NCBI GenBank assembly: GCA_018712785.1
Contig: DVGK01000008.1
Location: forward strand, 1 to 35,739
Reading direction: 5' to 3'
DNA from: Candidatus Choladousia intestinavium
Lineage (GTDB): Bacteria > Bacillota > Clostridia > Lachnospirales > Lachnospiraceae
DNA length: 35,739 nt
Below the pieces are notes generated by a model. The model searched no databases, was not told where the DNA came from, and worked only from the letters and a program-made list of their open reading frames with translations. Both the position numbers and the translations under genes were made by a program. Positions 1 through 35,739 of the stretch are shown one piece after another. The first letter of the stretch is position 1; every line of letters starts with the position of its first letter.

Positions 1-10
1 TTTGTATAAC

Positions 11-107
11 AAACGTCGCGCACCCGCATAGCGGGTGGTTTATATTTCGCACGTTTCCGTTTCTCTGCTGAGAAACTCCAACGTACTCAACTGGGTCTAT
101 CCGACCC
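11..107. other. Structured non-coding stretch with three hairpins
   Basis: Three inverted repeats follow one another: CACCCGC/GCGGGTG (21-37, 3-nt loop), nested in an outer pair AAACGT/ACGTTT (11-16 with 51-56); GTTTCTC/GAGAAAC (59-76, 4-nt loop); and GGGTC/GACCC (93-107). No credible ORF covers them. They lie just beyond the tRNA terminator and could be the 3' part of a structured RNA, or the palindromic end of an IS200/IS605-type element whose body is outside the window. Strand and identity are not settled by what is visible. Confidence 0.4.
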
Positions 108-112
108 ACAAC

Positions 113-142
113 AAAAAAACCACTGATCACTCAGTGGTTTTA
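113..142 (-). terminator. Intrinsic terminator of the tRNA operon
   Basis: A ten-base stem (AAACCACTGA with TCAGTGGTTT) with a 4-nt loop is followed, on the minus strand, by a run of seven T. It lies just after tRNA-Met and closes the tRNA transcript. On the plus strand it is followed by TTTT only, so it may also work weakly in the other direction. Confidence 0.8.
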
Positions 143-149
143 TAATCAG

Positions 150-223
150 TAGCGGAAGGGAGACTTGAACTCTCGACACTACGGGTATGAACCGTATGCT
201 CTAGCCAGCTGAGCTATTCCGCC
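150..223 (-). tRNA. tRNA-Met (CAU), elongator type
   Basis: The minus strand folds into a full cloverleaf: acceptor GGCGGAA with TTCCGCT (a G-U pair at the end), D-arm TAGCTCAGCTGG, anticodon stem TACGG/CCGTA around TTCATAC, and a T-arm with GTTCAAGTC. The anticodon is CAT. The G1 start and lack of initiator features (unpaired position 1-72, three G-C pairs in the anticodon stem) favour the elongator, although a CAU tRNA-Ile modified by TilS cannot be fully excluded. CCA is not encoded. It is the second gene of the tRNA operon. Confidence 0.92.
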
Positions 224-231
224 ATATTCCA

Positions 232-304
232 TGGGGCCTATAGGGCTCGAACCTATGACCCTCTGCTTGTAAGGCAGATGCTCTCCCAGCTGAGCTAAGA
301 CCCC
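232..304 (-). tRNA. tRNA-Val (UAC)
   Basis: A minus-strand cloverleaf with acceptor GGGGTCT/AGGCCCC (one wobble pair), D-arm TAGCTCAGCTGGGAG, anticodon stem CTGCC/AGCAG region with anticodon TAC, and T-loop GTTCGAGCC. The discriminator base is A and CCA is not encoded. It is the first tRNA of the operon, eight bases upstream of tRNA-Met. Confidence 0.93.
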
Positions 305-311
305 ATGTTCT

Positions 312-330
312 GCGGGTTTCCTCAACCCGC
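312..330 (-). other. Leader hairpin of the tRNA transcript
   Basis: GCGGGTT/AACCCGC is a perfect seven-base stem with a 5-nt loop, located between the promoter and the 5' end of tRNA-Val. It may be a processing signal for the pre-tRNA leader. Function is inferred from position only. Confidence 0.45.
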
Positions 331-336
331 TTCGCC

Positions 337-366
337 ATTATACTATTAAATACAGGTATAAGTCAA
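337..366 (-). promoter_or_regulatory. Promoter of the tRNA-Val/Met operon
   Basis: Minus strand: TTGACT (361-366) and TATAAT (337-342), separated by 18 bases, close to the sigma-A consensus. The transcript would start about 25 bases before tRNA-Val. The promoter begins only eight bases beyond the stop of the PAP2 gene. Confidence 0.85.
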
Positions 367-373
367 GTACTTT

Positions 374-1069
374 TTACGAAATTCTTCCAACTTTTGCTTT
401 TCCTTTGATTTTTGTCCTTCGCTTCGCGAATTCTTCCTTCCACTGTACCTGATACACCATACCGTGAATCAAAAAACTCATCATGACTCCGCACACTACA
501 TCAATCACAGAATGCTGATCCAGAAATACGGTAGATGCGCAGATCAGTACCATAATCACAAAATGAACAGAAATCGTAAGGCGTCTGTGCTTCAGATTAT
601 CCAGACTGCATATAGCCTGGAAGATCATCACCGTGTTCATCACATGAATGGAGGGACATACATTGGTAGGCGTATCAATAGCCCGCAGCCACTTCACCAT
701 ATTGTACAGAAACCCGGTCTCATGTGGTGAATCCGCCAGACGCAGATTCAGACCGGTGGGAAAGAGGAAATAAATCGCCAGACAGACTGTCAAGCCTGAA
801 AAAATCATCAGGCAAAGCCTGGAATAATCCTTCCACCCCCTCCTCTTAAACCAGATGAAAGCGGCCGGCACATAAATATACCATCCGAAATAGGGAATAA
901 TAAAATTCTCACAAAAGGGAATCATCTCATCCAGCTTACAGTGAATAATATATTTAGGTTCTACGTTTCTCTCCAGCCAGAAGAAAACCAGCAGATAAAA
1001 AACGAGGTAAACCAACGCTATCATATACGGATTTCTTTTAAACCAACTTTTAATCTTCTCTACTCTCAT
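374..1069 (-). CDS. PAP2-superfamily membrane phosphatase
   Basis: A 231-residue integral membrane protein of the type-2 phosphatidic acid phosphatase superfamily, which removes phosphate from lipid or polyprenyl phosphates at the membrane. Hydrophobic segments are visible near residues 15-32, 53-72, 82-105 and 168-200. The PSxH signature is present as CPSIHVMNT and the C3 signature as DQHSVID, giving the two expected catalytic histidines and the aspartate. The usual first motif (KxxxxxxRP) is not obvious; FPTGLNLR may take its place, as in PAP2_3-like members. The GGGGAG ribosome site fits the start. It has its own promoter (1170-1198) and no clear terminator. Substrate is unknown: lipid phosphate, undecaprenyl pyrophosphate and inositol-phosphate transfer are all possible. 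Confidence 0.8.
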   Translation of the reverse strand: MRVEKIKSWFKRNPYMIALVYLVFYLLVFFWLERNVEPKYIIHCKLDEMIPFCENFIIPYFGWYIYVPAAFIWFKRRGWKDYSRLCLMIFSGLTVCLAIYFLFPTGLNLRLADSPHETGFLYNMVKWLRAIDTPTNVCPSIHVMNTVMIFQAICSLDNLKHRRLTISVHFVIMVLICASTVFLDQHSVIDVVCGVMMSFLIHGMVYQVQWKEEFAKRRTKIKGKAKVGRIS

Positions 1070-1169
1070 AAAACTGCTCCCCAGTTATCTTTTTCCAATA
1101 CTCTCAAGCATCCTAATCTTTTCAGAATCCCTCAGCGTCAAAAAACTTCTCCGCGGATGAAGCGGGCTC

Positions 1170-1198
1170 ATCATACCACTTCCCGTTCTTCCTGGCAA
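1170..1198 (-). promoter_or_regulatory. Promoter upstream of the PAP2 gene
   Basis: Minus strand TTGCCA (1193-1198) and TATGAT (1170-1175) with a 17-base spacer. The leader to the PAP2 start is about 95 bases. Confidence 0.65.
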
Positions 1199-1212
1199 GA
1201 TTCCTTTTCAAC

Positions 1213-1242
1213 AAAAAAACCTCTGTCTTTCCCGGTTCTTTT
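1213..1242 (-). terminator. Possible weak terminator after the lipoprotein gene
   Basis: On the minus strand AAAAGAACC can pair with GGTTTTTTT (nine pairs, one G-U). The T run forms part of the stem, so the signal is weak, but it lies between the lipoprotein stop and the next promoter. Confidence 0.35.
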
Positions 1243-1298
1243 GGCGATTTTCCTGTTCTCACTATATGCTGCCTGGCCGAACTGAATGTGCCGGTGCC

Positions 1299-2003
1299 TT
1301 AGTCCTCCACTCGCACATAGGAGCCGATCAGAGGCGACTGGGAAGCGTCAAAATCTTCCTCACTGGAAACCGTCACGTCAATCACATCGCCGGTCAGATT
1401 CAGTACCACATCGTGGTGATCATCCCCCTTATACACCGCTTTCATACCCTCTATGCTGGCTGTTCCGGAAATTCCGGACTGACCAAACGCTATGGATAAT
1501 GTGGTGTCGTCGGTCTGGGTTACCGTCAGAGTCTCATCATCCGACATATACGTGCCGCTCCAGGAGGCCTCCTGGCTGTCCTCTGTGGCATCCGAACCGC
1601 TCTGCTCCGCGTTCTCTTCCTCCGCCGCGTCAGCGTCCTCATCAGAAACCACCGTTCCTGATGGCTCTTCCTCCACCGGAGTCCCCTGCTCCTGGGGCGC
1701 TTCCGGATTCGTGTCTGTTCCGGATGCGTACGAGCCTCCGGTCGTACTTCCTCCTTCTGTCTGTCCGGCCGGGGAGCTGCTTCCGGATGAATCGGCTCCA
1801 TTTTCCGGTACGCCGGCAACCTCCTGCGAAGCGCTGGTCTGCTCCTGGGAAACGCTTTCATGATTAACAACTGTTCCTACCGAAACAGAATCTGTTTCCT
1901 GGGTATTTTCTGTATTTTTCTGCTCTGATGAAGTACAAGCCGATAAAAGAAGTACTGCAGCTGCAGCCGTCACCGCAAGCCCCACCCATCTCTTTAATTT
2001 CAT
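1299..2003 (-). CDS. Lipoprotein with acidic linker and small C-terminal domain
   Basis: A 234-residue predicted lipoprotein. A short basic N-terminus and hydrophobic stretch end in LLSAC, so Cys23 would be lipidated and the protein held on the outer face of the membrane. Residues about 24-145 are a low-complexity linker rich in Ser, Thr, Glu, Gly and Gln. Residues about 147-234 form a compact domain (starting ASWSGTYMSDDETLTV) with alternating strands, resembling small beta-rich lipoprotein domains that begin with a W-x-G-x-Y motif; I cannot name it. Ribosome site GGAGG lies eight bases before ATG. It has its own promoter (2070-2098). Function unknown. Confidence 0.75.
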   Translation of the reverse strand: MKLKRWVGLAVTAAAAVLLLSACTSSEQKNTENTQETDSVSVGTVVNHESVSQEQTSASQEVAGVPENGADSSGSSSPAGQTEGGSTTGGSYASGTDTNPEAPQEQGTPVEEEPSGTVVSDEDADAAEEENAEQSGSDATEDSQEASWSGTYMSDDETLTVTQTDDTTLSIAFGQSGISGTASIEGMKAVYKGDDHHDVVLNLTGDVIDVTVSSEEDFDASQSPLIGSYVRVED

Positions 2004-2069
2004 TTCTTTTCCTCCATATCCGCATGACTTTTTAACACATACATCTTGTGTTTTCCTCTTTGCTCGTTC

Positions 2070-2098
2070 ATTCTAGCATGTTTCAAGGCTCTTGTCAT
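2070..2098 (-). promoter_or_regulatory. Promoter of the lipoprotein gene
   Basis: Minus strand ATGACA (2093-2098) and TAGAAT (2070-2075), 17-base spacer, about 67 bases before the start codon. Confidence 0.6.
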
Positions 2099-2210
2099 GG
2101 ACTTTTGTTTTTTTTAAGAAAAAGATCAGCTTTCAGTCAGATTTGCGTGATAAACCATTTTTTTCTTCGTTATGTTAATAAGAAAATACATTAGAAATCA
2201 GCACAGGAGA

Positions 2211-2774
2211 TTAATCCTGCGGGGTGGAATTCTGTCCGGAATCGGCCGCCTGATGAAAGCGGCGCAGCTTCCGTCTGGCCTTTTCTTCATTCTGATCAAA
2301 AAAACTCAGCAGAAATTCCTGATCCACTACCTCCCACTGGTAAACTCCGGTATAAGCCGGATAGCTGCTCCACCAGTAATCACTGATACGGCAGACATAT
2401 CCCAACTTCACCGGAAGCCGGTGAATCCTTCTGACGTATTCCAGAACAGATTCTATGCCGGTGGGAAGCTCCTGAAGCTCTGTCAGCGCAAGTCCTTGAT
2501 CTGCCCGCATATCCTTCTCACTTCTTTTATCAAGATACGCTTCAAAGCTTTCTGTTACCCGTCGGGCTTTTTCTCTGATCTCCCGGATGTCTCCGGCACA
2601 TTCCAGAAAAACTGCTTCTTCATCTGTAACGCAGAAAGCGCATATACTGTGTCCCTGATGAACTTCAAGGACAATATCAAGCAGCCTTTTCTTATCCCGC
2701 TCATCCGCAAGAATATTCTGATTTCCTTTTAGAACATAGTAATAGATATGTGTTTGATTATTCAGATGTGACAT
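2211..2774 (-). CDS. RAYT/Y1 transposase-like protein without the HUH motif
   Basis: A 187-residue protein built like REP-associated tyrosine transposases (IS200-like Y1 family). The N-terminal pattern HIYYYVLKGNQNILADERDKxRLL (residues 9-32) matches the family's YHVxxRGNxRxxIFxDDxDRxRFL block, and the C-terminal DYWWSSYPAYTG (132-143) matches the family's DYxWSSYxAYxG. Tyr113, in the position of the catalytic tyrosine (family YIHxNPVxAG; here YVRRIHRLPVKLG), is kept. The metal-binding HUH (usually MPNHxHLL) is replaced around residues 50-58 by TDEEAVFLE, so the nicking reaction should be lost. It may be a domesticated DNA- or RNA-binding protein. It has its own good promoter and AGGGGG ribosome site, so it is expressed rather than a plain relic. 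Confidence 0.7.
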   Translation of the reverse strand: MSHLNNQTHIYYYVLKGNQNILADERDKKRLLDIVLEVHQGHSICAFCVTDEEAVFLECAGDIREIREKARRVTESFEAYLDKRSEKDMRADQGLALTELQELPTGIESVLEYVRRIHRLPVKLGYVCRISDYWWSSYPAYTGVYQWEVVDQEFLLSFFDQNEEKARRKLRRFHQAADSGQNSTPQD

Positions 2775-2833
2775 TTAGAATCCCCCTGTTTGACCTTTCA
2801 TAACTACTGATACTGCCCTCCCTGTTCTTCTAA

Positions 2834-2862
2834 ATCATATCACATCCATATATCTTTTTCAA
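2834..2862 (-). promoter_or_regulatory. Promoter of the RAYT-like gene
   Basis: Minus strand TTGAAA (2857-2862) and TATGAT (2834-2839) with a 17-base spacer. Confidence 0.75.
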
Positions 2863-2949
2863 CATGCTGCATCAATTAGTGTCATTATAATCTTTTTATT
2901 GTGACCTTGTGACATCATGCCCGAAAACACAGAAAAACACAGAAAAACC

Positions 2950-2988
2950 CCGAAAAAAAGAGAAAAATGCAACATTCTGTTGCATTTT
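2950..2988 (-). terminator. Terminator after the capA-like gene
   Basis: Perfect stem AAAATGCAACA/TGTTGCATTTT with a 3-nt loop (2963-2988), followed on the minus strand by TTTTTCTCTTTTTTT. It lies 22 bases after the CapA stop and ends the purL-capA transcript. Confidence 0.85.
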
Positions 2989-3010
2989 CCCTTTTCCTGT
3001 TCTTTTATTG

Positions 3011-5716
3011 TTAAGACAGTCCGTCGGAGGCCTCAAAGGAGGTTCCGAAAGCCGCGCAGTATTCATTTAATTTCGTCATAATCCGATCTGCCTCGCTGCC
3101 CGAAGCCGGAGTCGGCTGGTAATTGTTGTAGCCAGACACCGAAGAAATGGAACACGGAATAATTTCCACCTGATCGTCTGACTGCACCTCCCCTTCGTCA
3201 ATGGTAAAGGTCTGTCTGAAAATGATCGTATCCATATCAGAGGGGGCGCTGTTTCCGCCAAAGCAAAAATTTCCCAGGCTGTATACAATATATTTGCCAT
3301 TGTATTTCTCAATGCCCTGAAGCACATGGGGATGATGTCCCACCACCAAATCCGCGCCGCAGTCCACGGCAATATGGGCCAGAGACTGCTGAGTCTCGTC
3401 CGGAGCCGTCTCCTTTTCACTTCCCCAGTGGAAAGCCACCACAATCAGCTGCGCTCCCTGCTCCTGAGCCTGAAAGATGGTCTGACGCACCTGCTCCTCT
3501 CTTCCCATGCCATCGGCAAGAACATAAATTCCGATAAAGGCGGTCCTGACTCCGTTCAGCTCCTGAATAGCGATAGTATCTCCCGTACAGTAATCTATAC
3601 CGGCCTCGCTCAGATACGTCTCGGTATCTGTCAAGCTCTGGGCGCCGTAATCACTGCTGTGATTATTTGCCAGAGTAACCACCTCTATGGAACCGTCTGT
3701 GAGGATTTCCGTATAGGAGGGATCCCCTTTAAACGCGTATTCCTTAGATTCTCTGGCTGTCTCCGTAGTCAGTGTGCCTTCCAGATTCGCGAAGGTGGCG
3801 TCATCGTTTTCCAGTATATCCCGGACATTCTGAAAGAAATAGGAATGTCCGTTCACCGTATCAAAAGCGTTAAAGCTGGTAGATGTATTAAAATTCTCAT
3901 CCGTTCCCAGAGTACAGTCCCCTAACGCAGTGATGGTTACCGTCCGTTCCTCCTGAACATCCACGGTACATACGGCGCTCTCCACTCCGTCCGCCTGCAC
4001 CCTCACGGCCCCGGTTCCTGCCGCCAGGGCCGTAACCTTTCCGTTCTCACTAACCTCTAAAAGCTCCGGATTCATAGACTCAAAGGTCAGATGCTCCAGA
4101 AGGGCTCCCTCCGGCTGAGCAGTCACACCCAGACTTACAGAATCCCCGATAAACAGATTCAGCTCTGTCTCATTCAGCACAAGGCTCTCCGCTTTCTCCA
4201 TTGTGGTGCTGCAGGGAATGCTTTTATTTCCTGCCTGATCCTGGGCATAAAAATAATAGACCATTCCGCTCTCATAGGCGAAGGGCTGCGTATACTCCTG
4301 ATAATACGGAATCGAAAGGAATTCCCCTGGCCTGACTGCCGCGTAATAGATTTTATCCACTGCGGAACGGGCGTCCTGAGCCGTAATCTCTATCTGGTCT
4401 TCCACAAGGGACGCCGTTACAGAGGGCGGATCCCCGTCGATCATGGGAATCTCAATTCTGGCATTCAGGCTTCCATCAGCAGTAACCGCCTGGGCGTCAA
4501 CCAGATAGTCTTCCGCCGTAAACCGGATCTGTCCATTCTCATCCGGTTCATAAGTCTCCCCGTCAATGATCACCTGCGTCACCGGCGTATCTCCCGCCGA
4601 TACCCCGAGTGTGATCTGAGCCGAGCTGCACCACTCTTCCGGTTGCTCCTCCACTGTAACAGTAAGCCCGCTGTCTGCCGTGACATTCTGGGATTTCCGG
4701 CTCCGCTCCAGAGCGTTTCCTGCCAATCGTCCGATCAGGATCACAAAAATGACTGCCAACAGAGCCCCTGTTCCTATAAGAATCCGTTCCCTTTTCCCGA
4801 TCCCCTTCTGGTGCAGAAGACCGGAAAGGGCCCACAGCCGTTCTTTTATTCTGGAAAGCGGAGAAAATCTCTCCGGTTCCCACAGCTCTTTCCGAAGCGT
4901 GAGAGAAGTCTTCTTCTTTCCGGTATCTTCTTCTTTCGCAGAAGCTTCAGAAGCCTGAGATTTTTCCGGATTCCGCCGGTTTTCCCGCCCCGTCGGCTGC
5001 TGTGAGCTTCCCGCTCCTGCTTCTTCCGGTCTCCCCGGTTCTTCCGGAATATCCGTGTTCTCCAATGCCTCCCATTCTCCCGAGGGTTCTGTCTTCTTTA
5101 AAGCCGCCGATCCTCCGGATGCCTCCGTCTTCTCAGAAGCGCCTGTTTTCAGGATACGCTTCAGCGCCGCTCCCGCTTCAGTTTCAGATTCAGTTTCTCC
5201 CGCAGAGGAGTCCCCCTCTTCCGATTTCTTTGTCAAACCCGGCATCTCATCCGATTCCCGGGATTTTTTTCCCTGGTTTTTCCTTCGGTCCTTAATTCCT
5301 GCCAGAAGCTCTCTTCCTTTTCCAAGAATTCCTCCAAACGCCTCTGTCAGAGGATGCAGCATCTTCCCAGCGCTCTCGGAGCTTACGAGAGAGCGCTGCT
5401 CATCCTCCTCCAGATATTTTTCAAAAAGGTCGTCGTCATCCCAGTCCTCCAGTTCCTTAGAAACCGGAGATCTGCTCCCGTATGTATGGATCCTTCCGGT
5501 ATACTCTCCGGGGGACTCTGCTTCAGTCTCTGGAGTATGCAGGGTATCCGGCTTTTCGGGAGAGGAAGATTCTTCCACCCTCTCCCCTTCTGCTGGACTC
5601 TTACTATAGCCAAAACGGTCCTGGTTCTTTTCCTCTCCGTTCTCCTCATCCCTCAGAGAACGGATAATTTCAATTAATTGTTCAACATTGTCCGCTTTGA
5701 TTCTCTTTTTCTTCAT
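3011..5716 (-). CDS. Large membrane-anchored CapA/PgsA-family protein
   Basis: A 901-residue protein. Residues 1-310 are hydrophilic, mostly disordered and rich in Glu, Ser and Lys; a single membrane segment spans about 311-333; an extracellular part with two beta-rich segments follows, then a bacterial Ig-like (Big2) domain at about 510-588; then a CapA/PgsA metallophosphatase-type domain from 591 to the end. The CapA motifs are clear: GDCTLG (599-604), NLEGTLT (644-650), LANNHSSDYG (682-691), HWGSE (763-767), GHHPHVLQG (793-801) and YSLGNF (812-817). Typical CapA proteins are about 350-400 residues, so the long cytoplasmic arm is unusual. The start codon overlaps the purL stop (ATGA), suggesting coupled translation. 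The capsule-synthesis link is known for poly-gamma-glutamate CapA; no capB or capC homologue lies in the window, so the role here is open. Confidence 0.82.
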   Translation of the reverse strand: MKKKRIKADNVEQLIEIIRSLRDEENGEEKNQDRFGYSKSPAEGERVEESSSPEKPDTLHTPETEAESPGEYTGRIHTYGSRSPVSKELEDWDDDDLFEKYLEEDEQRSLVSSESAGKMLHPLTEAFGGILGKGRELLAGIKDRRKNQGKKSRESDEMPGLTKKSEEGDSSAGETESETEAGAALKRILKTGASEKTEASGGSAALKKTEPSGEWEALENTDIPEEPGRPEEAGAGSSQQPTGRENRRNPEKSQASEASAKEEDTGKKKTSLTLRKELWEPERFSPLSRIKERLWALSGLLHQKGIGKRERILIGTGALLAVIFVILIGRLAGNALERSRKSQNVTADSGLTVTVEEQPEEWCSSAQITLGVSAGDTPVTQVIIDGETYEPDENGQIRFTAEDYLVDAQAVTADGSLNARIEIPMIDGDPPSVTASLVEDQIEITAQDARSAVDKIYYAAVRPGEFLSIPYYQEYTQPFAYESGMVYYFYAQDQAGNKSIPCSTTMEKAESLVLNETELNLFIGDSVSLGVTAQPEGALLEHLTFESMNPELLEVSENGKVTALAAGTGAVRVQADGVESAVCTVDVQEERTVTITALGDCTLGTDENFNTSTSFNAFDTVNGHSYFFQNVRDILENDDATFANLEGTLTTETARESKEYAFKGDPSYTEILTDGSIEVVTLANNHSSDYGAQSLTDTETYLSEAGIDYCTGDTIAIQELNGVRTAFIGIYVLADGMGREEQVRQTIFQAQEQGAQLIVVAFHWGSEKETAPDETQQSLAHIAVDCGADLVVGHHPHVLQGIEKYNGKYIVYSLGNFCFGGNSAPSDMDTIIFRQTFTIDEGEVQSDDQVEIIPCSISSVSGYNNYQPTPASGSEADRIMTKLNEYCAAFGTSFEASDGLS

Positions 5717-8700
5717 CCTCTAAAATATGCTACTCCCGATTCAAATATCTTCAGATCCTGCTCTCCGTATATATTGACTGCCACATGATCCTGCCGTCTC
5801 TCCGCGTGAGCCATCTTTCCGAACACTCGTCCGTCCGGACTGGTGATTCCCTCAATCGCACAGTAGGAGCCGTTTACATTCCACTCCTCTTCGCCTGTAA
5901 GGATATTTCCCTCCGGATCGCAGTAGCGGGTAGCTACCTGACCTGCCTCAAACAGCTTCTTCAGCCACTCCTGGCTGGCAACGAACCGTCCTTCCCCGTG
6001 GGAAGCCGGATTTACATATACGCCTCCAAGTTCTGCCCCTGCAAGCCAGGGAGAAAGATTGCTGACTACCTTTGTGTAGACCATTCTGGAAATATGGCGT
6101 CCCACCGTGTTAAAGGTCAGCGTGGGAGAATCCGGCGTCTGCCCTGTAATCTCTCCGCCCGGAACCAATCCCAGCTTGATCAGCGCCTGGAATCCGTTGC
6201 AGATGCCAAGGGCCAGACCGTCCCTTTCGTTCAGAAGTCTCTGCACAGCCTCCTTTATCTTGGCGTTCTGGAAGGCCGTGGCAAAGAATTTGGCGGAGCC
6301 GTCCGGCTCGTCTCCGGCAGAAAATCCTCCCGGGAACATAATAATCTGCGCCTGATCAATGGATTTTTCAAAAACCTCCACAGATTCCCGGATATCCTCT
6401 GCTGTGAGATTCCGGAATACCTTTACATCCACTAATGCTCCTGCTCTCTCAAATGCCTTTGTACTGTCGTACTCGCAGTTGGTACCGGGGAATACAGGAA
6501 TGAATACCTTTGGCTTTGCCACCTGATTCCGGCATACATAGACATTTCCTTTGTTCCAGCACTCCTGTGCCGGCTCAGTCTTCAGATCCTGCGTCTCGAT
6601 TCCAGACACAGTCTTAAATACCCGCTCCAGAGTACCTGTCCAGGCCCGGATGGCTTCCTCTACAGGAATCGAAACATTCTTATATTCAAATACCGGGCTC
6701 TCTGTCACCTCACCGATTACGGTATAGGTAATCCCCAGATTGCCCACCTGTCCGTCCGGCACCTCGGCCACAAGATCTCCGAATCCCGGGGTAAACAGGT
6801 CTCTCTCGTCAAAATTATGTTCTACTCTGAAACCCAGCTTATTTCCGAAGGCCATCTTGCTTAAAGCTGCCGCCACGCCCTTGCCGTCCACGGCATAGGC
6901 AGACAGAATTCTTCCCGCCTTAACATCCTCCAGGAATTTCCCGTACTGATCCATCAGCTTCTCATAATCCGGAAGATCGTAGGCATCCCGGTCTGTGTGA
7001 AGGAGAATCAGCTTGCTTCCGGGCCGTTTCAGTTCCGGAGTCAAAATCTGTTTTTCACTGGAGACATCCACTGCGAAGGATACCAGAGTAGGCGGCACAT
7101 CCAGCTCATTAAAAGAACCTGACATACTGTCCTTGCCTCCGATGGAAGGCAGACCAAAGCCAAGCTGCGCCGCGTACGCTCCCAGAAGAGCCGCGAAAGG
7201 CTGGCTCCAGCGTCTGGGATCCTCCGTCATCCTTCTGAAATATTCCTGGAAGGTAAACCGGATTTTTCTGTAATCTCCTCCCGCCGCCACGATCCTGGCC
7301 ACGGATTCCACTACCGCGAAAGCCGCTCCATGGTAAGGGCTCCAGCTGGAGAGATAGGGATCAAAGCCGTAGCTCATCATCGTAACTGTGTCTGTCTTTC
7401 CCTTCAGCACCGGAAGCTTGGCCACCATGCACTGGGTCTCCGTAAGCTGGTATTTTCCTCCATAGGGCATCAGTACAGATCCGGCTCCGATGGAGCTGTC
7501 AAACATCTCCACCAGTCCCTTCTGGGAACAGCAGTTTAAATCCTTCAGCGTATCCAGCCACTTCTCTCTGACATCTGAAATTTCTTCTCTGACAAAATAT
7601 TTTTTCTCTTCTGAAGGCATCTCCACCAGAACGGAAGTCTCCTGATGAGCGCCGTTAGTATCCAGAAATGCCCGGGAGATATTTACGATCTCCTTGTCTC
7701 TCCAGATCAGCACAAGCCTGGGCTCCTCTGTCACCACTGCTACCTGTACTGCCTCCAGATTCTCTTCCGCCGCGTACTTCATAAAAGCATCCACGTCTGA
7801 AGGATCCACCACCACAGCCATACGCTCCTGGGATTCGGAGATCGCCAGCTCCGTACCGTCCAGACCCGCGTATTTCTTAGGCACCTTATCCAGATAAATA
7901 TGAAGTCCCGGCGCCAGCTCACCGATTGCCACAGATACGCCGCCAGCTCCGAAATCGTTGCACTTCTTAATCAGACGGCTGACCTCCGGCCTCCGGAACA
8001 GTCTCTGAATCTTCCGCTCTGTGGGAGCGTTTCCTTTCTGCACCTCCGCTCCGCAGACCTCAATGGAAGCTTCGGTATGAACCTTTGAGGATCCGGTAGC
8101 TCCGCCGATGCCGTCCCGGCCGGTTCTTCCGCCCAAAAGAATGATTACATCCCCGGGTTCGGAGGATTTCCGCATCACCGCGTCTCTGGGAGCCGCGCCC
8201 ATAACCGCTCCGATCTCCATACGCTTGGCCACATAGTCCGGATGATAGATCTCCTTTACATATCCGGTAGCCAGTCCGATCTGATTGCCGTAAGAGCTGT
8301 AGCCGTGAGCAGCCTCCCGTACCAGCTTCTTCTGAGGCAGTTTTCCCTTCAGCGTTTCCTTTACAGAAACCGTGGGATCCGCAGCTCCCGTCACTCTCAT
8401 GGCCTGATATACGTAAGTCCGTCCTGACAGAGGATCCCGGATGGCGCCTCCCAGACAGGTGGCAGCGCCGCCGAATGGCTCAATCTCTGTGGGATGATTG
8501 TGGGTTTCATTTTTAAAATTCACCAGCCACTCTTCCGTCTTCCCGTCAATCTCCACCGGCACGATGATGCTGCAGGCATTGATCTCCTCAGACTCCTCCT
8601 GATCCGGAAGCTTTCCTTCCTTCTTCAGCTTCTTCATGGCCATCAGCGCCAGATCCATCAGGCAGATATACTTGTCCTTTCTGTCCCCCAGCACCTCTTT

Positions 8701-9483
8701 CCGGTCCGCCAGGTATCTCTCATACGTATCCTGAACCGGTGTCCTGTAATATCCGTCTTCAAAAGATATATCCTTCAGCTCTGTAGAGAAAGTGGTATGC
8801 CGGCAGTGATCCGACCAGTAGGTATCCAGAACCCGGATCTCCGTCATGGAAGGATCCCGCTTCTCCTGATTCTTAAAATAATTCTGGATATGGAGAAAAT
8901 CCTGGAAGGTCATAGCCAGGTTCAAAGACTGGTAAAGCTTTTTCAGCTCCTCCGTCTCCATCAAAATAAACCCTTCCACCGTCTTCACATCCTCCGGCTC
9001 CTGGAAAACTGTGATCAGTGTCTCCGGCTTCTCAAACCCTGCTTCTCTTGAGTCCACCGGATTGATGCAGTGGGCCTTGATAGCCGCGAACTCCTCATCC
9101 GTAATCTCTCCCTCTGTCACATAGACTGTGGCAGAGCGAATAACAGGGTTCTCATCCTCCTTTAAAAAACGCACGCACTGTACGGCTGAGTCTGCCCTCT
9201 GGTCAAACTGTCCCGGCAGATACTCCACCGCAAAAGCTCTCTCCTGGCTGGAGAGAGGGAACGTTTCCTCATATAAGTCATCCACAGGGGGCTCTGAAAA
9301 CACCATCCGGCAGGCTTTCTCATAGACCTCCTGGGAAATATTTTCCACATCATAGCGAATCAAAATCCGCACGTTCTTCAGGCTGTTTACGCCAAGATAG
9401 CTCCTGATCTCATGGGAAAGACCCTGGGCTGCCACCGCAAAATCCCGCTTTTTCTCTACATACACTCTCTTAACATCACTCAT
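5713..9483 (-). CDS. purL: Phosphoribosylformylglycinamidine synthase, single-chain
   Basis: Catalyses the ATP- and glutamine-dependent conversion of FGAR to FGAM, the fourth step of purine synthesis, in the cytoplasm. The 1256-residue length fits the single-chain clostridial form with synthetase and glutamine amidotransferase fused. The N-terminal half has the substrate loop segment DTYWSDHCRHTTF and NFKNETHNHPTEIEPFGGAATCLGG; the C-terminal amidotransferase starts near VFIPVFPGTNCEYD and has the nucleophile in GICNGFQ (about Cys1095) and PASHGEGRF. The start was set at the internal ATG (9483), which has AGGAGG seven bases upstream; a nine-codon longer reading is less likely. A promoter is at 9532-9560. 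No purine riboswitch fits in the roughly 45-base leader. Its stop overlaps the capA-like start by four bases. Confidence 0.96.
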   Translation of the reverse strand: MSDVKRVYVEKKRDFAVAAQGLSHEIRSYLGVNSLKNVRILIRYDVENISQEVYEKACRMVFSEPPVDDLYEETFPLSSQERAFAVEYLPGQFDQRADSAVQCVRFLKEDENPVIRSATVYVTEGEITDEEFAAIKAHCINPVDSREAGFEKPETLITVFQEPEDVKTVEGFILMETEELKKLYQSLNLAMTFQDFLHIQNYFKNQEKRDPSMTEIRVLDTYWSDHCRHTTFSTELKDISFEDGYYRTPVQDTYERYLADRKEVLGDRKDKYICLMDLALMAMKKLKKEGKLPDQEESEEINACSIIVPVEIDGKTEEWLVNFKNETHNHPTEIEPFGGAATCLGGAIRDPLSGRTYVYQAMRVTGAADPTVSVKETLKGKLPQKKLVREAAHGYSSYGNQIGLATGYVKEIYHPDYVAKRMEIGAVMGAAPRDAVMRKSSEPGDVIILLGGRTGRDGIGGATGSSKVHTEASIEVCGAEVQKGNAPTERKIQRLFRRPEVSRLIKKCNDFGAGGVSVAIGELAPGLHIYLDKVPKKYAGLDGTELAISESQERMAVVVDPSDVDAFMKYAAEENLEAVQVAVVTEEPRLVLIWRDKEIVNISRAFLDTNGAHQETSVLVEMPSEEKKYFVREEISDVREKWLDTLKDLNCCSQKGLVEMFDSSIGAGSVLMPYGGKYQLTETQCMVAKLPVLKGKTDTVTMMSYGFDPYLSSWSPYHGAAFAVVESVARIVAAGGDYRKIRFTFQEYFRRMTEDPRRWSQPFAALLGAYAAQLGFGLPSIGGKDSMSGSFNELDVPPTLVSFAVDVSSEKQILTPELKRPGSKLILLHTDRDAYDLPDYEKLMDQYGKFLEDVKAGRILSAYAVDGKGVAAALSKMAFGNKLGFRVEHNFDERDLFTPGFGDLVAEVPDGQVGNLGITYTVIGEVTESPVFEYKNVSIPVEEAIRAWTGTLERVFKTVSGIETQDLKTEPAQECWNKGNVYVCRNQVAKPKVFIPVFPGTNCEYDSTKAFERAGALVDVKVFRNLTAEDIRESVEVFEKSIDQAQIIMFPGGFSAGDEPDGSAKFFATAFQNAKIKEAVQRLLNERDGLALGICNGFQALIKLGLVPGGEITGQTPDSPTLTFNTVGRHISRMVYTKVVSNLSPWLAGAELGGVYVNPASHGEGRFVASQEWLKKLFEAGQVATRYCDPEGNILTGEEEWNVNGSYCAIEGITSPDGRVFGKMAHAERRQDHVAVNIYGEQDLKIFESGVAYFRG

Positions 9484-9531
9484 ATAAGAACCTCCTGGCC
9501 TCTGCCACATTTTTTATCCGCTTCTATGCGA

Positions 9532-9560
9532 ATTTTATCATACCTGACTGCTTCTGACAA
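9532..9560 (-). promoter_or_regulatory. Promoter of purL-capA
   Basis: Minus strand TTGTCA (9555-9560) and TAAAAT (9532-9537) with a 17-base spacer. It lies directly after the helicase stop codon. Confidence 0.7.
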
Positions 9561-9571
9561 TATATGCTCCC

Positions 9572-12004
9572 TTAAATTTCGCCGCGAGTCAGCGCTGACC
9601 CGCACCCCTTATCCCTGTTTTTCCAGAATTGTCTGGTCTTGTCCTCCACTGTTTCCAGCGTACACAGTTCCGGGGTTTCCCATTCTGCCGGAAACATCTG
9701 ACGATAGCGCAGGGAAGAAAATCTCTCATCCAGCAGCAGAATCACTCCTTCGTCCTCGTCGGTCCGGATTACCCTCCCCGCCGACTGAAGAACCTTATTC
9801 ATTCCCGGACAGAGATACGCGTAAAAAAATCCATCTTCCTGCCTCCTGTCATAGAACTGTTTCAGAATCTCTCTCTCATTGCAGACCTGGGGAATCCCTG
9901 TCCCCACAATCACAGCCCCGATCAGGCTGTCTTTTTTCAAATCAATTCCCTCGCCGAAGATTCCGCCCATGACGCAGAACCCTACCAGGCTTTTCTTTCC
10001 CGGCTCTTGAAATTTTTTCAGAAATTCCTCCCGCTGGCTCTCTCCCATTCCCGGCGTCTGACACACGACCTCCGTGTGTATGCCTTCTTCCCTGCATATC
10101 TCTTCGTACCGTCCGGCTACCTCCTCCAGCATTTTATAGGAAGAGAAAAAGACCATATAATTTCCCTTTCTGGTCTGAACCATCCGACACACATAGGAAG
10201 CCATTTTCCGGTACTCCTCCTCCCCCCTTCTTGTATACCGGCTGCTGGTGTCCGTCCCGATCATGACCAGTTTCCGCTCCGGATCAAAGGCAGACCTGAC
10301 ATAGACAGCGTCATCCTCCTGATCGCCCGTCAGCAGACTTTTGTAATAACGGATCGGAAGCAGGGTGGCTGAGAAAAAGACGGCGCTTTTTCCTTTATCC
10401 AGGCATTCCCGCAGATTTTCGGAGACATCCACGCAGAAAAGCTTAATCATAAACTTCCTCTCCGGAGTATGCTCCGTGTAAATCACATAATTCTCATCCA
10501 GCCGGTCACACACCTCCAGGAAACTTCTCACCTGAAAATAAAAATCCAGAGTCTTCTGGTTCAGTTCACTGTTTCTGGAGTTTTCCAGAAATTCTTCTAT
10601 GGCCCCGGAAAGGTTCAGCAGATACACTGGAAAAAGCCCTGTATCCTTCTGGAGCTGAAAGGAACCCTGACACTCCCGCTTCAGCCCCAGCAGGTATGAG
10701 TTGCACCGCTCAAGGCTTCTGGTCACCTTCCGGCTGTGAAGCTTCATCTCCCGCTTCAGCTCCAGAAAATCTTCTTTGTACAGGGCGGCAGAAAACATCT
10801 CTCTCCCCCGCTCTGCCAGATTATGGGCCTCATCAATGAGAAACAGATAATTTCCCTTAACTCCCTCCCCAAAGAACCGTTTTAATCTGGCTCTTGGATC
10901 AAACACATAATTATAGTCACAGATCACCGCGTCTGACCATACAGCCGCGTCCAGGGACATCTCGAAAGGGCATACCTGCCATTTCTCAGCCTGCCTAAGA
11001 ATACGGTTCCGGTCCAGGGTGTCCGCCTCATGAAGGAGCTCAAAGACTGCCTGATTAACCCTGTCATAATGGCCTTTTGCATAGGGACACGCATCCGGAT
11101 TGCACTCCGTCTCCTCCAAGGGACAAATCTTTTCCTTAGCCGTCACGGTAAGTACCTTCATCTTCAGGCCCTGTCTCTTTAAAAGCCCGAATGTCTCCTC
11201 TGCCACAGTCCTGGTAATGGTCTTGGCAGTCATATAAAAAATCTGCTCCCCCAGCCCTTCTCCCACCGCTTTCACCGCCGGAAAGACTGTGGATAAGGTC
11301 TTGCCGGTCCCTGTGGCCGCCTGCACAAACAGCCTCTTTCCCTGGGCGATGTTCCGATACACCAGGGCAGCCGCCTGTTTCTGTCCCGGCCTCCAGGGAT
11401 AGGGGAAGGCCAGCCGCCGGATGGAATCCTGCCGGATTCCCCGCCACCGGCTACGGGCAGAAACCCATTTTTTATATTCCTCCACAACCATGAAAAACCA
11501 TTCTCTCAGCTCCTCGAGGCTGAAAATCTGACGGAATCTGCGGATTTCCTCTGTCTCCAGGTTGCAGTAAGTCATCTGAACCCCCGCCTGCCGCTCTCCC
11601 TGCTGCTCTCCCAGGATAAAAGCGTAGCATTTGGCCTGGGCCAGATGGATAGGATTTGGTTCCTCCATGAGTCCCAGATCCCGGTACACTCCCTTGATCT
11701 CGTCAATCCATAAAATCTCTTCCGCCTTCTGTCCCGGAACATCCTCTGTTTTTTCCCGGAAAACTCCGTCTGCCCTTCCCTCAATCGCAAGGGTGAAGGT
11801 CTCCTCCTGGGATTCCCATGCTACAGACACCTCCGCTTGATAGCCGGCGCCCATCCTTGCCTGAAGCTTCCGGTGTATCCTGCTGCCCTCCTGCATGGCT
11901 TCCTTCTCTCCCAGGCCTCCTCTGCGGCTGTCAATATCCCCGAAACGCAAAATAAATTCCACGAGATTCCTTACAGAAACCCGCACCCTTTGGTTTTCTT
12001 CCAT
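9572..12004 (-). CDS. DinG/XPD-type helicase with N-terminal PD-(D/E)XK nuclease domain
   Basis: An 810-residue superfamily 2 DNA helicase of the iron-sulfur XPD/DinG group. Walker A is AATGTGKT (229-236), the DEAH box is 391-394, and four cysteines (294, 301, 306, 345) between them fit the 4Fe-4S cluster of this family. Before the helicase, residues about 1-180 look like a RecB/Cas4-type PD-(D/E)XK nuclease: GRADG (Asp79), then DEIKG (Glu102-x-Lys104) and the following QAKCYAF. The late motif QSAGRVIRT fits helicase motif VI. Probable role is processing of recombination or repair intermediates; the 5'-3' direction is inferred from the family. GGAGG ribosome site nine bases before ATG; promoter at 12092-12120. 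It is divergent from the panE-like gene. Confidence 0.87.
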   Translation of the reverse strand: MEENQRVRVSVRNLVEFILRFGDIDSRRGGLGEKEAMQEGSRIHRKLQARMGAGYQAEVSVAWESQEETFTLAIEGRADGVFREKTEDVPGQKAEEILWIDEIKGVYRDLGLMEEPNPIHLAQAKCYAFILGEQQGERQAGVQMTYCNLETEEIRRFRQIFSLEELREWFFMVVEEYKKWVSARSRWRGIRQDSIRRLAFPYPWRPGQKQAAALVYRNIAQGKRLFVQAATGTGKTLSTVFPAVKAVGEGLGEQIFYMTAKTITRTVAEETFGLLKRQGLKMKVLTVTAKEKICPLEETECNPDACPYAKGHYDRVNQAVFELLHEADTLDRNRILRQAEKWQVCPFEMSLDAAVWSDAVICDYNYVFDPRARLKRFFGEGVKGNYLFLIDEAHNLAERGREMFSAALYKEDFLELKREMKLHSRKVTRSLERCNSYLLGLKRECQGSFQLQKDTGLFPVYLLNLSGAIEEFLENSRNSELNQKTLDFYFQVRSFLEVCDRLDENYVIYTEHTPERKFMIKLFCVDVSENLRECLDKGKSAVFFSATLLPIRYYKSLLTGDQEDDAVYVRSAFDPERKLVMIGTDTSSRYTRRGEEEYRKMASYVCRMVQTRKGNYMVFFSSYKMLEEVAGRYEEICREEGIHTEVVCQTPGMGESQREEFLKKFQEPGKKSLVGFCVMGGIFGEGIDLKKDSLIGAVIVGTGIPQVCNEREILKQFYDRRQEDGFFYAYLCPGMNKVLQSAGRVIRTDEDEGVILLLDERFSSLRYRQMFPAEWETPELCTLETVEDKTRQFWKNRDKGCGSALTRGEI

Positions 12005-12091
12005 TCTTTATGCCTCCAAAGCCCGCCGAAACGCAGCCGTCGTCGTTCCAATATCTTCTTTAGGCTGCTCCATACAAAACTTATTAGCTCC

Positions 12092-12120
12092 ATTATATCC
12101 TTTGGTTCCTGTTTTAACAA
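12092..12120 (-). promoter_or_regulatory. Promoter of the helicase-nuclease gene
   Basis: Minus strand TTGTTA (12115-12120) and TATAAT (12092-12097), 17-base spacer; leader about 80 bases. No LexA-type GAAC-N4-GTTC box is visible here. Confidence 0.8.
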
Positions 12121-12194
12121 CCGGATTTCCGTTTTCTGCGGTACGTTATAAGCTGATGGGGAAAGCTTTGAAAGAAAAAGAATCGGAAAGATAG

Positions 12195-12223
12195 CTGCAA
12201 AAAGCACGCCGAAGCGTTATAAT
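12195..12223 (+). promoter_or_regulatory. Probable promoter of the panE-like gene
   Basis: Plus strand TATAAT at 12218-12223; the -35 (CTGCAA, 12195-12200) is weak, at 17-base spacing. It lies back to back with the helicase promoter. Confidence 0.5.
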
Positions 12224-12287
12224 AATGGCAGCCGTCTGCTTAGCTGTCTGAACAGAAAAGCAAATGTTTATACCAGGAGGATAAAAA

Positions 12288-13202
12288 ATGATTTCTAAAG
12301 TTGGAATAATCGGACTGGGCGCCCTTGGCATTCTTTTTGCCGCTCAGTTTCAGGAAAAAACGAGCAGAAGCCATGTTTACATTCTGGCAGATGAAAAACG
12401 GCTTCAGAGGTACCGCACGGAGGGAGTCTACTGCAATGGACGGCTCTGTGATTTTCAGTATGCCTCCCCCGCCGATGCCCCCCAGATGGATCTGCTGATC
12501 TTTGCCACCAAATACCAGGGCCTTCCCGGGGCCGTGAAAACCGCCAGGAGTGTCTGCGGGCCCCAGACCATTCTGATGTCCTTTCTGAACGGAATCTCTT
12601 CAGAAGAATATATAAAGGAACATCTGCCTGCCGGCCGTCTCCTGTACTGCACCGTTCAGGGAATGGACGCCACCCGCCAGGGAAACCATCTGACCTATGA
12701 GAATCCCGGTTCCGTTGTCTTTGGCGAAAGGGAATCTTCCGGAAACGGGGCTATCGAAGAGGTGAAAGAATTTTTTGAAAGAACCGGCATCCGCTTCTCC
12801 GTGTCCCAGGATATCCTGCATCAGCTCTGGAGCAAATGGATGCTCAACGTAGGGGTAAATCAGACCTGCGCTGTGTTTGGTGAAAATTACGGCGGTGTCC
12901 AGAAGGACGGAAAAGCTCGCCGGGCCATGATCGCTGCTATGGAGGAAGCCCGGAAAACCGCAGCTGCGGAAGGCATCTCTCTTACAGAAAAAGAGCTGAA
13001 GGACTGGGTAGCTTTGGTAGACACGCTTTCTCCCCAGGGCGAGCCCTCCATGCGTCAGGACACAAAAGCCGGAAGAGAGACCGAAGTGGAACTCTTTGCC
13101 GGAGTCGTCTGTCGTCTTGGGAAAAAGCACTGTATTCCCACTCCGGAAAATGACTATTTTTATAAAAAGCTTCCGCAGATAACCCCTCTCTACAGAAGAT
13201 AA
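12288..13202 (+). CDS. 2-dehydropantoate 2-reductase family protein
   Basis: A 304-residue NAD(P)H-dependent reductase of the ApbA/PanE family, which reduces ketopantoate to pantoate on the way to pantothenate and coenzyme A. The N-terminal Rossmann motif GLGALG (9-14) is preceded by VGII, and the C-terminal helical domain has WSKWMLNVGVNQ, which holds the family's conserved Lys and Asn. The length is normal for PanE. AGGAGG lies eight bases before ATG. There are no panB, panC or panD genes beside it, and the family contains members acting on other 2-keto acids, so panE is not assigned firmly. The 3' end overlaps the convergent acetyltransferase gene by 13 bases. Confidence 0.85.
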   Translation: MISKVGIIGLGALGILFAAQFQEKTSRSHVYILADEKRLQRYRTEGVYCNGRLCDFQYASPADAPQMDLLIFATKYQGLPGAVKTARSVCGPQTILMSFLNGISSEEYIKEHLPAGRLLYCTVQGMDATRQGNHLTYENPGSVVFGERESSGNGAIEEVKEFFERTGIRFSVSQDILHQLWSKWMLNVGVNQTCAVFGENYGGVQKDGKARRAMIAAMEEARKTAAAEGISLTEKELKDWVALVDTLSPQGEPSMRQDTKAGRETEVELFAGVVCRLGKKHCIPTPENDYFYKKLPQITPLYRR

Positions 13203-13681
13203 TAATAGAGGACAATCTCCTCAAAGCGGCCATCCTTCATGCGGAAGCCTCCAGGTATTTTCCCTGCCTCCCGAAACCCGAGACGTTCGTACAGATGGCG
13301 GGCATGAATGTTGGAAGACACCACCGCGTTAAACTGCATAATGGCAAATCCTTTTTCCTTCGCTTTTTCCAGGGAATCCTTCACCAGCTTTTCACCTATA
13401 TGAAGTCCCCGGCTCCCGGAACGGACCGCGTAGCTGGCATTGCCAATATGGCCGCACCTTCCCACATTGTTGGGATGCAGAATATACAGCCCCAGAAGGG
13501 TTCCTGTTTCCGAATCCACCGCAGCCCGGGTCAGCGTCTGGGAAGCAAAGAATTCTCTGCCTGTTTCCATGGTCAGAAATTCCTCCTGGGGAAAAGCTTT
13601 CCCCTCGTCTACCACTTCATTCCAGATGTGAATCATTTCTTCCACATCCTGCTCCCTGTAATTCCGAATCGTCAGCTTCAT
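13190..13681 (-). CDS. GNAT-family N-acetyltransferase
   Basis: A 163-residue acetyl-CoA-dependent acetyltransferase. The acetyl-CoA loop is seen in SYAVRSGSRGLHIGEKLV, with the typical following helix, and the end has HARHLYERLGFREAGKIPGGF, the usual GNAT C-terminal pattern (Y-xx-lGF). The preferred start MKLTIRNYRE (13681) has GGAAAG-type purines upstream; a 14-codon extension adds a non-conserved segment. A TATAAT-like -10 is present at 13707-13712 but no -35. Substrate unknown; the fold is closest to phosphinothricin/ribosomal-type acetyltransferases. It overlaps the panE-like gene tail to tail, so antisense effects are possible. Confidence 0.85.
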   Translation of the reverse strand: MKLTIRNYREQDVEEMIHIWNEVVDEGKAFPQEEFLTMETGREFFASQTLTRAAVDSETGTLLGLYILHPNNVGRCGHIGNASYAVRSGSRGLHIGEKLVKDSLEKAKEKGFAIMQFNAVVSSNIHARHLYERLGFREAGKIPGGFRMKDGRFEEIVLYYYLL

Positions 13682-13721
13682 TTTCTTTCCGTCTTTCCTT
13701 TCATAAATTATATAAATCAAC

Positions 13722-13760
13722 AAAAAAAGCGCCCCATTGTCTTTTCCGACTCTGGAACGC
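13722..13760 (-). terminator. Terminator downstream of the HPr-like gene
   Basis: Minus strand GCGTTCC/GGGGCGC (seven pairs, two G-U) followed by seven T. It separates the HPr-like transcript from the acetyltransferase gene. Confidence 0.65.
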
Positions 13761-13785
13761 CCCTGCCTGTATCCATCCCTGTTTC

Positions 13786-13845
13786 CGCCGCATCAGACTC
13801 TCTCTGCAGGCCTCCTGCAAGCAGCGAAACTGGCAGTCTGCGGCG
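13786..13845 (-). other. Branched inverted-repeat structure in the 3' region of the HPr-like gene
   Basis: CGCCG plus CAGACT (13786-13799) pairs with AGTCTG plus CGGCG (13835-13845) with a 3-nt bulge, enclosing a second perfect stem TGCAGG/CCTGCA (13805-13819). It is non-coding, sits between the HPr-like stop and the terminator, and has no T run. It may stabilise the transcript or be a small RNA; function unknown. Confidence 0.45.
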
Positions 13846-13865
13846 CCGCGGAAATCAGGATTATT

Positions 13866-14093
13866 TTACGCAACTGTAAACTTGCTGAGAACCTTCTCGA
13901 ACTCACTGTCCTCTGTATGGTACTGCACCTTTAAATCCTTTGTGCGGTCCAGGCTCATTACACCAAGAATTGATTTTGCGTCAATCACCATTCGATTGTA
14001 CGAAATATCCACATCAAAATTACATCTCGTCGCCGCCTGAACAAATTCCCTTACATCATCAATTGCCTCCAGTCGGATTTTCTTCTCCAACAC
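13866..14093 (-). CDS. HPr-like protein lacking the phospho-histidine
   Basis: A 75-residue protein with the HPr fold pattern: the segment AKSILGVMSL (residues 39-48) matches the HPr block around Ser46 almost exactly. The N-terminal GIHARPA motif that carries the phosphorylated histidine is absent; the alignment goes from EAIDDV straight to REFVQAATRCNFDVDI. It therefore cannot take part in normal PTS phosphotransfer but could still be a Ser46 target of HPr kinase, as Crh is in Bacillus, or have a structural role. The start is GTG (14093), chosen because AAGGAGGG lies seven bases upstream. It has its own promoter (14256-14284) with a leader of about 155 bases. Confidence 0.8.
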   Translation of the reverse strand: MLEKKIRLEAIDDVREFVQAATRCNFDVDISYNRMVIDAKSILGVMSLDRTKDLKVQYHTEDSEFEKVLSKFTVA

Positions 14094-14433
14094 AAAGCAT
14101 CCCTCCTTAAAATTTTTCGTAATGGTTCGGAACCAGCCTGAAAACTCTGCTTAATTCTGAAAAATTACAAACCATGAATGTATCAGTTCAAGTTTTAAAT
14201 GGCTTTCTGCCGGCAGAATCTGATTTCTGTCAACCGTTTTCATGTGGTTTTCCACATTATGGCACAAATGGTTTTTTCCGTCAATCCCCTTCTTTTGTCC
14301 GCACTTCTTCGTGCTGTTCCGATCACTCTGTTTTTTGTAAAATTTAGACAAATTTTTCACATACTTTCTCGAAATTCATCAGAACTAAAAAAATCAGTTC
14401 TTCTATCAATGTATGCACGTCCTCAAAACCTGA
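14094..14433 (-). promoter_or_regulatory. Intergenic region with the promoter and long leader of the HPr-like gene
   Basis: The 340 bases hold no supported gene. The minus-strand promoter is TTGACG (14279-14284) and CATAAT (14256-14261) with a 17-base spacer. The leader of about 155 bases contains an inverted repeat TCTGCCGGCAGA near its 5' part, which could fold. Nearer the DUF4130 gene, AAGAACTG/CAGGTTTT (14395-14432) followed by ATTTTTTT may be a weak terminator. Confidence 0.6.
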
Positions 14434-15213
14434 CTAAAAATCCCGCCCCTCCGTCATCCAATTTCTAAATCTCAGCGGCCACAGCTGTCTCTGAAGAGCC
14501 GGATTCTCCCGTTCCGTGACAGCTATGCTTTTGCAGAATCCCCGCCACATCTTCTGGAAAAGAGCTTCATTCTCCGTCACTTCGGTAACCGCCTCCCTGT
14601 CCGGACATACATTCCGGAAAACAGCCCAGGGATGATGGGCTCTGTGAAGCAGAGAATCTCCCCGCCCCGAATCATAGATTATAAAATTCTCTCCGGGAAG
14701 GCGATTGGAAAAATGTTCTCCTAAAAGTGGGAGCACCTGATTCTCTGCCTGGATTTCCGAGAAAAGAATGCCCCCCGAAAGCTCACGGAAGCGCACAAAT
14801 CCCAGATAGTGGTGGGCTTCATTTCCTACCCTTCTGGCCATATCAAACACCTGAGCCACTTCCGGATCCTGAAGCTTCCACAGAATCCTCCTGGCTGTAT
14901 ATTCCTTTACGCCGGGACTTAAAGCCTGTACCAAAACCCGATAAATACAGTCCGCCCTCTCTGGCCGATAGGAAAGGGCAGCCTGGTAAACGGACTGATA
15001 GGAATCCTCTCCCATTCTCCTTCGTATGGTGCGGGCGACTTTTTCCGCCTTTTCAAAATCAGGCTCTACCCTCCTGTAGGAGGCAAACAGCTCCAGATTC
15101 CCCTGCCCCGCAATCCGAAGAGCTGCATGGTCATGGCCCACTCTGCTGTCCCATGCATCGTAGATCCCTGTAAAAATTCCCTCCAGACTGTCTTCGCATT
15201 CAAAAATAACCAT
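14434..15213 (-). CDS. TIGR03915/DUF4130-type putative DNA repair protein
   Basis: A 259-residue protein of the family found next to the UDG-linked radical SAM protein. The start MVIFECEDSLEGIFTGIYDAW, the middle block with ARRVGNEAHHYLGFVRF and the stretch FIIYDSGRGDSLLHRAHHPW are typical of DUF4130 proteins. In many genomes the homologue carries an extra C-terminal uracil-DNA-glycosylase domain; here the protein ends without it. It lies nine bases after the radical SAM gene, with its own AGGAGG site, in one operon controlled by the SOS-type operator. A DNA repair role is inferred from the association; the activity is unknown. Confidence 0.85.
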   Translation of the reverse strand: MVIFECEDSLEGIFTGIYDAWDSRVGHDHAALRIAGQGNLELFASYRRVEPDFEKAEKVARTIRRRMGEDSYQSVYQAALSYRPERADCIYRVLVQALSPGVKEYTARRILWKLQDPEVAQVFDMARRVGNEAHHYLGFVRFRELSGGILFSEIQAENQVLPLLGEHFSNRLPGENFIIYDSGRGDSLLHRAHHPWAVFRNVCPDREAVTEVTENEALFQKMWRGFCKSIAVTERENPALQRQLWPLRFRNWMTEGRDF

Positions 15214-15222
15214 ACCTTCCTC

Positions 15223-16551
15223 CTATCCCAGTCCTGTCTGCTTCAGCTTCTCAGGAACCGGTCCCAGCATCTGCCCAGCGTCAAAGAGAGAAAGCTGCCG
15301 GTATGTGGCCTCCTCTCTGAATGGTGTTTTCTCTGAGGAGAGCAGATTTCTCAGAATAAAGTCCTCATCCATCTTCAGGGGATACATCTGACGTCCCCCG
15401 CAGGTAATAAAATAAACCGCCCGTTTTAATACGACTCCCGCTTTCTTCAGTGACTGGAAATCCAGATTTCCCAGCTTCCTGGCCTGGACGATCCTTCTGG
15501 CGGATTTGGGCCCGATCCCGGGTACCCGCAGAAGCGTATGATAATCCGCCGTATTTACTTCTACCGGGAAGTTCTCCAGATGGGACAGAGCCCAGTCACA
15601 CTTGGGGTCCAGAAAAACATTAAAATTCGGATGTCTCTCATTCAAAAGCTCAGCGGCAGAAAATCCGTAAAACCGCAGGAGCCAGTCAGCCTGATACAGA
15701 CGATGCTCCCGCAAAAGAGGCGGCCCATCCGGCAGGGCGGGCAGCAGAGCGTCCTGGTTTACCTGAACGAAAGCCGAGTAAAATACTCTCTTCAGACGGA
15801 ACTTCTGATACAGTGCTTCCGCCACACTGAGAATCTGATAATCATTCTCCCGGGTAGCGCCGATAATCATCTGCGTGCTCTGTCCCGCAGGCACAAACCG
15901 CGGCGCGTTTCTATACAGCGCCAGATCGTACTGGTTCTGCTCATGGCCTAGCTGAATCTGACGCATAGGCGTCAGAATCCTCTTTCTGGACTTGTGCGGG
16001 GCCAGCTTCCTCAGCCCCTCCGCTGTGGGAAGTTCCAGATTCACGCTCATGCGGTCGGCCAGAAACCCGGTGCGCTCAATCAGCTCCCGGGGAGCACCCG
16101 GTATGGCTTTCACGTGAATGTACCCTTCAAAGCCATATTCCCTCCGGAGCTTAAAAATGGTCTGATATAGAAGCTCCATGGTATACGCGGGACTTACCAG
16201 AATTCCTGAGCTGAGAAAAAGGCCCTCAATATAATTTCTCCTGTAAAATTCCATGGTGAGGGTACATACCTCTTCCGGCGTAAAAGCCGCCCGCGCCGTA
16301 TCATTAGAGGAACGATTGATACAGTAGCGGCAGTCAAATACGCATTCATTAGTAAACAGAATCTTCAGAAGAGAAATACAGCGCCCGTCAGAGGAAAAGC
16401 TGTGGCAGATCCCTGCCGCCGTACAGTTACCCATCCCTTTCCCGCTTCCCCTGCGGTCAACGCCGCTGGAAGTACAGGCCACGTCGTATTTGGCCGCATC
16501 ACTTAGTATCTGCAGCTTTTCATAAAGATCCATCTCCTTGGAAATTTTCAT
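15223..16551 (-). CDS. Radical SAM protein, UDG-linked DNA repair/modification type
   Basis: A 442-residue radical SAM enzyme matching the UDG-linked family (TIGR03916 type). The cluster motif CVFDCRYC (Cys70, 74, 77) binds the 4Fe-4S that cleaves SAM. Further cysteines lie at 26, 43, 49 and 58. The C-terminal part has a helix-hairpin-helix, LLRVPGIGPKSARRIVQAR, which is a DNA-binding element. The start was set at ATG 16551, behind GAGG; upstream in-frame codons overlap the promoter and operator. The promoter (16597-16625) carries a perfect GAAC-N4-GTTC box at 16578-16589, so LexA control is likely. Substrate unknown; the HhH, the DUF4130 partner and the operator together support a DNA-damage role. 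Confidence 0.88.
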   Translation of the reverse strand: MKISKEMDLYEKLQILSDAAKYDVACTSSGVDRRGSGKGMGNCTAAGICHSFSSDGRCISLLKILFTNECVFDCRYCINRSSNDTARAAFTPEEVCTLTMEFYRRNYIEGLFLSSGILVSPAYTMELLYQTIFKLRREYGFEGYIHVKAIPGAPRELIERTGFLADRMSVNLELPTAEGLRKLAPHKSRKRILTPMRQIQLGHEQNQYDLALYRNAPRFVPAGQSTQMIIGATRENDYQILSVAEALYQKFRLKRVFYSAFVQVNQDALLPALPDGPPLLREHRLYQADWLLRFYGFSAAELLNERHPNFNVFLDPKCDWALSHLENFPVEVNTADYHTLLRVPGIGPKSARRIVQARKLGNLDFQSLKKAGVVLKRAVYFITCGGRQMYPLKMDEDFILRNLLSSEKTPFREEATYRQLSLFDAGQMLGPVPEKLKQTGLG

Positions 16552-16577
16552 TTTTACATTCCTCATTTCGCATATTC

Positions 16578-16589
16578 GAACATATGTTC
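16578..16589 (-). promoter_or_regulatory. LexA/DinR-type SOS box
   Basis: GAACATATGTTC is a perfect palindrome that fits the Gram-positive LexA box GAAC-N4-GTTC. It starts seven bases downstream of the -10, so a bound repressor would block transcription of the radical SAM pair. Confidence 0.82.
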
Positions 16590-16596
16590 TTTTTTT

Positions 16597-16625
16597 ATTA
16601 TAGCAAATACATGCGTGGAATGCAA
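16597..16625 (-). promoter_or_regulatory. Promoter of the radical SAM operon
   Basis: Minus strand TTGCAT (16620-16625) and TATAAT (16597-16602), 17-base spacer. Confidence 0.85.
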
Positions 16626-16680
16626 GAATTTCAAATTTTTTCTCTGTGAGACCATAAAAAACGTTACTGTGGACAGCAAT

Positions 16681-16731
16681 AAAAAAACAGCCCAAGACCG
16701 GACAGCAAAACTGCTGCTCTGTCCCAGGCTG
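16681..16731 (-). terminator. Terminator of the DUF1858 transcript
   Basis: Minus strand: outer CAGCC/GGCTG and inner GGACAG/CTGTCC pairings form a long interrupted hairpin, followed by seven T. It lies 50 bases after the DUF1858 stop. Confidence 0.75.
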
Positions 16732-16780
16732 CTGCAGACTTCCATCTTCCGCAGAATTTATCGCTTCAAAGCTTTCAAAA

Positions 16781-16999
16781 CTATTTGCCAGCTTCTTCCG
16801 CTTCCAGATACGCGTTCAATCTCTCCAGAAGCAGATCCGGCTCTATGCCATGCACCATGGCGGCTTCCTCTAAAGACTCCATCTGGGCAGAGGGGCAGCC
16901 GATGCAGAACATTCCGCCTCCCATCAGAACAGGGCCCAGATTCTCATTCACTTTGAGAATCTCACCAATCGTCATATCCTTGGTAATTCTAACTGACAT
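16781..16999 (-). CDS. DUF1858 redox-disulfide domain protein
   Basis: A 72-residue protein of the hybrid-cluster-associated redox disulfide (DUF1858) family. The key motif CIGC (Cys32, Cys35) sits in [21 protein letters not shown], and the C-terminal part is helical ([15 protein letters not shown]). Family members are thought to act as small cytoplasmic redox or disulfide partners of iron-sulfur enzymes; no hybrid cluster protein is in the window. AGGAGG lies just before the ATG. It is transcribed behind a leader of about 175 bases from the promoter at 17181-17209 and ended by a strong terminator. Confidence 0.88.
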
Positions 17000-17180
17000 G
17001 AGTTGTTTCCTCCTTCTATAAATATATTATCATACTTTGTATCTGTTCAGAATCATCTTATACAGTACACAGGACTTCGCCCGAAGCCTCTCCGGTCCTC
17101 ATAAGCCCGTACTCCCGCATCCGTTTTTCCAGTCCGTTCAGCAAATGCGCAGACCTGCGGAACAGTTACAATGTTTTTAC
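17000..17180 (-). promoter_or_regulatory. Long structured leader upstream of DUF1858
   Basis: Between the promoter (17181-17209) and the DUF1858 start lie about 175 transcribed bases. They include the stems CGCAG/CTGCG (2-nt loop) and CTTCG/CGAAG inside GGAC/GTCC. A stop-free frame runs to the TAA at 17058-17060; read from TTG at 17144 it would encode 28 residues starting with MLNGLEKRMREYGLM, but no ribosome site is seen. It may be a leader peptide or a regulatory RNA; no known riboswitch was recognised. Confidence 0.4.
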
Positions 17181-17209
17181 ATTATAATACCTTTCTTTTC
17201 CTTATGCAA
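17181..17209 (-). promoter_or_regulatory. Promoter of the DUF1858 transcript
   Basis: Minus strand TTGCAT (17204-17209) and TATAAT (17181-17186), 17-base spacer. It points away from the ferredoxin promoter. Confidence 0.8.
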
Positions 17210-17260
17210 GCCCTTCCCCTTTGTTCTCCCAGAAATACATGGAAATTTGCTGTTTGGTTC

Positions 17261-17289
17261 TTGTCACTTCCGCATTTTTGTATTAGAAT
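17261..17289 (+). promoter_or_regulatory. Promoter of the ferredoxin gene
   Basis: Plus strand TTGTCA (17261-17266) and TAGAAT (17284-17289), 17-base spacer; leader about 50 bases with AGGAGG before the ATG. Confidence 0.8.
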
Positions 17290-17344
17290 GTAGTCAGATT
17301 TCAGAACAGTTCTGGATCCAAAAAATGAGAAGGAGGATAAGATC

Positions 17345-17515
17345 ATGGCATATGTTATTTCTGATGAGTGTGTAGCCTGCGGTACTTGCGCAGATGAGTG
17401 TCCGGCAGAAGCTATCAGCGAGGGCGATGGAAAGTATGTAATTGATGCAGATGCATGTCTTGACTGCGGTACCTGCGAGGGTGTATGTCCCACAGGTGCT
17501 ATTTCTGCTGAATAA
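17345..17515 (+). CDS. 2[4Fe-4S] clostridial ferredoxin
   Basis: A 56-residue protein, MAYVISDECVACGTCADECP at the start, with two cysteine sets: Cys9, 12, 15, 19 and Cys38, 41, 44, 48, in the CxxCxxCxxxCP arrangement. This is the low-potential electron carrier that serves pyruvate:ferredoxin oxidoreductase, hydrogenase and similar enzymes in anaerobes. Length and sequence are typical of clostridial ferredoxins. It has its own promoter, a strong AGGAGG site and a terminator, so it is a single-gene unit. It is short enough to be missed by length-filtered gene finding. Confidence 0.96.
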   Translation: MAYVISDECVACGTCADECPAEAISEGDGKYVIDADACLDCGTCEGVCPTGAISAE

Positions 17516-17545
17516 TTTATCTGCCCTTTCAGGCATACCTTGACG

Positions 17546-17595
17546 GCCGCAGCGAACGCGGCAAAAAAGAGGTAGGCTGCCGCGTCAGACGCGGC
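17546..17595. repeat. Two related GC-rich hairpins after the ferredoxin gene
   Basis: GCCGC/GCGGC (17546-17562) and GCCGCGT/ACGCGGC (17579-17595) are neighbouring inverted repeats with closely similar arms, followed 20 bases later by a real terminator. They look like a small palindromic repeat or RNA 3' structure; no function is known. Confidence 0.45.
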
Positions 17596-17614
17596 GTACA
17601 AAACGGCAATACAT

Positions 17615-17642
17615 AAGGAGCGTTTCCGGACGCTCCTTTTTC
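17615..17642 (+). terminator. Terminator of the ferredoxin gene, probably bidirectional
   Basis: GGAGCGT/ACGCTCC (17617-17636) with a 6-nt loop and TTTTT after it. On the minus strand it is preceded by AAAAA and so may also end the merR transcript that converges on it. Confidence 0.85.
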
Positions 17643-17660
17643 ATGGGCTTTTTCGCCTGA

Positions 17661-18209
17661 CTATCCCCGCTTTCCGATTTTTTTCCGAAGACGTTCCAGC
17701 CATCCCGCCTCCTTTTCTGTTTTGGCCGCCGCAGCTTCAGAAAATGACGCTTCCCGGTACTGAAAGTAAATCTCCAGCTCTTCCCTGAGCCGTTCTGAAA
17801 GAGCCTGCTTCAGCTTTTCATTCTGTTCTTCCACCACTTCCTGAATCATTCTCTTTAAAATAGCTTCAAACTGACGGAGATTCTCTGACTGCCCCTCCCC
17901 CAGCACCGCCGGATAGGCATTCTCGATCCTCTGGATTCCCTCTTTCAGTTCTGAATCCCCACTGTTTTCTTCCCCTGCTCCCTTAAGAAGAATTTTTATT
18001 CCCTTTAACTGAATCCCCTTTTCTTTCAGCTCCTTTACCCTGCACAGCGTCTCCACGTCCTGTTCCGTATAGATCCTGTGTCCCTGGCTTGTCCTCTGTA
18101 TTTCCAGTCCCAGCTCTTCTTCCCAGTAACGCAAAACGTGCGACTCTACGCCTACGAGCCGCACTGTTTCTGATACGGAGTACTCTTTTGGTAAATGCTC
18201 TTTCTCCAT
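17661..18209 (-). CDS. MerR-family transcriptional regulator with coiled-coil C-terminus
   Basis: A 182-residue DNA-binding protein. The N-terminal winged helix-turn-helix is clear (YSVSETVRLVGVESHVLRYW, then the wing GHRIYTEQDVETL). The remainder has an elongated, charged helical region (about 95-165) expected to form a coiled coil, ending in a basic tail. No ligand-binding domain or metal cysteines are present. The start was set at ATG 18209 with GGGGAG upstream; a 25-codon extension is not conserved-looking. It follows dnaB by 129 bases in the same direction and may be read through from the gdpP operon. Target unknown. Confidence 0.83.
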   Translation of the reverse strand: MEKEHLPKEYSVSETVRLVGVESHVLRYWEEELGLEIQRTSQGHRIYTEQDVETLCRVKELKEKGIQLKGIKILLKGAGEENSGDSELKEGIQRIENAYPAVLGEGQSENLRQFEAILKRMIQEVVEEQNEKLKQALSERLREELEIYFQYREASFSEAAAAKTEKEAGWLERLRKKIGKRG

Positions 18210-18338
18210 GAAACTTCTCCCCTTTGCTTCTCTTCGCCTGCTGCTGTTCACAAGCTTCACAGCAGCCTTCCGATCTCTTTTCATTCGGCCTCATACTTAC
18301 AATATATGCCGGGGAAAAGTGAAATAGAACACTCCGTC

Positions 18339-19667
18339 TTATTTTTTCATATTCGCGAATTTCGTAAATCTTGGCAGCCATGCCAGCTCCACCGTGCCGA
18401 TGGGGCCGTTTCTCTGCTTGGCGATAATGACCTCCGCCACATCCTTCTTCTCTGTATCGTGGTTGTAATAATCATCCCGGTACAGAAACATCACAACATC
18501 AGCGTCCTGCTCTATGGCTCCCGACTCGCGCAGGTCTGAGAGCATAGGACGATGATCCGGCCTTTGCTCCACTGCCCGGGAAAGCTGTGAAAGAGCCACT
18601 ACGGGAACCTTCAGTTCCCTGGCGATCTCTTTCAGAGATCTGGAGATATCCGAAATCTCCTGCTGTCTGGACTCCGACCGGCGGCTGCCCTGCATCAGCT
18701 GCAGGTAGTCGATCATAATAATCCCCAGATTATGTTCCAATTTATACTTCCGGCATTTGCTTCTCAGCTCTGTCACAGAGATACCGGGCGTATCGTCAAT
18801 AATCAGATTGGAACGTCCAATCACGCCGGCCGCCTCAATCAGGCTGGCCCAGTCATTGTCACTGAGATTACCGGTACGGAGAAGCTGGGAATCCACCCTG
18901 GACTCCAGAGAAAAGAGACGGTTCACCAACTGCTCCTTGGACATCTCCAGACTGAAGATAGCCACTGTAAGATTGCTGCGGAAAGCCATGTATTCCGCGA
19001 TGTTTAAAACAAAGGCCGTTTTCCCCATAGAAGGCCGGGCCGCAATCAAGATAAGATCCGACGGCTGGAAGCCGGAGGTCTTGTAATCCAGATCAATAAA
19101 TCCTGTAGCCAGACCTGTGACGTTCCCTTTCAATCTGCTGGCCGCCTCGATCTTGTCCAGAGCGTTCAGCACTATATCCTTGATGGGTACGAAATCCTCG
19201 CTGCCCTTTCTCTGGAGAACCTGGAAAATCTTTTTTTCCGCGTCCTCCATAATCTCTTCCGTAGTCTCTTTCCCTGTATAGCAGGCGTTGGCAATCTCTT
19301 CATTCACCCGAATCATCCGCCGCAGCAGAGCCTTTTCCGCCACAATCTCCGCATGGGCCTTTACATTGGTAGAGACCGGCACATTGGCAATTACATCGCC
19401 CATAAATTCCAGACTGCTGATCTCCGGCGGCACACCTTTTTCTTTCAGCCGATTCTGAAGAGTGACCATATCCACAGGCTTATTTTCTCCGTAAAGATCT
19501 GTAATTGCCTCAAAAAGCACCCCGAACTGTTTCTGATAGAAATCTTCCGTTGTAACGATCTGAGACGCGATTGTAATGGCGTCCTGATCCATCATCATAG
19601 ACGCAACCACCGACTGCTCCGCCTCAACGCTGTGAGGCATCACTCTTTTAATCAGCGCTTCTTCCAC
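18339..19667 (-). CDS. dnaB: Replicative DNA helicase DnaB
   Basis: The hexameric 5'-3' helicase of the replication fork, 442 residues (family about 440-470). The N-terminal domain starts with MPHSVEAEQSVVASMM; the RecA-like domain starts with TGLATGFIDLD and has Walker A RPSMGKT (211-217), the Walker B stretch IIMIDYLQLM and the LSQLSRAVEQR motif. The start codon is GTG (19667), with AAAGGA upstream. It lies 17 bases after rplI in the gdpP-rplI-dnaB operon, a standard arrangement in Clostridia and Bacilli. There is no intein. Confidence 0.97.
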   Translation of the reverse strand: MEEALIKRVMPHSVEAEQSVVASMMMDQDAITIASQIVTTEDFYQKQFGVLFEAITDLYGENKPVDMVTLQNRLKEKGVPPEISSLEFMGDVIANVPVSTNVKAHAEIVAEKALLRRMIRVNEEIANACYTGKETTEEIMEDAEKKIFQVLQRKGSEDFVPIKDIVLNALDKIEAASRLKGNVTGLATGFIDLDYKTSGFQPSDLILIAARPSMGKTAFVLNIAEYMAFRSNLTVAIFSLEMSKEQLVNRLFSLESRVDSQLLRTGNLSDNDWASLIEAAGVIGRSNLIIDDTPGISVTELRSKCRKYKLEHNLGIIMIDYLQLMQGSRRSESRQQEISDISRSLKEIARELKVPVVALSQLSRAVEQRPDHRPMLSDLRESGAIEQDADVVMFLYRDDYYNHDTEKKDVAEVIIAKQRNGPIGTVELAWLPRFTKFANMKK

Positions 19668-19684
19668 AGTGCTTTTCCTTTCTT

Positions 19685-20131
19685 TTACGCCTCAACCACA
19701 TGCACCTGAATCTGGGCGGTCACCTGCGCATGAAGCTTCACGGCAACCTGCGTCACTCCCAGGGTCTTAATAGGTCCTTCCATCAAAAGCTTCTTTTTAT
19801 CAATCTCTTTGCCCAACTGCTCCCGCACAGCCTCAGACACTTCCTTGGAAGAAACAGAACCGAAAATTCTCCCTCCCTCTCCCGTCTTTACGGCAATCTT
19901 TACTTCCTTTCCTTCCAGTTCCTTTGCCAGGGCCTGGGCTGCCTCCAGATTCTCCTGGGCCACCTTCTGGGCATTTGCCTTCTGAAGCTTCAGGTCATTC
20001 ATATTCTGTCCTGTAGCTTCTTTTCCCAGTCCTTTTTTCAGCAGCATATTTCTTGCGTAGCCGTCGCTTACATTTACAATATCACCTTTTTTTCCAAGAC
20101 TTTTCACATCCTGAAGCAAAATTACTTTCAT
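19685..20131 (-). CDS. rplI: 50S ribosomal protein L9
   Basis: A 148-residue ribosomal protein of the large subunit. The N-terminal signature [28 protein letters not shown] is complete, followed by the long connecting helix and the C-terminal rRNA-binding domain ([12 protein letters not shown]...). GGAG ribosome site ten bases before ATG. It starts two bases after the gdpP stop and lies upstream of dnaB, so the three genes are co-transcribed. Confidence 0.98.
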
Positions 20132-20133
20132 AT

Positions 20134-22194
20134 TTAGATCGCTCCTTCTTCTGTCATCTGTGTCAATACTTGTTTCAATTTCTCTCTGGCCTCATCTACC
20201 GTTACTCCCTCAAGCTGAGCTCCAGCGATATTCATATGGCCTCCCCCTCCGAGCCGCTCCATGATGATCTGCACATTGACTTCATCAATAGCCCGGGCGC
20301 TGATATAAATTTTATTCTTATAATCAGTCAGCACAAAAGAAGCCTTCACCCCTATAATATTCAGAAGTTCATTGGCGGCCTGGGCACCTACCACAGTGGG
20401 ATTCTCCAGTCCCTGGGCCGGACACACGCTGATGGCGTACCTGCCCATAAAAGCCTCCGCGTGACGTACCGCTTCCGCCCTTGCCTTATACGTATCCATA
20501 TCCTCCCGGAAAGATTTCCGAACTCTGGTGACGTCCGCTCCATGTCTGCGCAGAAACGCCGCCGCCTCAAAGGTCCGCATCCCCGTCTTGGCCACGAAAT
20601 TGTTGGTGTCCACAATAATTCCGGCATAAATGCAGTCCGCCTCATTCACCTTCAGTTTAATATCGTCATCATAGTACTGAAGAATCTCTGCGATCATCTC
20701 ACAGGCTGAGGACGCCGATGGTTCAATATAAGAAAGGGCCGCATTCTCTATCTTCTCCTCCGACTGGCGGTGGTGATCCATCACCACAATGGTCTTTGTG
20801 CGTTCCAGAAGCTCTGAACACTCAGCCATGCTGGGACGGTTCGTATCTACTACTACTACCACCGTGTTCTGGTTGGTCAGTTCGATGGCCTGGTCATGAG
20901 TGAGAATATAATTCTCCTCATAATCCCCGCTGGCCTGCAGGGCATTCACCCAGGGCCGGATTCCGCTGTTAATCTCTCCCAGAACAATATGAGCATGCTT
21001 GCCTGCCTGGAGAGCCGCTCGGCATACTCCTACGCTGGCTCCCAACGAGTCGATGTCCGTAACCTTATGCCCCATGACAATCACCCGTTCTCTGGAGCTG
21101 ATCAGCTCCCGGAGAGCCTGCGCCTTCACCCGGGCCCTCACCCGGGTATTCTTCTCCTGCCGCTGGGTCTTCCCACCGTAGAAGGTCATCTTATTCTGGT
21201 TCTTCACCACAGCCTGGTCGCCGCCTCTGGCAAGAGCCATTTCCATAGCGCCTCTGGCCGCCTCATAATCCTGACAGTAGCCGCCGCTGTTGACGCCCAC
21301 TCCGATGCTGATGGTAACAGAAATACTGTTTCCGATATTTACCGTCTTTACATCCTCCAGAACAGAGAACCGATCCTGAATCATCTGATCCAGCCCCTTC
21401 TGGTTCACCACAAGGAGATACTTGTCCTTCTCCAATTTTTTAATCAGGCCGTCCATGGAGGTGACGTATTTCGTGATCCTTCTGTCTACCAGTGCCTCCA
21501 GCATGGAGCTTCTGACATCCTCCACGCTTTCCATGGCTTCATCGTAATTATCCATATACAAAAGCCCCACCACCGGCCGTTCCTCATAATTTTCCTGAAC
21601 ATACAGACTCAGTTCTGTTACGTCAAAAAAATGGAACGCCAGGATCCAGCCCTCACCCGTCACAATTTTAGCCGCCTGTGCTTCCTCCAGAAGCTCTTTC
21701 AGCAGGATCTTTTTTATATTTACCCGGTATCTCCGATCTCCGTATTCAATCTCTACGTCGTTCTCCTCTTCCTCATCCGGGAAACATTCCGCAGTAAGCT
21801 GAGGAACCAGGCTGCTGATATTTTTATGACAGTCCCCGGGTCTGCCAGTGATCTGGGACATAGATTCATTCATCCACAGAAGCTTTCCGTCCTGCTGTGC
21901 AATCCCATAAGGAATGGCCAGACCTTTCAGCATTTCCCGTTCAATCTCTTTATAACGCCCTGTAAAATCCAGCAGCTCCTGAAGTACTTTGGGCCGGTAA
22001 TACAGCTCAAGCCCGATCATACTCAGATAAAACAGAACGGTAAAGCCCGCCACCAGACAGCCGGCCAGGGTATTCACGTAGAGCACTATGCCTGTAAGAA
22101 CACAGAGCAGCAGCGTCATAACCACACACCAGTACCAGTGTCTCATAACATGCCCGCTGTATTTTATCTGAAGCTTTTCTTTTTTCTTCTTCAT
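20134..22194 (-). CDS. gdpP: Cyclic-di-AMP phosphodiesterase GdpP
   Basis: A membrane-bound DHH/DHHA1 phosphodiesterase that cleaves c-di-AMP to pApA, 686 residues. There are two N-terminal membrane helices (about 22-40 and 44-64), a PAS-like domain (about 85-195), a degenerate GGDEF domain (about 205-335), then [12 protein letters not shown] (375-383; His376, Asp380, Asp382), VDTNRP (Asp450) and DHH (473-475), and DHHA1 with GGGHMNIAG near 650. ATG 22194 was chosen (GGAGAAGG upstream); the longer reading adds 40 basic residues with no ribosome site. c-di-AMP controls potassium transport and wall homeostasis; GdpP is known in Bacillus to be inhibited by ppGpp. It heads the rplI-dnaB operon. 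Confidence 0.95.
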
Positions 22195-22304
22195 GCGCCT
22201 TCTCCATTCTCTTTCATTCCGTTTCCCCTTAAAACGGCTTCCCTCCAAACCGGATCCCAGACGCAAAAGCTCCCCCATCCTGGAACCGTTCATTTCTAGG
22301 GAAC

Positions 22305-22333
22305 ATTTTACCATAAAACAGCCGTTTGGAAAA
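22305..22333 (-). promoter_or_regulatory. Possible promoter of the gdpP operon
   Basis: Minus strand TAAAAT (22305-22310) with a poor -35 (TTTTCC) at 17 bases. It lies between the ABC-transporter terminator and gdpP, where a promoter is expected. Confidence 0.4.
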
Positions 22334-22370
22334 GAGTTTATTCCAGAAGATGTGTGCCGGCGGCAGAATA

Positions 22371-22434
22371 CAAAAAACGGGAGCCTCGTCTGTACCCTGG
22401 GATTCGGTACAAAAAGGCCCCCTGGAGTCCCGTA
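22371..22434 (-). terminator. Terminator of the alarmone synthetase-ABC operon
   Basis: Outer stem ACGGGA/TCCCGT (22377-22382 with 22428-22433) encloses a hairpin GTACC/GGTAC (22392-22410), followed on the minus strand by TTTTTT. It starts right after the permease stop. Confidence 0.6.
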
Positions 22435-22437
22435 AAA

Positions 22438-24045
22438 CTACAGCTCTTCAAAGCGGCGGGCTCCCCGGCCATTCAGCCAGATCTGGAGGCCGACGCATCC
22501 GGCCGCGGCTGCGGCTGTCCAGAAAGCGAAATAGGCTTCCTGGGCAATTCCCAATCCCAGTCCTGTTCCCAGGCGCAGAAGAATCGGAAGAATTGAAAAA
22601 AGCATAGACAAAAGAAGGGTAAGGGTGGAACTGAGACTGTTCTTTACCACCTGGGTCTCAGACAGAAAATCCAGTCTTGGAAACAGCAAATTCCACATCA
22701 GCCCCATCTGCCCGCACAGAATGACCATCAGCACCGGCAGGACAGTCATAACCGCCGCCATTGCGGGTGCCGGCCGCTGCACCCAGAAAACCGCCCCCTG
22801 GGCAAACAGAAGGGGAGGAATGCAGACAGCCAGATGAAACAGCAGCTTTCCCGCAAGAATCTGGCGTGAAGTAACCGGACAGCTTTTCAGAATCCACAGG
22901 CTCTTTCCCTCCAGAGAAATACTGGGCGCTGATATATAGCTTAAAACTCCCAAAAAGCACAGAGCCGCCAGGTAAACGGAATTCATCTCCTCCTTCAGGG
23001 AAACGCCTCCGATGGTAATTCCCGCGATCTGTGAAAGCATATCCTGCTTCACCAGAAGAAATACCCCGGCCGCCACCAAAAATACCGCGCCTATGCCTGC
23101 GTTAATCATATAGCCCGGAGAAGAAGTGAAATGCTGCCACTCCTTTCCCATAAGCCCTGCCACCACCGGATATCGGCCCCGGCGTTTTTCCCGGTATCGG
23201 GTTTTTTTAAAGCCCCGGTTGGATGTGATGATTTTCACAAAGGTTGCCGACAAGATCAGGTAGGCCGCGGCGAAAGGAACACTGCAGTATAAAACGGAAT
23301 ACGCCAGAAACAAAAGATTCCCCTCTCCGACCGCCATTCCCATCTGGTATAAAGGATAAAGAATCCTGGACAGAAGCCCTGCAATCTCGGCAGCGTGAGT
23401 CAGCAGATACGAAAGCCCTGTAAACATCCGGCTGTACAGATACAGATAGCCGGCAAAAAAAGCAATCCAGAGAAGCAGCACGGCCGCCGATTTATGACGT
23501 ATCCTGCTTCCAACAGCCGTAAATGCGGCTCCCAGCAGGCAGGAAATGCTGATTGCCAGAAGAGGGATCAGGAAAAACAGCAGCAGGGATGAGAAAAGCT
23601 GCAGGGGCGAAAGCCCTACCTGATATCCGTATCCTGCCAAGGCCGGCAGAACCACTACGGCTCCGTAAATCAGATTCGTCAGGTACAGCATCAGCATCCT
23701 GCTGAAAAGAATCATGGAAACCGGAATGGGCAGAGACAGCAGAAGCTCATTATCTCTGGCCTCGTACAGCTGAGTCATAGCCAGAAACACACTTCCCACC
23801 ATCATCAGAAGGAACGCCATGACAAGCATCAGGAGGAAATACATCCAGTCCAGTCCCAGTCCGTGAAGAGGCTCTGCCATGGCAAAAAACATAGCTCCAA
23901 ACAGGAAGAGAAAGACGCCTGCCAGATACAAAAACAGAAAACAGATGCCGATTTTTTTCAGCCTGCTAGCTCTCTTTTTGCTGCCTCTGGAAAACAGAGA
24001 ATGAAACATGGACATCCAGTACGTTTTCAGCAAAGTTCTAAGCAT
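22438..24045 (-). CDS. ABC-2-type exporter permease
   Basis: A 535-residue integral membrane protein with about twelve hydrophobic segments grouped in two halves (first set about residues 30-270, second about 310-525). It is the membrane half of the exporter whose ATPase is encoded upstream. Start ATG 24045 follows GGAGG by seven bases and overlaps the ATPase stop by eight bases, so translation is coupled; an alternative start nine codons earlier is less likely. The family resembles the large clostridial ABC exporter permeases seen with EcsA/YthP-like ATPases. Substrate unknown. Confidence 0.82.
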   Translation of the reverse strand: MLRTLLKTYWMSMFHSLFSRGSKKRASRLKKIGICFLFLYLAGVFLFLFGAMFFAMAEPLHGLGLDWMYFLLMLVMAFLLMMVGSVFLAMTQLYEARDNELLLSLPIPVSMILFSRMLMLYLTNLIYGAVVVLPALAGYGYQVGLSPLQLFSSLLLFFLIPLLAISISCLLGAAFTAVGSRIRHKSAAVLLLWIAFFAGYLYLYSRMFTGLSYLLTHAAEIAGLLSRILYPLYQMGMAVGEGNLLFLAYSVLYCSVPFAAAYLILSATFVKIITSNRGFKKTRYREKRRGRYPVVAGLMGKEWQHFTSSPGYMINAGIGAVFLVAAGVFLLVKQDMLSQIAGITIGGVSLKEEMNSVYLAALCFLGVLSYISAPSISLEGKSLWILKSCPVTSRQILAGKLLFHLAVCIPPLLFAQGAVFWVQRPAPAMAAVMTVLPVLMVILCGQMGLMWNLLFPRLDFLSETQVVKNSLSSTLTLLLSMLFSILPILLRLGTGLGLGIAQEAYFAFWTAAAAAGCVGLQIWLNGRGARRFEEL

Positions 24046-24751
24046 TTTCGCCCTCCAGTTCCAGGAAGACATCCTCCAGGGAATCCTGTCCTCTTACCTC
24101 ATCCATGGTTCCTGAAGCCACCAGCCTTCCCTTTTTTATGATCGCCACTTTATCGCAGAGCTTCTCGGCCACCTCCAGCACATGGGTGGAAAAGAAGATC
24201 GCCCCGCCCTGATCGCAGTGTTCCCGCATCATTCCCTTCAGGGTATGGGAAGCCTTAGGATCCAGCCCTACGAAGGGCTCATCCATAATAATCAGGCTGG
24301 GCTTATGGAGGAAGGCTGAGATTACAGCCAGCTTCTGCTTCATTCCATGAGAATAGGCGGAAATTTTTTCTGCCAGATCCTCCTTCAGCTCCAGCTTCTC
24401 CGCATAGTAACGGATGCGCTGCGCCCGTTCTTCTCCGGATACCTTAAAAATATCCCCGATAAAATTCAGATAGCCAATTCCGCTCATAAACTCATAAAGA
24501 TCCGGATTATCCGGAATATAAGCAAGCATCCTCTTACAGGCCAGGGGCTCCCGGCGCACAGAATGACCGCACACCAGGATCTCTCCTTGGTCAAACTGCA
24601 GAATCCCGCAGCATGCTTTAATGGTGGTCGTCTTTCCCGCTCCGTTATGTCCGATGAACCCGTAGATCTCTCCGGGGCGGATATGAAGATCCAGATGATC
24701 TACCGCCTTCTTCCTGCCGTATGTCTTAGTCAGTCCTTCAATCCTTAACAT
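24038..24751 (-). CDS. ABC transporter ATP-binding protein (exporter type)
   Basis: A 238-residue ATPase. Walker A GHNGAGKT (34-41), signature YSHGMKQKL, Walker B LIIMDEPFVGLDP and the switch histidine in STHVLEVAE are all intact. The protein belongs to the DrrA/CcmA/EcsA-type exporter ATPases. Start ATG 24751 has GGAGGAG upstream and overlaps the alarmone synthetase stop by 14 bases. The 3' end overlaps the permease start by eight bases. The close coupling suggests the three proteins are made together. Confidence 0.92.
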   Translation of the reverse strand: MLRIEGLTKTYGRKKAVDHLDLHIRPGEIYGFIGHNGAGKTTTIKACCGILQFDQGEILVCGHSVRREPLACKRMLAYIPDNPDLYEFMSGIGYLNFIGDIFKVSGEERAQRIRYYAEKLELKEDLAEKISAYSHGMKQKLAVISAFLHKPSLIIMDEPFVGLDPKASHTLKGMMREHCDQGGAIFFSTHVLEVAEKLCDKVAIIKKGRLVASGTMDEVRGQDSLEDVFLELEGENA

Positions 24752-25424
24752 GTCTCTCTCCTCCAGCCTCAATCATATTGCGGATTCTCTGCATCTCATC
24801 ATCCAGCGTAGAGATCGTCTCCGCGCACTGGCGCAGCTTCTCCACGATTTTTTCCTCATCCTCCACATTCTTTTTATAACGCAGCTTATGATCCACGCTG
24901 GCCCAGAAGTCCATAGCAATGGTACGGAACTGTACTTCGATCTTTACAGGCGTTTTTCCTTTCTCCAGAAAAACCGGAACCTCAAGAATCAGATGAAGAC
25001 TCCTATAGCCGTTGGGCTTTGGATTTTTAATGTAATCCTTGGTGCGGATCAAGCGGATATCGTCCTGCTGCAGCAGCAGATCTGCCAGGCGGTAAATATC
25101 CTCCTGAAAAGCGCAGATCACTCTCACTCCCGCTACATCATAGAGATTCTCTTCCACGAGTTCTTCCACGTTTCCGTCTGCCAAAGAAAATCCTCTCCTG
25201 CGGAGCTTTTCGATAATGCTCCTGGGGGACTTCAGCCTTGTCTTGATGGACTCAAAAGGATTTCTGTCATACTGGAGAGAAAATTCTGAATTCAGCACAT
25301 TCAGCTTTGTCTCCACCTCCATGATGGCACAGCGGTATTTATTCATAATTTCCATAAATCTCCGCCCGGATTCCAGAACCCTTATGTATTGATACTCTTC
25401 CAGTGTCTCTTCGACTTTTTCCAT
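24738..25424 (-). CDS. Small alarmone synthetase (RelQ/YjbM-like (p)ppGpp synthetase)
   Basis: A 228-residue cytoplasmic enzyme that transfers pyrophosphate from ATP to GDP or GTP to make (p)ppGpp. The RelA/SpoT synthetase motifs are present: YDVAGVRVICAF, then DYIKNPKPNGYRSLHLILEVPV and EVQFRTIAMDFWASVDHKLRYK. There is no hydrolase, TGS or ACT domain, as expected for small alarmone synthetases. The helical C-terminal tail would mediate tetramer formation. Start ATG 25424 follows AAGGAGAGG; the 17-codon longer reading includes the leader hairpin. It is the first gene of an operon with an ABC exporter and has a good, dyad-flanked promoter. Confidence 0.92.
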   Translation of the reverse strand: MEKVEETLEEYQYIRVLESGRRFMEIMNKYRCAIMEVETKLNVLNSEFSLQYDRNPFESIKTRLKSPRSIIEKLRRRGFSLADGNVEELVEENLYDVAGVRVICAFQEDIYRLADLLLQQDDIRLIRTKDYIKNPKPNGYRSLHLILEVPVFLEKGKTPVKIEVQFRTIAMDFWASVDHKLRYKKNVEDEEKIVEKLRQCAETISTLDDEMQRIRNMIEAGGERHVKD

Positions 25425-25446
25425 TGCCCTCTCCTTCCGGACCGGA

Positions 25447-25468
25447 AAAGCAAAGCTTCCTTTGCTTT
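25447..25468 (-). promoter_or_regulatory. Leader hairpin before the alarmone synthetase
   Basis: Perfect stem AAAGCAAAG/CTTTGCTTT with a 4-nt loop, located between the transcription start and the ribosome site, followed by TTTTCC. It could be an attenuator, or the weak terminator of the adhesin gene. Confidence 0.5.
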
Positions 25469-25485
25469 CCTGCATCCCTTGTACG

Positions 25486-25529
25486 CTGACGCTAAGATAT
25501 CATTTTGATTTTTGTTTGTCAAGCGTCAG
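25486..25529 (-). promoter_or_regulatory. Promoter of the alarmone synthetase operon with flanking dyad
   Basis: Minus strand TTGACA (25517-25522) and TATCTT (25494-25499), 17-base spacer. Two perfect inverted eight-base arms, CTGACGCT (25486-25493) and AGCGTCAG (25522-25529), border the promoter on both sides, one touching each hexamer. The upstream arm also contains the stop codon of the adhesin gene. This could be a repressor operator. Confidence 0.65.
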
Positions 25530-28500
25530 TGTCCCCGCCTTCCGGCTCTCCCTCCGGCGAAGAGCAGCAGGCCTCCTAAAGCGGCCCCGGCACCTGCCAG
25601 GCCCATCCAGAATTCTATTCCGGTTCGGTCCCCGGTTCTGGGGGTATCTCCCTGAGGAATGGGTGTGCGGCGGTTTTTTATCTCCTCCGCTCTCTGAATC
25701 TCCTTCGTCTTTCCGTCCTCGTACTGGAATGTGATTTCCCGTATCTTTTCCTCCTTTTCGTACCCCTCAGGAGCCTGAATTTCCTCCAGAAAGTATGTGA
25801 TCTCTTCCTGAAAAACCCCTTCTTTATAGAGGGCTGTTTCCAGGAGGCTGCTTTCTGCTCTTCCGTCCTGATCGGTCTCAAGCTTTTCCAGCACTTCCCC
25901 CTCTTCACTCCGCAGTTCAAACACAGCCCCCTTCAGCCCTTCGCCGGTCTCCTGATCTGTCTTTTCCAGAATCAGCCGTCCCATAGGATGATGATCCTGC
26001 ATGACAACCTTCTGTATCTCCCCTGTATCTTCTACGGTGAACTTTACCTCTTCCGCCGTAAGATAACCGTAGGGCGCCAGCTCTTCCCGCAGGGTATAAG
26101 TACCCGTCGGCAGTCTGCGGATCTGATGAGGCTCCTTTTCAGAGATCCAGCTTTCTACTATTTTTCCGTTTTCATCCACAATGCTCAGTTTTGCCCCTGG
26201 AATCTCACTGCCGTCTGTAATATCCTGCTTGCTGATTTCCACCTTCGTAATATCATCCTGCATGGATATCTTTTGTATTTCTTCGGTATTTTCCAAGGTA
26301 AACTCTATTGTCTCTGCCGTAACGTATCCGGGCGCCGGGAGCGTCTCGGTCAGAAAATACTTCTTTCCGTTCTCCAGTCCCCGAATTCTGTGGGGTTCTT
26401 TTTCGGAGATCCACTGATCTATCACATTTCCTTCTGAATCCCTTACCTCCAGAGATGCCCCTTCAATCTCCTCCCCGTTAGTAAGATCTGTCTTTGTAAT
26501 CTGCAGATCCGTTCTGCGGTTTTTAAAAACCCCTGTAAATTCCAGAATCTCTGCCGTTCCGTCCCGGTACCTTACATCCGCTTCCAGGCTCTCACGGCTG
26601 CTTACGTAGCCGGGAGCCGCCTGTTCTTCCCGGATCACGTATTTTCCATGGGGAAGGTCTGCCTCAAAAATTCCCTGCCCTTCCTGATCGGTCGTACAGC
26701 GGGCCGCTTCCTCTCCTTCGTCAAAAAGAAGCATGCCGTCCGGACCCAGAATATCCTCCGCCGCATAAAGGGAAAATACGGCGCCCTCTATAGGCGTTCC
26801 GTCCTCTGAATCCTTTTTCTGCACCCGGATCTCTATCTTCTGCCGCAGATTTTTCCAGTCTTTCTCCCAGCGTATCACCGGCGTCTCCTGATCCTTCCAC
26901 AGAAGTTCCGCCACCGTCTCTTCCTTTGGTTCCTGAAAAGTTTCCGGCAGCTTTCTCTCCCGTATCTCATAGATACCCAAGGGCAGATCTTTTACCGAAG
27001 CCTCCCCTTTCTCATCTGTGACAGCCGAGGCCGCCAGCGCCCCTTTTTCAAACAGGATTTCTCTTTCTCCATCCGCATCGGTTCTGCCGTCCGCATAGAG
27101 AATATCCTCCGCCGCGTAAAGGTCAAAGACCACCCCTGCCAGAGAAGTTTCTTTATAGACCAGTCCTTCTTCTGTCTTCTCCGGAATCTCCCCAGTCTTC
27201 CGGATCTGTATCTCGCCTTTTACCGGCTGGTTCTCATACTCCTGGACAATGACCACATCCCCGGTGAGGGAATCCGTCTCATAAGCGCACCCCGAGGAGA
27301 TCTCAAACTCCAGTGGCTCCTCGTTTCTTATGTAGCCCTCCGGCGCCTCTGTCTCAATCAGACTATATTTTCCCGGAAGAAGATTTTCCGGAAGAATCAG
27401 GTATCCTTCCTCATTGGTCTCAAAGACCTCCAGCGTCTCCCTTTTCGGATAAGTAACCGTCTGCTTCACGTATTCCCCGGTGTCCTGATTCAGAATCTGA
27501 AACTTGGCTCCCGGAACTTTCAGGATTTCGCCCGTCTCCTGATCCCGCTTCACCACCTTCAGCTTCGCCTGAAAATGCTCATCCAGAAGAACCCGCCAGG
27601 GCTGCGGCTGATCGGGGCTGTGTTCAGAGACAGTGACCAGAAAATCCCTGACAGGTTTGTATTCCTCTGGCACTGTAGTCTCCCGCACCAGATATTTCCC
27701 GTAGGGAAGGGGAATCGTCTGAAGATATCCTGTCTCATCTGTAAACAGCTCTGTCTCGCCGGATTCACCGATTACCACCGGCGCTGCCTCATCCAGAAGA
27801 TATTCTCCCTCTTCGTCCATCTTAAGCTCTGAGAGAAGGTACACCGTAAACCCCGCCCCTTTCAGAAGCGGAGCGTCATCCGCTCCCTCCTGGGAAATTT
27901 TAATCAGCTGGAAGGGCTGCTTTTTCACCTGTTCCCCTATGGTCACGCTCTTTTCAATCGTCAACGTCTGATCATTCTCCCAGAGACAAGCCACATCGTA
28001 TTCCTTCTCATCCAGTACGTATCCCTCCGGCGCTTTCAGTTCTTTCAGAAAGTATTTGCCCGGATACAGTCCGTCCGCCGCGGCCCTTCCGCTTTCGTCG
28101 GAAGTCAGCACCGCCGCCTGCTCCCCTGCCTTATGAAGAACTCCGGTCTTGCCGTCCGGATGCACAATGTCCTCCCGGGCAAAGAGTCCGTAAACGGCTC
28201 CCGTCAGAGAAGCGTCGCCCTGGGGAACCGCCTCTCCCGTCTCCAGATCCACCTTTTGGAGGTTCACTTTGGCCCGGCAGTTCTGATTTGTACATTCATA
28301 AGAAAATTCCTGTACAGCTATACCTCCTGTTCCCCGAAAATCCAGCGAAAACCGGGCCTCCGGATTTCTCACATAGCCGTTTGGCGCCTGTATCTCGGCA
28401 GCATAGTAAGAATAGCCCCAGGGAATTTCCTCTTCAAAGCTGAGAAATCCGTCCTGTCCTGTAAGCCCCGAAGCAATCAGCGTATTCGCCCCGGCAATCA

Positions 28501-30964
28501 CCTGTCCTGAAGCATTTTTTATTTCTCCAGCTGTGTACAGCCCGAATCTGGCTCCGGCCAGCGGATTCTTCGTCTCCGAATCCGCTTTGTAAATCTTTAT
28601 TCTGGCCTTTGTTCTGGTGTTTTTTACGGTAACCGTATGGTAGCTTACCTCCTCCGTCTGCCCGGGAGCCTTTAATTCCACCCGGTACCTCTCCTGGCTT
28701 TTCGCCGTCCCCTCCGGAGCCTGTTTTTCCTCCAGGGAATAAACGCCGAAGGGAAGTCCGTTTACCGTCACGCTGCCATCCGCCCCTGCGCGCAGATTTT
28801 CCCGGACGATGTCTCCCGCGGAGTAAACCTTCTGTCCTGCCCCATTGAGAATCGTCTCTTCAGCATACAGGGTGAAGACGGCTCCTGTGATTTTCCGGTT
28901 TTCATACAGAAATTTCACTCCCTCTCCATCCGAAGCCGCTCCAGTCAGAACCTCCCCTTCTTTCCAGATCGTAAGAGATGCCGTCTGAAGCTTATCCTCC
29001 GCCTGGATAACCGTTTCCTCCTGAATACTCTGCACTTTGTATACCTGTGTGTTCAGCACATGCGCGGATGGAGCTGTGATTTCTTTCACATAATAACTCT
29101 CCTGTTCAGCCTGAAGGTTTAAAAGCTGCGTCCGGCCATTCTCATCCGTGGCTGGAAATGTATACAGCAGATTCTTACAGCCTTCATCCCCGTACAGCCC
29201 ATAAACCGCTCCCTTCAGAGCCGCTCCGGTTCCCGCCTCCGTCTTCTGAATTCTCACACTGAAAAAAAGCTCAGCGGCGGTTGCTGTAACCTTCCTTGTT
29301 TCTTCCAGCTCTGTAAAATCCATAGACAGGTATGTCACCGCCTGGCGCTTTACACTGCTGTCGGCCGGCTCATACCACCAGCCTCCATATTCTTCCGCCA
29401 CAACCGTCACCGATGCGGTCACCGTAATCTGATCCCTGGCTATACTCTGGTAAGCCGCCTGCGTCGCCTGAAAATAAAAGGGGGACAGAGGGTTCTCCGG
29501 TTCCTCGACAACGATGGTCACTCCCTGGGGAGTTCCTTTTTCCAGACTTCTGGTTACATCCAGGATTCTGTCCGGTTCATTACTTTTGCAGGTGTAGCTG
29601 GAAGCTGTACGGTAGGTACCGTTTCCCTGCCTGATCCAGGTGTCCTGCTTGGACGGCGTAATCTCATACGTTACCTCCTTGGTCTGGTTCGTCACGCTGC
29701 TGGCAATTGTCGTATCTGCGTAGGCGTCCTCTACCATCTTATACACAAGGTTATAGACTTCTCTGTCTTTTGACTGATCCAGGTAATCCTCAATGGAGCT
29801 TTCTCTGCCCTGTTCATGGTTTATGATATGAATGGCCATCTGCGTGATATAGTAATCCTTTTTCCAGCTTCCGGCCGAATATTTGGAATTGTACGCAGTG
29901 CTTCCCCGGTACCGGCAGCCGCTGTATAAGCAGTATGTAATTTCCTTGGAAAGAGATCCCTCCCCGTCATACGTATATTTTTCATCCTCCGGCGCCTCCC
30001 TGGTATTATAAAGGCAGTAAGCGGCCACCGTCTTCCCGCCTACGGACATTCCGTGATCCGTTACATACTTAAAATAGCAGGGAAAGCCCAGGTAAGAGAG
30101 AATCTCTGAACTGTCCCTGGACACGGTGGGATACCTGGCCGTAAATAGAGAAATGCCGCCCACCTTCCGTATAGGTCCATCTCTCCACTGTTCATCCAGA
30201 AGGAAGGACAGGTCTTCTTCTGTCTCCGATTCTGTTCCGGAGTCTGACTCTGTCTGGGATTCTGGCTCCGTCCCTGATTCTGACCCTGTTCCGGAGTCTG
30301 ACTCTGTCTCTGATTCTGACTCCGTCCCTGATTCCGACCCTGTCCAGGCGCCTGTTCCTGGCTCCAAGTCCTGTTCCGCCCCTCTCTCCGACTCTGTTTC
30401 CGGCTCAACGGCACCTGAGGTCTCTTTTTTTGTCTCGGTTTTCCCGGACGCCGCTGTCTCTGATAGGGCTGTGTTCCCCTCTGATTGCCGGTTCCCAAAA
30501 GAAATGGCAGCTGTCTGCGCTTCCGTACCGGAGGTCTCTTTCTTGGAAGCGCCGGCTTCTGTGCCCGTCTCCGTCGCCGCTGTTTTATCCTCCGACATTT
30601 TTTCTGATTCCTGTATGTCTTTGCCGTCCTCTTCTGAAACCTCTGTCGACTCCTGAAGCGTCTCCTCCGGCATTTCCTCCTTCACTGTTTCTCTCTGAAA
30701 AGCCTCTGTCTGCGCCGCAGGCTTCTCTGTGTCTTTGGCAGGTTCACTTTCTGTCTCCCGGAGATCTTCAGAACCTCCTCCTGCCTTTTCCCCGGAATCC
30801 AGTCCCGTCTCTTCCAGAACTTCTTCCGCTTCTGCCCGTCCCCCTTCCCCGGACCAGGTTTCCTGTTCCGCAAATAAAGCAGGAAAGATCATTCCGGCAA
30901 GCAGCAGTACCGCCAGAATCATCCGCAGCTTTCCCGCACTCCTTTTTTTCTTTTTCTGTTCCAT
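25526..30964 (-). CDS. Giant sortase-anchored adhesin with thioester and SpaA domains
   Basis: A 1812-residue surface protein. It has a signal peptide (basic start, hydrophobic 13-31); an acidic Ser/Glu/Thr-rich stalk (about 35-255); a TQXA thioester domain (about 275-415) with Cys317 in AAYCLYN and Gln375 in TQMAIHI, the pair expected to form an internal thioester; a beta-rich segment (about 425-565); then about eleven SpaA/Cna-B-type domains, most starting K-x-D-x-E/T-x-G-x-x-x-x-G-A-x-F and ending in E-x-x-A-P-x-G-Y. The C-terminus has TPRTG (1774-1778), a hydrophobic helix and a basic tail. Known thioester adhesins attach covalently to host ligands. Promoter at 31163-31191; the leader is about 190 bases. 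No pilus operon surrounds it. Confidence 0.92.
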   Translation of the reverse strand: MEQKKKKRSAGKLRMILAVLLLAGMIFPALFAEQETWSGEGGRAEAEEVLEETGLDSGEKAGGGSEDLRETESEPAKDTEKPAAQTEAFQRETVKEEMPEETLQESTEVSEEDGKDIQESEKMSEDKTAATETGTEAGASKKETSGTEAQTAAISFGNRQSEGNTALSETAASGKTETKKETSGAVEPETESERGAEQDLEPGTGAWTGSESGTESESETESDSGTGSESGTEPESQTESDSGTESETEEDLSFLLDEQWRDGPIRKVGGISLFTARYPTVSRDSSEILSYLGFPCYFKYVTDHGMSVGGKTVAAYCLYNTREAPEDEKYTYDGEGSLSKEITYCLYSGCRYRGSTAYNSKYSAGSWKKDYYITQMAIHIINHEQGRESSIEDYLDQSKDREVYNLVYKMVEDAYADTTIASSVTNQTKEVTYEITPSKQDTWIRQGNGTYRTASSYTCKSNEPDRILDVTRSLEKGTPQGVTIVVEEPENPLSPFYFQATQAAYQSIARDQITVTASVTVVAEEYGGWWYEPADSSVKRQAVTYLSMDFTELEETRKVTATAAELFFSVRIQKTEAGTGAALKGAVYGLYGDEGCKNLLYTFPATDENGRTQLLNLQAEQESYYVKEITAPSAHVLNTQVYKVQSIQEETVIQAEDKLQTASLTIWKEGEVLTGAASDGEGVKFLYENRKITGAVFTLYAEETILNGAGQKVYSAGDIVRENLRAGADGSVTVNGLPFGVYSLEEKQAPEGTAKSQERYRVELKAPGQTEEVSYHTVTVKNTRTKARIKIYKADSETKNPLAGARFGLYTAGEIKNASGQVIAGANTLIASGLTGQDGFLSFEEEIPWGYSYYAAEIQAPNGYVRNPEARFSLDFRGTGGIAVQEFSYECTNQNCRAKVNLQKVDLETGEAVPQGDASLTGAVYGLFAREDIVHPDGKTGVLHKAGEQAAVLTSDESGRAAADGLYPGKYFLKELKAPEGYVLDEKEYDVACLWENDQTLTIEKSVTIGEQVKKQPFQLIKISQEGADDAPLLKGAGFTVYLLSELKMDEEGEYLLDEAAPVVIGESGETELFTDETGYLQTIPLPYGKYLVRETTVPEEYKPVRDFLVTVSEHSPDQPQPWRVLLDEHFQAKLKVVKRDQETGEILKVPGAKFQILNQDTGEYVKQTVTYPKRETLEVFETNEEGYLILPENLLPGKYSLIETEAPEGYIRNEEPLEFEISSGCAYETDSLTGDVVIVQEYENQPVKGEIQIRKTGEIPEKTEEGLVYKETSLAGVVFDLYAAEDILYADGRTDADGEREILFEKGALAASAVTDEKGEASVKDLPLGIYEIRERKLPETFQEPKEETVAELLWKDQETPVIRWEKDWKNLRQKIEIRVQKKDSEDGTPIEGAVFSLYAAEDILGPDGMLLFDEGEEAARCTTDQEGQGIFEADLPHGKYVIREEQAAPGYVSSRESLEADVRYRDGTAEILEFTGVFKNRRTDLQITKTDLTNGEEIEGASLEVRDSEGNVIDQWISEKEPHRIRGLENGKKYFLTETLPAPGYVTAETIEFTLENTEEIQKISMQDDITKVEISKQDITDGSEIPGAKLSIVDENGKIVESWISEKEPHQIRRLPTGTYTLREELAPYGYLTAEEVKFTVEDTGEIQKVVMQDHHPMGRLILEKTDQETGEGLKGAVFELRSEEGEVLEKLETDQDGRAESSLLETALYKEGVFQEEITYFLEEIQAPEGYEKEEKIREITFQYEDGKTKEIQRAEEIKNRRTPIPQGDTPRTGDRTGIEFWMGLAGAGAALGGLLLFAGGRAGRRGH
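26120..26520 (-). repeat. Two closely related SpaA repeats in the adhesin
   Basis: SpaA-type domains 9 and 10 are shorter than the others and share the block WISEKEPHxIRxL and the run T-A-E-x-x-x-F-T-x-E. They look like a recent tandem duplication. Confidence 0.6.
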
Positions 30965-31126
30965 AAACTTTCAGACTCCTCCTTCCCGCAGCATCCCGGA
31001 AGCGCAGAACCCGGTCCGGCAGTTTGGAAAACTAAGTTGGACAAAATAATACACTGCGTTTTCTTTCCGGTGCTGCTTCTGTCAAAATACGGTTTTCAGT
31101 TTCTAAATTCAGCAATAAGGGAATTT

Positions 31127-31142
31127 TGCGGCGACCGCCGCA
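31127..31142 (-). promoter_or_regulatory. GC-rich hairpin in the adhesin leader
   Basis: TGCGGCG/CGCCGCA with only two bases between, about 20 bases downstream of the -10. It may protect the 5' end or form part of a regulatory leader. Confidence 0.45.
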
Positions 31143-31152
31143 GAACTTTAAA

Positions 31153-31191
31153 AGACAGGTTTATCATAGCATACCTGTCTTAGATTATCAA
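31153..31191 (-). promoter_or_regulatory. Adhesin promoter with palindromic operator
   Basis: Minus strand TTGATA (31186-31191) and TATGAT (31163-31168), 17-base spacer. A perfect inverted repeat AGACAGGT (31153-31160) and ACCTGTCT (31173-31180) encloses the -10. This placement is typical of a repressor operator. Confidence 0.7.
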
Positions 31192-31228
31192 TAGATATTT
31201 TGTGCTGTTGTATAAATATTATGAGATA

Positions 31229-32401
31229 TCATTTCGTAATCTCTGACCTTCTGCGGCTTCCGTTTTCAAATGTCCGCACCATTCTGACAATCTGTTCCCC
31301 GGTCCGTCTCAGATTCTCTTTCGCTCGCTCCGGCTCCATCGCTTCTTTCAGCGTTAATGGCTCCCTGAGGACGGAAAACAGAGCGTCCATCTCCGGCTCC
31401 ATGGCCGTCTCTGCCTCTTTTGTGACACTCCCTCCGATTCCAATGACGGGTACACGGTATTTTCGCGCAATCCGGGCAATTCCCATGGGGCCTTTCCCCA
31501 TAGAGGTCTGTCCATCGATTCGTCCCTCTCCGGTAATTACCAGGTCTGCCCCGGCAATTTCCTTTTCAATCCCAAGAGTCCGCATGACAAGCTCTGCCCC
31601 CGGAAGCAGCTCCGCTCCCAGAAAAGCCATAAGAGATAACCCGAGCCCGCCGGCCGCTCCCGCTCCCGGCCTGCAGCTGAAGTCCTCCCCAACCGCTTCT
31701 TCCGTACATCTGGCGAAATTTTTGTGACAGTCATCCATAAAAGACAGCTGATCGGAAGGAATACCTTTCTGCGGGCCGTACACATAGGTAGCGCCCTGGG
31801 AGCCGCACAGAACATTGGTCACGTCACAGGCCACCTGAAACCGGCATTCTCTCAGCTGAGGAATCAAGCCGGAGCAGTCTATTTTCCTTACCCGGCCAGT
31901 GTCTTCTCCGGTAATTCCTGCCTCTTTTCCACCGGCATCCAGGAACTTAATCCCCAGCGCCGTCATCATCCCAAGCCCGCAGTCATTGGTGGCGCTCCCT
32001 CCGATTCCAAGAAGAAATTGTCTGGCCCCCCGTTCAAGGGCATCCCGTATCATTTCTCCTACCCCGTATGTAGTGGTATAGAGAGCGTTTCTTTCCCCTT
32101 CCGGAAGCAGGGTGAGCCCCGCCGCTGCCGCCATCTCCATGACCGCCAATCTGTTTTCCGGAAACCATCCGTAGGAAATCTCCCGCCTCTCTTTTTGCGG
32201 TCCTGAGACTTCCGTGCGAATCCATACGCCTCCCATACCTTCTACTAGAGCTTCCGCAGTCCCCTCTCCTCCGTCCGCCAGAGGTTTTACTACTACATCC
32301 GCATCCGGCGCGGCCTTTATGCTCCCATCCCGAAATGCTTCTCCCGCCTCCATGGAGGTAAGACTTCCTTTGAATGAATCGATGCTGATTACGATTTTCA
32401 T
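31229..32401 (-). CDS. Glycerate kinase (GlxK/GarK family)
   Basis: A 390-residue enzyme that phosphorylates glycerate (2-phosphoglycerate product in most of this family), feeding it into glycolysis. The start MKIVISIDSFKGSLTSMEAG and the blocks KPLADGGEGT, GIGGSATNDCGLGM and VITGEGRIDGQTSMGKGP are family signatures. AGGAGG lies six bases before ATG. No other glycerate or glucarate pathway genes flank it. It lies between the BlaI-type regulator terminator and the adhesin promoter and has no clear promoter of its own in the 48-base gap, so read-through from the blaI transcript is possible. Confidence 0.93.
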   Translation of the reverse strand: MKIVISIDSFKGSLTSMEAGEAFRDGSIKAAPDADVVVKPLADGGEGTAEALVEGMGGVWIRTEVSGPQKERREISYGWFPENRLAVMEMAAAAGLTLLPEGERNALYTTTYGVGEMIRDALERGARQFLLGIGGSATNDCGLGMMTALGIKFLDAGGKEAGITGEDTGRVRKIDCSGLIPQLRECRFQVACDVTNVLCGSQGATYVYGPQKGIPSDQLSFMDDCHKNFARCTEEAVGEDFSCRPGAGAAGGLGLSLMAFLGAELLPGAELVMRTLGIEKEIAGADLVITGEGRIDGQTSMGKGPMGIARIARKYRVPVIGIGGSVTKEAETAMEPEMDALFSVLREPLTLKEAMEPERAKENLRRTGEQIVRMVRTFENGSRRRSEITK

Positions 32402-32448
32402 TTTTTCCTCCTGTAAACGAAATCCAGAAATCTGTCTTCTACTGTTTT

Positions 32449-32484
32449 GAAAAAAGCCCCGCCGTCTCCTTAACGGCAGGGCTG
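32449..32484 (-). terminator. Terminator of the blaI-type gene
   Basis: AGCCCCGCCGT/ACGGCAGGGCT (one mismatch, 32455-32483) followed on the minus strand by TTTTTT, 31 bases after the stop. Confidence 0.85.
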
Positions 32485-32514
32485 TCGATCACACAAAGCC
32501 TGGTTTATACACCA

Positions 32515-32904
32515 TTACTTCAGTTCTTCTTTTTTCTTTCTTACAACTTCCTCTACCTTCTCGATCAGCTGAACGTCATCGATCTGATCAATCAGAGAAG
32601 AAACCAAAACTGGAATGGATTCCGGGCTGAAATTCTTCTGGCTTGTTAACTGGAGAATCGCGTAGTCTGCTGCGCTCAGGGTCGCAACAAAAGAACGGGC
32701 ATAATTCTTCTCAGTCCGTACAAAATCTGCAATCCTAATCATTTGTTTTTCCAGTAAAGAATTGATGAGCAGATGAATATAGCTCTTTTTCCACGTCCTG
32801 TCGGGCGACAGAGAAACGATCTCGGAGGCAGTCAAAGGCCTATCTGTCGTCCAAAGCAAGTCCATAATTTCCTTTTCACTGTTAGTAAGAGAATTTTGCT
32901 TCAA
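32515..32904 (-). CDS. BlaI/MecI/CopY-family repressor, orphan
   Basis: A 129-residue winged-helix repressor. The N-terminal domain follows the family pattern: LTNSEKEIMDLLW, TASEIVSL, WKKSYIHLLINSLLEKQMI, then the wing and YARSF. The C-terminal part is the helical dimer region. In Staphylococcus, BlaI is cleaved after signalling by the membrane receptor BlaR1; no BlaR1-type sensor or beta-lactamase is in the window. The start is TTG (32904), with AAAAGGAG at suitable distance. A near-perfect 16-base palindrome overlaps its promoter, so it probably represses itself. Regulated genes are unknown; the glycerate kinase and adhesin next to it are candidates. Confidence 0.85.
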   Translation of the reverse strand: MKQNSLTNSEKEIMDLLWTTDRPLTASEIVSLSPDRTWKKSYIHLLINSLLEKQMIRIADFVRTEKNYARSFVATLSAADYAILQLTSQKNFSPESIPVLVSSLIDQIDDVQLIEKVEEVVRKKKEELK

Positions 32905-32947
32905 TTTTTCGCACTCCTTTTCGCTTCATACTTTGTAGTTTAAATAT

Positions 32948-32976
32948 ATAATAGTTTAGACAGAACGTTTTGTCAA
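32948..32976 (-). promoter_or_regulatory. Promoter and likely operator of the blaI-type gene
   Basis: Minus strand TTGACA (32971-32976) and TATTAT (32948-32953), 17-base spacer. On the plus strand GACAGAACGTTTTGTC (32959-32974) is a palindrome with one mismatched pair and covers the spacer and part of the -35. BlaI-family operators are built from similar ACA/TGT half-sites. Confidence 0.75.
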
Positions 32977-33027
32977 CGATAATCCTTATATTTATTATGA
33001 AAAATGTAGCAATTCTCTCCTGGTTTC

Positions 33028-33064
33028 AGCAAAAGCATTCCACACATTGTCCAATGCTTTTGCT
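33028..33064. repeat. Perfect 12-base inverted repeat
   Basis: AGCAAAAGCATT and AATGCTTTTGCT are separated by 13 bases, between the blaI promoter and the rpsR terminator. No T run follows on either strand in the usual place, so it is not a standard terminator. Possibly an operator or a second hairpin behind the ribosomal operon. Confidence 0.55.
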
Positions 33065-33084
33065 GTGTTTTACTAAGAATACTC

Positions 33085-33125
33085 AAAAAAGGCTGTATGA
33101 ATCCCTCTTCGGAATTCATACAGCT
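33085..33125 (-). terminator. Terminator of the rpsF-ssb-rpsR operon
   Basis: Long perfect stem GCTGTATGAAT/ATTCATACAGC (33092-33124) followed on the minus strand by TTTTTT, about 20 bases after rpsR. Confidence 0.92.
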
Positions 33126-33145
33126 TCTGTTTTTCTGCCAGATGA

Positions 33146-33409
33146 TTAGTCCTGCACGTAGGGCATAAGAGCCACGTGGCGGGCTCTCTTGATGGCTACA
33201 GTCAGAGCTCTCTGATGCTTTGCACAGTTTCCTGTGATTCTTCTGGGAAGGATTTTTCCTCTCTCAGAAACGTATCTTTTCAGCTTGTTTACATCCTTGT
33301 AATCGATCTCATTGTTTTCCTTGCCGCAAAATACGCAGACTTTTTTTCTTCTGCGGATGCCGCCTCTTCTCTTCATGGGGGCATCGCCTCTATCTTTATT
33401 AAATGCCAT
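33146..33409 (-). CDS. rpsR: 30S ribosomal protein S18
   Basis: An 87-residue small-subunit protein that pairs with S6 on the platform of the 30S subunit. The signature [33 protein letters not shown] is present. Cys25, Cys28, Cys62 and His65 form a zinc-binding set, so this is the zinc-containing (C+) form. ATG 33409 follows AAAAGGAGG; the longer reading in the same frame is an artefact of the intergenic space. It is the last gene of rpsF-ssb-rpsR. Confidence 0.97.
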
Positions 33410-33503
33410 GATGATTGTCCTCCTTTTACGCATACCAGCCGGATTTCCGACCGTTTCTTCTTCCCTGCCCTGTGCAGGAACAGACGGGACTTTTGCTGGT
33501 CTC

Positions 33504-33965
33504 CTAATTAAAGGGGAGCTCCTCGTCAATACCGTCGGGGATATTCATAAATCCGTCCCCAACCGAAGCCTGGCTGGGTGAAGGCATAGACGGTGCTGCC
33601 GGTGACGGAGCGCTCTGACGGGCCATTGCGTTTTCGCTGGATGCCGCCTTGCTCTCAGCAAACTCCTGATCCTCTACAACTACTTCTGTCGTATATACTC
33701 TCTGGCCATCCCGGTTTGTATAGCTGCCTGTCTGAATCCGTCCGGTTACTACGATCTTAATTCCCTGGCGGAAATACTTCTCCGCGAACTCCGCACTGCG
33801 GCCGAAAGCGACACAGCTGATAAAATCAGCGCTGTTTTCCCCGTCTCTGCGGAATCTCCGGTCTACGGCCAACGTATATCTGGCGATAGCCATAGAATTA
33901 TCTCCTGCTGAATACCGGACTTCCGGATCCCTTGTCAAACGCCCCATTAAGATGACTTTATTCAT
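33504..33965 (-). CDS. ssb: Single-stranded DNA-binding protein
   Basis: A 153-residue SSB that coats single-stranded DNA in replication and repair. The OB-fold (about 1-105) starts [19 protein letters not shown] and contains [22 protein letters not shown] Ser/Pro/Ala-rich linker follows, and the tip [10 protein letters not shown] is the conserved acidic tail that recruits partner proteins. AGGAGA lies five bases before ATG. It lies 19 bases after rpsF and 94 before rpsR, the standard order in Firmicutes. Confidence 0.97.
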
Positions 33966-33984
33966 TCTATCTCCTCTTTTCTAT

Positions 33985-34272
33985 TTATGCATCCTGTCTC
34001 ACGCATAAATATCTGATGACATTGTCCATAATCCGAACACGTCTCTCTACCTCTGCCGGGCAGGACGCATCCGCATCAAAACGAATGAAGTAGTAAAATC
34101 CTTCGCGCATCTTCTGGATCTCATAAGCGAGTCTTCTCTTTCCCCACTCGTCCACCTCTGTCACTGTACCGCCAAACCGCTCGATCTGTGCTTTTACCTT
34201 CTCAATGACAGCGGCTCTGTCCTCGTCTTCAATTTTTGCGCTGAGAACTACTGCTAATTCATACTTGTTCAT
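33985..34272 (-). CDS. rpsF: 30S ribosomal protein S6
   Basis: A 95-residue protein with the S6 pattern: MNKYELAVVLSAKIEDEDR at the start, VEKWGKRRLAYEI-like segment (here VDEWGKRRLAYEI), FYYFIRFDA and VERRVRIMDNVIRYL. AGGAGG lies ten bases before ATG. It heads the rpsF-ssb-rpsR operon behind promoter 34348-34376 and a structured leader. S6 and S18 proteins from many bacteria bind this kind of leader as a pair to limit their own synthesis. Confidence 0.97.
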   Translation of the reverse strand: MNKYELAVVLSAKIEDEDRAAVIEKVKAQIERFGGTVTEVDEWGKRRLAYEIQKMREGFYYFIRFDADASCPAEVERRVRIMDNVIRYLCVRQDA

Positions 34273-34285
34273 GCTTCTCGCACCT

Positions 34286-34324
34286 CCTTGTGGTCTCTGG
34301 CCCCTCTACGGGAGAGGAGCAAGG
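34286..34324 (-). promoter_or_regulatory. rpsF leader RNA, candidate S6:S18 autoregulatory element
   Basis: In the transcript CCTTG (34320-34324 side) pairs with CAAGG (34286-34290 side), which overlaps the AAGGAGG ribosome site. Inside is a second stem CCTCT/AGAGG with loop CCCGT, containing the CCG seen in S6:S18 binding motifs. Position, pairing with the ribosome site and the CCG loop support the assignment; the exact consensus was not checked by alignment. Confidence 0.55.
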
Positions 34325-34347
34325 AAATTGATATATCACGAAAATTG

Positions 34348-34376
34348 ATAATACCATAAAATCTCGCTGATTTCAA
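34348..34376 (-). promoter_or_regulatory. Promoter of rpsF-ssb-rpsR
   Basis: Minus strand TTGAAA (34371-34376) and TATTAT (34348-34353), 17-base spacer. It starts about ten bases beyond the DUF951 stop. Confidence 0.85.
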
Positions 34377-34386
34377 GATTTTTTTA

Positions 34387-34572
34387 TTATTCTTCTTTTT
34401 TTCTCAGTCCCCGGGTATTTTTCTCCACAAGCCTGCGCTCCACCATAATCTGGCGTCCGCAGCCGCAGCATTTTAACCGAAAATCAGCCCCAACCCGCAG
34501 TATTTCCCATTCCTGGCTGCCGCAGGGATGCTTCTTTTTCAGCTTGACAATATCTCCGATCTCGTATTCCAT
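34387..34572 (-). CDS. DUF951 family protein
   Basis: A 61-residue protein with the DUF951 pattern: IGDIVKLKKKHPCGSQEWEILRVGADFRLKCCGCGRQIMVERR. Cys18, Cys35, Cys36 and Cys38 could bind zinc, and the basic, SH3-like character suggests nucleic-acid binding; the function is unknown. Homologues are common in Firmicutes next to rpsF or ychF-type genes. GAGAGGA lies just before the ATG. It is 45 bases after the sirtuin gene and probably in one transcript with it. Confidence 0.88.
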   Translation of the reverse strand: MEYEIGDIVKLKKKHPCGSQEWEILRVGADFRLKCCGCGRQIMVERRLVEKNTRGLRKKEE

Positions 34573-34617
34573 TCTCTCATCCTCTCCCGGCGCACCTGTC
34601 CGTATACCACTGTCTTC

Positions 34618-35340
34618 TTATACCTGTACGGCTCCAAGAATCTCCCCGATGCTGCCCTGTATGAGAAGATCCGCGAACCGATCTCTGGGCGTGGAAGATT
34701 TATTGATTACCACCACATACTTTCCGTTAAAATAATCGATCAGTCCCGCAGCCGGGTACACAGCAAGAGAAGTTCCGCCTATAATCAGAACTTCCGCCTT
34801 TGAAATATAGTCCACGGAATCCCTCATGGTCTTCTGATCCAGGCTCTCCTCATACAGAACCACATCCGGCTTTATGATGCCTCCGCAGGAACATCTGGGA
34901 ACGCCCTGTGCTTCTTTCATGTACTGAGCGTCATAAAAGGCGCCGCACCTCTGGCAGTAATTTCTGTGTACGCTTCCATGAAGCTCCAGTACTCGTCGGC
35001 TTCCCGCCTTCTGATGAAGCCCGTCTATGTTCTGGGTGACCACAGCCTTCAGCTTCCCCTTTTCTTCCAGTTCGGCCAGCTTTCGGTGAGCCGCATTCGG
35101 TTCCGCATCCAGACACAGCATTTTGTCATGGTAAAAGCGGAAAAATTCTTCCGGACTGCGCATAAAAAAGGTATGGCTTAAAATCGTTTCCGGAGGATAG
35201 TCGTATTTTTGATTATACAGCCCATCCACGCTGCGGAAATCCGGTATTCCGCTTTCCGTGGAGACTCCGGCCCCTCCGAAAAAAACAATGTTGCTGCTCT
35301 CTGAAATAATCTCCTGTAATTTTTCTCTGTTTTTATCCAT
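34618..35340 (-). CDS. NAD-dependent protein deacylase, sirtuin family
   Basis: A 240-residue Sir2-type enzyme that removes acyl groups from lysines using NAD+. GAGVSTESGIPDFR (23-36) and TQNIDGLHQKAG (102-113) form the NAD site, His121 is the catalytic base, and Cys129, 132, 150 and 152 bind zinc. There is no signal or membrane segment. The length matches bacterial CobB-like sirtuins. The purine-rich GGAAGGAAG site precedes the ATG. A leader hairpin CTGCTGT/ACAGCAG (35356-35380) lies just upstream. It is 110 bases after the sortase gene in the same direction. Confidence 0.94.
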   Translation of the reverse strand: MDKNREKLQEIISESSNIVFFGGAGVSTESGIPDFRSVDGLYNQKYDYPPETILSHTFFMRSPEEFFRFYHDKMLCLDAEPNAAHRKLAELEEKGKLKAVVTQNIDGLHQKAGSRRVLELHGSVHRNYCQRCGAFYDAQYMKEAQGVPRCSCGGIIKPDVVLYEESLDQKTMRDSVDYISKAEVLIIGGTSLAVYPAAGLIDYFNGKYVVVINKSSTPRDRFADLLIQGSIGEILGAVQV

Positions 35341-35450
35341 GACTTCCTCCTTCCTCTGCTGTTTCCGCTCCTCACAGCAGTCTCAGTCCTCCGATCAGGC
35401 TCCTGTTCCCCGTCTCTCAGATAGATATACCTGCTTCAGACGTTTTCTCT

Positions 35451-35739
35451 TTACTTTTTGGATGCGTACACCTGAGCCAGCCGCCCCATCACCACAAAAC
35501 GGGTGCTATCATCTCCGGTACAAGTAGACAGGGTAACGATCCGGTCGTCTTCTGTCACCTGAAGCCCTGTATTGTCCACCACTGAATTTTGAAAGGCTGT
35601 ATTTACAAACTCCTGGAAATCCTCATCTGAAAAAGAGGTCTGATACGTAAGCCCTGTCTGATTCACTACGGATGCCGAAAAGATCCTGTACTGATAGATA
35701 AAATCCGGTGTAAAAATCCAGAAATATTTGCTTTTATTA
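35451..35739 (-). CDS. Class B sortase, C-terminal part (cut by window edge)
   Basis: The last 95 codons are visible; the gene continues beyond the right edge. The visible part reads YFWIFTPDFIYQYRIFSA, then a helical insert, then RIVTLSTCTGDDSTRFVVMGRL. The catalytic Cys (visible residue 73, in TLSTC) and Arg (visible residue 80, in TRFVV) are present, as is the longer segment before TLSTC that is typical of class B. Sortases join surface proteins to the cell wall or to pilins. The TPRTG adhesin in this window is a plausible substrate, as clostridial class B sortases are known to accept xPxTG signals. Confidence 0.85.
   Translation of the reverse strand, partial: NKSKYFWIFTPDFIYQYRIFSASVVNQTGLTYQTSFSDEDFQEFVNTAFQNSVVDNTGLQVTEDDRIVTLSTCTGDDSTRFVVMGRLAQVYASKK

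Follow-up and report, generated by a model that had tools for sequence, protein, structure and literature searches.

Here, we find that a radical SAM gene of the TIGR03916 family and the DUF4130 gene behind it very probably constitute a SOS operon repressed by LexA. The pair is located on a stretch of 35,739 nucleotides from Candidatus Choladousia intestinavium (contig DVGK01000008.1), which is called the window in the following. The assignment follows from the conservation of a LexA-type box within the bacterial family of the window, and from the fact that other lineages carry their own LexA motifs at the same place. As judged from these sequence comparisons, LexA regulation of the pair is strongly supported across two phyla. 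The families TIGR03916 and TIGR03915 are named as putative DNA repair families, and lineage-matched LexA operators represent independent evidence of a role in DNA damage, so that the pair very probably helps cells to survive such damage.

Results

The gene pair and its promoter

All features in this section lie on the minus strand unless stated otherwise. The radical SAM protein (442 aa; 15223-16551) matches TIGR03916 (rSAM_link_UDG) with 685.9 bits (E 2.1e-206), the curated cut-off being 343.5 bits, and falls just below the cut-off of the Pfam Radical_SAM model (29.1 vs 29.5). An alternative in-frame start exists at 16566. The CX3CX2C motif reads CVFDCRYC in the translation (residues 70-77; 16321-16344), and its three cysteines are invariant in both alignments, A1 and A3. 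A helix-hairpin-helix is found at residues 329-367 (15451-15567; PF12836, HHH_3, 33.6 bits vs a cut-off of 27). The partner protein (259 aa; 14434-15213) scores 221.4 bits to TIGR03915, above the curated cut-off, and matches Pfam DUF4130; profile scans gave no UDG or UdgX match for it. The earlier note had read the pair as a radical SAM gene with a helix-hairpin-helix motif followed by a DUF4130 gene, and the scores for TIGR03916, HHH_3, TIGR03915 and DUF4130 bear this out. Only 9 nt, GAGGAAGGT, separate the two genes, which are likely co-transcribed.

Upstream of the radical SAM gene, the order is TTGCAT, 17 nt, TATAAT, seven A, the candidate LexA (SOS) box GAACATATGTTC and the ATG at 16551. 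The -35-like hexamer TTGCAT (16620-16625) is weak, with 3/6 positions agreeing with TTGACA. The -10 is of the extended type, TGC-TATAAT (16597-16605; TATAAT at 16597-16602, TGC at 16603-16605). This promoter, the -35 of which is poor, was not picked up by a scan for consensus promoters. The box (16578-16589, no strand assigned) overlaps the predicted transcription start. These coordinates confirm the previous observation of a perfect GAACATATGTTC 7 nt past a consensus -10 and ahead of the radical SAM start. Given the -10 as read, the predicted transcription start coincides with the first base of the box or lies close to it, so that a repressor bound there would prevent transcription. A hairpin scan also found a terminator-like hairpin (16690-16703) ahead of the operon promoter; the four terminator-like sites found are no excess over a shuffle mean of 3.3.

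Chance expectation and rank of the box

For a perfect GAACN4GTTC, the expectation in the window is 0.52, and at least one was present in 41 of 100 shuffles. At one mismatch, 14 sites stand against 12.5 expected, and looser CGAACNNNNGTTCG matches (7 vs 12.1 expected) are not above chance. Judged by the window sequence only, the box does not exceed chance. What makes it significant is its position, its inner bases and its conservation.

The genome contains 33 distinct GAACN4GTTC sites vs 20 of the reversed pattern. The matrix used to score these sites was derived from 63 boxes of the same promoter in other genomes of the family, the own genome being excluded. With 24.0, GAACATATGTTC of the window ranks highest of all 33. 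The second site (19.0) is followed after 208 nt by a gene with matches to DNA polymerase IV/UmuC models (best E 8e-70, below the model cut-offs), the third (18.0) falls within an open frame of 334 codons, and the fourth (15.5) is located 14 nt upstream of an ORF resembling, by eye, ribosomal protein L18. The fifth site (12.7) is the perfect box of the recA promoter; the lowest training site scores 12.8. The genome also has lexA, the promoter of which carries AAACATTTGTTT with two mismatches. This is in keeping with membership in an SOS regulon, as lexA and recA occur in the same genome, each with an operator-like site upstream.

Conservation across the Bacillota

TIGR03916 matches were found in 70 of the 120 genomes of the window's family, 67 of them above the cut-off. 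The family set comprises 66 usable loci, one per genus and including that of the window. Four genomes were left out, namely G063 (contig end), G025 (fragment) as well as G072 and G074 (weak partial matches), and so were extra partial matches in genomes already counted. Within 200 nt, GAAC-N4-GTTC with at most one mismatch occurs in 64 of the 66 loci (32 perfect, 32 with one mismatch), and two have neither. Dinucleotide shuffles of the 66 stretches gave means of 0.16 for perfect sites (maximum 2) and 3.82 for sites at up to one mismatch (maximum 9). None of the 11 other palindromes that the half-site letters allow was found in more than 10 of the 66 loci; in eleven further stretches of 200 nt from these loci, the count at up to one mismatch was at most 6 of 63 to 66. 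The window promoter has one box, and 52 of the 66 family promoters have at least two non-overlapping sites (at most one mismatch).

On the phylum level, TIGR03916 lies above the cut-off in 67 of 299 genomes, including that of the window. The corresponding set of 67 loci consists of 66 above the cut-off plus one just below (G160), the own locus being excluded. The box was found within 250 nt in 46 of these 67 loci (16 perfect, 30 with one mismatch) and is missing in 21. Loss of LexA is ruled out as a general explanation for this absence, since lexA scored above the cut-off in 69 of 69 genomes tested; in two box-less genomes (G165 and G277), the best lexA match spans only about positions 60-200 of the model. 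Weaker palindromes persist at ten of the 21 box-less loci, and at one locus the upstream sequence is masked. GAATATATATTC or a close variant is common to six box-less genomes from a single family, and four others show AAACATATGTTT or AAACAAATGTTT. As lexA is kept and weaker palindromes occur, we consider the loss of the box at this threshold to be real in some lineages.

LexA operators in other lineages

The sequence recognised by LexA differs between bacterial groups: GAACN7GAAC or its complement in Alphaproteobacteria, and CTGTN8ACAG in Beta- and Gammaproteobacteria. We used 80 named loci, the best 80 of at least 593 candidates from one scan of genome contigs, and searched the stretch that begins 150 nt ahead of the match start and ends 16 nt behind it. 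They comprise 52 Alphaproteobacteria, 23 Beta- and Gammaproteobacteria, three Xanthomonadaceae and two Verrucomicrobia. Among these best 80 of at least 593, a perfect GAACN7GAAC-type site precedes the gene in 49 of the 52 alphaproteobacterial loci (shuffle mean 0.30). For the Beta- and Gammaproteobacteria, CTGTN8ACAG is perfect in 15 of 23 loci and present with at most one mismatch in all 23 (shuffle means 0.02 and 0.84). Outside its own lineage, each motif remains in the range given by the shuffles. The three Xanthomonadaceae loci from the same best 80 have none of the three tested motifs, and the two from Verrucomicrobia each show one mismatch to the motif with which they were compared.

Plasmid-borne loci were chosen for spread from 60 listed of 158 records, and 19 loci, including phage matches, were read. 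The lineage motif is perfect in 11 of 11 alphaproteobacterial and in 2 of 2 Caballeronia plasmid loci opened. The check for the box in relatives, as proposed in the earlier note, thus turned out positive for nearly all family loci and mostly for the phylum, with lineage motifs taking over in Proteobacteria.

Several single loci were considered as well. The Lachnospira eligens locus carries GAACACATGTTC. One locus from Spirosoma (Bacteroidota) has one mismatch to GAACN4GTTC, which is not the Bacteroidota's own motif. In Fusobacterium, no lexA match was obtained, and the site shows two mismatches or worse to the tested motifs. One Acinetobacter baumannii record has no lexA match above the cut-off, and in another Acinetobacter record the site has three mismatches or worse to the tested motifs. 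The loci looked at for operators also included one from Gemmatirosa.

The partner gene and the missing glycosylase

A same-strand ORF of at least 100 aa starts within 200 nt in 127 of 133 Bacillota loci. We scanned 109 of these neighbours; the other 18 are near copies and were left out by choice. DUF4130 is matched by 107 and Rrf2 by two, and none of the 109 matches any UDG family. Six loci lack such an ORF: one is cut off by the contig end, and two have TIGR03915 slightly downstream (one below the cut-off). For the remaining three, TIGR03915 occurs elsewhere in the genome in two cases and nowhere in one. In family f53, the radical SAM and DUF4130 genes are apart, and DUF4130 lies directly behind queC.

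The UdgX-type motif GE[QAG]PG is present in 55 of 77 proteobacterial and verrucomicrobial neighbours, in 54 of them as GEQPG. By group, this amounts to 43 of 50 Alphaproteobacteria, 10 of 12 Betaproteobacteria and 0 of 9 Pseudomonas. Two UdgX-DUF4130 fusions were scanned, and both match TIGR03914 above the cut-off. At E up to 0.001, TIGR03914 has no match in the window's genome or in 21 others of its family; in other Bacillota, 5 of 10 have a match below the cut-off. The UdgX-linked form of the system is thus not represented by the window partner or, as far as TIGR03914 is concerned, by its genome.

As no UDG is found in the Bacillota neighbours and the UdgX motif is found in Proteobacteria, the absent glycosylase is a lineage trait. 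The window partner had been described as lacking the glycosylase domain of other members. The absence holds, and it is no peculiarity of this genome (0 of 109 in Bacillota; 9 of 9 Pseudomonas without the UdgX motif).

A clamp-type motif in the C-terminal tail

The C-terminal segment of the radical SAM proteins is variable and of low confidence, with one short motif kept. In the window, this is the clamp-binding-type pentapeptide QLSLF (residues 419-423; 15283-15297, minus strand). In the AlphaFold model, nearly all of residues 409-442, QLSLF included, have a pLDDT below 50; the tail is possibly disordered, and the low pLDDT may also reflect few aligned residues. The sliding-clamp-binding consensus is given as QL[S/D]LF or QxxLF in a passage of PMC12309361, which also names QLSLF as the C-terminal clamp motif of Bacillus subtilis PolC. 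QLSLF thus lies in an accessible segment, as in a sliding-clamp client, and binding is putative.

Within the last 60 residues, QxxLF occurs in 87 of 132 Bacillota and in 43 of 80 other radical SAM proteins. For comparison, five core stretches gave 0 to 2 occurrences each, and the shuffles averaged 2.4 and 1.2. The exact QxxLF is absent from 45 of the 132 Bacillota and 37 of the 80 other tails. In Proteobacteria, the motif is often located at or near the extreme C-terminus. Among the 109 partner proteins, Q[LM]xL[FW] occurs anywhere in 2 and QxxLF in 17. A search of open-licence papers for a clamp-binding motif together with radical SAM found no paper, and a conserved pentapeptide of this type in the TIGR03916 tail is apparently new.

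Structure searches and phage records

The best folds for the radical SAM model are generic (HydE, biotin synthase, lipoyl synthase, and also MiaB). The fold searches gave no specific substrate hint for either protein. Spore photoproduct lyase is not among the 50 listed of 81 PDB matches (E up to 0.001). Likewise, SplB gave no profile match, TIGR03916 being the sole match in NCBIfam, and no match in the PDB sequence search at E up to 0.01. In that search, the radical SAM profile matched only a ComEA-related entry, in the helix-hairpin-helix stretch, and DUF4130 gave nothing credible. The DUF4130 model has a mean pLDDT of 76.2. Proteins of the DHH/DHHA1 type (PAP phosphatase, RecJ, NrnA) were frequent among the PDB matches listed, but these matches (E 2.8e-3 or worse, query TM-score at most 0.34) do not allow a fold or function to be assigned. 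Further weak fold matches include the C-Ala domains of AlaRS.

Ten phage records contain a match, and two were opened. One shows the chromosomal-type neighbours glyS and glyQ, the other is an unannotated faecal scaffold; these two give no evidence of a phage gene. A scan of viral contigs with the partner found no relative.

Discussion

Relation to known systems

LexA control of the pair is partly in print, for Clostridium acetobutylicum and Bacteroidetes and, by citation, for Verrucomicrobia and Alphaproteobacteria. COG4277 is presumably the TIGR03916 family. An operon COG1573-COG4277 with a UDG was placed in SOS networks of Bacteroidetes, with Verrucomicrobia and Alphaproteobacteria cited, in a passage of PMC8565304. 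Like the window pair, it is a two-gene, UDG-linked system under LexA motifs. It differs in that it includes a UDG, which the window partner lacks, and in its operators, GGA-N5-TCC or CTAA-N5-TTAG in that passage as opposed to GAAC-N4-GTTC in the window. For C. acetobutylicum CAC3343-CAC3344, LexA control was proposed from footprint and expression data, and no ortholog is listed under LexA in RegPrecise, according to a passage of PMC3828012. This is another organism, and the likeness is one of description. The passage on these genes is without the partner domain, the clamp motif and the proteobacterial comparison (PMC3828012). The view of the earlier note that a DNA-repair role rests on association only is therefore outdated, as LexA control had been proposed before in the passages concerned (PMC3828012, PMC8565304).

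SplB is described as SOS-regulated in several species in a passage of PMC8565304. It is also a radical SAM DNA repair enzyme, the repair role of the window protein being putative, and it differs since the window protein matches TIGR03916 alone in NCBIfam. UdgX-family domains, in turn, occur in many Proteobacteria as fusions with the DUF4130 partner and are absent from the window partner. Scattered passages mention the families in other contexts: DUF4130 is called a predicted mutagenesis-related enzyme (PMC3765255), a gene of this name is reported to be up in desiccation in Acinetobacter (PMC13130816) and another in co-culture in Fusobacterium (PMC9848294), and the LexA targets of Streptomyces include a radical SAM gene of unknown family (PMC9380542). 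The main text of a Clostridioides difficile LexA paper (PMC4234289) has no word starting with "radical", and in the UdgX literature covered, DUF4130, radical, fused, operon and SOS were not found as words. In the open-licence literature, we found no experimentally tested function for TIGR03916 or TIGR03915, and neither the breadth of lineage matching nor the clamp-type tail.

Proposed function and alternatives

The explanation that we regard as probable is a LexA-repressed operon encoding a clamp-tethered radical SAM enzyme, which would repair or edit bases at stalled forks. In the undamaged cell, LexA would occupy GAACATATGTTC at the transcription start and block RNA polymerase; upon damage, RecA-driven cleavage of LexA would release the operon. 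The radical SAM protein may then contact DNA via its helix-hairpin-helix, and its C-terminal QLSLF would bind the replication sliding clamp and bring it to stalled forks, similar to SOS-induced translesion polymerases. There, a 5'-deoxyadenosyl radical could drive the repair or editing of a damaged pyrimidine, and DUF4130 would assist or act as a second enzyme. The UdgX domain that is fused in some Proteobacteria might deal with a substrate or product resembling uracil. What we infer here is the binding to the clamp, the substrate and the chemistry. More tentatively, and as a plausible rather than a probable generalisation, TIGR03916/DUF4130 may represent a broadly conserved, undescribed SOS-induced repair module. 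It would be clamp-tethered and light-independent, act on lesions at stalled forks and carry UdgX as an optional, lineage-specific add-on.

LexA control could also serve mutagenesis or programmed modification of thymine or another base under stress instead of repair, with UdgX, where present, acting on the product. The frequent neighbours with a UdgX annotation or motif in Proteobacteria (the 55 of 77 with GE[QAG]PG) and the position of DUF4130 directly behind queC in f53 would fit such a role. However, we know of no modified base product, the pair encodes no polymerase, and in the Bacillota and Pseudomonas loci that we examined, no UdgX is fused to it, so we regard this reading as unlikely. 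Still less likely by a clear margin is an action on RNA, i.e., on damage or modification of tRNA or rRNA, for which the SOS box would set only the timing. Generic radical SAM folds, MiaB being listed beside HydE, biotin synthase and lipoyl synthase, and the weak DUF4130 matches to AlaRS C-Ala domains agree with this, but the helix-hairpin-helix motif, the clamp-type tail and the UdgX fusion all point to DNA.

The probability that the palindrome arose by chance and that LexA does not control the operon is close to nil. The expectation of 0.52 sites in the window and the 33 vs 20 sites in the genome would allow for it, but a chance origin is rejected because of the conservation in 64 of 66 family loci. 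Moreover, other LexA motifs replace the box by lineage, and the site tops all 33 under a matrix trained on other genomes.

For the LexA-repressed operon with a clamp-tethered enzyme, the clamp-type tail indicates where in the cell to look. Taken together, operators and tail convert an orphan pair into a repair hypothesis that can be tested in tractable hosts such as Caulobacter, and they suggest UdgX as an accessory and not as the core of the system. The Caulobacter control genome has matches to both TIGR03916 and TIGR03915.

Further probable LexA boxes in the window's genome

Here, we observe that copies of the LexA-type box GAACN4GTTC occur at other genes of the genome from which the window derives. 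The box GAACACTTGTTC (L001:1501-1512) precedes a gene matching the DNA polymerase IV/UmuC models, which is likely a second SOS gene of this genome. The fourth-ranked box by matrix score, GAACTAAAGTTC (L015:1501-1512), is located 14 nt before an ORF which, judged by eye, resembles ribosomal protein L18. Since weak LexA binding near rplR was reported for C. difficile (PMC4234289), this site may represent a weak LexA target shared by both organisms. Within the window, a helicase gene carrying DEAD_2 and Helicase_C_2 domains (DinG/Rad3-like; 9572-12004, minus strand) lies approximately 2.4 kb downstream of the radical SAM/DUF4130 operon; the nearest box 5' of its start, at no more than one mismatch, is some 700 nt away.

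A palindrome upstream of the radical SAM gene in Xanthomonadaceae

None of the LexA motifs tested (GAACN4GTTC, GAACN7GAAC and CTGTN8ACAG) is present upstream of the radical SAM gene in the three Xanthomonadaceae loci (L237, L252 and L272). All three carry the palindrome GTCTCA-N5-TGAGAC about 39 nt before this gene. Across the whole genomes, this palindrome is present in 2, 3 and 1 copies, respectively, and a reversed control motif in 0. The other copies were found at position 1501 of the loci L300, L302 and L303. One of these, in Stenotrophomonas, precedes the probable start of uvrA by 129 nt. The remaining two, in Stenotrophomonas and Xanthomonas, precede partial ORFs by 17 and 31 nt; these ORFs match the DEAH helicases of TIGR03817 below the cut-off. 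We consider the palindrome a candidate operator of another DNA-damage regulator.

Box-less genomes and separated genes

In two genomes lacking the box, G165 (L128) and G277 (L143), the best lexA match spans only model positions 60 to 200 approximately, and therefore the DNA-binding part of their LexA may differ. In the Bacillota family f53, the DUF4130 gene is apart from the radical SAM gene (G203, G416, G165 and G395; L305-L308) and is located directly 3' of queC in all four genomes, which represent three genera. The 300 nt before it contain no GAACN4GTTC with up to one mismatch. The adjacency to queC suggests a possible link of DUF4130 to 7-deazaguanine metabolism.

Two Acinetobacter records (L206 and L312) look like chromosomal sequence. 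The first, 240 kb in length and catalogued as a phage, has glyS and glyQ close to the match; the second is catalogued as a plasmid of A. baumannii and comprises 3.66 Mb.
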